In this document: one piece after another, positions 1-47,197 of the stretch | Layout: each line of letters starts with the position of its first letter | Numbering within the stretch: position 1 is the stretch's first letter | NCBI GenBank assembly: GCA_938034385.1 | Contig: CALHLC010000023.1 | Location: 1 to 47,197 of the forward strand | Direction: 5' to 3' | Length of the DNA: 47,197 nucleotides | Source of the DNA: an uncultured Bacteriovoracaceae bacterium | GTDB lineage: Bacteria; Bdellovibrionota; Bacteriovoracia; Bacteriovoracales; Bacteriovoracaceae | The notes under the pieces: model-generated | What the model was told of the DNA's origin: nothing | Seen by the model: only the letters and a program-made list of their open reading frames with translations | The model's database searches: none | Made by a program: the position numbers and the translations under genes

Positions 1-247
1 ATTCAGTATAGGCTTTATCTTTCTTTGTAATCCCTTTAAATAGTTTTTGATTTTCAATTCTTCTTAACAATTGAAGTCTCTCTGAATAAAGTTCAAATAA
101 ACGATAAGAAATATTATGATCTCTACGTTTCATCTTAACGATAGATCGAATCTCTAGTTTTACTAGGTTTAAAATCTTTTTTTCTTTTTTAGAGCCAAAT
201 ACGAGTTGGGTTGAAAAGATTAATATAATTAGTAGTAGTTTTTTCAA
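1..247 (-). CDS. Exported protein, N-terminal part only (runs off the left edge)
   Basis: An open frame continues without a stop from a TTG at 245-247 to the window edge, about 82 codons. The TTG directly follows the TAA of the upstream ExbD gene, so translation is probably coupled. No ATG lies near that would keep the leader. The first residues (MKKLLLIILIFSTQLVFG) form a clear Sec signal peptide. A basic, helical, Leu/Arg/Lys-rich segment follows, with no Cys at the cleavage site, so it looks periplasmic. As last visible gene of a TolQ/TolR operon it may be another TPR or Glt-type periplasmic protein, but the visible part does not prove a family. Confidence is high that it is coding and low on function. 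Confidence 0.7.
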   Translation of the reverse strand, partial: MKKLLLIILIFSTQLVFGSKKEKKILNLVKLEIRSIVKMKRRDHNISYRLFELYSERLQLLRRIENQKLFKGITKKDKAYTE

Positions 248-730
248 TTATCCGCCATTTCCTCTAACGATAAATTTAAAGTTTTCAAACTCTTGCTGTG
301 AAGCAATAGTCATTACTCTATCAACTTTTTCGTATTTAATAGTATTATCTAATACAAAATTTATATGATTTGCTTTTTGATCTTTTGCTGCATTTTTTAC
401 CTCTTGTAACTTTGCACCTAAAAGATTCCCAAGGTCAGGGTTTGATAAATTAGTGATTAACTTATTATTTAAGTACACATCTTCTGCGTTTGTGATTTGT
501 ACGGTTGGTCCAAATTGACCTAAATCTTGAGATGTTGAAACAGTAAGATCTAAGTTTTTAACCAAATCAAGCTCTAGTGAACTTGCATTATAACTTTTAA
601 GTAAAAAAACCAATAAAATTACTAAAATATCTAAAAGAGAAGTAATATCAACTTCCTCTTGCTCTTTTTTACCGTTACCAGATTTATATTTTTTCTGGTA
701 AATACTCATGTCATAAGTTCTTCTTCTCAT
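248..730 (-). CDS. ExbD/TolR-family proton-channel subunit (second copy)
   Basis: This 160-residue protein has the ExbD/TolR layout: a short basic cytoplasmic tail, one membrane helix at about residues 30-46, then a periplasmic domain. The helix carries the conserved Asp in the motif DITSLLDILVILLVF, which in this family sits in the proton path of the ExbB/ExbD and MotA/MotB motors. It starts 2 bp after the preceding ExbD gene, with a GGAG ribosome site lying inside that gene's end. Two different ExbD proteins beside one TolQ protein is the arrangement of the AglR-AglQ-AglS gliding motor of myxobacteria. That assignment is inferred from context; ExbD membership itself is secure. Confidence 0.88.
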   Translation of the reverse strand: MRRRTYDMSIYQKKYKSGNGKKEQEEVDITSLLDILVILLVFLLKSYNASSLELDLVKNLDLTVSTSQDLGQFGPTVQITNAEDVYLNNKLITNLSNPDLGNLLGAKLQEVKNAAKDQKANHINFVLDNTIKYEKVDRVMTIASQQEFENFKFIVRGNGG

Positions 731-732
731 TC

Positions 733-1212
733 TTACTCCATTGACTCAAAGGCTACAGACCTGAAAATCTTTTCTTTTTTCGAACCAGGTAAAGTAACAT
801 ACTGTTGAGCAGCATCAACAACCTTAATAACTCTTTTGAAGTCAACATTCTTATGAGGTTTCACAATTATTGAGTTCTCTTTTAAATTATCTTTCTTTAA
901 CTTTATTAAAAATGCTCTGAATTCAGAAAATGAACCATCTTCCCATTTAAACTTGGAAACTAGCTTTTCTTTCATTCCTTCAGTTACTCTTATTTCTTCT
1001 TCGAAAATATGAACTCTGAAGTTTTTACTTTTAATATCACCTGCACTGGTATTACTACTAACCTCTTCAATAATCGGCTTCTTAGTATTAATCTCATATA
1101 GATCAATAAACTGAGCAGACATCAATAAGAAAAAGATAAATATAAATACGGCATCAAGAATAGGGATAACATTTACCCTCTCCTGTTTACCAAATCCTTT
1201 CTTTCTTAGCAT
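733..1212 (-). CDS. ExbD/TolR-family proton-channel subunit (first copy)
   Basis: 159 residues. The N-terminus is basic, followed by a single membrane helix at about residues 15-36 with the family Asp in PILDAVFIFIFFLLM. The periplasmic domain of about 115 residues ends in a typical ExbD alpha/beta pattern (IIVKPHKNVDF, VVDAAQQ). It lies 26 bp downstream of the TolQ-like gene and 2 bp upstream of the second ExbD gene, so all three are probably co-translated as one stator complex. The family is known to convert the proton gradient into force on envelope partners. Which partner is used here (gliding, Tol-Pal-like or TonB-like) is not shown, although the operon favours Agl/Glt. Confidence 0.88.
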   Translation of the reverse strand: MLRKKGFGKQERVNVIPILDAVFIFIFFLLMSAQFIDLYEINTKKPIIEEVSSNTSAGDIKSKNFRVHIFEEEIRVTEGMKEKLVSKFKWEDGSFSEFRAFLIKLKKDNLKENSIIVKPHKNVDFKRVIKVVDAAQQYVTLPGSKKEKIFRSVAFESME

Positions 1213-1238
1213 TTCTTGCCCCTAGTTAGTTCTTAGTT

Positions 1239-1958
1239 TTATGCAGCTTTTTCAGCGTCAGCATATTCTTTATTTTTTCTTGTTCCAACAAGATCAATTA
1301 ATCTCATGCTGTACTCATCTACATCAGTAACAATTTTTTCGGCCTTACTAGTAAGGTATGAATGAATAACTAATAATGTAATCGCACTAATTAGACCAAA
1401 AGCCGTCGTATTCATGGCCTTTGCAATACCTTGAGCTAGTAGTAATGCCTTCTCACTTGGATCGGCACTTGCAACAGCAGCAAATGATTGGATCAAACCA
1501 TAAATTGTTCCAAGTAGCCCCATTAGTGTAGAAATATTTGCAACTAATGCAATAGTTCCTAAGCCTCTGGCAACTTTCGAATTCACGCTGATAATTGAAG
1601 CTTCAATTATATCTTGAATTTGTTGTCTACTTTGATTAGTCCTTTTTAGACCTTCTTTCAAAACATCACCTAGGTGAGTATTTGATTTCTGGCAAACTTG
1701 AATGGCTTTTTCAACTTGGTTGTTTAAAACAAAGTTCTTAACTTGTCCCATCAAAGAACTTCCATCTACATCAGATTTTTGAAGTTTCATAAACTTGTAA
1801 ACAGATAGTACTAAAGCAGCAATCCAGGCAAATAGGATCACCCACATGGCAATACCACCATCTTCCATAAATTGGGCCATTCCCCCAAAAAATCCTACAC
1901 TATTTTCTACTTTCTCTACTGTGTCTAGTGTTGTTTCTACTGCTTGAGTTGATTCCAT
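1239..1958 (-). CDS. MotA/TolQ/ExbB-family proton-channel protein (AglR-like)
   Basis: 239 residues with three membrane segments: about 35-57, about 137-160 (motif LMGLLGTIYGLIQSF, the conserved TolQ/ExbB channel helix) and about 183-205 (MNTTAFGLISAITLLVIHS). The cytoplasmic loop between helices 1 and 2 is of usual TolQ length. A strong ribosome site (AAGGAGG) lies 4-5 bases before the ATG. It is followed by two ExbD genes and preceded by a small exported protein, a repeat protein and an outer-membrane barrel. That set resembles the AglRQS motor plus Glt proteins of Myxococcus and their Bdellovibrio counterparts. The family is certain; the gliding role is inferred. Confidence 0.9.
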   Translation of the reverse strand: MESTQAVETTLDTVEKVENSVGFFGGMAQFMEDGGIAMWVILFAWIAALVLSVYKFMKLQKSDVDGSSLMGQVKNFVLNNQVEKAIQVCQKSNTHLGDVLKEGLKRTNQSRQQIQDIIEASIISVNSKVARGLGTIALVANISTLMGLLGTIYGLIQSFAAVASADPSEKALLLAQGIAKAMNTTAFGLISAITLLVIHSYLTSKAEKIVTDVDEYSMRLIDLVGTRKNKEYADAEKAA

Positions 1959-1971
1959 TGAATCCTCCTTC

Positions 1972-2220
1972 TTATCTCAAATTTAAAACGTCATTTCTTA
2001 TTTCATATTTAAAATTTTCTCTATCATAGAGTTTCATTCTAAATCTCTTTCTCTTATCGCCTTGTATCGAAAGATCGCCGGGAGTTAGGACTTCCCCTTC
2101 AATCTCCATATTCCCTAGGTCTACTCTTTGTCTTTTGACATATTTTTCAACCACTCTTTCTTGAGCAAAGGATAAATTTAATCCAAAAAATAGTAATGTA
2201 AAAACACAGTATTTTGTCAT
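1972..2220 (-). CDS. Small periplasmic protein, CglF-like
   Basis: 82 residues with a signal peptide (cleavage expected after LSFAQ or nearby) and a mature part of about 60 residues. The mature part has the segments EGEVLTPGDLSIQGDKRKRF and a C-terminal RENF...RNDV. Short exported proteins with such an 'E-G-E-(V/I)-x-x-P' start and a basic 'RRRF' stretch sit beside TolQ/TolR genes in delta-proteobacterial gliding clusters (CglF type); I match it from memory, without an alignment. Start choice: ATG with an AAGGAAT ribosome site, 4 bp after the preceding gene. It may bridge the inner-membrane motor and the outer membrane. Confidence 0.6.
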   Translation of the reverse strand: MTKYCVFTLLFFGLNLSFAQERVVEKYVKRQRVDLGNMEIEGEVLTPGDLSIQGDKRKRFRMKLYDRENFKYEIRNDVLNLR

Positions 2221-2224
2221 ATTT

Positions 2225-3652
2225 TTATTCCTTATTATTCTTATCGACCTCTTTGCAATTAGACTTTAATCCAAATGAATAATCTCCTAATTCATCTGCC
2301 CAAAAAGCTCCTTGAAAGGTGAAAAAATACTCATCTGTGTCTCTGTTAACGTTTTCAAGGCCACCTCGTGCCCTTTTGGCAACTAAAGTTTTATCATTAT
2401 AGAGGAGATCTTTTTTCCTAGAGATAACCTCTAATCGAATATTAAACATCTCACTAGCGACAAAGTTGATTTGATTAATAAAGTAATAGAAATACTCTTG
2501 AACATGTCTACCAATTCTTTCTCTCATCTTTTTCATCGTAAATTCTAAGAACTCTAAGTCTCTTTTACTTGCTCCCTTAGCCTTTAATCTTTTATATTCT
2601 TTTCTGGTCTTCTTATAAGATCCATAGTGTAGATTTACTTTAAGTTTTTTCTTTAATTGATTTTTTAAACTTTTAACATATGAGTTATCTAACTTACTGT
2701 TTAATTTTCTATCAATAAAATTAAAGTAAAATTCAGCATCTTTATGTTTCTTTACGTAGCTTCTTAAGTTTAAGGATCTTTTCTTATAAACTTTGAAGAA
2801 TTTCTCAATTAAAATAGCAGTATCGTTATAAAGGCAAAGGTTATAATAATTTAGTGCTTTGAGTATTTCAGCTTCAGGTAAGAAATAAGAAGCTAACAGA
2901 GGAGATTCATAGGTCATTAAAAGACCAAGACTTCTATTGTAATCTTTTAGTTGATAATAATTCCAAGCTTTCTCTAATAATAAATATGGCCAAGAAAATG
3001 CTGTTTTAGGAATATCAGTATAAATTGCATTGGATCTTGCATATTTATCTTTTCCGTAAAGCTCCCGAGCATAATTAATCTGACAGTTTTCTCTTATCAA
3101 ATCATAATAGAGTTTAAACTTTTTAGCGAAAGCCCCTCCAGATTTTTTATGAGCAGACTTTATACATTGTTTTAAGTAAGTCTTAAACTGAGGGTCACCT
3201 TTAAGTTGTAGAGTGCTTCCAATAATGAGTCTTGCTTCAGGGTAGAATTTATTACTATCAGGAACAGATGAAGCGTAGGCCATCGATTTTTTATAATCTT
3301 TCTTTTTAAAGTAATGATTAGCCAAATGAAGACTAATATAAGGATTATTAATTTGTTCTAATAATTCAGGATCATATAGATATAAAGGTAAAGTACCAGT
3401 TTGACCTAATAATCGAGTTAATAATTTGTTTTCTTTCTTACTTACACCATTATTTTTCTTTATAAGAGAAAATAGAAAATACAGTGATAAGTTATAATTT
3501 TTGTTTCGATAATGCTTGACTGCTTTTTTATAAAAAAGTTTCGATGAAGACTTTGCTTTTTGTTCTTTTTTCTTAACTGGTTTTTTTTCATCCTTAGAAA
3601 AACCAGTTAAGTTCAAAGTTATACATAGAATAAAAATTAAGTATGTTTTCAT
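2225..3652 (-). CDS. Exported TPR-like repeat protein of the gliding-type operon
   Basis: 475 residues from the ATG at 3650-3652. A longer frame could begin at 3676, but only the inner ATG places the signal peptide (MKTYLIFILCITLNLTGFS) at the N-terminus, and it starts 1 bp after the upstream stop. The mature protein begins with a Lys-rich linker. It then shows many helical pairs with Tyr/Leu/Ala spacing typical of tetratricopeptide repeats (for example LFYKKAVKHYRNKNYNLSLY, YYQLKDYNRSLGLL). The C-terminal third is helical and charged. By position it resembles the TPR proteins GltC or GltE of the Glt complex. TPR character is likely; the exact orthology is not established. Confidence 0.75.
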   Translation of the reverse strand: MKTYLIFILCITLNLTGFSKDEKKPVKKKEQKAKSSSKLFYKKAVKHYRNKNYNLSLYFLFSLIKKNNGVSKKENKLLTRLLGQTGTLPLYLYDPELLEQINNPYISLHLANHYFKKKDYKKSMAYASSVPDSNKFYPEARLIIGSTLQLKGDPQFKTYLKQCIKSAHKKSGGAFAKKFKLYYDLIRENCQINYARELYGKDKYARSNAIYTDIPKTAFSWPYLLLEKAWNYYQLKDYNRSLGLLMTYESPLLASYFLPEAEILKALNYYNLCLYNDTAILIEKFFKVYKKRSLNLRSYVKKHKDAEFYFNFIDRKLNSKLDNSYVKSLKNQLKKKLKVNLHYGSYKKTRKEYKRLKAKGASKRDLEFLEFTMKKMRERIGRHVQEYFYYFINQINFVASEMFNIRLEVISRKKDLLYNDKTLVAKRARGGLENVNRDTDEYFFTFQGAFWADELGDYSFGLKSNCKEVDKNNKE

Positions 3653-3653
3653 A

Positions 3654-4385
3654 TTAAAATGTGTATCCAATTCCAATCATGAAATCATAAAAATCTGTAA
3701 TTTTTTTATTTCCTGGTAAGTTCTCTTTTAACTCTGCTGGCAAGTGAACTTTCCCGACAGTATCACCTGTAAACCAAAAAATTTTTATTTCAGTATTTAA
3801 ATGCCAGTTTTTTGTGATCCTAACTTTAAAGTCTGTTTTTACAGCGATAGCAGTTTGCGTTTCATCATCAAACCTTTCAGCTAAACCATTATCTCCAACT
3901 GTTTTTAAATTTGAAGCGGTTTGTAAGTAAGCACCACCTAATCCAAATCCCCAATCAAAATAAAATATTTTATTAAAAGTATTAATCTTTCCATAAAATG
4001 GAGTCCATAATAGCATTGCTCCCAAAGCCATTTCAGGTCTTCTAAGAAAAGGAGTTATCCCAGTAATTCTTTTAATCTCATTATAATTAAATGCAAAAGA
4101 GTTAAAATACTTTGTTCCAAATAGTTCTAGGCCCCATTCTTCAGCAAAGTAATAACCTAACTTTAGAGAGGCTGAATGGGTATTTAGAAACTCATCACCA
4201 AAGGCAATAGATCCATCTAGTTCTAAAAAGATTGAGTTTTTCTTCTTGTACAACTTATTTTGAAGAACATAGACTGACTTATCAGGATCTAGCCACAAAA
4301 AGTCATAAAGGGAGTCTTCAGAAGAGTATAGATTTATACCCATAGTAGTCACCAAGCAAATTAATAATACTTTTAAATTTTTCAT
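3654..4385 (-). CDS. Outer-membrane beta-barrel protein of the Glt/OMP_myx type
   Basis: 243 residues with a signal peptide and then about ten alternating amphipathic strands ending in aromatic Phe (GIGYTF), as in outer-membrane barrels. The run YVLQNKLYKKKNSIFLELDG, the later 'LKLGYYFAEEWGLELFGT' and 'PFYGKINTFNKIFYFDWGFG' resemble the outer-membrane barrel family of myxobacteria and Bdellovibrio that includes GltA/GltB. It is first in the operon. A good ribosome site (AAGGAAG) precedes the ATG at 4385, and the next gene starts 1 bp after its stop. Its likely job is an outer-membrane anchor for the machine driven by the TolQ/ExbD motor. Barrel nature is strong; the Glt link is inferred. Confidence 0.78.
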   Translation of the reverse strand: MKNLKVLLICLVTTMGINLYSSEDSLYDFLWLDPDKSVYVLQNKLYKKKNSIFLELDGSIAFGDEFLNTHSASLKLGYYFAEEWGLELFGTKYFNSFAFNYNEIKRITGITPFLRRPEMALGAMLLWTPFYGKINTFNKIFYFDWGFGLGGAYLQTASNLKTVGDNGLAERFDDETQTAIAVKTDFKVRITKNWHLNTEIKIFWFTGDTVGKVHLPAELKENLPGNKKITDFYDFMIGIGYTF

Positions 4386-4447
4386 TTTTATCTTCCTTGA
4401 TAAACTTTTCGCACCATGTATGATTTTTACTAATTTGCTATAGTTCA

Positions 4448-4466
4448 GAGGGAAAATTTTTCCCTC
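4448..4466. other. 19-bp inverted repeat between two minus-strand genes
   Basis: GAGGGAAAA and TTTTCCCTC flank a single T, a perfect 9-bp inverted repeat. It lies 14 bp downstream of the VWA lipoprotein gene and 62 bp upstream of the barrel gene, both on the minus strand. As RNA it would form a 7-bp stem with an A/U loop. No uridine run follows on either strand, so it is a weak terminator candidate and could instead be an operator for the gliding-type operon. Confidence 0.45.
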
Positions 4467-4480
4467 GCCCTGTAGTTGAG

Positions 4481-5656
4481 TTATTTTTTCTGGTATTCGA
4501 CTTTAATATCTGCTCCTACTCTTGGTCTACTTCCCTCTTTAAATTCAATTGAGTTTAAAGTTGAATTATAGTTCCAATTATCTGAGTGAAGAAACAATGA
4601 ATCTACATAGACTTTAATACTGTCTACTTTAGGAGTTTGAGAAAGAACAAAGTTTTGAATATTAATTACAATATTTTCTCCAATCTTATTTAAAGTATTG
4701 AAAAAGTCTTGATTAATTTCTTCATTTAATCCATTTGTTCTTTCTGCAGCTTCAATATATCGTTTTCCACCATTTGTAAGAGATCCTCCAGATCCTTCAA
4801 GATCTTTCGTCCTAACAATTGCATGCATTTGTAATTCAGTTTTATTCTTTAGAAAGCTCTGGGCGTGTTCTACATAAGATACTACAGAGTCACCACTTTG
4901 ATCTTCTTCATCAGAAACATAAATTATCGCTGTATGAGAATTTTCTCTAAAGAACTCTTGCGAATACTTATCAAAAAAGATTTGAGCTGCTTCAAGGCCT
5001 TTTTCTACATGATGACCATTGACTCCAACCTGTACTGCTCTTTCGAAATTTGCAAAGAATGTACTTGGATCTTGAGCATGAAACTCACTTGTTAAAGTAT
5101 CATCAAGTCTCCAATCAGGTTCACCAGGTGAATTTAAAGTATCAGTTGTAACAATATTCATTCTAAAATCAATATCTTGAGCAACAAAGTGTTTAATAAA
5201 TTGGTTGAAATTATCAGCAATAGCCTCTTGTTCATTTTTCATTGATCCTGAATCATCAATAACCCATAGAAGGTCAATTTTATTCTCTTGTGTTGGATTT
5301 ACAGTAAAGTTATCTGTTATAGTATCAATTGGTCCACCGTCATCACTCCCACCATCATCACTTCCAGCGGTGTCGTCACCAGCAGAATCATCTCCACCTG
5401 TATCATCACCTGAAGTGTCATTACCACCTGTATCATCTCCAGCAGAATCATCTCCTCCTGTAGAGTGTCCATCTTCTGCTCCTCCCATATCATGAGATCC
5501 AGTAACTGCTCCTGATCTCCCATCACCTTCTCCTCCATCGTCTCCTTGAGCAGCTTCAATCGTACCTTCGTAAAAAGAAGTGTCTTGACACGAAACACTG
5601 AAAAAAAGAATTGAAAAAATAGATAGGATTCTAAACATTGAATAGGCGGTTTTCAT
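4481..5656 (-). CDS. VWA-domain lipoprotein with an Asp/Gly-rich linker
   Basis: 391 residues. The leader ends in a lipobox with Cys23 (FFSVSCQD), so the protein is probably lipid-anchored. Residues 35-110 are a low-complexity linker built of GGDDSAGDDT-like units, strongly acidic and flexible. A von Willebrand A domain follows. Its metal-binding motif is D134-D-S136-G-S138 (LLWVIDDSGSM), and the later YVSDEEDQSGD loop fits the family. The last 60 residues form a separate beta-rich tail. The start is supported by AAAGGAG before the ATG. Such proteins usually bind ligands through Mg at the bacterial surface; the partner is unknown. It is monocistronic, with a candidate sigma-28 promoter upstream. 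Confidence 0.82.
   Translation of the reverse strand: MKTAYSMFRILSIFSILFFSVSCQDTSFYEGTIEAAQGDDGGEGDGRSGAVTGSHDMGGAEDGHSTGGDDSAGDDTGGNDTSGDDTGGDDSAGDDTAGSDDGGSDDGGPIDTITDNFTVNPTQENKIDLLWVIDDSGSMKNEQEAIADNFNQFIKHFVAQDIDFRMNIVTTDTLNSPGEPDWRLDDTLTSEFHAQDPSTFFANFERAVQVGVNGHHVEKGLEAAQIFFDKYSQEFFRENSHTAIIYVSDEEDQSGDSVVSYVEHAQSFLKNKTELQMHAIVRTKDLEGSGGSLTNGGKRYIEAAERTNGLNEEINQDFFNTLNKIGENIVINIQNFVLSQTPKVDSIKVYVDSLFLHSDNWNYNSTLNSIEFKEGSRPRVGADIKVEYQKK
5335..5470. repeat. Imperfect 15-bp tandem repeats encoding the Asp/Gly linker
   Basis: The stretch is made of imperfect 15-bp units such as (minus strand) GGAGATGATTCTGCT and GGTGATGATACAGGT, coding for five-residue Gly-Asp-Asp-Ser/Thr-Ala/Gly steps. 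The segment CCAGCAGAATCATCTCC occurs twice, 48 bp apart. The repeats sit wholly inside the VWA lipoprotein gene and are in frame. Length variation between strains is therefore likely and would not break the gene. Confidence 0.75.
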
Positions 5657-5898
5657 AAATTTTCTCCTTTAACCCTTGAACTTTAATCGGCTTGGTTAAA
5701 ACTTACTTAAATAGTAAGGTATGTTATTCCCAAATAATTTTTCCATTAATTAATACCGGCTTAACCATTTGAAATCTTTGGCTTTATAAAAATAAATTGA
5801 TGAATTATCAGTAAAGGTAGAAAAACATCTAAACTGTGGTGAGTGATACATAAAGTAGGCAGTTTAATATTTAGAAGAAAATTTAAAAATTGATAAGA
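5657..5898. other. Intergenic region between the Nif3 and VWA genes
   Basis: This 242-bp AT-rich gap holds the candidate sigma-28 promoter near its left end. Near its right end is an inverted repeat TAAACTG (5830-5836) / CAGTTTA (5860-5866) with a 23-base loop. On the minus strand the right-hand repeat is followed shortly by a T-rich stretch, so it could end the Nif3 transcript, but the stem is short. I see no small gene or RNA here. Confidence 0.4.
5684..5710 (-). promoter_or_regulatory. Candidate sigma-28 (FliA-type) promoter of the VWA lipoprotein gene
   Basis: On the minus strand GCCGATTA (5691-5684) matches seven of eight bases of the sigma-28 -10 element GCCGATAA. Eleven bases upstream lies TTAAGTAA (5710-5703), which matches five of eight of TAAAGTTT. 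Transcription would begin near 5676, about 20 bp before the start codon and its AAAGGAG site. The -10 match is good and the -35 match is only fair. Confidence 0.4.
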
Positions 5899-6657
5899 TT
5901 AAGCAAGGTTTTTAGAGTCAAAGAAAATTACCTCTATTTCAAACTCATTTTTTATTTTTTCCATTAAACTTTGTATACCAAATTTTTCTGTCGCGTGGTG
6001 GCCGCAAGCAAAGTAATCAATACCTGCCTCAATAGCATCATGCCAATTATATTCACTAATTTCACCAGTTAAATATGCATCAAATCCTTTAAGATAAGCT
6101 TGTTTCCATTCATTATTTGCTCCACCAGTAATGATAGCAATTGATTTCAAGACTTTTTGTTCATTAGCAGATGCATGGATAACTTGATGATTAAAGATAT
6201 CTTTTAGTTCAATTGCTAAGTCAGCAGCTTGAATATTCTTGTTAAACTCTCCAGAAACACCTAAGAAGTTTCCTTTGTATTCTCCAAAAGGTTTAATGTT
6301 AACAAGTTCTAGCTTATTGGCTATAACAGCAGCATTCCCTAACTCTAAATGAGCATCAAGAGGCAAGTGATATCCAAATAAAGAAATATCATGTTTTATA
6401 AGCGGAGCTACCCTATTATAAAACTGCTTTGTAATGACGTTTTTTTGGTAATTCCAAAAGATTCCATGATGAGTAATTAAACTATCACATTGGTGTTCAA
6501 TACATTTCTCAATAGCTTCTCTGGTAGCAGAGACACTGAAGCCAATTTTTTGTATTTCCTCCTTACCTTGAACTTGTAATCCGTTAGGACCATAATCTTT
6601 GAAATCTTTTATATTTAAAAATTCATTTAATTTTTTTTCTAACTCTATTTGTTTCAT
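5899..6657 (-). CDS. Nif3-like dinuclear metal-centre protein (YbgI / GTP cyclohydrolase 1 type 2 homologue)
   Basis: 252 residues, the usual length of the short YbgI/Nif3 form without the inserted PII-like domain. Family marks in order: NGLQVQG near residue 25, ITHHGIFW near 62, YHLPLDAH near 97 and the C-terminal ACGHHATEKFG. The His residues in these motifs are those that bind the paired metal ions. The family forms toroidal hexamers. Despite the database name its biochemical role is unsettled, and Nif3 proteins are often linked to cofactor or iron-sulfur metabolism. It follows lpd on the same strand with 83 bp between, part of which looks like a terminator, so it may have its own promoter. 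Confidence 0.9.
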   Translation of the reverse strand: MKQIELEKKLNEFLNIKDFKDYGPNGLQVQGKEEIQKIGFSVSATREAIEKCIEHQCDSLITHHGIFWNYQKNVITKQFYNRVAPLIKHDISLFGYHLPLDAHLELGNAAVIANKLELVNIKPFGEYKGNFLGVSGEFNKNIQAADLAIELKDIFNHQVIHASANEQKVLKSIAIITGGANNEWKQAYLKGFDAYLTGEISEYNWHDAIEAGIDYFACGHHATEKFGIQSLMEKIKNEFEIEVIFFDSKNLA

Positions 6658-6690
6658 TCTTTGAGTATATTAAACTCTTTCTAGTACTTC

Positions 6691-6738
6691 GATTTAAAAA
6701 TAAAAACCTAAAGGAATATGCGACCTTTCACCTTTTAG
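6691..6738 (-). terminator. Probable Rho-independent terminator after lpd
   Basis: Reading the minus strand just after the lpd stop, CTAAAAGG (6738-6731) can pair with CCTTTAG (6714-6708) with one bulged A, and GTTTTTATTTTT follows. The uridine run is convincing. The stem is short and its loop is 16 bases, so the strength is uncertain. Confidence 0.5.
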
Positions 6739-6740
6739 AA

Positions 6741-8147
6741 TTAACTATGAATAGCTCTATTTTCTGTAGCTGCTAAACATGCTTCTTTAAAGGCTTCAGC
6801 ATAAGTTGGATGAGCATGACATGTTCTTGCTATATCTTCAGCACTTGCTCTAAACTCCATGGCTAGAACTGCTTCAGCAATCAAATCAGCACACCTCGCT
6901 CCTACCATATGAACTCCTAAAATTTCATCTGTCTCTTTATCGGCAATAACTTTAATCATTCCAAAAGATTCATTACTTGCTCTGGCCCTGCCTAGCGCTT
7001 TGTATGAAAAACTCCCTTTTTTAAATAATACCCCTTGAGAAAGTGCCTGCTTTTCAGTCATACCGACACTGGCAACTTCAGGATGAGTATAAACAACTCC
7101 TGGTATTAAGTTATAATTAATATGAGGTTTTTGCCCAGCAATGAGTTCGGCTACAAATACACCTTCTTCCTCAGCTTTATGAGCTAACATTGGTCCTTTT
7201 ATAACGTCTCCAATAGCATAAATATGAGAATGTTTTGTTTGTAAATGCTCATTAACTTCTATTCTTCCTCGATCATCGGTAGATAAGTTAACTTTTTCTA
7301 AGTTCAATCCTTTGGTATAAGCACGTCTTCCCACTGAAACTAAGCAATAATCTCCTTCAAGACTAAAGATTCGATCTTTGGCTAAATCTTTAACCTGTAG
7401 TGCAACCTTTTCTCCATTAGTAACAACACTTTGAACAGCACTACCAAGGTAAAACTCTATTCCTTCTTTTTTTAATGCTTTAGTTAATTCTTTTGAAACA
7501 TCTTCATCCATTGTAGATAGAATCTTATCAGCGTATTCAACAATAGAAACTTTGGACCCTAATCTTTTGTAAACAGATCCAAGTTCAAGACCAATAACTC
7601 CTCCACCAATGACAACTAAATGTTTTGGAAGATCGGTTAACTTTAGTGCCTCAGTAGATGAAATAATTCTATATTTATCTATATCTATTCCTGGTAAACT
7701 TGCAGGCTTAGATCCAGTTGCAATAATAAAATTTTTAGATCTAAGAACTTGTTCAGATTCTGCGCTAACTAATAATTCATGTGGTCCAGAAAAACTACCG
7801 ACACCGTGAAAAACATCAATTTTATTTTTTTTCATTAAAAATTTAACACCATCACAAGTTGGTGCAACAACTTTTTTTTGAACTCTTTCCATCATCTTAG
7901 ATAAATCAACAACAGCTTCAGAAATATTTATTCCATGATCTTTATGAGTGTGAACTGTATCATGATATCTATGACTGGAGTCTAATAAGGCCTTAGAAGG
8001 AATACAACCAACGTTTAAGCAAGTACCACCTAGGGTTGAATACTTTTCAACAAGAGCTGTTTTTAAGCCAAGTTGAGCACATCTGATTGCACCAACGTAG
8101 CCTCCAGGTCCAGAACCAATAATTACAACATCATATTCAGAAGACAT
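6741..8147 (-). CDS. lpd: Dihydrolipoyl dehydrogenase (E3)
   Basis: 468 residues, full length for the family. The N-terminal FAD site is GSGPGG at 11-16. The redox disulfide is Cys43 and Cys48 in GGTCLNVGCIPSK. The NAD site is GGGVIGLE near 181, and a second FAD contact is YAIGDV. The C-terminal catalytic pair is His446 and Glu451 (HPTYAE). It reoxidises the lipoyl groups of the 2-oxoglutarate (and possibly pyruvate or glycine) dehydrogenase complexes. The E1 and E2 genes lie upstream on the same strand, separated only by a secreted-peptidase gene. Nothing in the sequence looks defective. Confidence 0.97.
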   Translation of the reverse strand: MSSEYDVVIIGSGPGGYVGAIRCAQLGLKTALVEKYSTLGGTCLNVGCIPSKALLDSSHRYHDTVHTHKDHGINISEAVVDLSKMMERVQKKVVAPTCDGVKFLMKKNKIDVFHGVGSFSGPHELLVSAESEQVLRSKNFIIATGSKPASLPGIDIDKYRIISSTEALKLTDLPKHLVVIGGGVIGLELGSVYKRLGSKVSIVEYADKILSTMDEDVSKELTKALKKEGIEFYLGSAVQSVVTNGEKVALQVKDLAKDRIFSLEGDYCLVSVGRRAYTKGLNLEKVNLSTDDRGRIEVNEHLQTKHSHIYAIGDVIKGPMLAHKAEEEGVFVAELIAGQKPHINYNLIPGVVYTHPEVASVGMTEKQALSQGVLFKKGSFSYKALGRARASNESFGMIKVIADKETDEILGVHMVGARCADLIAEAVLAMEFRASAEDIARTCHAHPTYAEAFKEACLAATENRAIHS

Positions 8148-8242
8148 TTTTCATCCTTAATATAGAGAATTTATTATGAATAATTCTAAACTTTGAAAGA
8201 TTTGCTGAAAAGTAAACAAAGAAGATTTTTTGAGAAAATTAT

Positions 8243-8280
8243 AATATTGCTAAGATAAAGTTTGCTATCTTAGCAATATT
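8243..8280 (-). terminator. 15-bp perfect stem-loop downstream of the peptidase gene
   Basis: AATATTGCTAAGATA (8243-8257) and its exact complement (8266-8280) flank an 8-base loop. The hairpin sits 13 bp beyond the stop codon of the restored peptidase frame at 8294. That position fits a terminator for the minus-strand peptidase transcript, although the minus-strand T tract (ATAATTTTC) is modest. A T run also follows on the plus strand, so it could act in both directions. Confidence 0.65.
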
Positions 8281-8293
8281 TTATTTTTTTTAC

Positions 8294-9147
8294 TTATTCT
8301 TGAGGCTTAAACCAACAAAGAGGTCTTGTACCAGTTTCAAATCCAGCTTCTCTATTACAAGTTCCGATATTAGCATCTTCTCCATCAACTTCTTCTTGAT
8401 GATCAACACTACATTTAGATCCATTAAAATATGTATCTAAACGACATTGAGCTTTTGGATGTCCACTATAAGTATTATCTACAACATCTGTACTAGGGGA
8501 GTATCAAAAGAAACATCATTTCCTCTCAAAGAACCCAGTAACCGACCAAGAGATAAACCACCCATAGCAGATCTTTTACAAATCAATCTTCTTTCAGCAT
8601 CAGTAAAGTCTTCATCACATTGATTATTAACTACCTCAGGAATTTCCATATTAGCTACAATTTCTTCATTATCGTGATCCTGAACATAATTTCTAAAACA
8701 TTTTAAAGTGGCCCAATAGTCAGACTGACCTTCATTACTGGCCCATCTTCCACTATATTTTGGAGCTCCACCTAAATGATGGCCTAGTTCGTGGCAAACG
8801 ACTAAAGCAAAACCATCCTCTGTAGTAAGTTCGTGTCTTGCAAGACCTCCGTACATATTAATTCTCCAGTCATTTCCCATTTGTTGAGCAGAAGCATTAA
8901 CAGTCCCATTGTCCCAAAGTTTATTTACAGTGAAGGTTACTCCTAACTCTTCAAACCTAGGAAGATAGAAAGCAACAACGCCATCAATAATTTCGCTGAA
9001 TCTCTCTTCAGTCATATCCGCGTTAATTTTTTTAGCATCAGTTCCAATCCACATTTTATTTTCTGGTAGAAACCCTGAATTTCCATCCTTGTCACATGTA
9101 AGAGACAAAATTGGTAAAAGCATTAATAAAGATAAAATTAATTTCAT
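8294..9147 (-). pseudogene. Secreted HExxH zinc peptidase interrupted by a single-base frameshift
   Basis: The first 222 residues (9147 down to 8479) have a signal peptide and a zinc-peptidase core, VVCHELGHHLGG (His119, Glu120, His123) followed by GRWASNEGQSDYWATLKCF. The frame then stops in PLVQML. In the next frame, reading continues without a break from about 8503 to a stop at 8294-8296. It encodes a Cys-rich tail (SGHPKAQCRLDTYFNGSKC ... CNREAGF ... RPLCWFKP) that looks like genuine protein. Adding one base in the G run at 8496-8499 (C run on the coding strand) joins both parts into a 284-residue protein. The cause is either a real mutation, a sequencing error or slippage. A strong stem-loop directly after 8294 supports this as the original gene end. 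Confidence 0.85.
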
Positions 9148-9392
9148 AACGACCTCTTTTTTTTAAGTAATCAAATTAATATTTTCTTTATTTTATCAGC
9201 TCTAAAAGTAAGAATTGACGGGAAGCAAAATAGTTCCGATGTAAGAAAAGTTGAAAACAATTTAGGTCGTATTATTTTTTATAGTACTGCTATGATTTTT
9301 AGTAAAATTAATTATAAGAAATAAAAATTTTAATTGTAAGATAGATTCAAAAACATTTCGATCAACATCTACCCTTAATTTATTTAGTTGTT

Positions 9393-10619
9393 TTAAACAT
9401 CTAATAATAATCTTGCAGGGTCTTCTAATAGTTCCTTCACTCTTTTAAGAAAGCTAACTGATTGCTTTCCATCAACAATTCTATGATCGTAAGAAAGTGC
9501 AAGATACATTATTGGTCTAATTTTAACTTCACCGTTAACGGCCATAGGTCTATCAACTATATTATGCATTCCCAAGATAGCAGATTGAGGCTGATTAATA
9601 ATAGGAGTTGATAACATAGATCCAAAAACTCCTCCATTTGTAATAGTAAAAGTCCCACCTTGCATTTCAGATAGCTTTAACTTTCCATCTCTGGCCCTTG
9701 TAGCGAGCTCCCTTATTGATTTCTCAATAGAAGCAAGTGATAAGCTTTGAGCATCTCTAATTACAGGAACAACCAGTCCTTTAGGAGTAGAAACAGCTAT
9801 TCCAACATCACAATAATTAAAATGAAGAATCTCTGTTCCTTCAATTTGTCCATTTACTGATGGAAACTCTTCAAGTGCAATACAACATGCTTTAGTAAAA
9901 AAAGACATAAAGCCTAGTCCGATTTGATGTTTTTCTTTGAAGCTCTCTTTGTATTTTGCACGAAGTTCTTTGATACCAGTCATATCAACTTCATTAAAAG
10001 TCGTAAGCATTGCTGTTGTTTGCTTAACTGCTACTAATCTTTTAGCAATGGTTTTACGAAGTGCGCTCATTTTATTTTTACTTACTGATCTCGCTTCAGA
10101 TAAAGGTCGTACTATTGGAGCCGGTGCTTCAACTCTTGCTTTTGGAGCCTGAGTTAAAGGAGCAGATTGAGTTACAACTTGTGTAACTGAAGGCCTAGCA
10201 TTCATTGCATCTTCTTTAGTGATCCTTCCACTTTTACCAGTACCAGTGATAGTTGATGGATCTATATTTTTCTCATTTAATATTTTCATGGCTGCAGGAG
10301 AGGCCATTACTGAACTAGTTGAATGGACTGGAGCTGCTACATTTACGGCTGCACTTGATCCATTTGAAGAACTTGTAGCAGGTTTGTCACCTGGCTTTAT
10401 TGAGCCAATAACAGATCCAATATCAACTGTATCACCTTCGCTGGCTGAGATATCTAAAATTCCAGCTTGAGGAGCAGGTAATTCCATGGAGGCCTTATCC
10501 GACTCAATCTCACAAATTGGTTCATCCATATTTACAAAGTCTCCATTTTTTTTCATCCATGTTGCAATAGTTACTTCTGTAATTGACTCACCTACTGAGG
10601 GTACGACAATTTGGCTCAT
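9393..10619 (-). CDS. sucB: Dihydrolipoyllysine-residue succinyltransferase (E2 of 2-oxoglutarate dehydrogenase)
   Basis: 408 residues with three parts. The lipoyl domain at 1-75 carries the modified Lys42 in [14 protein letters not shown]. The peripheral subunit-binding domain lies at about 105-145 ([20 protein letters not shown]). The catalytic domain at about 175-408 has the active-site His379 and Asp383 in [11 protein letters not shown] single lipoyl domain and an Ala/Pro linker are usual for SucB. It transfers succinyl from the E1-bound intermediate to CoA. The gene starts 10 bp after sucA, so the two are one transcription unit. Confidence 0.96.
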
Positions 10620-10629
10620 AATTTATCCT

Positions 10630-13374
10630 TTATTCAAATGCTAACTTAGTAATTTTTTGTTGCTCTAATTTATGTACAGCAGAAAAACCAGTGGCCGGTG
10701 AGGCACTAGATTTTCTACTTATTAATTTAAAATCTCTAAAGTGATCATATCTTAATAAGTAAGTCCATGGTCCCATATTTTTAGGCTCTTCTTGAACCCA
10801 AACTTTCTCACATCTATATCTTTCCAACAATCCAGCAATTTTCTTATCAGGTAGTGGATACATTTGCTCAAGTCTTACGATGTCTACATCACTAATTTCA
10901 TTGTCTCGTTTATATTTAATTAAATCAAAGTAAATCTTTCCAGTACACATGATTAATCTTCTTGCATTATTCTCATTAGCATCTGCATCGATGATCAAAT
11001 CCTCAAACCTCCCACTCGTTAAATCACTAATCTTTGATGTACATTCAGGATGTCTAAGTAATGATTTAGGAGTAAACAAGACAAGTGGTTTTCTAAAGTT
11101 CCAAGTAACATGACGCCTTAATAAGTGAAATAGATTTGCTGGTGTAGTCACATTTGCTACTACCATATTTAATTCAGCTGCTAATTGTAAGACTCTCTCT
11201 GGCCTTGCATTAGAATGCTCTGGTCCCTGTCCTTCATAACCATGAGGCAGATAAGTGATAAGTCCACTCATGATTCCCCATTTTGATTCACCACTAGAGA
11301 TGAATTGATCAAAAACAGTTTGAGCACCATTGGCAAAATCTCCAAATTGAGCTTCCCAAATATTTATATCTGTTGGTCTTCCAAGGGAGTAACCGTACTC
11401 AAAACCTAAAACAGCATATTCACTTAATAATGAATTATAGATCCTAAATCTAGCTTGAGTGTTACTAATACTATTTAAATTCAAATAAATTTCATCACCT
11501 GATTCGTCAAAGATTCCTGCATGCCTATGAGAAAAAGTTCCTCTCACCACATCTTGTCCACTCATACGAATTGCGATGCCATCTTCAAGAAGTGACCCAT
11601 AAGCAAGAAGCTCTCCCATCGCCCAATTTAAATTATCGCCTTCCCATCTTTTCACTCTATCTTGAATAATTCGACCTGCTTTTTTGATAGGTGTTATATG
11701 CTCAGGAATAGTAATAAGAGATTGATAAATCTTCTCTAGGCCTTCTCTTGGAAAGCCAGTTTTAGGATTATATTCAAAGTCTTCATCACTTGCACGCTTT
11801 AAACTTTCCCACTCTTTATCAGGCTGTTGAGGTTTATATTCAATGGTAGTCTCTTTAAGCATATTAAATCTACTTTGAAGTAAACTTCTAAACTGAGCTT
11901 CCATTTGATTGGCCAAATCAACTTCTATTGATTTCCCATCGATTAATTTATTTAAATAAACTTCTCGAGGGTTAGGATGGTTTCCAATCAACTTATAAAG
12001 ATTAGGCTGAGTAAACTTGGGCTCATCACCTTCGTTATGACCATGTTTTCTATAACCAACCATATCAATAAAAATATCTTCACCAAATTTTTGTCTAAAT
12101 TCTGTAGCCAACTCAACTGCGAATACGACAGCCTCAGCATCATCACCATTTACATGAATAATTGGAACATTTATAACTCTGGCCGCACTAGTGCAATAAG
12201 TAGAACTTCTTGCATCAGTAAAATCAGTAGTAAAGCCAATTTGATTATTTATAACAAAATGAATAGTTCCGCCAACATGAAATCCGATTAATCTCGACAT
12301 TTGGACTGATTCATAGACTACACCTTGGCCAGCTACAGCTGCATCTCCATGTAGAATAATAGGGAGAACTTTTTTATGCTCACCACTATATAAAATATCA
12401 CTTTGGGCCCGACTATAACCCTGAACAACTGGTCCAACAGCTTCAAGGTGAGATGGGTTTGGCATTAGCTTGCAATACACCTTCTCTTTACTTCTAGTTT
12501 CAACGTAGGACCTAAAACCAAGGTGATACTTCACATCACCATCTCCAAAAGTATCTTCTGGGTTAATATTTCCCTCAAACTCATTAAAAATATACTCGTA
12601 AGTTTTTCCAAGAGTATTAGCTAAAACATTTAACCTTCCTCTGTGAGCCATTCCTATAACAACCTCTTCTACACCATTGAGCTGAGCTGTATCAATAATG
12701 GCATCAAGGGCGACAACTGTATTTTCAGCACCTTCAAGTGAAAATCTTTTTTGGCCAACATATTTTGTATTTAGAAAATTCTCAAAAACAACTGCCTGAT
12801 TTAATTTTTCAAGTATTCTTTTTTTCTTCTCTATAGGGAAATTTACTAAACCTTTCTCTCTCTCTATCTTATTTCTAAACCACCTTCTAATCTCTGTGTT
12901 TTCAACATGCATGAATTCATAACCAAGACTTTTGCAATAAATCTGATCTACGAATTCAATAATTTTTTTAAGTGAACACTTACCAATGCCTAAATAATCA
13001 CCACAAATTGATTGAAAATTTAAATCGTTATTACTTAGCCCGTAATCTTCAAGTGATAAATGTGGAGCTCTATTTTTTCTAGGTCGTATAGGATTAGTCT
13101 TAGATAAAAGATGGCCTCTTGCTCTATAAGATTGAATGATTCTAAAAATTTTAAATTCTTTATCTATATCACTAGAAGCACCTAATGCTGGAGCCACGCT
13201 ACTTAGTTCTTTAAGATCAAGGCTTGGATCTTTTACAAGTGCAAACTCATAACCATCAAAAAAGTTTTTCCAACTCTCATCAACTAAGGTTTTGTCTTTT
13301 TTATAATCTTCATAAAGGCCATCAATATATGCGTTATCGGAACCAGACAAGTGGGTAAAATCTAAATTTGCCAT
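10630..13374 (-). CDS. sucA: 2-oxoglutarate dehydrogenase E1 component
   Basis: 914 residues, close to the usual 930. The N-terminal E2-binding segment is present, including the motif DNAYIDGLYEDYKKD. The thiamine-diphosphate domain follows (GMAHRGRLNVL at 241-251, HGDAAVAGQG at 342-351). The pyrimidine-binding and C-terminal domains show YGYSLGRP, EAQFGDFANGAQ and LPHGYEGQGPEHSNARPER. These motifs identify the homodimeric OdhA/SucA type and not the E1 of pyruvate dehydrogenase. It decarboxylates 2-oxoglutarate in the TCA cycle. A good promoter lies directly upstream; sucB follows at 10 bp. Confidence 0.97.
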   Translation of the reverse strand: MANLDFTHLSGSDNAYIDGLYEDYKKDKTLVDESWKNFFDGYEFALVKDPSLDLKELSSVAPALGASSDIDKEFKIFRIIQSYRARGHLLSKTNPIRPRKNRAPHLSLEDYGLSNNDLNFQSICGDYLGIGKCSLKKIIEFVDQIYCKSLGYEFMHVENTEIRRWFRNKIEREKGLVNFPIEKKKRILEKLNQAVVFENFLNTKYVGQKRFSLEGAENTVVALDAIIDTAQLNGVEEVVIGMAHRGRLNVLANTLGKTYEYIFNEFEGNINPEDTFGDGDVKYHLGFRSYVETRSKEKVYCKLMPNPSHLEAVGPVVQGYSRAQSDILYSGEHKKVLPIILHGDAAVAGQGVVYESVQMSRLIGFHVGGTIHFVINNQIGFTTDFTDARSSTYCTSAARVINVPIIHVNGDDAEAVVFAVELATEFRQKFGEDIFIDMVGYRKHGHNEGDEPKFTQPNLYKLIGNHPNPREVYLNKLIDGKSIEVDLANQMEAQFRSLLQSRFNMLKETTIEYKPQQPDKEWESLKRASDEDFEYNPKTGFPREGLEKIYQSLITIPEHITPIKKAGRIIQDRVKRWEGDNLNWAMGELLAYGSLLEDGIAIRMSGQDVVRGTFSHRHAGIFDESGDEIYLNLNSISNTQARFRIYNSLLSEYAVLGFEYGYSLGRPTDINIWEAQFGDFANGAQTVFDQFISSGESKWGIMSGLITYLPHGYEGQGPEHSNARPERVLQLAAELNMVVANVTTPANLFHLLRRHVTWNFRKPLVLFTPKSLLRHPECTSKISDLTSGRFEDLIIDADANENNARRLIMCTGKIYFDLIKYKRDNEISDVDIVRLEQMYPLPDKKIAGLLERYRCEKVWVQEEPKNMGPWTYLLRYDHFRDFKLISRKSSASPATGFSAVHKLEQQKITKLAFE

Positions 13375-13416
13375 AAAATAAGGGCCTTCAAAAATTAAAA
13401 GTTAAAGTCACTATAA

Positions 13417-13446
13417 ATTATAGTAAATTTTTATAACGATCTTCAA
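13417..13446 (-). promoter_or_regulatory. Sigma-70-type promoter of sucA-sucB
   Basis: On the minus strand TTGAAG (13446-13441) and a perfect TATAAT (13422-13417) are 18 bp apart. Transcription would start near 13410, about 35 bp before the sucA ATG. The -35 box begins directly after the stop codon of the preceding esterase gene, which indicates that sucAB is a separate unit. Confidence 0.6.
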
Positions 13447-13449
13447 AGT

Positions 13450-14076
13450 TTATTCTAGGTTCGCCTCAATAAAAGATCTTGATTTTTCCAAAATCGTCAT
13501 TGGAATTTGATGACCACCTTGAAACTCGTGAAATTGAACACCAAATTTAGACTCAATAAGAAATTCTTTCAATTTTAGAGCGTATTCATATTTTAAAATT
13601 GGATCAGAACTACCATGGCTTTGAAAAACCGGAGCTTTTTTATCTATTTTTTTTGCTAGCTCTGTAGCCTCCTTGAGCCCTAAAGCAGTACTAGAATACA
13701 AAATGATTCCTCTAAAGTTAAATTGATCATGATATTTTAAATAGAAATGAAGAGCACACATACTCCCTTGGCTAAATCCTCCAAGAATCAACTCTTCATT
13801 GTCTGAAATCTTAATATTTTTTTTAATATACTCTAAGGTGTCATCTAAGTCTTTAGGAATAGAATTAGAAAAATCTAAATTACCAGCTTGCAACTTCATC
13901 AATTCATAATTATTAATTTCAAACCAAGATCTTCCACCAAAGTGAGCAGGCTGTAATGAATGAGGAGCATCGATAAATTGAAAATTTGGGGGATTTTTTG
14001 TCTTTAAATAAGGCTCAAGCCCCATCAGGTCTTCTTTGTTAGCACCATATCCATGAAGAAATACAACTTGTCCCAT
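13450..14076 (-). CDS. Alpha/beta-hydrolase, carboxylesterase/phospholipase type
   Basis: 208 residues from the ATG at 14074-14076, which overlaps the upstream TAA (TAATG) and places the first strand at the N-terminus (MGQVVFLHGYGANKEDL). An in-frame ATG 15 bases further upstream is possible but lies inside the preceding gene. The oxyanion motif is HGYGANKED, the nucleophile elbow is GGFSQGSM (Ser near residue 115), the Asp is in HGSSDPILKYE and the His is in FQGGHQIP. This order and length fit the YpfH/Est-type serine esterases that act on small acyl esters or lysophospholipids. The substrate cannot be told from sequence. No signal peptide, so cytoplasmic. Confidence 0.85.
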   Translation of the reverse strand: MGQVVFLHGYGANKEDLMGLEPYLKTKNPPNFQFIDAPHSLQPAHFGGRSWFEINNYELMKLQAGNLDFSNSIPKDLDDTLEYIKKNIKISDNEELILGGFSQGSMCALHFYLKYHDQFNFRGIILYSSTALGLKEATELAKKIDKKAPVFQSHGSSDPILKYEYALKLKEFLIESKFGVQFHEFQGGHQIPMTILEKSRSFIEANLE

Positions 14077-14459
14077 TAAAACTCTCGGCAATTTTTCTTA
14101 TTAGAAATACTAACTCTATCAAGCGCGCCTTGGCCTTTACAACTTCCAAACTCAACCTTAAATTCACAAGTCTTAGTATAGAGCACTCCCTTATCGTTAA
14201 GGTTTAGATAATCAACTTCTACTTCATATTTATCAACTCCTGGTAAACACTTTTTCGTAGAAATATATTCAATCGAAATTTTATTAATATTATCCAGAGT
14301 TTTAATTTCAGCTTGAACTAAAGGTTTGTTTAAAACTTCCTGAACCTCACTAACTGTATTCATTCTTAAGTTTGTATTTTCTCCAAGCTCTATTTTATTA
14401 GACTTATATCTATCTCCTGAAGCACATGATAGAAGCCCTAAAAGTAAAATTAATTTCAT
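14076..14459 (-). CDS. Small lipoprotein of unknown function
   Basis: 127 residues from the ATG at 14457-14459. An ATG 24 bases upstream would add a basic tail (MCKKKGIK) before the signal, and the AAAGGAA ribosome site fits the inner start. The lipobox is LLGLLSC with Cys12, and the next residues (ASGD) are uncharged-to-acidic. The mature part contains three further Cys-centred segments (KKCLPGVDKYEVEV, KTCEFKVEFGSCKG, SNKKNC) in a beta-rich pattern that could hold two disulfides. It is translationally coupled to the esterase gene. I do not recognise the family. Confidence 0.75.
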   Translation of the reverse strand: MKLILLLGLLSCASGDRYKSNKIELGENTNLRMNTVSEVQEVLNKPLVQAEIKTLDNINKISIEYISTKKCLPGVDKYEVEVDYLNLNDKGVLYTKTCEFKVEFGSCKGQGALDRVSISNKKNCREF

Positions 14460-14566
14460 TTTTATTCCTTTTTTCTTACACAATTATGATGAAGTTTTTA
14501 TAAAAGCACAAAAGGAATATGCGTCATTGTATTGTTCTTAAAGTAAATGCTTGATACGCTCTATAT

Positions 14567-15043
14567 ATGAAATCTAAAAAAGTATCTGAATCAATGATTG
14601 AAATGCGTGAAATGGTTATGCCTCATCATACCAATCCTCAAAATACTATCTTCGGTGGAACAGTTATGAGTTGGGTAGATATAGCCGCAGCTATGTGTGC
14701 TGCTAAACATTGCAATAAGCCAGTTGTCACTGTTCACGTTGATGAGCTTCATTTCATCTCTCCTATTAAAATAGGAGAACACGTTCTTATAAAAGCTTCT
14801 ATTAATTACGTTGGAAAATCCAGCATGGTAATAGGAGTAAAAGTCCAAAGTGAAAATCCTTATTTTAATGAGATTAAAACTACCACTAGGGCCTTTCTTA
14901 CTTTTGTCGCCCTAGATAGCAATGGAAACCCAACGGAAGTCCCTGCTATTGAAATAGAAAATGAAGTAGAAAGAAGACGATACGAAAATGCTAAAAAAAG
15001 AGTAGCAGCAGCCAAAAAACTAAGAGAAGGCCTAGAAAAATAG
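14567..15043 (+). CDS. Acyl-CoA thioesterase, hotdog fold (YciA/ACOT type)
   Basis: 158 residues, typical of a single hotdog domain. The conserved run is MVMPHHTNPQNTIFGGTVMS, where the Asn/Gly-rich loop and the following helix (WVDIAAAMCAA) build the active site. The next strand motif is VTVHVDELHFISPIKIGEHV. The C-terminal tail is helical and basic. Enzymes of this group hydrolyse acyl-CoA to free acid and CoA; chain-length choice cannot be predicted. It is transcribed away from the lipoprotein/esterase pair, with 107 bp between the start codons, and is probably a single-gene unit. Confidence 0.88.
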   Translation: MKSKKVSESMIEMREMVMPHHTNPQNTIFGGTVMSWVDIAAAMCAAKHCNKPVVTVHVDELHFISPIKIGEHVLIKASINYVGKSSMVIGVKVQSENPYFNEIKTTTRAFLTFVALDSNGNPTEVPAIEIENEVERRRYENAKKRVAAAKKLREGLEK

Positions 15044-15110
15044 TCTTTTTCATTGCATCTTTAACTTCCTAATTATAATTTATATGGATAAACAAAAAAC
15101 GGAGAAATAA

Positions 15111-15764
15111 ATGAAATTATTACTATTAGTCCTGATGACTTTTTCAACTCTTGTTCTTTCTCAAGAGCCAGTCAAAATAAAAATTGAAACAGAAGAAGTG
15201 ACTATCAAGCCATCAGAACAAAAAAAGAAAGCATATGTACAAGATAAAACTTACGACCTGAATAATCTAACAACAAGAGAAAGTCGTGCCTTAACTCAAT
15301 ATCAAATTACTGCAGGTGTTGGATTTGATATTGAAAGTTCTAATGTACATTTAAGTTTCGCTAAAAGCTTTAGCAGAGACGTTCTTCTTCATACAAGATT
15401 TTCTATTCCAGTAGGAATTGATGAAAGCGATGATTTAAAAGGTGATGATTTCTTTTTTGCTGAAATTGGAGCAAAACTTTTTGTAAGTAATTCACTTTTC
15501 ATAACTCCATCAATCTTTTATGCGGTTGGCGAAAGTTTGCAAGACAGAGACTTTGATTTTTTAGCCGGAACAACTGCTCAAGACCCAGGTGACGCTGCAG
15601 GTGCAGGCTTAATGTTTACAATAGGAAACGAATGGAGAATCAACAAGAGCTTCGTTATTGGTGCAGACTGGGCCGGAATTGGATATAACTTTGTTGAGTT
15701 TGATGCTGATGTCCAGCCTGTCATTGTTAAGCTAATTAACTTCAATGTTGGTTACGCATTTTAA
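15111..15764 (+). CDS. Outer-membrane beta-barrel protein, uncharacterised
   Basis: 217 residues with a signal peptide (cleavage near LVLSQ), a charged N-terminal linker of about 45 residues rich in Glu/Lys, and then about eight alternating beta strands ending in the aromatic residues VGYAF. That terminal Phe is the usual recognition signal for barrel assembly by BamA. Good ribosome site CGGAGAAA before the ATG. It stands alone, with a terminator 14 bp after the stop. No family is recognised; it looks like a small eight-stranded OmpW/OmpA-barrel-type protein. Confidence 0.72.
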   Translation: MKLLLLVLMTFSTLVLSQEPVKIKIETEEVTIKPSEQKKKAYVQDKTYDLNNLTTRESRALTQYQITAGVGFDIESSNVHLSFAKSFSRDVLLHTRFSIPVGIDESDDLKGDDFFFAEIGAKLFVSNSLFITPSIFYAVGESLQDRDFDFLAGTTAQDPGDAAGAGLMFTIGNEWRINKSFVIGADWAGIGYNFVEFDADVQPVIVKLINFNVGYAF

Positions 15765-15777
15765 TAAAAAAATTTAA

Positions 15778-15806
15778 AAGAGATGGGACTAACAAGCCCA
15801 TCTCTT
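15778..15806. terminator. Bidirectional terminator between two convergent genes
   Basis: AAGAGATGGG (15778-15787) and CCCATCTCTT (15797-15806) form a perfect 10-bp stem with a 9-base loop. On the minus strand TTTAAATTTTTTT follows directly, giving a strong terminator for the DM13 gene. On the plus strand the U tract is weaker, but it lies 14 bp after the barrel gene and probably serves both. Confidence 0.8.
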
Positions 15807-15817
15807 CACTAACCTTT

Positions 15818-16207
15818 CTATTTCTTCAATAATCTAGCACTTCCAAAATTTGTATGAAACTTTTTACAATAAATCACTACGTATTTAAATTTAGCTAAAT
15901 CAATATCAGCAGGAAGCTCATATTTCTGAAACCCTTTAAATTTTTTCAGTTTTCCAAGAAATACTGAGTTTTTACTAACATACCTTTTAGGCACTTTCTT
16001 TGTATGTAAATATACACGTAAGTCAGGAGCATCATCAGTTAAGAAATCTTTTTTAAAGACCAACTTTCCTTCTAACCCTTTCTTAGTCTTCAGACTTATT
16101 TCTCCTTCTACATTCTTACCACTTTCTATAGACTCAAATTCTCCAAGGTATTCACCTCCATAAATAAGCCCAGATGAGATCAATAAAACCAATGCAAGTA
16201 TTTTCAT
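15818..16207 (-). CDS. Secreted DM13-domain protein
   Basis: 129 residues with a signal peptide (MKILALVLLISSGLIYG) and a single DM13 domain filling the rest. Diagnostic features are the start GEFESIESGKNVEGEISLK, the middle APDLRVYLHTK, LGKLKKFKGFQKYELP and the end VVIYCKKFHTNFGSARL with one conserved Cys in YCKKF. DM13 domains are thought to act in redox or electron transfer through this Cys, which comes from comparative work and not from this sequence. The gene stands alone, converging on the barrel gene and divergent from ribA. Confidence 0.85.
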   Translation of the reverse strand: MKILALVLLISSGLIYGGEYLGEFESIESGKNVEGEISLKTKKGLEGKLVFKKDFLTDDAPDLRVYLHTKKVPKRYVSKNSVFLGKLKKFKGFQKYELPADIDLAKFKYVVIYCKKFHTNFGSARLLKK

Positions 16208-16376
16208 AAATTCTCCTTTATTATGTTGTTATGCACTCAATTACTATCTGCAATCAGAGAGTTTCTGGATAGAGTTGCTCTAGCTCAACATATGTTCACA
16301 AATTACGCAACACTGAAATCCAAGACATTTGGCAATACTTTGATATATTCCATAAAGGAATAACAATCATATAGAT

Positions 16377-16391
16377 TTTGAATTATTCAAA
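16377..16391. promoter_or_regulatory. 15-bp palindrome in the ribA upstream region
   Basis: TTTGAAT and ATTCAAA flank one T, about 50 bp upstream of ribA. The element contains TTGAAT, which with TGTATT 18 bp downstream could make a weak sigma-70 promoter, so a repressor bound here would block it. Another short stem, TATTCC/GGAATA, lies at 16346-16362. I do not see the conserved pattern of an FMN riboswitch. Confidence 0.35.
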
Positions 16392-16439
16392 GAGCATGAA
16401 ATGTATTTTTATATATAAAGAAATACGCAAGGAGAAAAA

Positions 16440-17051
16440 ATGAAATTAACAATAAGAAACTCTGTTAAAGTTCCCATGGAAGATAAAGAAGCTAAGTTTG
16501 TGACATTTGATGGGATTGAAGATAACAAGGATCATGTTGTTTTAGATTTTAGAAAAGATCTCAACCAGGAAATCGTAGATGTAAGAATTCACTCAGAATG
16601 TTTAACTGGAGATGTATTTGGGTCTTCTAGATGTGACTGTGGAGAGCAATTAAAAGAAGCTGTTGAGAAATTCCATCACAATGGAGGAATTTTAATCTAT
16701 TTAAGACAAGAAGGCAGAGGAATTGGATTAAATAATAAGTTAGATGCCTATGCTCTTCAACTTGAAGGACTAGATACTTATCAGGCCAATACGGCATTAG
16801 GTTTAGACGAAGATTTAAGAGATTATGAAATAGCAGCTCAAATGTTAAAAGCAATGGGAGTAAATAAGATAAATCTTCTAAGTAACAATCCTAAGAAAGC
16901 ATCTCAGTTGCAAGATTATGGCATAGACATTCAAAAGAAAATATCGACAGGTGTCTTTCTAAAAGAAGGAAACCTTCATTACTTGAGAGCAAAAGTTGAA
17001 CATACAAATCATGCAATTGATTTAAAAAATGTACAGTGCGTAACCTGCTAA
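16440..17051 (+). CDS. ribA: GTP cyclohydrolase II
   Basis: 203 residues, the single-domain RibA form without the fused 3,4-dihydroxybutanone-phosphate synthase. Zinc ligands Cys54, Cys65 and Cys67 appear in SECLTGDVFGSSRCDCG, at the same numbers as in the E. coli enzyme. The GTP-binding and catalytic segment RQEGRGIGLNNKLDAYALQ (from residue 89) and the DTYQAN/DLRDY segments are intact. The C-terminus ends unusually in CVTC, a CxxC pair. It opens the pyrimidine ring of GTP as first step of riboflavin synthesis. SD AAGGAG precedes the ATG. The MFS gene begins one base after the stop. Confidence 0.94.
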   Translation: MKLTIRNSVKVPMEDKEAKFVTFDGIEDNKDHVVLDFRKDLNQEIVDVRIHSECLTGDVFGSSRCDCGEQLKEAVEKFHHNGGILIYLRQEGRGIGLNNKLDAYALQLEGLDTYQANTALGLDEDLRDYEIAAQMLKAMGVNKINLLSNNPKKASQLQDYGIDIQKKISTGVFLKEGNLHYLRAKVEHTNHAIDLKNVQCVTC

Positions 17052-17052
17052 A

Positions 17053-18237
17053 GTGAATCTACATACTCAAATTATTACATCAAGGTTCTTAGGATCGCTG
17101 ACAAGTTCTGTTTTTACCTTTTATGTTTTCCATAAAGTATTCACTCTAACAAATTCTGCACTCTGGACAGGTGCAGTTGGACTAATTCTCTACCTTCCAA
17201 CAATTACTCTTAATTTATATGTAGGTAATTTAAGTGATCAATGGAAAAACATCGGAAAGATTTATCATATCATCATATTTATAAAATGTTTGATCATATC
17301 AACTATACTCTTTTCCACTCATCTCTATGTTATTTTAATAGTATTGCTTGGACTTTCTATTATTAGGAGCTTTAGAATCCCTACGTATTATTCCATGATT
17401 CAAAATATTACATTCAGCACTTCTAATTCTGCAAAGTTAAATACCATAGCCTGGCAATTACCAATAATCTTAGCTCCGGCCTTAGTGACTCTTTCCTACT
17501 CACTAAATCTAAGCCCACAGATTTTATTAATATTCATATGTCTTATCCAGTTTTCAGAATACCTACTAACTTTTAGATTTACTACTCTACAAAGAACTCA
17601 ACCAACCTCAAAGCTAAAAACAGGGATCATCAAATCCTTGAAGTCTCTAAATATAATTGAAAGAAAAGAACTTTTTGCACCTTTTTTTATTGATGCAATA
17701 CTTGCTTCATTTATGGGTCTTACTATATTAATCCCATTTATCTTACTAGATATCGGAGCAGATGCTACTAAATTTGGTTTTACAAAATCATTATTTCACT
17801 TCTTTGCCTTTATCTCAGTTTTACTAGTTCCTAAAAAAATCATTGCTCAACTTAATTTAAGAACATTCAGTATTTTAATTGGTATTTGGAGTGTCGCCTT
17901 ACTACTTTTAGGACTAAACCAAAGTTTTACATTCTTATTGATTCTCATTGCATTCTTAGGACTTATAGATGGCTTAAGTTGCATACTGAGAGAAAAATTC
18001 TTACTTCAGCTTTCAAAGAATAATGAACTTGGAAAAGTTAGTGCCTTAAACGCCCTATTAATCGCTACAGGAGATGAACTCGGAGAGTTCAATACAGGCT
18101 TTTGGATTGAAAATTTAGGATTAAAACTTACAATTTATACTGCTTTTGGAATAAGTTTATTCTTTTCAATTATCCTTCACGCTCTATCTCAAAAACCTAA
18201 AAAAACTATTGTCCTGAAAAAATTTACCAACTACTAG
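17053..18237 (+). CDS. MFS transporter, uncharacterised
   Basis: 394 residues, almost entirely hydrophobic, with about ten to twelve membrane helices and a longer cytoplasmic loop after about residue 180, as in the major facilitator superfamily. The loop between helices 2 and 3 contains GNLSDQWKN, the MFS motif-A region (G-x-L-S/A-D). It starts with GTG one base after the ribA stop, so it is almost certainly co-translated with ribA. Transport of a flavin-pathway compound is a tempting guess from this coupling, but no sequence motif shows the substrate. It resembles the MFS_3 type of exporters (MdtG/EntS-like). Confidence 0.8.
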   Translation: MNLHTQIITSRFLGSLTSSVFTFYVFHKVFTLTNSALWTGAVGLILYLPTITLNLYVGNLSDQWKNIGKIYHIIIFIKCLIISTILFSTHLYVILIVLLGLSIIRSFRIPTYYSMIQNITFSTSNSAKLNTIAWQLPIILAPALVTLSYSLNLSPQILLIFICLIQFSEYLLTFRFTTLQRTQPTSKLKTGIIKSLKSLNIIERKELFAPFFIDAILASFMGLTILIPFILLDIGADATKFGFTKSLFHFFAFISVLLVPKKIIAQLNLRTFSILIGIWSVALLLLGLNQSFTFLLILIAFLGLIDGLSCILREKFLLQLSKNNELGKVSALNALLIATGDELGEFNTGFWIENLGLKLTIYTAFGISLFFSIILHALSQKPKKTIVLKKFTNY

Positions 18238-18429
18238 TCTTTATAAATCAAAAAAATCTATATTCTTCGTTAATATTTAGCTCAAAATTGGAGTCAAAAA
18301 GTATTTCCAGTATCACTATGACCCTGAAAATTTAATACTTTATTACTTTCATTTGAATCACTAGCAATCTCTTAGAAATTATTAGATATCTATTAATAGG
18401 CTCATGCCTAAACCAACAAGGGGAGAAAA

Positions 18430-19089
18430 ATGAAAAATCTAATTTTATTAATGACATTCTTAAGTCTTATTTCATGCGAGGACTTCAATGGACAATTTAA
18501 TTCTAGCAAAACACTTCAGCTCAAAGATGGGAAATCGATTGCACCGGGGATCTATTCTGCTGAAGTAAAAATCAAAGGTAAAAAGAAACTCAAACTCAAA
18601 CTTAAAAACTCTTATCTAGATGAAAAAATCAAAATAAAGCTTGATCAAGATTTAGAAAAACTCATGATAGGTGGGCAAATAGATATTCCTTCTCACTCTA
18701 ATGATCAACAACTGGCAATCAGTGGATCATTGAAGAAAAATACAACTTACTCAAACTCAATTAATTCGATAGAAACGTGTAGTTTGTACGTCCCAAGAAG
18801 GCAATGTAAAAAAGTATGTGTAGAACATAGGCCATCTAAAAAGCCAAATGGTCCAAGATCAAGAAAGCCAAGAAAGAAAAAGCACCCAAAGGTAACTTGT
18901 AAAAGAGTTTGTAAAAGAGTTAACGTATTAGTAGTTGGATCAAAAGAGGTTCAGTACCACTACAGCACTCAGGCTCAATACCTAGATCTTTCGATCTCAT
19001 CAGCTTCAGGTAAGTTTATCGGTGATTTTAGTGGATCTAGCTCTGATTCTCATAAAAGCTATGACTATGTAGGACAGTGTTACCTATAA
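18430..19089 (+). CDS. Lipoprotein with two CxxxC motifs and a basic central segment
   Basis: 219 residues. The leader ends in a lipobox, LSLISC with Cys16, followed by Glu-Asp. The N-terminal half is beta-rich and Lys-rich (IKGKKKLKLKLKN), resembling a small beta-sandwich. In the centre two CxxxC motifs (QCKKVC near residue 121, TCKRVC near 156) flank a highly basic stretch of Pro, Arg and Lys. The tail (about 165-219) is Ser/Tyr-rich and ends with one more Cys in GQCYL. The basic stretch could contact nucleic acid, lipid A phosphates or peptidoglycan. Family not recognised. Ribosome site GGGGAGA; own terminator downstream. Confidence 0.75.
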   Translation: MKNLILLMTFLSLISCEDFNGQFNSSKTLQLKDGKSIAPGIYSAEVKIKGKKKLKLKLKNSYLDEKIKIKLDQDLEKLMIGGQIDIPSHSNDQQLAISGSLKKNTTYSNSINSIETCSLYVPRRQCKKVCVEHRPSKKPNGPRSRKPRKKKHPKVTCKRVCKRVNVLVVGSKEVQYHYSTQAQYLDLSISSASGKFIGDFSGSSSDSHKSYDYVGQCYL

Positions 19090-19105
19090 AAACTCTATAA
19101 TAACA

Positions 19106-19141
19106 AAGCAAGGTCCTAGTACTTATCTTAGGGCCTTGCTT
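19106..19141 (+). terminator. Rho-independent terminator of the lipoprotein gene
   Basis: AAGCAAGGTCCTA (19106-19118) pairs with TAGGGCCTTGCTT (19129-19141), 13 bp with one G-U pair and a 10-base loop. It is followed by ATTTAT, and lies 17 bp after the stop codon. This is one of the strongest terminators in the window. Confidence 0.85.
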
Positions 19142-19395
19142 ATTTATATCAATTGCATCACAAAACATCACTCTAGCTCAACTCATTTGAATATATTTAT
19201 GATTGCCACAAAAAATCGGCAAATCAAAAACCTTAACGATCTTCCCAACATATTGAAATCACAGACAAAACTAAAGAAAACTCTTTATCAAATGAAATCA
19301 AATCAAGTCATCATTTATACTAAATAAGGAAAGAGCAAGGCCACTAACAAGAGGTATTAAATGTTAAAAGTTAATCGATATTTTTGAACCCCCTA

Positions 19396-19418
19396 GGAAT
19401 TATCATGATGATAATTCC
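19396..19418. promoter_or_regulatory. 23-bp perfect palindrome, operator-like
   Basis: GGAATTATCAT and ATGATAATTCC flank a single G. The 11-bp arms with a one-base centre are typical of a dimer-binding operator, since an RNA hairpin would have to open several pairs to form a loop. It lies 68 bp before the GTG start of the GT-C gene. The cognate regulator is unknown. Confidence 0.6.
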
Positions 19419-19440
19419 AACTTGCCCTTCCCAAAAAATG

Positions 19441-19470
19441 GGCCTAAGAGTTTAACTTTTAGGCCTATTT
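19441..19470 (+). terminator. Terminator-like hairpin directly before the GT-C gene (possible attenuator)
   Basis: GGCCTAAGAGT (19441-19451) can pair with ACTTTTAGGCC (19455-19465) with one G-U pair, and TATTTTTATT follows. This has all parts of an intrinsic terminator, yet only about 15 bp separate the T run from the GTG start at 19486. The right arm also contains TTAACTTTTA, the exact complement of TAAAAGTTAA at 19365-19374, so an alternative fold could prevent the stem. Confidence 0.6.
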
Positions 19471-19485
19471 TTATTATCATTAAGA

Positions 19486-20697
19486 GTGATTATTTTTCTT
19501 ATCCCATTTTTTTCTTTTTTAATGCGCTTAATTGCAACTCACCCTTCATCTGGTACATATTATGTTCTCTTACAGGTAATATTTATTATTTTAGTTTTGA
19601 TCTTTGGATACAAGAAATTCAAACCTAAAAAGAGCTACTTTTTACTATCACTCTTCATCGCCGGTTCTTTTCAAATTAATATTCCTCCTATTCAAGAAAA
19701 TGATCAGTTTAGATATTTCTGGGAAGGAAAAGTCGCATCTCAATTAAAAAACCCATACAAACTATCTCCAAGTAATCAAGAGCTAGACTTCATAGATTTC
19801 CCTGAAAGAAACCTGATCTCTTATAATAAACTTACAAGTATTTATCCCCCTTTATCGATTGCCTTTTGGAGCAGTTTTTCAAGTTTTAATTACAAAGAAA
19901 TGTTACAGATCAATCAAGTAATTTTTCTATTTCTATACCTCATTTTTTGCTCACTTCTTTTAAAACAACATGAAAACTATTTTTTCGTATCTTTGAGCTC
20001 CCTGGCTTTTATAAAGGAGTTCATACAATCAGTTCACATTGATTTACTGGCAGGATTTTTTTTCTTGCTATTTTTCATTCAATTTAAAAATAAAAACTTG
20101 ATTTCTTCATTAAGTTCTCTGGCAGCTCAGGTTCTTACAAAATTACTAGGGATACTCATCTTTCCATTTATTCTACTGCGTGAAAAAAAGAGCAACTACT
20201 TTCTCATCTTAATCTATGCCATTATACCGATTTTGATTTACGCTTATTTGGCACTAACCAACTCATCAAACGGGCCGGAAGCCTTTATTACTTCTTGGAA
20301 GTGGAATAGTTTAACCTATGAAGTTTTACTTTCCTTGGGCCTTGAACATATAACTATAAAGCTTATTATTAGATCTTTCTTTTTCGCCACGTATCTTGCG
20401 ACCCTCTATCTTTTCTGGAAGAGAAAAATAAGTTTTTTAAAGTCAATAGCTTTAGTTTTTGCTCTATTGTTTTTCTTCTCACATGTTTATAATGCTTGGT
20501 ATGGAATTTACTTGTTTATCCCAGCATACCTTTTAGGAAATCTTGGATTTATTCTCTATAGCCTTTCAGGACTTTTTGGATATTTACTATATGACTATAA
20601 CTATGAAATGAGTATCGCATTTATAACCCATTTGTTTTTCCTATGGGGATGTTTTGAGATGATTAATAATAAAGATACATTGAATATAGAATTTTAA
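19486..20697 (+). CDS. Membrane GT-C-type glycosyltransferase, mannosyltransferase-like
   Basis: 403 residues with about ten membrane helices. After the first helices comes the loop ENDQFRYFWEGKVASQLKNP, and then LTSIYPPLSIAFW. This D-x-x-R-Y-x-W-(D/E)-G ... NPY ... YPP pattern is typical of bacterial polyprenol-phosphate-sugar-dependent transferases (DUF2029/GT87 and relatives), which add sugars on the outer face of the inner membrane. Start: GTG at 19486 with a weak AAGAG site, since in-frame stops upstream rule out a longer form. The next possible start is ATG at 19522. Its last 35 bp overlap the convergent GT2 gene, itself DPM-synthase-like, which could supply the lipid-linked sugar. Confidence 0.72.
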   Translation: MIIFLIPFFSFLMRLIATHPSSGTYYVLLQVIFIILVLIFGYKKFKPKKSYFLLSLFIAGSFQINIPPIQENDQFRYFWEGKVASQLKNPYKLSPSNQELDFIDFPERNLISYNKLTSIYPPLSIAFWSSFSSFNYKEMLQINQVIFLFLYLIFCSLLLKQHENYFFVSLSSLAFIKEFIQSVHIDLLAGFFFLLFFIQFKNKNLISSLSSLAAQVLTKLLGILIFPFILLREKKSNYFLILIYAIIPILIYAYLALTNSSNGPEAFITSWKWNSLTYEVLLSLGLEHITIKLIIRSFFFATYLATLYLFWKRKISFLKSIALVFALLFFFSHVYNAWYGIYLFIPAYLLGNLGFILYSLSGLFGYLLYDYNYEMSIAFITHLFFLWGCFEMINNKDTLNIEF

Positions 20698-21349
20698 TAG
20701 ACGCTTTCAAAGACCCAATTATTGAACCACTTATTTTTGACTTCCCTATGCGCTTTTTATAACTCACAGGAACTTCAGAAATTTCCAGATTTCCCTTCAA
20801 GGCCTTCATTTGCATCTCTATGGTCCACCCAAAGTTTTTATCAACCATACTTAATTCTTGAAGTTTTGACTTCTTTATAACTCGCATTGGCCCAAGATCT
20901 GAAAACTTAAAAGTTCCAGGATAGAGTAAACTCATCACCAGGCAAGCAAATTTATTCCCAAGACTTGCATGAATAAATAATGATCCAGGTTCACTCTCTC
21001 CCGCAATTCTTGAGCCAAGACAAAAGTCACTTCCTTTTTCACACTCTTTAAATAACAACTCTATCTCTTTAGGATTATCAGAATAATCTCCATCAACAAA
21101 CCCAATTAATATCTCGCTAGAATAGTTAGAAAAAACATATTCTAATCCTTTCAAGCATGCACTTCCATATCCCATTTTCTTCTCTAGAAGATAAGTAGCA
21201 CCATGACCAATAATTTCATCTTTAGTTTTATCGGTTGAGTTATTATCTACAACTATGATCTCTTTAATACCTAATGTATTTAAATCTCTTAAAACAAATC
21301 CAATTGATTTTTCTTCATTATAAGCAGGAATAATAATAACTTTATCCAT
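20663..21349 (-). CDS. Family 2 glycosyltransferase, polyprenol-phosphate sugar synthase type
   Basis: 228 residues. The N-terminal nucleotide-binding strand is VIIIPAYNEEKSIG, followed by VVDNNSTDKT and the metal-binding FVDGDYSDNP (DxD-type). A C-terminal acceptor region follows (EVPVSYKKRIGKSKISGS, the conserved Arg/Lys-rich segment of dolichyl-phosphate mannose synthase-like enzymes). There are no true C-terminal membrane helices, so it is probably peripheral. It is the third of three overlapping minus-strand genes and converges on the GT-C gene. Likely reaction: transfer of a sugar from a nucleotide sugar to polyprenyl phosphate, feeding the GT-C enzyme; this is inferred. Confidence 0.85.
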   Translation of the reverse strand: MDKVIIIPAYNEEKSIGFVLRDLNTLGIKEIIVVDNNSTDKTKDEIIGHGATYLLEKKMGYGSACLKGLEYVFSNYSSEILIGFVDGDYSDNPKEIELLFKECEKGSDFCLGSRIAGESEPGSLFIHASLGNKFACLVMSLLYPGTFKFSDLGPMRVIKKSKLQELSMVDKNFGWTIEMQMKALKGNLEISEVPVSYKKRIGKSKISGSIIGSLKASIKILYSMYLYY

Positions 21350-21959
21350 TTAGGCCTTTAAAAAACTTACTCATAGGATTATTAAAAAGATCCTCTTTAA
21401 GGTAGATTTCTTTTATTCTATTAAAGTCTTCAATTCTATCAACATCAAAACGAGGACTTAATAATGATATTTCTGGTGTAATATTTTTTATTAAATCACT
21501 AGCTGCAAATTCACTTGAATAGCGAACTTCCTTGAAAACATTTAGGTCCATATGTGATGGAAATTCAAAGTAATAAAACCCTCCATCTGCACATTGTCCA
21601 AGGAGATACTCCCCTTTAGCTGAGTCAATCTCGTTAAGATCAATTTGAGGACAATCTGTTCCTAAGATTCCAACTTGATCATATCTATCTCTTACTTGCT
21701 CAATAGTATGAATCAATATTTCTGATAGCTTAACTCCTTCTTGAAAAATAACTTCCTCTTTTTCATAAAGTGAATGTCTTTTCTTTTGTACATTGTGAAC
21801 AGACCAATAAACATTGCACCCTTCAAGCTTTTCTTTGATAGTCACAAAGCAGGCCTTATTAAAATCATTGACCGTTTTTTCATCTATGTCGGCCCTAAGC
21901 TTTGTCTTCGAGTTTAGATCATCGAAGTATTTAGTAAATACAATATAACACTTATTCAT
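21342..21959 (-). CDS. TIGR04282-type nucleotidyltransferase-like glycosyltransferase (DUF2064)
   Basis: 205 residues. The strand-loop VFTKYFDDLNSKTKLRADI replaces the usual 'K-x-P-x-x-G-x-x-K-T-R-L' of the CofC-like DUF2064 family. The later VGILGTDCPQIDLNEI and GQCADGGFYYFEFP match its 'GSDCP.l....l' and 'D..P..DGGYylig' motifs. The 8-bp overlaps with both neighbours show co-translation with two GT2 enzymes. Proteins of this family are repeatedly found next to a TIGR04283 glycosyltransferase, as here. The substrate is unknown. The divergent N-terminal signature (T-K-Y-F in place of K-x-P) could mean altered nucleotide choice. Confidence 0.75.
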   Translation of the reverse strand: MNKCYIVFTKYFDDLNSKTKLRADIDEKTVNDFNKACFVTIKEKLEGCNVYWSVHNVQKKRHSLYEKEEVIFQEGVKLSEILIHTIEQVRDRYDQVGILGTDCPQIDLNEIDSAKGEYLLGQCADGGFYYFEFPSHMDLNVFKEVRYSSEFAASDLIKNITPEISLLSPRFDVDRIEDFNRIKEIYLKEDLFNNPMSKFFKGLNG

Positions 21960-22638
21960 AATCAGAGTTTAGCCCTATGTTTTCTTCATATTTCTTATTC
22001 ATTGATTTATGATCTTGCCCCAGATAATAGTCTTTTTTCATTAAAAAATTTAAATAAGCTTGTTTCCAAAAACCATCTTTTTCAAACCTTATGGCCGAAG
22101 TGGTTGATTTAAAATGTAACCGAGTAGGCTTATCATAACTCAAAAGCTTCTTGCAGATATCAGTATCTTCGAATATATCAACATCAGGAAAGCCTTTAAT
22201 CTCATCTAGCAAAGACCTTCTAGCAAACAAACAATGATCTAAATAATAAATACCTCTTAAGTCTCCTCGAATATAATTTGAATAAAAGGAAGTAAACTTG
22301 AGCATCAAAGATGATTTATCAAAAGTATGAGTAAACGCCCCCCAGCTTAATTTGGCATAATGACTTATCAAGTATTCGATAGCTTTGATTTCCAATAAGC
22401 TTCTTGGATGATGAAATACTACAAACTCACAACTAGATAAGCTCAACCCAAAGTTCATTCGTTGTGCCCGAGAATTGGTATCTATAAAGTGAATATTTTT
22501 TGAAATATCTTGTTCTTTAGCGCAACTAGTAATAATAATTTGCTCTATATCTAGAGATTTATATCTTTGCTTGGCCTTTAAAACTAAACCATCCTGAAGC
22601 AATGATTTGACCGGATAAATAATACTAACAATTGCCAT
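21952..22638 (-). CDS. Family 2 glycosyltransferase, TIGR04283-like
   Basis: 228 residues. The N-terminal strand VSIIYPVKSLLQDGL is followed by a short nucleotide-binding region. The central motif NFGLSLSSCEFVVFHHPRSL replaces the usual 'G...A.G..l.FLHaD..L', and GGDVDIFEDTD-like residues (GFPDVDIFEDTDICKKL) match the 'P..EDt.l..rl' signature of this family. The family normally has an Asp where this protein has His/Pro, so catalysis or metal binding may differ. First gene of the three-gene unit; the ATG at 22638 has little ribosome site. Inferred role: sugar transfer in a glycolipid or exopolysaccharide pathway with its neighbours. Confidence 0.7.
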   Translation of the reverse strand: MAIVSIIYPVKSLLQDGLVLKAKQRYKSLDIEQIIITSCAKEQDISKNIHFIDTNSRAQRMNFGLSLSSCEFVVFHHPRSLLEIKAIEYLISHYAKLSWGAFTHTFDKSSLMLKFTSFYSNYIRGDLRGIYYLDHCLFARRSLLDEIKGFPDVDIFEDTDICKKLLSYDKPTRLHFKSTTSAIRFEKDGFWKQAYLNFLMKKDYYLGQDHKSMNKKYEENIGLNSDYE

Positions 22639-22750
22639 GCATTCAAGATCCTCTAAAAGAGATATTCAGACAAATACACTGTTTTGTTACAAGAATTTGA
22701 AAAAAACTTAATAAAGTTAGAATTAGTAAAAAACGTCAAAATTAAAAGCC

Positions 22751-22756
22751 TATAAT
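22751..22756 (+). promoter_or_regulatory. Candidate -10 box upstream of the large barrel gene
   Basis: A perfect TATAAT lies 141 bp upstream of the barrel gene. There is no good -35 box at 16-18 bp (the bases are A-rich), so it is only a weak candidate. A 15-codon frame at 22775-22822 lies just downstream but has no ribosome site. Confidence 0.25.
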
Positions 22757-22897
22757 ATCAAGTACTTAACTACCATGAAATTTTTATGGTACCAATTTGC
22801 ACTCATTGTCGGATGGAATTGAATTAAGTAAATTCATTTTGTTAACCAAATATCGTGTTAAGAAGACACTCTATTTTTACCCTCATAAGGAGCCATT

Positions 22898-24115
22898 ATG
22901 AAATTTTTTCTTTTATTATGTTTAGCTTCGGTAACTGCTTTCTCATCAACTGACCCATCAGCGATTGAAGGATCTGTAGAAGCCAGCATTGAAACTGTAT
23001 CTAAAAACCCTGTTAAGTTTAATTTAAAATCAAGCTTAAATACTAACCAACACTCTATTCAAAGTGGTTCTTGGCAACCAGATGGAAAAATGTTGATGAA
23101 CGAACTAAGTATTTCAAAGAAATTTGAACTTGGACAATTTGGACAATTTAGTGTTGAAACAACACCTAAGGTTACAGCAGGAACTACTACTGAAGAATCT
23201 CAATTAGACTCTGATGATTCACTTTATAAGTTAAATGCTACTAACAGTATGAAACTTTCAGCTAAAAGCGGAAACATTGGATACGGTATAAAAGCTGATA
23301 TGGGATACAAAAAAGGTTATACATATAGAATGAGAAACTACTTAGGTGGTGATACAAACCAGGCATATAGAAGAGATACAACTCACACTATGGCAGGACT
23401 TGGTCTTTTTGGTGATATCTTATTTAATAAAAACTATAAACTTGGAGCAACAGGTTCTATAACTTATAAGAATTATCTTAATCCTTATTACCCTGAAAGA
23501 CCTGCAAGAGTAGCTAGAGATGCTGCAGCAGGAACTCTAGCCGAAACAAGACAAGACCTTTTTGTAGGTAAAGAATACGACCATGTAAGCTACAAAGCTG
23601 GACTAAATCATCAAATCATTGGAAATAAACTCTTAACAGTATCATTTCCTATGAAGTTTGAATTAAGAGACTTTTCTGAGTTAAACGCTTTTGGTGAAGG
23701 TTGGGTTCCGTCTACTGAAACTAGTAAAAGATATATCTACTCTGCCGGAGTTGATACATCTTTAAATCTTGAGCCTGTAACACTTAAAGGTGGATTCTCG
23801 CTTGGTAGATATGACGAACAAAATGGTGGAAAATCACACTTTCAAACAGAAAGAATAACTGCTTCAGCTGGAATCAGTGCAGCTCTTAGCAAAAGTATTA
23901 CTTTCAACTTTGATTACTCTTTAGATATCTGGGATTATGACTATGATGAGAGAGCTGGAGATGAAAAATATGATACTTATGGAACAAGCATAAACATTGC
24001 TAAGCCATTTGCTCTTCCATTTGATACTACAGTTGGATTTGAAGTAGCTACAGGAACTTGGGGTTACCCATACAATAACACTTCTGGAAGTGTTGCTTTT
24101 GACTTTACTCTTTAA
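22898..24115 (+). CDS. Large outer-membrane beta-barrel protein, uncharacterised
   Basis: 405 residues with a signal peptide (cleavage near TAFSS). Throughout it shows alternating polar/hydrophobic strands with Gly/Tyr girdles, enough for about 16-18 strands. The C-terminus VAFDFTL is close to the aromatic barrel-assembly signal, with Leu last. Longer loops at about 145-165 and 200-235 (rich in Arg/Tyr/Asp) are probably on the cell surface. Strong ribosome site AAGGAG before the ATG, and a very strong terminator follows, both signs of high expression. It may be a porin-like protein; no specific family is recognised. Confidence 0.72.
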   Translation: MKFFLLLCLASVTAFSSTDPSAIEGSVEASIETVSKNPVKFNLKSSLNTNQHSIQSGSWQPDGKMLMNELSISKKFELGQFGQFSVETTPKVTAGTTTEESQLDSDDSLYKLNATNSMKLSAKSGNIGYGIKADMGYKKGYTYRMRNYLGGDTNQAYRRDTTHTMAGLGLFGDILFNKNYKLGATGSITYKNYLNPYYPERPARVARDAAAGTLAETRQDLFVGKEYDHVSYKAGLNHQIIGNKLLTVSFPMKFELRDFSELNAFGEGWVPSTETSKRYIYSAGVDTSLNLEPVTLKGGFSLGRYDEQNGGKSHFQTERITASAGISAALSKSITFNFDYSLDIWDYDYDERAGDEKYDTYGTSINIAKPFALPFDTTVGFEVATGTWGYPYNNTSGSVAFDFTL

Positions 24116-24142
24116 TATATAATAAATATATTTTATGATTCT

Positions 24143-24168
24143 AGGGCCCACAAGTTGGGCCCTTTTTT
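24143..24168 (+). terminator. Strong Rho-independent terminator after the barrel gene
   Basis: AGGGCCCA (24143-24150) and TGGGCCCT (24156-24163) form a perfect GC-rich stem with a 5-base loop, followed by TTTTTT. It ends 12 bp before the msrB start codon, so msrB must rely on readthrough or on a promoter upstream of the hairpin. Confidence 0.88.
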
Positions 24169-24180
24169 ATGGAGAAAATG

Positions 24181-24615
24181 ATGAAAATATCAAAAGAAGA
24201 ATTAAAGAAAAAACTCACCCCTTTGCAGTATAAAGTAACTCAAGAAGACGCTACAGAGAAAGCTTTTAAAAATGAGTACTGGGATAATCAAGAAGATGGA
24301 ATTTATGTAGATATAGTTAGTGGAGAGGCCCTTTTTTGCTCTCTTCATAAATATAAATCCGGCACTGGCTGGCCATCATTTTTCAAGCCTATAGAAGAAA
24401 AAGCAATCTATACGAAAGAAGATAGAAAGTTATTATTCATAAAAAGAACTGAAGTACGATCAAAACAAGCAGATAGCCATCTTGGACATGTTTTTAATGA
24501 CGGCCCAGAACAAACTGGTAAAAGATATTGCATGAACTCTGCGGCCATGAAATTTATCCCAAAAGATGAAATGGCAACAATGGGTTACGAGCAATATTTA
24601 TCATTATTTAACTAG
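24181..24615 (+). CDS. msrB: Peptide-methionine (R)-S-oxide reductase
   Basis: 144 residues from the ATG at 24181. ATGs also occur at 24169 and 24178, but the first would lie on the terminator's T run, and the GGAG at 24171-24174 is best spaced for 24181. The catalytic Cys is in [13 protein letters not shown], and the substrate pocket residues are in SGTGWPSF and [11 protein letters not shown]. The two CxxC zinc pairs of many MsrB enzymes are absent ([11 protein letters not shown] where zinc forms have Cys), so this is the zinc-free type, with LFCSLHKY offering the resolving Cys. It repairs the R isomer of methionine sulfoxide and is cytoplasmic. msrA follows 4 bp later. Confidence 0.93.
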
Positions 24616-24619
24616 TAAG

Positions 24620-25126
24620 ATGACAGAAGAAATCATCATTGCTGCAGGGTGCTTTTGGGGTGTAGAAAAACTCTACAAAGAATTAGATGGAGTTATAAAT
24701 ACACAAGTAGGCTATCTAGGTGGAACCTCTACAGATCCAACTTATGAACAAATATGCAAAGCTAATACAGGCCATTATGAAGCAGTCAAAATTGAATTTG
24801 ATAATTCAAAAATTCAATTAAAAGAAGTTCTGAAATATTTCTTTACTCTCCATGACCCAACTCAAACCAATGGACAACATAACGATATTGGTGATCAGTA
24901 TAAATCCGCTATTTTTGTATCAAATGATGAGCAAGAAAACATTGCACAAAAATTAATAGAAAGCATAGAAGAGAGAAAAATTTTTCAAAAAAGTATTGCG
25001 ACAAAAATACTTAAGAAACCTATATTTTATGTAGCTGAACAATACCATCAAGATTATCTCAATAAAAAACCAGATGGGTATATGTGTCACTATATTTCCA
25101 AAACGATTGACCTTAGTGATATTTAA
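24620..25126 (+). CDS. msrA: Peptide-methionine (S)-S-oxide reductase
   Basis: 168 residues from the ATG at 24620, 4 bp after the msrB stop. A longer frame starting inside msrB is unlikely, because the chosen start puts the catalytic motif AAGCFWGVE at the usual place with Cys11. Other conserved pieces are GYLGGTSTDPTYEQIC, GHYEAV, FTLHDPTQTNGQHNDIGDQY and the C-terminal AEQYHQDYL. It reduces the S isomer of methionine sulfoxide and so complements msrB. The last four bases overlap the convergent gene on the minus strand. Confidence 0.95.
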   Translation: MTEEIIIAAGCFWGVEKLYKELDGVINTQVGYLGGTSTDPTYEQICKANTGHYEAVKIEFDNSKIQLKEVLKYFFTLHDPTQTNGQHNDIGDQYKSAIFVSNDEQENIAQKLIESIEERKIFQKSIATKILKKPIFYVAEQYHQDYLNKKPDGYMCHYISKTIDLSDI

Positions 25127-25962
25127 GTATCAATAAGTTCTTTAATTTTTGAAAATTGATGAGAATAAATCTTCATGTATTTTTCTTTATAGGCCTTAGG
25201 AATGATATGTAAATCCATAGTGTCAGGATGATATGTTTTTAAAAATTTTTTATATTCTGACTTATCTTTAGAGGCCATTATAACCAAGGAACTTATCTGG
25301 GCCTCATTTAATAGAATTAGCTTTTCTAGACTAGAAGCGATAGGTTTCAACTTTGAGATAAGTTCTACAATATTAGAACTACTAATATTAGCAAGATCAC
25401 CATCTTGAATCTTTACTTTCTTTAACGACATTGCACTTCCATCAAAGCGATCAAAAATATCCTCTATCTTCCCTATAGAAATTAAATATGCACTTAAAAC
25501 TAGCTTATTTTTTAATCCCTCCATCATGAAAGTATCTTTTCCTTTCAATGTTTCTTTAAATTTAAGGAGCAGCATTCCTTTAAGGAAATCTAATTTATTT
25601 TTCTCAGAACTTAATAAATTGCTAGCAATATTTGAGCATTTTTGAAGAACGCACTTATCACCAACTAAATCAGAAATTGCTTCTGAAATTTCTAAATCTA
25701 GTTCAGCGACTACTCCCCATTCAAGATTTTTTTGAATTTCAATTAAAAATGAATCTGTTACTTTCTCTTTTACTTTAACTGATCGGGTCGTATTTCGAAT
25801 TTTAGAATATCCTCCACCAAGAGATCTCTTTTTTTCTTCTATCATCCTATCTAAATCGTGCCTAGAATCCTCATCATCATTAGGAGTAAAGAAATGTTTC
25901 ACCAGGATATAGATAGCGATACAGAAAACAAAAAAATACATTAATTTATCAATAGGAAACAC
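25123..25962 (-). CDS. Membrane-anchored protein with a C-terminal HPD (J-domain-like) motif
   Basis: 279 residues from a GTG at 25960-25962 that overlaps the preceding stop (TAGTG). One N-terminal membrane helix (MYFFVFCIAIYILVKHFF), a charged linker (about 30-70), then an all-helical domain. Near the end YKKFLKTYHPDT (HPD at about 245-247) followed by a charged helix resembles helix II, the HPD loop and helix III of DnaJ. The usual helix I is not evident. It could be a degenerate J-domain recruiting DnaK to the membrane, or chance similarity. It is last in the acnA gene run. Family not recognised otherwise. Confidence 0.6.
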   Translation of the reverse strand: MFPIDKLMYFFVFCIAIYILVKHFFTPNDDEDSRHDLDRMIEEKKRSLGGGYSKIRNTTRSVKVKEKVTDSFLIEIQKNLEWGVVAELDLEISEAISDLVGDKCVLQKCSNIASNLLSSEKNKLDFLKGMLLLKFKETLKGKDTFMMEGLKNKLVLSAYLISIGKIEDIFDRFDGSAMSLKKVKIQDGDLANISSSNIVELISKLKPIASSLEKLILLNEAQISSLVIMASKDKSEYKKFLKTYHPDTMDLHIIPKAYKEKYMKIYSHQFSKIKELIDT

Positions 25963-26213
25963 TATTTTTGCTCGCTATCAAAGTCCTGTGCGTATTGAGG
26001 ACGGCTTTCAAGTTTTAGCGGAATTGTCTTAAGAGTACACTTCATAGGATCTAGAGCATTGCCTAATATCTTGAGTCTCTCATCAAGACTTAGATCAGAC
26101 TCATCAACATCTTCATTAATAACTTCAATATTGTGCTTTCTTAAAGTTTGTTCTAACAACTGTGCTATAGTTGTCTTCCCTTCAGATTTTGAACCAAAGA
26201 TTTTAATAATCAT
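25962..26213 (-). CDS. Small P-loop protein
   Basis: 83 residues. The N-terminus MIIKIFGSKSEGKTTIAQLL is a classical strand plus Walker A (G7-S-K-S-E-G12-K13-T14). After a helix comes VINEDVDES, which could hold a Walker B-like acidic residue. The remainder is too short for a complete P-loop ATPase or kinase, so it may be a minimal nucleotide-binding protein or one half of a split protein. It overlaps the next gene by one base and starts 3 bp after the 72-residue gene, so the three are co-translated. Function unknown. Confidence 0.62.
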   Translation of the reverse strand: MIIKIFGSKSEGKTTIAQLLEQTLRKHNIEVINEDVDESDLSLDERLKILGNALDPMKCTLKTIPLKLESRPQYAQDFDSEQK

Positions 26214-26216
26214 CGA

Positions 26217-26435
26217 TCAAAATCCAATATACTTACCAAAGTCTTCCTTAGTGATTTCTCCATCTCTAATGGCCTTGGTAACAATCATCATTTTTTCAGT
26301 ATAAGTACTTCGCTCGCTAGCTGGGATCAAAGTTGGATCAATATGTCTAAACCCATCCAATGCCGTTGAATGCTTTACAAACTTTTTTAAATAAGCGATT
26401 GCTTCTAATAAATGTGTAGATAGTTGCTCACTCAT
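26217..26435 (-). CDS. Small helical protein between acnA and the P-loop gene
   Basis: 72 residues, mostly helical (LLEAIAYLKKFVKH, YTEKMMIVTKAIRDG) with a central loop DPTLIPASERS. No signal peptide or membrane helix. It starts 2 bp after the acnA stop, and the next gene starts 3 bp after its own stop. This spacing is the main proof that it is real. The family is not recognised. Confidence 0.62.
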   Translation of the reverse strand: MSEQLSTHLLEAIAYLKKFVKHSTALDGFRHIDPTLIPASERSTYTEKMMIVTKAIRDGEITKEDFGKYIGF

Positions 26436-26437
26436 AA

Positions 26438-29131
26438 TTAATTATTTAAATTCCTTAAAACATAATGCAAGATTCCGCCATTTAAGTAATAGTTAAGCTC
26501 ATTACCTGTATCAATTCTGCTTATAAGCTCGACGCTTTGTCTTTCACCATCAGATTTTATGATTTCCATATTAATCTTCGCTTTAGGAACTTCATTACCT
26601 TTAATATTTGTAATATTAATTGTTTCAGTACCATCTAAGTTAAGAGAACTTTTTGTTACACCTTTTGGTAATTCTAGAGGTAAAACTCCCATCCCTATAA
26701 GGTTTGATCTATGTATTCTCTCAAAACTCTCAGCTACAACTGCTTGAACTCCAAGTAGTCTTGTTCCCTTTGCTGCCCAATCTCTCGATGAACCAGTTCC
26801 ATACTCTTTACCAGCAATTACTACTAACGGAGTTCCACGTTCTATGTAATTCATTGCAGCGTCATAGATAGGCATCTGTTCGCCAGTAGTTACATCTTTA
26901 GTATATCCACCTTCTACTCCATCAAGCATTTCATTTTTTATTCTAATATTTGCAAAAGTTCCACGCATCATAACTTCGTGGTTTCCTCTTCTTGACCCAT
27001 AGGAATTAAAGCTTGCGATCTCAATCTTATTTTTCTGAAGATACTCTCCAGCGGGTGAATCAAACTTTATCGCTCCGGCTGGAGAGATATGATCTGTTGT
27101 TGTACTATCAGCAAGTAGGGCTAAAATTTTAGCTCCTTCGATATCCTCTACTCCACCAACTTCCTTAGTCATTCCCGTAAAAAACGGAGGATTTTGAATA
27201 TAAGTACTTTGAGAGTTCCACTGAAATAACTCTCCCTTATCAACTGGTATTTTCTGCCAATCCTCAGTTCCTTTAAAAACATCTTTATATCTATTTATAA
27301 ACATCTCTGTTGAAATTGATTCTTTTAATACTTCGGCAACTTCATGGTTTGTAGGCCATATATCTTTTAAATAAATAGGCTTCCCATTTGATGACATATC
27401 AATTGGATCTTTAGTGATATCAATCTTCATTGATCCAGCAATTGCGTAAGCTACAACTAATGGAGGAGAAGCAAGGTAATTAGCTTTAATATCCTGGCTA
27501 ATTCTTCCTTCAAAGTTTCTATTTCCAGACAAAACAGATGTCACAACAAGATCACCATCGTTAATAGCTTTAGAAATATTTTCTTTAAGTGGTCCTGAGT
27601 TTCCAATACAAGTGGTACATCCGTAACCTACTAGGTTAAAGCCTAAATTATTTAAATACTCTTGAAGTCCTGCTTTTTCTAAATAATCAGTCACAACTTG
27701 AGATCCAGGAGCAAGTGAAGTCTTAACCCAAGGCTTAACCTTTAGTCCTAATTCATTTGCTTTCTTTGCCACCAAGCCAGCAGCAATCATAACTGAGGGA
27801 TTTGAAGTATTAGTACAACTCGTAATAGCTGCAATAGTAACGTCACCTTGAGTAATCTCAAACTTCTCATCATTCACATCTACACTTTTATCTATATCAT
27901 CTACTTTAAAGTTCTTACTTAACTCATTATTAAAAGCAACAGATGCTTTATCTAGATCAATTCTATCTTGAGGTCTTTTTGGTCCAGAGATACTTGGAAT
28001 GACTTCACTCATCTCTAGTTCTAAAGTATCAGTAAAAGAAGGTGCTTTAGAATCTTTTTCTCTCCATAAACCTTGCTCTTTACAATAGTTTCTAACTAGC
28101 TCTACCTGCTCAGCTGAACGACCTGAAAACTTAAGATAATTAAGTGTCTCTTCATCAACGGGAAAGAATCCACAAGTTGCTCCGTACTCTGGTGCCATGT
28201 TAGCAAGGGTCGCTCTATCGGCAAGAGTTAAATTATCTAATCCTTCTCCAAAAAATTCTACAAATTTACCAACACAACCTTTAGCTCTTAGCATTTCAAC
28301 AACTCTTAGAACAAGATCTGTTGCCGTAGCTCCTTCAACCATCTTTCCAGATAATTTAAAACCTACCACTTCAGGGATTAACATAGTAACAGCTTGACCA
28401 AGCATCGCTGCTTCGGCCTCTATTCCTCCAACTCCCCAGCCAAGTACTGCCAGACCATTGATCATAGTAGTATGTGAGTCAGTTCCTACAAGAGTATCGC
28501 AATAAGCAAGAGTCTCTCCGTCATCATCTCTAGTCCAAGTCACTCGTGCTAAATTTTCAAGGTTAACTTGATGACAAATTCCAGTCCCTGGAGGAACAAC
28601 ATTAAAGTTTTCAAAAGAGTTTTGTCCCCATTTTAAAAATTCGTATCTTTCATTATTTCTCTCAAATTCTCTTTTTACATTTGACTCAAAAGCACTTCCT
28701 GCTCCGTACTCATCAACAGCAACAGAGTGATCGATAACAAGATCGACTGGAACTTGTGGATTAATTTTTTGAGGATCTCCCCCAAGGTGCTTCATCGCAT
28801 CTCTCATAGCAGCTAAATCAACAACAGCCGGAACACCTGTAAAGTCTTGCATTAAAACTCTGGCCGGATAATAACTTATCTCTGTATTTGATTTTCTTTT
28901 TTCAAGCCAATTGGCCATTGAACTTATATCACTTGCTGTAGAAGTTTCACCATCTTCATTTCTTAAGAGGTTTTCCATTAAAACTTTAAGTGTAAATGGA
29001 AGAGAATCAATGTTTTCAAAACCTTTTTGCTGGGCCAATTTTTTTAGGCTAAAAAAAGCGTACTTTTTCCCGTCTGAGTTAAAACTGCTTCGAACTTTAA
29101 AAGTGTCTATAGACTTGATTGGCACGGCCAT
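26438..29131 (-). CDS. acnA: Aconitate hydratase (AcnA type)
   Basis: 897 residues, full length for the AcnA/IRP family. The [4Fe-4S] ligands are one Cys in TSCTNTSNPSV and two in GYGCTTCIGNSG. Other family marks are GTDSHTTMINGLAVLGWGVG, the N-terminal LMQDFTGVPAVVDLA and the C-terminal swivel domain with YGTGSSRDWAAKGT. It interconverts citrate and isocitrate, supplying Icd whose gene lies 11 kb away. Start: ATG with AAGGAG. It heads a four-gene minus-strand run with three small uncharacterised genes, whose conserved coupling to aconitase is unexplained. Confidence 0.97.
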   Translation of the reverse strand: MAVPIKSIDTFKVRSSFNSDGKKYAFFSLKKLAQQKGFENIDSLPFTLKVLMENLLRNEDGETSTASDISSMANWLEKRKSNTEISYYPARVLMQDFTGVPAVVDLAAMRDAMKHLGGDPQKINPQVPVDLVIDHSVAVDEYGAGSAFESNVKREFERNNERYEFLKWGQNSFENFNVVPPGTGICHQVNLENLARVTWTRDDDGETLAYCDTLVGTDSHTTMINGLAVLGWGVGGIEAEAAMLGQAVTMLIPEVVGFKLSGKMVEGATATDLVLRVVEMLRAKGCVGKFVEFFGEGLDNLTLADRATLANMAPEYGATCGFFPVDEETLNYLKFSGRSAEQVELVRNYCKEQGLWREKDSKAPSFTDTLELEMSEVIPSISGPKRPQDRIDLDKASVAFNNELSKNFKVDDIDKSVDVNDEKFEITQGDVTIAAITSCTNTSNPSVMIAAGLVAKKANELGLKVKPWVKTSLAPGSQVVTDYLEKAGLQEYLNNLGFNLVGYGCTTCIGNSGPLKENISKAINDGDLVVTSVLSGNRNFEGRISQDIKANYLASPPLVVAYAIAGSMKIDITKDPIDMSSNGKPIYLKDIWPTNHEVAEVLKESISTEMFINRYKDVFKGTEDWQKIPVDKGELFQWNSQSTYIQNPPFFTGMTKEVGGVEDIEGAKILALLADSTTTDHISPAGAIKFDSPAGEYLQKNKIEIASFNSYGSRRGNHEVMMRGTFANIRIKNEMLDGVEGGYTKDVTTGEQMPIYDAAMNYIERGTPLVVIAGKEYGTGSSRDWAAKGTRLLGVQAVVAESFERIHRSNLIGMGVLPLELPKGVTKSSLNLDGTETINITNIKGNEVPKAKINMEIIKSDGERQSVELISRIDTGNELNYYLNGGILHYVLRNLNN

Positions 29132-29263
29132 CTCCTTGAAATTATAAGTAAATATTACGATATTTTATCAAATATAGAGCAACCTTAAAAGAATTCATCT
29201 ATATTCGACAATTGTTTAATAAAAACACTCAAGCTTTCTCCAAACTACCCGATAGGTATTATA

Positions 29264-29710
29264 GTGACTAAACCAATATACATTATCTCTAGACAAGGAC
29301 ATATCGACCATTTCTTTAGAGTTATACCTATTATATTTGTAATTTACTGTGCTCAGTGTTTTTTATTTAAAGTTTTGTTTCCATCAGATATTTCTATTCA
29401 GATCTGGATATTTACATTGGGGGCCATGCTATTAACGATGATGGGTATATTTCTTAACTATGATTTACACCATAAAGTCGAAGTTTTTGAAAACCAACTA
29501 TCAGTTAAATACCCTCTATTGTTTATAAACAAAGTTATCAATATTCATGAAATTGAAGACATTATTGTTGCTCAACCTGGGGCCCCTTTTTCAAACCTTT
29601 TACTAAAATTAAACAATGGTAAGAAAATGACTTTCTACTTCGTCGACGAAGCTGAAAATGTTGCAAAATTAATCATTGGAAAACAAATTAATTATTCTCA
29701 AGCAGCTTAA
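29264..29710 (+). CDS. Two-helix membrane protein with a PH-like cytoplasmic domain
   Basis: 148 residues from a GTG at 29264, with AGGT upstream as weak ribosome site. Two membrane helices (about 18-39 and 47-65) are followed by about 80 residues of beta-rich sequence (HHKVEVFENQLSVKYPLLFI, then DIIVAQPGAPFSNLLLKLNN). This pattern is typical of small bacterial PH-like membrane proteins. The function is unknown. Transcribed divergently from acnA with 132 bp between, and probably monocistronic. Confidence 0.65.
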   Translation: MTKPIYIISRQGHIDHFFRVIPIIFVIYCAQCFLFKVLFPSDISIQIWIFTLGAMLLTMMGIFLNYDLHHKVEVFENQLSVKYPLLFINKVINIHEIEDIIVAQPGAPFSNLLLKLNNGKKMTFYFVDEAENVAKLIIGKQINYSQAA

Positions 29711-29835
29711 AATAATTTTTTCATTTATTTGTATCTCACAATCAAGAGCAATTCTTACAAACCCTCAGCATTGAATCTAAGTGTTATTCATTGTAAGATC
29801 ACTTTGAGAGCTCTTTGTAAACGAGATAATTAAAT

Positions 29836-30951
29836 ATGAAAAACTTTATTCTCTTATTATTTTTTCATTCATATTGCTTTAGCAATTCAATTACTCCATC
29901 GGTATTAATGTTTCATGAATGGGATCTTAATGATTGTAAATCACGAGCACAAAAATCATTAAGCTTTGATAAAAGATCTATTCATTTTTTACTAGCAGGT
30001 CAATTTATCGCTTCTAATAAGAATGTTACGTCATATTGTTTTAATACTGTCGATTCTAAATGTAGTCCAATCAATCAACCTCTATTAAAAAAGATTGAGG
30101 GAAAAATGAAAGATTGTTTACAAGTTCTACCAGAGCAAACTGAAATAAATATTAGTTTTCATTTAAATGACAGCAAGGGTAGCAATTCCGTTTGGAGAAA
30201 TAGCATCATCTTTGATCCGCAACTGAAGTACGAACAAGTCAGTTATCAAGAATTTCTAATCAATCCAATTCTAAACGCCCTAGACTCTGTGAATAACAAG
30301 GAAATTAGAATATCTCTTCAAGGAGAAATGGGAGCGACTATATTTACTCATCCTAGTTCATATGAAAAACTAATAAATACATTAAAAATCAGATACCCTC
30401 TTTATAAATTCGGAATATCTACTAATTATAATAAATTAACTGGCGGAGCTAAGAACATTGATTTTAAAGCTGTTCAAAAAATGATTAACGCTCTCGATTT
30501 CCTAGGCTTTTCTGCTTATAGTCCATTCAACCCTTATGACCTAGGAAATGCCTTTGAAAAGTATACTAACAATTTTATATCTCGAATGAATAAGTTGTCC
30601 TTATCTATACCCGATTCTACTGAATTACTTTTTAGTGAAATAGGCCTAGGAGGTGGAAATTGGCTAAATAATGGAAATACTCAAGGAGAGAATATTGAAC
30701 AAGTCAGTGGAGCTCCTTATGCTGGGATCTATGTTGAAAAAGGTAATAATAACCCTTGGATAAATGAAGAGTTAAAATATTTCAGAAGAAGATATTATTT
30801 ATATTTAAATTCATATTTAAACTCTAAAAACTCAAAAATCTCGAGGGCCTTTGTTTGGAATGCTGCTTCTTGGGATATTCATGGAATATACCCTGGATCT
30901 GAAAATTTTAAAGATCATTTACTTGCAAAGAAATTAGGAGAGATTAAATAA
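29836..30951 (+). CDS. Secreted TIM-barrel-like protein, possibly a glycoside hydrolase
   Basis: 371 residues with a signal peptide (MKNFILLLFFHSYCFS). The sequence shows repeating beta/alpha units: VLMFHEWDLNDC, IHFLLAGQFI, INISFHLND, RISLQGEMG, KFGISTNYN, DFLGFSAYSPFNPY, ELLFSEIGLGGG and RAFVWNAASWDIHG. Glu at the ends of two strands (QGEMG and FSEIG) sits where clan GH-A enzymes carry the acid/base and nucleophile. Aromatic residues at strand ends (YSPFNPY, WNAASWD) could line a sugar-binding cleft. The identification rests on this pattern alone, with no family hit. A wall- or prey-glycan target is conceivable. An inverted repeat TCTTACAA/TTGTAAGA lies upstream (29753-29798). Confidence 0.55.
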   Translation: MKNFILLLFFHSYCFSNSITPSVLMFHEWDLNDCKSRAQKSLSFDKRSIHFLLAGQFIASNKNVTSYCFNTVDSKCSPINQPLLKKIEGKMKDCLQVLPEQTEINISFHLNDSKGSNSVWRNSIIFDPQLKYEQVSYQEFLINPILNALDSVNNKEIRISLQGEMGATIFTHPSSYEKLINTLKIRYPLYKFGISTNYNKLTGGAKNIDFKAVQKMINALDFLGFSAYSPFNPYDLGNAFEKYTNNFISRMNKLSLSIPDSTELLFSEIGLGGGNWLNNGNTQGENIEQVSGAPYAGIYVEKGNNNPWINEELKYFRRRYYLYLNSYLNSKNSKISRAFVWNAASWDIHGIYPGSENFKDHLLAKKLGEIK

Positions 30952-30977
30952 TTTTCTTGGTAAAAAATAGAAGTCCG

Positions 30978-31844
30978 TCACTCTAAATTTACAAAGTTAT
31001 CCATTTTTGAAATCTCACATCGATCTTGCAAGAAATCTAGAAAATGATAAATTGCTCTTCTCTCTACTTCGGCAATCGGTGCCATAACATGTCTGATTAA
31101 AACTCCTGATAGTAAAATTTTATCTTTTCCATATCTAGTCTCACCTACTTGATCAAGCATTTCTAAAATATTTTCTTGAGCAAGTTCAAAGTAATCAGAA
31201 AATCCAGACCTTTTAGCAAAGCTAGAGCAAGGGCCATACTTAAAATCTGGTAAATATATATCAACCAGTCCTCTTAACTTTTTCAGATAGTCCATGGACT
31301 CTATACCTGAGCTTTTAAACAAAATTGGCGTTTTAAATTTCTTCTTTTTGAGATACTTCAAAATAGGAATAAGTCGACCCATATGTACTGTTGGAGATAA
31401 GATTTGAATATTATGAACAAACTTGGACTCCAGTTCATAACAAATTTCAACAAACTCCTTATCATTAATTACAAAACCAGTTTGAACCATTTCTGGATTG
31501 TGGCATGATGGACAACTCAAAGGGCAACCTGCCAACATAATTGCCCCAGATCCATGGGTTCCGCGAATACTGGCTTCATCTCCCATAGTCACTCCCCACG
31601 TAGAAACTCTCAATTGATCATCTCCACATCTTGGATGGACTCCTTTTAACCTATTAAAACCACAAAGCTTAGGACACATTTCACATTCATCATATCCGGA
31701 ACCTCCATTCTCAAAAATTATAGGAATATCCGAAATAACTGGTTTATCTTTTAACTGGGGATCTTCTTTCCATAAAAAACTTAAAGAAACACTACCATCA
31801 GGGTGAATGATTATATCGCTTTGTTGTGGAATTTTTGAACTCAC
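30978..31844 (-). CDS. PflX-like radical SAM protein (COG1313 type)
   Basis: 288 residues. Unusually for radical SAM proteins, the N-terminus has its own Cys cluster (CEMCPKLCGFNRLKGVHPRC: Cys54, 57, 61, 73). The radical SAM motif C107-x3-C111-x2-C114 (GCPLSCPSCHNPE) follows. This order, plus STWGVTMGDEASIRG and SGAIMLAGC, is characteristic of the PflX/COG1313 family related to pyruvate formate-lyase activating enzyme. No glycyl-radical enzyme gene lies in the window, so the target is unknown. It begins 14 bp after the DUF2997 gene and ends a seven-gene minus-strand run. Confidence 0.82.
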   Translation of the reverse strand: MSSKIPQQSDIIIHPDGSVSLSFLWKEDPQLKDKPVISDIPIIFENGGSGYDECEMCPKLCGFNRLKGVHPRCGDDQLRVSTWGVTMGDEASIRGTHGSGAIMLAGCPLSCPSCHNPEMVQTGFVINDKEFVEICYELESKFVHNIQILSPTVHMGRLIPILKYLKKKKFKTPILFKSSGIESMDYLKKLRGLVDIYLPDFKYGPCSSFAKRSGFSDYFELAQENILEMLDQVGETRYGKDKILLSGVLIRHVMAPIAEVERRAIYHFLDFLQDRCEISKMDNFVNLE

Positions 31845-31858
31845 CTATATGGCCTAAA

Positions 31859-32059
31859 TTACTTTTTAGTTTTCACTGATGATTTTTGCTTTTCTTTCTC
31901 ATAGTATTCAGAGCTCTTCTTCACGTCTGCCATTTTCCCCAAACCCTTTTCAAAAGATTTTAACTCTTTCATACATTTATCACCCTTAATACCATGAGTT
32001 TTTAAATGAATATTTCCTTCATCATCAATCGTGACAATTATTTCAACCTTTACTGCCAT
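31859..32059 (-). CDS. DUF2997-type small protein
   Basis: 66 residues: a beta hairpin (VEIIVTIDDEGNIHLKTHGIKG), a single Cys in GDKCMKEL, a helix (LKSFEKGLGK) and a Lys/Ser-rich tail. The layout 'I-x-V-x-I-D-x-x-G-x-x-x-x-x-T-x-G-x-x-G-x-x-C' is that of DUF2997, a family that accompanies DUF1257/Ycf35 and Ycf46-type ATPases in cyanobacteria and Bacillus-like genomes. Its start overlaps the end of the DUF1257 gene by 10 bp, so translation is coupled. Function unknown; a sulfur- or metal-carrier role for the Cys is only a guess. Confidence 0.75.
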   Translation of the reverse strand: MAVKVEIIVTIDDEGNIHLKTHGIKGDKCMKELKSFEKGLGKMADVKKSSEYYEKEKQKSSVKTKK

Positions 32060-32439
32060 TTCTGCACCACCACTCTTATTGAACCATCTGGAAGTTTTTG
32101 CTCTTTAACTTTATCATACCCTTTTTGCTTAAGTTCATTGATCACTTTAATTCGACTATAAATTTGTTTCACTTTCCTTACAGATTCAACAGCTTCAGTA
32201 TTATTTTCATCAACCGGAGTAATGCAAATCTCTTCACCGGCCTTTTTAACTATCTTGATCGGAGCATTCTTAACAAGCTCGATTGAGCTCTCCCACTCAT
32301 CTTGTTCTACTCCATGAGCATCATAGACAACATCTTTTAATAGTTCATATTGATCTGTTGCAATTTTCAACTCTTTAAAAGCACTAATCAAATCAGTACA
32401 TGAATCAAATAAAGCATTGTAATTTGCTGAAGCACTCAC
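32050..32439 (-). CDS. Ycf35/DUF1257-family protein
   Basis: 129 residues. The C-terminus (LKQKGYDKVKEQKLPDGSIR, then VVVQKW) matches the conserved end of DUF1257/Ycf35, a chloroplast- and cyanobacteria-encoded family of about 125 residues. The N-terminal part is helical (LFDSCTDLISAFKELKIAT), and the middle holds a short beta-sheet segment. The start is an ATG with AAGGAGAG upstream. It sits between a lysine-rich membrane protein and DUF2997 downstream of the AAA+ gene. No biochemical role is established for the family. Confidence 0.75.
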   Translation of the reverse strand: MSASANYNALFDSCTDLISAFKELKIATDQYELLKDVVYDAHGVEQDEWESSIELVKNAPIKIVKKAGEEICITPVDENNTEAVESVRKVKQIYSRIKVINELKQKGYDKVKEQKLPDGSIRVVVQKWQ

Positions 32440-32454
32440 GTCCTCTCCTTATTA

Positions 32455-32994
32455 TTAATATCTTCGCCAAAAATTTCGACGAGATTCTCTATCTCCAAAA
32501 AACAACTGTAAAACAAAAGCAATAACCATAAATAAAATAAAAAATGGATGAGACCTCGCTATTCCTGATCTCATTAAAATAATTCCTATTGGTAGCATTC
32601 CAGTAGCAAGTACTCTTCCGATAGACTTGAAAACGTTTTTTTTAGCTTTTGCCTTGGCCTCTTCACTTTTTTGTTTTGCTAAAATTTTCTCAAGCTCTCT
32701 TTGCTCGGTATCAATACGTTTTTTTCGTAATTTTTTAACTCTTATGGACTTTTCGTTTCTACTTTCAATATATTTTTTTTCAACTTTTTCTGTCGGTCGC
32801 TCTTTTGGATCTAAAACTTCACCTTTTTTAAATTTGATTGGCTTAGTTATGTCATGCAAGTCTTGTTGCTTTCTTTGCTTTTTCTCTGGCAGGCCAAAGA
32901 TCTCTAAACGTCTTTTAGACTTTGTTTTCTTGGTCTTAATCTCCCCTGGATCATCAAGCTCAAGGTTTTTAAATCTGTCAGATTTATCACTCAT
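32455..32994 (-). CDS. Lysine-rich protein with C-terminal membrane hairpin
   Basis: 179 residues. Residues 1-125 are very charged and lysine-rich and include a probable coiled coil (RVKKLRKKRIDTEQRELEKI). Two hydrophobic helices near the C-terminus (about 127-144 and 148-165) and a basic end (RESRRNFWRRY) follow, consistent with a tail-anchored inner-membrane hairpin and a cytoplasmic N-terminal rod. It begins directly after the stop of the Ycf46-type ATPase gene, and 15 bp separate it from DUF1257. It may tether the ATPase to the membrane. Not recognised as a known family. Confidence 0.7.
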   Translation of the reverse strand: MSDKSDRFKNLELDDPGEIKTKKTKSKRRLEIFGLPEKKQRKQQDLHDITKPIKFKKGEVLDPKERPTEKVEKKYIESRNEKSIRVKKLRKKRIDTEQRELEKILAKQKSEEAKAKAKKNVFKSIGRVLATGMLPIGIILMRSGIARSHPFFILFMVIAFVLQLFFGDRESRRNFWRRY

Positions 32995-34536
32995 CTAAAA
33001 TTCAATTTTCCTATCATTGTTTGTTGAACTTGAGCTTTTTGGCTGTATGTGAGCATACCTTGCTCTATTTTTTGCCCAATTTCTAAGATTATCAAGTGGC
33101 TCTTTATAAGTGACAGATAAAGGAACTATTTTCTTTATGGCCATTTCAAGGTGTCCTATTTCAACACTCTTGTTCTCAAAGAAGGCAAAGTGTAATGCCT
33201 CTGTAACAGAATGCTCTATTTCCGCACCTGAAAACCCCTCAGTCATGCTAATAACCCTGCTCAAATCCCAATCATCTGATTTTACTTTTTTCTTTCGAAG
33301 ATGAACTTTATAGATTTCATCTCTAGCATCTGGAGTAGGAAGATCTAGAAAAAAAATTTCATCAAACCTTCCTCTTCTTAATAATTCAGGTGGCAATTCA
33401 TCTATCTGATTGGCAGTTGCTATAACAAAAACTTGTGATTTTTTCTCTTGCATCCATGTTAAGAAAGTCCCAAAAACTCTAGTCGATGTTCCACTATCAT
33501 GACTCCCAGAGCTAGCTCCCGATAGTCCTTTTTCTATTTCATCTATCCATAAAATCACAGGAGCCACCGATTCTGCAGTCCTTAGGGCCTGGCGCATATT
33601 CTCTTCAGATGAACCTACAAGGCCTGAAAAAATACTTCCAAAATCTAAGCGCAGCAAAGGCATAGTCCAAACATTTCCAATAACTTTTGCTGTAAAACTC
33701 TTTCCGCAACCTGGTGCACCTAATAATAAAACTCCTTTAGGAGCAGGAATTCCAAACTCTTTGGCCTCTGGAGCAAATGCTTTTTTTCTAATATTTAGCC
33801 ACTGCTTTAATTGGTTTAAACCACCAACATCAGAAAGCCTTCCATCTGAAGGATAAAACTCTAAGGTTCCAGACTTTCTAATTACTTGTTGTTTTTCTTG
33901 AAAAACAAGCTTTATATCATCAGCATTTAATTTTCTATTACTAACTATTGCTTTAGAGAATGCATTTTCTGCTTCACTCAAGGTTAGCCCTTGTGCGGCC
34001 CTAGCGAGCTCTTTTGCTTCAGATTTTTTTATATCAACTACATCTGAGTTTGTTTTCATTACTGACTTGGCCATAGATAGTAATAATTCGTGTAATTCCT
34101 CTTCATCTGGCAAAGGGATATCAACAATAGAAATAGATTTTTCAAGCTCTGATGGAAGATTTAAAATAGGAGCTGAGATAAGAATTGTCTTATAAGTTCC
34201 GGCCAATTCAGCTGCAGCGTCTCTTAATCTTCTAATAACATGTGGATCCTCTAAAAAGACATGGAAATCTTTGAATAAAAAAATAGCGGGATCTTTATAT
34301 TCCATAACATGATTTAGAGCTTCTGATGGATCTTGAAATTGATCTTGCTTTTTTGGGCTTGTTCCAAATTTATTCATGCCTTGAGTTGCTGTCCAAGAAT
34401 AGAGAGTTTTGTTTTGCTTTCCTGCAAGCTCTCCTAATAAGTTTTCTAATCTATTTTCTTCATGTGTAACTAAATATAAAATTGAATACCTAGAACGAAT
34501 TAATATATCTATCTCAGAAAGTGTCTCTTTTATCAT
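32995..34536 (-). CDS. ycf46: AAA+ ATPase of the Ycf46 type
   Basis: 513 residues. The N-terminal 220-residue part begins LSEIDILIRSRYSILYLVTH, a signature of Ycf46 proteins, and looks like a degenerate RecA-type fold. The AAA+ module follows: Walker A GAPGCGKS (273-280), Walker B ILWIDEIE (328-335), sensor ATAN (373-376) and Arg finger RRGRFDE (387-393), then the helical lid (EGFSGAEIEHSV). All catalytic residues are present, so it should hydrolyse ATP. In cyanobacteria Ycf46 has been linked to photosynthesis or carbon uptake, which cannot apply here. The genes downstream (lysine-rich protein, DUF1257, DUF2997) form the typical neighbourhood. Confidence 0.88.
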   Translation of the reverse strand: MIKETLSEIDILIRSRYSILYLVTHEENRLENLLGELAGKQNKTLYSWTATQGMNKFGTSPKKQDQFQDPSEALNHVMEYKDPAIFLFKDFHVFLEDPHVIRRLRDAAAELAGTYKTILISAPILNLPSELEKSISIVDIPLPDEEELHELLLSMAKSVMKTNSDVVDIKKSEAKELARAAQGLTLSEAENAFSKAIVSNRKLNADDIKLVFQEKQQVIRKSGTLEFYPSDGRLSDVGGLNQLKQWLNIRKKAFAPEAKEFGIPAPKGVLLLGAPGCGKSFTAKVIGNVWTMPLLRLDFGSIFSGLVGSSEENMRQALRTAESVAPVILWIDEIEKGLSGASSGSHDSGTSTRVFGTFLTWMQEKKSQVFVIATANQIDELPPELLRRGRFDEIFFLDLPTPDARDEIYKVHLRKKKVKSDDWDLSRVISMTEGFSGAEIEHSVTEALHFAFFENKSVEIGHLEMAIKKIVPLSVTYKEPLDNLRNWAKNRARYAHIQPKSSSSTNNDRKIEF

Positions 34537-34568
34537 AGGAAAATGTTAGCTTGAATTTGCCTTTAGGT

Positions 34569-35495
34569 CTATAAACCTAAATATTTGACCGAGCAATTGA
34601 TCTTCAAACTTGGAGCACTAAATTTATTCATAGGCTTACAACGTATTTGAAGAAGTTTATTATCTAGAGAGAGTTCAAAACTAAATTTATCAACTGGTCT
34701 CTCAAGAAGTTTAAAATCATCTACCACACTAAAAGAATCAACTAAGACTTCAGACACTTGATACTCATCTGTTCCTGAATGAAAACAAATTAAATGATCA
34801 ATATCCTTAGAACTAAAACCTAAGAGACTTGATAATTTCTCAGGTTTATCCAAAGAGAGTTTAAAATAATCATAGAAAACTGAACTTACCTTTTTCATAT
34901 ATTCCTGATAAATATTTTTTTCTTGCCCTTTAAGCTCTCCAGGTAATTCAGTAAATCCACTAGGCCAATTTACAAATCCACTTTCATAATCAAGATCATG
35001 AAATTCAAACATTTGTCTTGAAAAGTGATCAAAGCAAAGATCTAAATCTTTGTTAAATGATTTTTGAGTTTTCTCATCATTAAAATATTTTTCAAAAAAA
35101 CTTTTTGCCCCAGCACTTTTAGTATTGATATAACTTTTAACCTTACACAGTTTAATCGAGACTTTATAGTCTCTCTCTCCTACTAGAATTAAATCTGCTT
35201 CTGACTCGTGAGTTTGTGAAGTCAACATAATTTCAGTAATTTTTTCAGGCTTAATAAAATCAAAATAACTAGTAGAGAGTCTCCTTGCGATCAGTCCTAA
35301 TTGATTTAATAGGTTTCGATCACTATTTCTAATAGCTAATTCATAAGATTGAAGTTGAAGTTTATATTCATGATTCAAATTACCTATAAACTCTTTAAAA
35401 AGGTCAAACTTCTTAGCAAATTCTAAAGCTACTAAATATTCTAATAAAGACCCTTTGTATGCGTTTAAATATGCTTCTTTTTTACTGTTTCTCAT
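34569..35495 (-). CDS. PD-(D/E)XK nuclease-like protein
   Basis: 308 residues. The N-terminal helix GSLLEYLVALEFAKKF has the conserved Gly/Glu spacing seen in restriction-type nucleases. HESEADLILVGERDYKVSIK then gives the two core strands with Asp (E-A-D) and the S-x-K catalytic motif about twelve residues apart. The following TKSAGAKSFFEKYF resembles segments in restriction-like proteins. The remaining 150 residues are an all-alpha/beta mix without known motifs. No DNA methylase or partner is nearby. Its ATG overlaps the stop of the FAD gene (TAATG). It could be a DNA-repair, restriction-like or prey-DNA nuclease; the fold assignment is by eye. Confidence 0.5.
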   Translation of the reverse strand: MRNSKKEAYLNAYKGSLLEYLVALEFAKKFDLFKEFIGNLNHEYKLQLQSYELAIRNSDRNLLNQLGLIARRLSTSYFDFIKPEKITEIMLTSQTHESEADLILVGERDYKVSIKLCKVKSYINTKSAGAKSFFEKYFNDEKTQKSFNKDLDLCFDHFSRQMFEFHDLDYESGFVNWPSGFTELPGELKGQEKNIYQEYMKKVSSVFYDYFKLSLDKPEKLSSLLGFSSKDIDHLICFHSGTDEYQVSEVLVDSFSVVDDFKLLERPVDKFSFELSLDNKLLQIRCKPMNKFSAPSLKINCSVKYLGL

Positions 35496-36421
35496 TATAT
35501 TTTTTCTACTATCATTTCACTTAACTCTTTTGCTGCAAGTAGTGAAAACTGATAACCATTTTTGAAATACCCGCCATTAACATAGACATTGTCACTAAAC
35601 TCTTTCCATACAGGTAATCGTTTAATCATTTTATGTCGAAAAGATCGAACTAAATCAAACTCACTAAAACTAGGCAATTCAAAGTCATACTCCTTCAATG
35701 TCTTAAAGCTGGCCTTAAGATGCTCAAAGTCTTTCATTGCTATAATTTCGTTACCAGTGGAGCTGCCTATAATGAGTTGATTATATTTTTTTCTAAAAAT
35801 TAAATTACAATGATCCATAGTGATAGAAAATGAATGCTTAAAATCAAACCTTGTACTTAAATAAGCACCACTGGTCACCTTGGAATCTAGTGCAGGATTA
35901 AAATATTTCAGATAATGACCTGAACAATCAACGACTAAGTCATAATCACTTAATTGTCCATAATCACAAATTGCTTTTTCTACTCTTGTATTTTGATTAA
36001 GTGAACGTAATCTTTTCAAATATTCTTCAGGATAAAATAAATAGGCATCTTCACTATACACATATCCATATTTTGATCTTTGTGCTTGAGGGTACTTCCT
36101 ATGATAGTCAACTCCGTTACCATATTCTCGATGAGTAATAATCTCTATGTCGTCAAAAAACTGTTGCTTATACTTTTCATAGAAACGTTCCAACTCAATA
36201 AAGCTTTTATTTAGTAAGTCACCATATTCACTTATTCCATCTGGAACATTTCTATTAGCAACGATGGCAGTAGACTTGATTGAAGATTTAGGGAAAAGTG
36301 ATTCATTAAAAAATTGAGTAACTTCTATGTCAGAAGTTGCCTTTAGAAGATAGAAAATAAAAGTATTTGCTGCAACTCCATCGCCTATCACAACACAACT
36401 TTTCTTGACTTTCTTAGTCAT
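35495..36421 (-). CDS. FAD/NAD(P)-binding oxidoreductase-like protein
   Basis: 308 residues from the ATG at 36419-36421 (AGAGGG upstream). A start 36 bases further up would overlap the divergent subtilase leader. The N-terminus KKSCVVIGDGVAANTFIFYL is a Rossmann dinucleotide-binding motif (G-x-G-x-x-A). The later DYDLVVDCSGHYLKYFNPAL corresponds to the second FAD contact of DAO-like oxidases, and the C-terminus has VNGGYFKNGYQFSLLAA, the 'GG..g.G...s...g..la' FAD site. No further catalytic signature is apparent. It is the first gene of the minus-strand run to the Ycf46 module and is coupled to the nuclease-like gene. Substrate unknown. Confidence 0.65.
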   Translation of the reverse strand: MTKKVKKSCVVIGDGVAANTFIFYLLKATSDIEVTQFFNESLFPKSSIKSTAIVANRNVPDGISEYGDLLNKSFIELERFYEKYKQQFFDDIEIITHREYGNGVDYHRKYPQAQRSKYGYVYSEDAYLFYPEEYLKRLRSLNQNTRVEKAICDYGQLSDYDLVVDCSGHYLKYFNPALDSKVTSGAYLSTRFDFKHSFSITMDHCNLIFRKKYNQLIIGSSTGNEIIAMKDFEHLKASFKTLKEYDFELPSFSEFDLVRSFRHKMIKRLPVWKEFSDNVYVNGGYFKNGYQFSLLAAKELSEMIVEKI

Positions 36422-36466
36422 TATACCCTCTAATTGAAGTACTTTAAATTCGATCATGGAGAGACG

Positions 36467-38116
36467 ATGAACAAAATTACTTTGATTCTATTTTTTATCA
36501 CTTCTTTAAGTTTTGCTCAAACTTTTAAATCTAAACCTTTGAAAAGGCAAATGATTCCTGGTGAGCTCATTGTTATTTGTAAAAGCAATTGCATTGGTGC
36601 CTTTAAAAAGAAATTTGGTCCACAAGCAGTAGTGAAAGTTCACAGCAAAAAGAAAAATAAATATTCGATGATAAAACTTACAGGCATCACCAATAGCCAA
36701 TTTTCATCATTATCAAAAAATTTAAAAAACCCAGATATTATCATGGGACCAAACTATCAATACATCGGTGACCCTAGAGAGTCTATTGCAAGGGTCGATG
36801 ATCCACTTTTAAAAGATCAAGATCATCATAAAATCATTAAATCTAAAGCAGCATGGGAAGCTCATGGTGTTGGAAGTAATGAAATAGTGGTGGCTATTAC
36901 AGATGATGGAGTAAGTCTTAAACACGATGATCTTAAAGATGCTATTTGGAAAAATTCAAAAGAAATAGCAGATAATGGTATTGATGATGATAATAATGGA
37001 TATATTGATGATGTGAACGGATGGGACTTTTCGGACGATGATAATGATCCAAATGGTGGATCTCATGGTACTCACGTTGCAGGAATTGTTGCTGCAACAA
37101 TTAATAATGGATCCGGAGGTGCTGGAATTGCACCAGGTGTAAAAATCATGCCTATTCGGTGGTACGGAGGAAGCAATAGATGGACTTCAGAAATTATTTC
37201 TAAGTCATATTTATATGCTGTAAATAATGGTGCTCATATTATTAATACTAGTTATAACATAGACGGATTTGTTAACGATAAAGTTTATAGAGAAGTCGTA
37301 AAGCTAGTAAAAGAATCTGGAGTTATACTTTTTAACTCTGCAGGAAATGGAAATAGAAAAGATCCTCCTAGAGGAAAAATAGAAGAAGTTGTTTTAGTGG
37401 CAGCACTAGATTCAGACTTAGATAATAACAAAATCGACTCACGAGCTTATTTTTCTAATTATGGAAAAGGCATAGATATCGCAGCTCCAGGTCACCCTAT
37501 CTACTCTACAACTTTAAATGGAAAATATGGTGATATGTCTGGAACAAGTATGGCAGCTCCCGCTGCAGCTGGTGTTGCAGCTCTTATTTGGTCACATAAT
37601 AAAGATTTTAAAAGCGAGCAAGTCCTAGCAAGATTATATGCAGGGGTTGATAACATTGATGATAAAAACCCAAGTCATGTTGGACAACTTGGAGTAGGAA
37701 GAATTAATTTATTCAAGGCCCTAAGCACAAACCTTAAAGACCCAGTAAACCTAACTATTTCTCTTCCTTCCAAATCAATGAAGCGAAATAAAAACTCAGG
37801 AAAACTTGAGTTTTATTTAAAAGTAAACACAAAGATAAGCTCAAGTACTATCAAATCGGTAACTTATTTAAAAATCACTAAGCCTAAACTTAGAGGACAA
37901 ATTAAATATATCAAAAAAGATGTAGAGACAACTTATGATGCAAAGAAAGGTCTAATAAGGTTTACATTTGCTGAAGACTTAGTAGCTGGTAAATATATTA
38001 TTAAAATGCCTAAGAAGTTTATCATTGCAGGCAAAAAAGATAAATTATTTAAAGACACGAAAGCAGTCTCTAAAAAAGCTGCTTATTATATTATAAACGT
38101 GCCGCCAAAGAGCTAA
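36467..38116 (+). CDS. Secreted subtilisin-family (S8) serine protease
   Basis: 549 residues from the ATG at 36467 (GGAGAG upstream), which gives a proper signal peptide (MNKITLILFFITSLSFAQ). A pro-region lies at about 20-120 (GELIVICKSNC...), followed by the catalytic domain: Asp in AITDDGVSLKHDDL, His in GGSHGTHVAGIVAA, Asn in NSAGNGN and Ser in GDMSGTSMAAPAAAGVAALI. A repeat-rich beta domain of about 150 residues follows and may assist secretion or substrate binding. A second acidic segment (IDDDNNGYIDDVNGWD) resembles calcium sites of bacterial subtilases. All catalytic residues are present. For a predator it is a plausible prey-degrading enzyme. It ends 26 bp inside the convergent ATP-grasp gene. 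Confidence 0.93.
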   Translation: MNKITLILFFITSLSFAQTFKSKPLKRQMIPGELIVICKSNCIGAFKKKFGPQAVVKVHSKKKNKYSMIKLTGITNSQFSSLSKNLKNPDIIMGPNYQYIGDPRESIARVDDPLLKDQDHHKIIKSKAAWEAHGVGSNEIVVAITDDGVSLKHDDLKDAIWKNSKEIADNGIDDDNNGYIDDVNGWDFSDDDNDPNGGSHGTHVAGIVAATINNGSGGAGIAPGVKIMPIRWYGGSNRWTSEIISKSYLYAVNNGAHIINTSYNIDGFVNDKVYREVVKLVKESGVILFNSAGNGNRKDPPRGKIEEVVLVAALDSDLDNNKIDSRAYFSNYGKGIDIAAPGHPIYSTTLNGKYGDMSGTSMAAPAAAGVAALIWSHNKDFKSEQVLARLYAGVDNIDDKNPSHVGQLGVGRINLFKALSTNLKDPVNLTISLPSKSMKRNKNSGKLEFYLKVNTKISSSTIKSVTYLKITKPKLRGQIKYIKKDVETTYDAKKGLIRFTFAEDLVAGKYIIKMPKKFIIAGKKDKLFKDTKAVSKKAAYYIINVPPKS

Positions 38117-39119
38117 ACTTGTTAATAGCTTGATTAATCAATTTTTGAATTAACTCTTCATATCTTATGCCCTGATGTATAGCACTCAGGGCAAACTCAT
38201 CATCAATTGCTAGATTAGGATTAGAATTAGCTTCTAATACATATATCTGGGATTCTTTAGTTACTCTAAAGTCTACTCTCGCATATGAATCTAGTTTTAA
38301 TGCTTTATAGACCTCTCTAGAGATACTTTTTAATTTCTTTTCTAAGTGATCTGAGATATTTGCTTTTTGTGACTTAATTCCATGCCTTAATCTATAGCTC
38401 TCATTAAACTTTGCATTTTCAGAATAAATTTCTTTTTCTGGATCTTTAATATTTTTATAAACCAACTCCCAAGCAGGAAGAGTTTTTATTTTATTTGTTC
38501 CAAGTATGCCTACAAAGAACTCTTTTCCTTCTATGAATTCTTCTACCAATGCATGTGTTTGAAACCTTTTATGAATAAAGCCTACTCTTTTTGCTAACTC
38601 TAAATTATTTGAAACAATTGATGACTTTGAAATTCCCAAAGAGGCCTCTTCATTTAGACATTTCACTATTAAGGGAAAGCTTAGAGTCGATTTTATTTTT
38701 CTTTTTGATTTCAATGGGTAAATCTCAAACCTTGGAGTTAAAATTCCATGATATGAAAATATCTTTTTGCTCAATGCTTTATCCCTTGCGATCATCAAGG
38801 CCTTTGATGAACAACCTGTATAGGCCATCCCTAATGTTTCAAGATAAGCTACAATATTAGAATCCATTACAGCTTCATTATTTAATTGCTCTAATAAGTT
38901 AAAAACAATATCTGGTTTATATTTTTCAATTGCTTGTTTAATAGGTCCAAGGTCAAACTCTACTTCTTGAACATATACCTTATGCCCCAGGTCTTTAAGA
39001 GTATTAATCACATCATACTCACACATCCAAGAATGTTTATCTCTATCAATTTTTTTGATAACACCCGCATTAGCTGGATTAAGTGATGGATGTAGAATGA
39101 CTAGAACTTTTTTTATCAA
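38091..39119 (-). CDS. ATP-grasp ligase related to D-alanine-D-alanine ligase
   Basis: 342 residues, starting with TTG at 39117-39119 that overlaps the upstream TGA by four bases (TTGA). The N-terminal fold starts VLVILHPSLNP and contains DIVFNLLEQLNNEAVMDSNI, close to the 'vfn..HG..GEDG' site of Ddl, though the HG motif is missing. ATP-binding features are LMIARDKALSKKIF and LPLIVKCLNEEASLGISK. Metal ligands are in YARVDFR and LEANSNPNLA. The residue choice at the substrate site differs from true Ddl, so it may join other amino acids or a peptide. It forms one unit with a HExxH peptidase and a lipoprotein. The ATP-grasp class is certain. Confidence 0.8.
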   Translation of the reverse strand: MIKKVLVILHPSLNPANAGVIKKIDRDKHSWMCEYDVINTLKDLGHKVYVQEVEFDLGPIKQAIEKYKPDIVFNLLEQLNNEAVMDSNIVAYLETLGMAYTGCSSKALMIARDKALSKKIFSYHGILTPRFEIYPLKSKRKIKSTLSFPLIVKCLNEEASLGISKSSIVSNNLELAKRVGFIHKRFQTHALVEEFIEGKEFFVGILGTNKIKTLPAWELVYKNIKDPEKEIYSENAKFNESYRLRHGIKSQKANISDHLEKKLKSISREVYKALKLDSYARVDFRVTKESQIYVLEANSNPNLAIDDEFALSAIHQGIRYEELIQKLINQAINKFSSLAARL

Positions 39120-40060
39120 ACAATAACCTTATGAAATTCACTAAACATGTTTTTAGTACCCTCTTGTATAAGGATATCAGTGAATTTCATAAGTTTGTAA
39201 TCAGGGAGAGATTTACTTGAGTATTTTATTTCGTATGTGTTTTTTATGGCATTATATAGTGGAGTTACTTGGTAGTCTTTCAAGACAAAGTTACTCGCTA
39301 ATTTGTTTATTATTTTAAGTTCATCTTGATAGGCAAGATGACGAGGAATATTTTGAAATTTTTGTAAACAATTATTTTTATATTTTATTTTATATAATTT
39401 AGTTTTTTCTAAAAAATATTGCTCTAAAGTTCTAGCATCCTCTTTATAAGAACCTGCTTGTTCATTATTCATTTTTTTTTGTCGCCTATCTAATGAATTC
39501 ATTACTGAATCAAGATAGACTAATTTTTCTAAGGCCTTAGAAGTATACATATTTTTCCAGTTTGACTTTGGATCTAACCAAACAGCAAATGTTTCGGCCC
39601 AATCTTCTTCTGGATGAGATTGTGCATATTTATCATCAAGATTTTCAACAAATTCTTCACTTTGGGACTTAGGATAGTACGAATCTGGATAAGGAGTAGA
39701 AGAAAGTCCAAATAGGCCCTGTCTCTTTTTTAGCTTTCTTAAACCATAGGCATTATCAAGACAATGAGCAATTTCATGTCGAATAATTTTTTTTATATAT
39801 TCATTATCTTTTTCTTCAATTCTTTTTAAAAACTTTAACTCTAGATCTTTAACTTTTTTATCACATAAATAGAAAGGAAGAGCGATACTTGTCTGCCCAT
39901 CAGCAACAAACCATTCATCTGATATATAAAAATGTATTTTAAAACTAATACCTCTAGAACATAATTCTTGCTCAACATGCTCAAATGCATCTTGAATGTG
40001 ATTAGGGACTTTAAAATTGAAGTCCCTAATTAATCGATTAGATAAATTGAGAGAACTCAT
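39116..40060 (-). CDS. Putative zinc metallopeptidase of the ligase/lipoprotein unit
   Basis: 314 residues without signal peptide. The zinc motif is IIRHEIAHCLDNAYGL (His95, Glu96, His99), and the distal SHPEEDWAETFAVWLDP supplies a third ligand, probably Glu156. This combination (HExxH plus E-D-W/F-A-E-T-x-A) resembles the 'putative zinc-binding metallo-peptidase' group, PF15887-like. The C-terminal 110 residues are helical and charged. It starts at the stop of the lipoprotein gene (TAATG) and its stop overlaps the ligase start, so all three are coupled. The lack of an export signal suggests it acts inside the cell, on the product or substrate of the ligase. Activity is not proved. Confidence 0.7.
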   Translation of the reverse strand: MSSLNLSNRLIRDFNFKVPNHIQDAFEHVEQELCSRGISFKIHFYISDEWFVADGQTSIALPFYLCDKKVKDLELKFLKRIEEKDNEYIKKIIRHEIAHCLDNAYGLRKLKKRQGLFGLSSTPYPDSYYPKSQSEEFVENLDDKYAQSHPEEDWAETFAVWLDPKSNWKNMYTSKALEKLVYLDSVMNSLDRRQKKMNNEQAGSYKEDARTLEQYFLEKTKLYKIKYKNNCLQKFQNIPRHLAYQDELKIINKLASNFVLKDYQVTPLYNAIKNTYEIKYSSKSLPDYKLMKFTDILIQEGTKNMFSEFHKVIV

Positions 40061-40581
40061 TATCTATAAAGAGTAAAACTTCCAAGCTCATCACTGATTA
40101 GAGATGCTTTTAATATTTTTTGAATATTTGAAGAATTCTCATTATTGATCACTATGTCTTTAGTCATTGAGTTTGATTTTACATACTTAATCTTAAGGTC
40201 TTTAAGTTTAGAAAGATCAAAAGAAACAGGGACTATATTTAATCCCATATCATCGTGATAAAGATTATACACAGAGTAAGTACCGTCTTCATTTTTTAAT
40301 TCACCATAGACCTTAGATCCAATTGAGCATGTCTTCATAATAAACTTAAAGTTATCTTCAAGATCAACAGAGTATTTGTTGTTTTTCTCACTAAAACTAG
40401 AAATTAGAACATCACTATATTCAGCAGTTGTCTTAGGACTTTGAGAACTTAAAATATATGCTCCGTCTTGAAGTCCTAAATTAACAGATTTTTGCTTCTC
40501 ACAAATTGATTTAGATAAGACAAACTCATTACAAGAATTAAATACCAATAAAGTTAGGGCCATAAATAAGAAGTTTTTCAT
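40060..40581 (-). CDS. Lipoprotein, first gene of the ATP-grasp/peptidase unit
   Basis: 173 residues with a clear lipobox (LLVFNSC, Cys17) and a good ribosome site AAAGGAA before the ATG. The mature part is beta-rich (VNLGLQDGAYILSS, KFIMKTCSIGSKVYGEL) with two further Cys. Asn17-Glu after the Cys argues for outer-membrane sorting under the E. coli +2 rule, with the caveat that this rule is not tested in this group. It is translationally coupled to the peptidase gene. No family recognised. Confidence 0.72.
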   Translation of the reverse strand: MKNFLFMALTLLVFNSCNEFVLSKSICEKQKSVNLGLQDGAYILSSQSPKTTAEYSDVLISSFSEKNNKYSVDLEDNFKFIMKTCSIGSKVYGELKNEDGTYSVYNLYHDDMGLNIVPVSFDLSKLKDLKIKYVKSNSMTKDIVINNENSSNIQKILKASLISDELGSFTLYR

Positions 40582-40762
40582 ACGTTTTCCTTTTACAATT
40601 TTTTTTAAGTAATTTTCTTAGCAATATAAGGATTCAAATTCAATAATTTTCCTTGAGTCTTGCAGGAATATATAGTTTTTATCAATTTGTAATATCACTA
40701 CATTATTCATTTTAGATTCAATGTGTTAAAATTCATGCATTTACAATTCAAAAGGACATAAA

Positions 40763-41989
40763 ATGAACAAAATTAAGGTATCTAACCCTGTTGTTGAGCT
40801 TGATGGCGATGAAATGACTAGAATCATTTGGAAGTTTATTAAAGATAAGCTTATTCATCCTTATCTTGATCTTGATATTAAATATTTTGACCTTGGGATG
40901 GAATTTAGAGATGAGACAAATGACCAAGTCACTATAGATGCAGCTAATGCTATTTTAGAGCATGGTGTAGGGATCAAATGTGCAACTATCACTCCTGATG
41001 AAGATAGAGTAGAAGAATTTAAACTTAAGAAAATGTGGAAGTCTCCAAATGGAACCATAAGAAATATTCTAGGTGGAACAGTTTTTAGAGAGCCTATTGT
41101 TTGTGAAAACGTTCCAAGACTCGTAACTAATTGGAATAAGCCAATTTGCATAGGAAGACATGCTTTTGGTGATCAATATAAAGCGACTGATATGCTGGTT
41201 AAAGGAAAAGGAAAGTTAACAATGACTTTTCACCCTGAAAATGGAGAGCCTGAGACTCATACAGTTTATGATTTTAATGGTGAAGGCGGCGTGGCGATGG
41301 CCATGTATAATACTGAAGAGTCAGTTTATGGTTTTGCAAGGTCATGCTTTAACCAAGCTTTATCAAAAAAATGGCCACTATACCTATCAACTAAAAACAC
41401 AATTTTGAAGAAATACGACGGAAGATTTAAAGATATCTTCCAAGAAGTTTATGACAAAGAGTATAAAGGAAAGTTTGACGCTCTTGGATTAACTTATGAG
41501 CATAGACTGATTGATGATATGGTCGCTTCTGCCCTTAAATGGGAAGGCGGTTTTGTTTGGGCCTGTAAAAACTATGATGGTGATGTCCAGTCTGATACTG
41601 TTGCTCAAGGCTTTGGATCTCTTGGTCTTATGACTTCAACACTAGTTACTCCTGATGGTAAAACAATGGAAGCTGAAGCGGCCCATGGTACAGTGACGCG
41701 CCATTACAGAAGACATCAACAGGGTGAGAAGACTTCTACTAACCCTATTGCTTCAATCTTTGCTTGGACTAGAGGATTAGCCTTCAGAGGTAAATTAGAT
41801 TCAAATCAAGAATTGATCAATTTCTGTAATACTTTAGAAGATGTCTGTATCAAAACAGTTGAGTCTGGAAAGATGACAAAAGACCTTGCTCTTTGTATAC
41901 ACGGTAGAGACTTAAATGAGAGTCATTATCTAGTCACTGAAGATTTTCTTCAAGCACTTGATGAGAATTTACAAGCAAGATTTAAATAA
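40763..41989 (+). CDS. icd: NADP-dependent isocitrate dehydrogenase, eukaryote-like type
   Basis: 408 residues. The start [20 protein letters not shown] and the segments [53 protein letters not shown] and [12 protein letters not shown] identify the homodimeric subgroup II isocitrate dehydrogenases shared with mitochondrial and cytosolic eukaryotic enzymes, and not the E. coli-type Icd. Substrate Arg/Ser and metal Asp residues are all present. It oxidises isocitrate to 2-oxoglutarate, just upstream of the sucAB step. Ribosome site AAAGGA before the ATG; the M23 peptidase gene starts 17 bp after the stop, so both may be in one transcript. Confidence 0.97.
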
Positions 41990-42006
41990 AGGCAAACTTA
42001 ACTTAA

Positions 42007-42939
42007 ATGAAGAAAATTTCGATAAATTTTAGAACTGTTGACGATGATCAAAACATCGTCAACAGAGGATTCTCTTTTGGAAAACGCGGATCTAAAATCT
42101 TCTATGCTTTTATTGCTCTTTTTTCAGTAGCATCAGTTTCAGCCGTTGCTCACTATATGAGTTTAGTTTCTACAGTTGCTCACAATAGCTATCTCGAAAA
42201 TGAAAACTCCACTCTTAAAAAAAGAATGAGAAACTTCAAAGAAAAGATTGAAAAAATTGATAAGAATTTAAAAATTGTTAATAAATTTGAAAAAAAGTTA
42301 AAAAGCTTTTCCAACCTTGATACTGAAGTTTTAAATGAGCCCTATTTTAGCGAAAAAGAAATTGATCAATTACAAGCAAAATTAGAATCACCTCTTAGGC
42401 CTTCTGTGAAAGAAAAAATTATTCGAGATGATGATTTTGAAAAATTTGATTCTCATCTTGATAACTTTGAACAAAGCAGTCTTGAACTAAAAAACGAATT
42501 AAAAGCATTATCAACAATATATACCGATAAAAGAATGCTTTTTCATTCACTTCCAACTTTATTTCCTACTCTTGGCTGGATAACTAGTTTTTATGGTAAA
42601 AGAAAAAACCCTGTTACAAAAAGAACAAGGCTTCATAGCGGTTTAGATATTGGGGCAGCTTATGGTGCACCTATTCTAGCAGCAGCTGATGGAGTAGTTG
42701 TTTACTCTGGTACATTTTCTGCTATGGGAAAGACTGTGCAACTTGATCATGGATATGGAATTCAAACTTTTTACGCTCATGCTCAAAAACTTTTAGTTAG
42801 GTCTGGAGAGAGAGTTAAAAGAGGTCAAATCATTGCACGAGTTGGTAGCACGGGTCATTCTACTGGTCCTCACCTGCATTATGAAGTTAGAATCAACGGG
42901 GTACCGGCAGATCCCTACTATTTTCTTATTGAGCAATAA
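42007..42939 (+). CDS. Membrane-anchored M23 (LytM) endopeptidase
   Basis: 310 residues. A cytoplasmic N-terminal tail, one membrane helix (about 31-52) and a periplasmic coiled coil (about 60-190) precede the M23 domain (about 205-305). Zinc and catalytic residues are in RLHSGLDIGAAYGAPI (H-x3-D) and GPHLHYEVRINGVPADP (H-x-H); the Gly loop GYGIQTFYAHAQKL is also typical. It cuts peptidoglycan cross-links or activates amidases; the intact motifs argue for direct activity. It starts 17 bp after icd and secA follows at 59 bp. A coiled coil plus M23 resembles divisome or cell-shape hydrolases such as NlpD/EnvC. Confidence 0.9.
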   Translation: MKKISINFRTVDDDQNIVNRGFSFGKRGSKIFYAFIALFSVASVSAVAHYMSLVSTVAHNSYLENENSTLKKRMRNFKEKIEKIDKNLKIVNKFEKKLKSFSNLDTEVLNEPYFSEKEIDQLQAKLESPLRPSVKEKIIRDDDFEKFDSHLDNFEQSSLELKNELKALSTIYTDKRMLFHSLPTLFPTLGWITSFYGKRKNPVTKRTRLHSGLDIGAAYGAPILAAADGVVVYSGTFSAMGKTVQLDHGYGIQTFYAHAQKLLVRSGERVKRGQIIARVGSTGHSTGPHLHYEVRINGVPADPYYFLIEQ

Positions 42940-42998
42940 TTCATTATAATAATCCCTATATTTAAAGATTAAATAAAAGATAAAAATAAGGCACAACC

Positions 42999-45545
42999 AT
43001 GTTAAACGTCATTAAAAAAGTTCTTGGTACAAAGCAAGATAGAGACTTAAAAAAAATGAAACCTATTCTGGCCCAGATTAATAATCTGGCAGATAAGTAT
43101 AAAAGTTTCAGTGACGCTGATCTTCAAGCTCAAACTCAAATATTTAAAGATAGTTTCAAAAATGGAAAATCTCTAGATGAACTTCTTCCTGACGCCTTTG
43201 CTGTTGTCAGAGAAGCTTCTACTAGAGTTCTAGGAATGACTCCTTATGATGTTCAAGTTTATGGTGCTATTACTCTTCATCAAGGAAAAATTGCGGAGAT
43301 GAAGACGGGGGAAGGGAAAACCTTAACTGCTACTTTAGCAATGTATCTAAACGCTCTTTCTGGAAAAGGAACTCACCTAGTAACAGTCAATGACTACCTT
43401 GCAAGCAGAGATGCTGAGGAAATGGGTGAATTATATTCTTGGCTCGGTCTTACTTATGGATGCATCGTTCATGATATGAGTGATGAAGATAGAAAAGCGG
43501 CCTATCAAGCAGACATCACTTACGGAACAAATAATGAGTTCGCCTTTGATTATCTTAGAGATAATATGAAATTTGATATAGACCATTACGTTCAAAGAGA
43601 TCATAACTTTTGTATAGTCGATGAGGTTGATTCAATTTTAATTGATGAGGCGAGAACTCCCCTACTTATTTCTGGTCCAAGTGAAGGAAATACAGATTTA
43701 TATTACACAGTTAATAAAATTATCCCTAAATTATCTAAAGACACGCACTATACAGTTGATGAAAAAGCTCACAGTGCAATACTAACTGAAGCAGGAATAG
43801 AAAAAGTCCAAGATCTCTTAAAAATAGAAAATCTATTTGATGTCAAAAACGTTGAAGTTCTCCACCACGTAAACCAAGCCGTTAAAGCTCATAGTTTATT
43901 TGTAAAAGATGTTAATTATGTTGTTACAGATGAGAATAAAGTAATTATTGTCGATGAGTTTACAGGAAGATTAAAACATGGTTCAAGATGGTCAGATGGT
44001 CTCCATCAAGCCGTTGAGGCCAAAGAAGGTGTGAAAATAAAGTCTGAAAACCAAACACTTGCATCAATTACTTTTCAAAACTATTTTAAAAGATATAAAA
44101 AACTAGCAGGCATGACTGGTACGGCCGACACTGAAGCTGAAGAGTTTCATTCAATTTACAAACTAGATGTAGTAGTTATCCCTACTAATCTTCCTCTTAT
44201 TAGAAAAGATGAAGCCGACTCAGTTTTTGTTTCAAAAGATGCAAAATATAAAGCAGTTGCTCAAACAATCAAAGATGCAAATGATAAGGGACAACCTGTT
44301 CTAGTCGGAACGATATCAATTGAATCATCTGAGATTTTATCAGGATACTTAAGTAAACTTGGCGTAAAACATGAAATTCTAAATGCCAAACAACATGAAA
44401 GAGAAGCAACTATCATTACAAATGCTGGTCAAGTTGGATCTGTAACAATTGCAACCAATATGGCAGGTAGAGGAACAGATATTAAACTAAGTCCTGAATC
44501 AAAAGAAACTGGCGGATTATTTATTATAGGTACTGAGCGACATGAATCTCGAAGGATTGATAATCAATTAAGAGGTAGATCTGGTAGACAAGGTGATGCC
44601 GGGAGATCAAAGTTTTTCTTATCACTTGAAGATGATCTAATGAGAATTTTTGGAAGCGATAGAATAAAAGCAATCATGAGTCGATTTGGGATGAATGATG
44701 ATGAGCCAATTGAGCATAAAATGATTTCAAACGCCATTGCTAAAGCTCAAAAAAGAGTTGAAACACATAACTTTGATATAAGAAAGCACCTTTTAGAGTA
44801 TGACAATGTCATGGACGAGCAAAGACAAGGGATTTATAAATTAAGAAAAGAAATTTTAACTGACCAAGCAAATAAAGAACTCGCTCAAGATTTCGTTGAA
44901 GATACTTGTGACTATCTATCGTTTCAATTTATTCCTGATAAAAAAGTCCCGACTATCGATTGGGATTGGGATGGAATTAATCAAACCTTTAAAAATGTTT
45001 TCCATCATGAATATCAATTTAATGCAAATGAGTGTAGTGACTCATTTGAAAATGACTTAGGAAAGTATTTTCATTTCAAAGCAAAAGAAGTTCTTGATAA
45101 AAAGTTTTCTGAATATGAAGAAGAACAAGTAAAAATTGCAATGAGAGAAATTCTACTCTCTAGCTTTGATTCTCATTGGAAAGACCATCTCCTCCAAATG
45201 GATCATTTAAAGGAAGGAATCAATCTTAGGGCCTATGGTCAAAAAGATCCAAAGCTTGAATATAAAAAAGAAGCATTTGTTTTATTTGAAAACACCAAAG
45301 AAAATATTAAACGATCTGTTGTGGATACTTTATATACAGTTAGGCTATATACTCGTGAAGAAGTTGAAGAGATGAAAAGAAAGCATGAAGCGGAGCTTGA
45401 AGCACAATTGTCGGCCCATAGAAATGCTGTAGCTCAAAATGAAGCAGCAAAGACTCCATATAAAAGAGGAGATGCTAAGGTTGGGAGGAATGATCCTTGT
45501 CCTTGTGGGTCAGGGAAGAAGTTTAAGCAATGTCATGGGAGATAA
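42999..45545 (+). CDS. secA: Protein translocase ATPase SecA
   Basis: 848 residues, normal for the family. The Walker A region is [20 protein letters not shown] at about residue 100, with the [19 protein letters not shown] helicase motif II region and [19 protein letters not shown] further on. The second ATPase half contains [18 protein letters not shown] and [11 protein letters not shown]. The helical scaffold follows (NVMDEQR...), and the end is the zinc/SecB-binding tail [13 protein letters not shown]. It drives Sec export of the many signal-peptide proteins in this window. It closes the plus-strand run with icd and the M23 peptidase; no convincing terminator follows before the convergent DUF11 gene. 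Confidence 0.97.
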
Positions 45546-45573
45546 GTTTTTTAGATTCATATTTATCATTTAT

Positions 45574-47070
45574 CTAATCTGCATCTAAAAACAATCCATT
45601 AAGATGATCCCAGCAATCTAGCTCTCCATTGGCACAAAAGTCCTCACCATACATTACCGCAGAACCACTAAATTCGTCTCCTCCACTTGAATGAGACCAA
45701 GAAAATGTTACTGTATCTACCTTTGCGTGATATTCACCTGGTCTTGGACAACTAATACTATTTTGATAAAAATCTATTCTTACCGTCATTGTTGTTACTC
45801 CATTTTCAGGAAAGCTAGCAGGCGTAGTACCATGACTTGCGGTCGCATCTATACCTGTAACATCAAACCACGATCTTGTATTACCTGTATAACAGCCAAG
45901 TCCTGAACAACCAGTTCCTGACCAATTGGTAAATCTAAGACGATTTTCAATAAAGCAATAACCACCATTATCATCCTGTAAAGTAAGATAGAAGTCATCA
46001 AACCTATCATTGCCTGATCCTGCATTATTGCTAACATCTACTGTAAATATGATATGATCTGGACCGGTTGCTGACTTATAACAATTACTATAATTGTCTA
46101 AGGCTTGAGCAAGATCACTAGAATAATTAGGTCCCGATGCAAAATCATCACTTGTATCGCATAAGTTCCCAACTTCTAGATCACTTAACTCATTTACCGA
46201 GGTCTCAGCTTCAAGATCATCTCCAGTTGTAATTGGATCATTTTCATTAAGAGTTGCTCTCTCGATTTCGTTGGAAATTAATTCACCTTCAGTTCCTAAA
46301 TCAACTGAACATTCTAATTCTAAAGTAGCACTCTCTCCATTTAATAATGTTCCAATAGTCCAATCATCAGTCGATGGATTATAAGTAGTTCCAGAACTAT
46401 CATTAAAAACTACGTATGTAGTGTCGCTTGGACATTCTATATTCTCAGAGAGAACACTTGTGGCATCTTCTGGCCCTAAATTCTCTATAGTAATTGTATA
46501 GGTTAATACCTCACCAGGTTCAACTGTAAACTTATCGACTACAATCTTATTAGTAAGATTTGCCATAAAAACAACACTAATTGTCTCAGACAAATCATCA
46601 GCAACGAGATCAGGATCTTCTGAATGATTTGTAAATGCAGCTGTAGTAGTATTTGTGATATCACCTTCTCCTTGACCTGAAGGCACAAGACAAGTTAATT
46701 TTAAAACTTTGGTTACTCCATTATTTAAAGCCCCTATAGTCCATTCTCCACTCACAGAATCATAATTTACACTCCCGACATTTGAATGACTTACATAGGT
46801 CATCGGAGCAGGACAGAGATCTGTCAATGTAACATTTTCAGTATCATTAGGTCCTTGATTTTCAACAGAGATATTAAATTCAACTTCCGAACCTGGAGAG
46901 ACTGTAGATTGAACTACCGTCTTAGAAGTTACTAATTCCGCTTCAAGTGGATCAATAACGACTTCGGCAATATAATCATCACCAGCAGTTGAACTATCAT
47001 AGGAGTCAGATGATATTGCTGCTGTAGTGACATTTGTTATTAACGGATCACCAACACTGAATATACTCGC
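45574..47070 (-). pseudogene. DUF11-repeat surface protein, 5' end missing
   Basis: The open frame runs from a stop at 45574-45576 up to an in-frame TAA at 47071-47073, about 498 codons. No ATG, GTG or TTG near its upstream end restores a leader; the first possible start is a TTG in the middle of a repeat (46825-46827). At least three repeats of about 125 residues with VSENQGPNDT- and IENLGPEDAT-like centres match DUF11/CARDB-like adhesin repeats. The last 200 residues are a Cys- and Trp-rich module ending LFLDAD. The frame begins in mid-repeat and has no signal peptide, so the gene is truncated, frameshifted or misassembled at about 47070. Such proteins are normally large surface adhesins. 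Confidence 0.75.
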
Positions 47071-47089
47071 TTAGTAGTGGAAACTAACT

Positions 47090-47197
47090 CTAACAATTCG
47101 TAATCATTGATGATTCATCAACTTTTTCATAACCAAATTTACAGTTAGTAATGTAAGTACCTAAAACTTTATATCTTAAGGCCCACTTTAGGCAAGC
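47090..47197 (-). CDS. C-terminal end of an unidentified protein (runs off the right edge)
   Basis: An open frame of 35 codons plus stop (TAG at 47090-47092) continues past the window edge; the other two minus-strand frames have several stops here. The sequence contains KWALRYKVLGTYITNCKFGY and two further Cys, with amino-acid usage like a real protein. No family is recognised. It ends only 20 bp before the headless DUF11 frame, and so helps define the junction described in the findings. Confidence 0.4.
   Translation of the reverse strand, partial: ACLKWALRYKVLGTYITNCKFGYEKVDESSMITNC

Follow-up and report, generated by a model that had tools for sequence, protein, structure and literature searches.

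A conserved two-gene operon of a predicted zinc peptidase and a Ddl-like ATP-grasp ligase in three bacterial phyla

The locus lies in a window of 47,197 nucleotides (the whole stretch of DNA analysed), which is contig 23 of the 2.67 Mb genome of an uncultured bacterium whose named relatives are Bacteriovoracaceae and Halobacteriovorax. Three adjoining genes occupy the minus strand, with the signal-peptide and lipobox assignments made by eye:

40060-40581, minus strand: putative lipoprotein gene, 173 aa, with a signal sequence ending FNSC17
40058-40062, minus strand: TAATG junction of the lipoprotein and peptidase genes, 1-base overlap
39116-40060, minus strand: peptidase gene, 314 aa, with no visible signal peptide
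39116-39119, minus strand: TTGA junction, the TTG start of the ligase gene lying over the TGA stop of the peptidase gene, 4-base overlap
38091-39119, minus strand: ligase gene, 342 aa, with a TTG start

The initial annotation had described three minus-strand reading frames joined by these two overlaps and a lipoprotein with Cys17, and all of this was found again. The overlaps suggest that the genes are co-translated. The 4-base overlap between peptidase and ligase recurs in most relatives, those of three phyla included. Comparison with a sister genome indicates purifying selection on all three genes, with dN/dS values of 0.27 for the peptidase, 0.06 for the ligase and 0.16 for the lipoprotein that are rough, as dS exceeds 1 and is near saturation. 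Nearby, a convergent S8 subtilase gene (36434-38116, plus strand) shares 26 bases with the ligase gene at its 3' end, and an operon-like run (32995-36457, minus strand) encodes a Cdc48/FtsH-like AAA+ ATPase, a protein that matches no family and a DAO-like protein.

In profile searches, the ligase matched Dala_Dala_lig_C with 103.3 bits (cut-off 24) and the RimK domain weakly, with 28.4 bits. Its scores against the Ddl families were far below their cut-offs (PRK01372.1, 137.3 bits against 243; TIGR01205, 120.7 against 245.65), and the VanA family gave 56.6 bits against a cut-off of 775. The genome's own Ddl is encoded elsewhere and exceeds the cut-off of NF002527 (323.1 against 310 bits). Two stretches of the ligase gene are informative in the alignment of the two proteins:

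38889-38900, minus strand: NLLE, ligase residues 74-77, in place of the Ddl HG site; N74 and E77 are invariant
38226-38273, minus strand: stretch with D283, E296 and N298, the Mg2+/ATP ligands as aligned to Ddl

The ATP/Mg2+ residues of Ddl are kept in the ligase (K153, D283, E296 and N298); D283, E296 and N298 are invariant in one alignment of 35 rows and present in 35 of 36 rows of another, in which one row is incomplete. In contrast, the HG site, the N-terminal loop, the Ser/Tyr positions and the C-terminal SL motif of Ddl, whose roles we take to be those of E. coli DdlB, are all replaced. N74, E77, H10, E34, H124 and R178 are invariant across 35 aligned ligases. The AlphaFold model (mean pLDDT 89) has D-Ala-D-Ala ligases as its best structural matches, and in a tree all 90 ligases group in one clade that excludes three true Ddl sequences, with a support of 1.0. 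One adjacent-ligase domain (L189) also falls inside this clade. By fold and by its Mg2+/ATP residues the protein belongs to the ATP-grasp superfamily, and sequence and model together suggest that it is probably an amide ligase other than Ddl. The identification of the ligase as the species' Ddl was rejected, given the scores far below the Ddl cut-offs, the lost recognition residues and the separate genuine Ddl. This agrees with the initial view of a Ddl-like ligase without the HG site, and the close match to a known Ddl of the species that would have counted against the initial proposal was not found. Sequence databases likely label such ligases 'D-alanine--D-alanine ligase', a name that the residue and score tests contradict.

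The peptidase scored 37.0 bits against PF15887 (Peptidase_Mx; cut-off 27), the match covering about 76 of 236 profile positions, and the same family was matched by all 36 aligned peptidases (E <= 0.01). Against TIGR04549 it reached 23.1 bits (cut-off 75) and showed no lipoprotein signal by eye, which places it outside that family. Its features are as follows:

39116-40060, minus strand: predicted zinc peptidase, a divergent PF15887 member, with a catalytic domain at about residues 12-193 and a variable helical C-terminal part
39764-39778, minus strand: HEIAH at residues 95-99, the zinc-binding motif; all 89 paired peptidases carry HExxH
39593-39616, minus strand: HPEEDWAE, residues 149-156, second active-site motif; EDWAET is residues 152-157

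The stricter pattern HPxED[WF]AE[TS]FA is found in 86 of the 89 paired peptidases, and the third zinc ligand would be E152. Both motifs of the cytoplasmic-looking zinc peptidase in the initial annotation, HEIAH and EDWAET, are therefore present, and a signal peptide is not visible. As all 36 aligned sequences match PF15887 and the gene is under purifying selection, the conserved, motif-bearing peptidase is not a chance reading frame. In the predicted structure (pLDDT 80), residues 12-193 or so resemble the catalytic domain of ATLF/PPEP zincins, with a VIA-align Z of up to 8.8 and an rmsd of 3.2 over 140 aligned residues; the Foldseek E-values (>= 0.14) are not significant. We read this likeness as a possible shared fold, and nothing in the model points to a secreted toxin. 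Evolution is faster in the peptidase than in the ligase, and two genomes (G034 and G091) have shortened peptidases, so the ligase appears to be the more constrained partner.

Peptidase_Mx relatives without a ligase, with other C-terminal parts, were seen on phage-like IMG/VR contigs (L201-L234). One (L215:4512-5690) lies next to terminase and portal genes, and its N-terminal part looks phosphatase-like by eye; another has a match to a superoxide dismutase C-terminal domain (L206:4509-6212).

The distribution of the two genes was examined in 291 genomes of Bdellovibrionota. Both are present in 89 and neither in 189, while 2 carry the peptidase only and 11 the ligase only, giving a Fisher p of about 1e-59 that is not corrected for relatedness. 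The ligase lies within 300 bp of the peptidase at 83 of the 93 peptidase loci in this set, and several of the other 10 are contig ends or have larger gaps. In the window's family, the peptidase occurs in 51 of 95 genomes; all of these genomes also gave a strong hit for a single-domain ligase, located near the peptidase in every case except G078, where the contigs split the locus. G091 has the ligase and only a remnant of the peptidase. The pair is present in Bdellovibrionota, Myxococcota and Acidobacteriota. At 64 of 70 loci fetched from these phyla, the peptidase is followed by the ligase on the same strand, with 4 bases as the commonest overlap (gaps estimated from profile starts). Of 20 loci fetched from outside the window's family, 17 show a complete ligase close to the peptidase, and another is truncated by the end of its contig. 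Distances among peptidases and among ligases correlate (r = 0.64 for 89 pairs; 0 of 1000 permutations), with species history not removed. A contig scan with near-query patterns yielded 14 loci, and the pair may also occur in phyla besides the three named.

Among ORFs of at least 70 aa, no third gene is common to the neighbourhoods of different groups. Gene clusters 2, 3, 4 and 6 were set aside as conserved neighbours, as their positions in GC-rich genomes suggest that they are shadow or antisense frames over the two genes. No peptidase-ligase fusion was present among the ORFs scanned, no plasmid-borne relatives were found by tblastn, and in the ligase-only genomes the neighbours, compared by eye, differ and include no common substitute partner. 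The literature searched contained no description of the pair, the ATP-grasp amidoligase survey of Iyer et al. 2009 lying outside that search. The conserved unit is a two-gene operon, with the peptidase gene first and the ligase gene usually overlapping its end, and not a trio. The coupling of ligase and peptidase in the initial annotation is upheld by its strong conservation; of the conserved linkage of three genes that went with it, the part concerning the pair stands and the part concerning the lipoprotein does not.

Several individual loci vary this arrangement. G189 has the pair in two separate copies (L104 and L105), and in G076 an M1-like metallopeptidase gene lies between peptidase and ligase (L180:2505-3896). 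At an acidobacterial locus, the place of the ligase after the peptidase is taken by a 564 aa protein with a 4-base overlap (L044:7805-10509), and ligase fragments are found at the ends of contigs in other parts of the genome. On a viral-classed contig the pair lies downstream of a gene for a tail-like protein (L200:4854-6973), which may be a prophage border.

Since the two genes stand side by side in three phyla, they probably constitute one uncharacterised make-and-cut module. In Pseudomonas, RimB removes the glutamates that the ATP-grasp ligase RimK adds to RpsF (PMC11957791), and we favour, with a probability of roughly 45% and formally in the manner of RimK and RimB, an amide ligase and a dedicated peptidase that share one intracellular substrate, with the peptidase trimming or undoing the ligase product. 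The ligase would use ATP to convert a carboxylate, from a substrate other than free D-Ala, into an acyl-phosphate and join it to an amine. The predicted zinc peptidase would hydrolyse an amide or peptide bond in this product, trimming or reversing the work of the ligase, and the pair would thereby set how abundant or how long a peptide-like modification or a small peptide is in the cytoplasm. We infer in this way the activity, the shared substrate, the opposing direction and the location of the two enzymes. Against such a make-and-undo cycle, no full peptidase is present in 11 ligase-bearing genomes, no conserved third gene hints at a substrate, and no fusion was seen; peptidases are shortened in two genomes, relatives stand alone on phage-like contigs, and the peptidase could act on something else.

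A second coupling bears on this proposal. In the window's family, 10 of 11 strong S58 (DmpA-type) peptidase loci adjoin a gene for a different Ddl-like ligase, which often has two domains in tandem and sometimes one; examples are at L198:1071-4643, at L199:4614-7740 and in other genomes of the family. This suggests a recurrent theme of ligase plus peptidase, and as the S58 pairing is independent, it makes the logic of the present pair more plausible. It is tempting, if rather unlikely, to go further and see a system that writes and erases a new peptide-like tag on a protein or a metabolite, in which a Ddl-like ligase would work with a Peptidase_Mx zincin in three phyla; a pairing of Ddl-like ligases with a peptidase would then have arisen on at least two occasions.

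Other readings of the pair were weighed against that of opposed action on a shared substrate. The two enzymes may instead act in sequence, with the peptidase cutting a precursor peptide or protein and the ligase then joining something to the exposed end. We regard this as a possible but unlikely course: the peptidase gene comes first in translation order and overlaps the ligase gene, and the predicted fold of the ligase is that of an amide ligase, yet among ORFs of at least 70 aa the neighbourhoods share no gene for a small precursor, and 11 genomes have the ligase without the peptidase. Remodelling of a wall precursor, with the ligase producing an altered dipeptide and the zinc peptidase breaking down the normal form, as VanA and VanX do, seems improbable. 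The Van arrangement consists of a cytoplasmic Ddl-like ligase and a zinc peptidase, which the pair matches, and the closest solved structures of the ligase are D-Ala-D-Ala ligases. However, the Ddl recognition residues are missing, the Van family scores are far below cut-off, and the two peptidases differ in family, PF15887 here and M15 for VanX. It is also doubtful that two enzymes of separate function merely share one transcript. Some genomes have one of them and lack the other, and lone peptidase relatives occur in phage-like contigs, but gene order and overlap are kept across three phyla though the neighbourhoods change, and co-occurrence is tight (both genes in 89 of 291 genomes).

The lipoprotein matched no family above cut-off in the profile searches. 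A close relative adjoins the pair in one sister genome only (L031; 53% identity, with the Cys conserved), where the lipoprotein and peptidase genes do not overlap; two weak relatives occur in G032, a genome of the same genus that lacks the pair, and marginal partial matches came from three more genomes. As its close relative is confined to one sister genome, the lipoprotein is best regarded as a lineage-specific neighbour, which may be co-transcribed with the pair in the window's genome. Its membership of the module, part of the initial annotation, was rejected, since it adjoins the pair only in the window and the sister genome and no third gene is conserved. A true trio with the lipoprotein as substrate or envelope receptor, a role also put forward there and to which nothing points, is very improbable: the gene is co-directional with a 1-base overlap, adjacent in L031 with its Cys conserved and under purifying selection, but it is beside the pair in no other genome searched, has relatives in G032 without the pair, and neither enzyme has a visible signal peptide.

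Compared with known systems, the pair resembles in its logic RimK/RimB (RimABK), in which a cytoplasmic ATP-grasp ligase is likewise encoded with a dedicated protease removing its additions (PMC11957791). RimB, however, is a retropepsin-like aspartic protease, whereas the partner here is an HExxH zincin of PF15887, and the best family of the ligase is Dala_Dala_lig_C (103.3 bits), not the RimK domain (28.4 bits). With Ddl and VanA the ligase shares the fold and the ATP/Mg2+ site, but other residues stand in place of the HG site, the N-terminal loop, the S/Y pair and the C-terminal SL motif. The peptidase has HExxH and HPxED..AE-like motifs in common with Peptidase_Mx and the TIGR04549 lipoproteins (4l7a); unlike the latter, it is not a lipoprotein and has an extra helical C-terminal part. 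Its identity to ATLF/PPEP zincins is 11-18%, a resemblance of fold at most, and no secretion signal is visible. The Anbu and rlo operons also combine an ATP-grasp gene with a protease-fold gene, with uncertain function (PMC6376114, PMC12239564). The Anbu operon comprises ATP-grasp, alpha-E, transglutaminase-like and proteasome-like Anbu genes, and the ATP-grasp class of these operons differs from that of the ligase; alpha-E, transglutaminase-like, Anbu and RloB neighbours are not conserved beside the pair, and the flanking genes in the window are of other families. An amide ligase and its own peptidase, encoded as one operon in three phyla, would be the mark of uncharacterised peptide-bond chemistry, and the enzyme pair is widespread and uncharacterised, yet of a known general kind.
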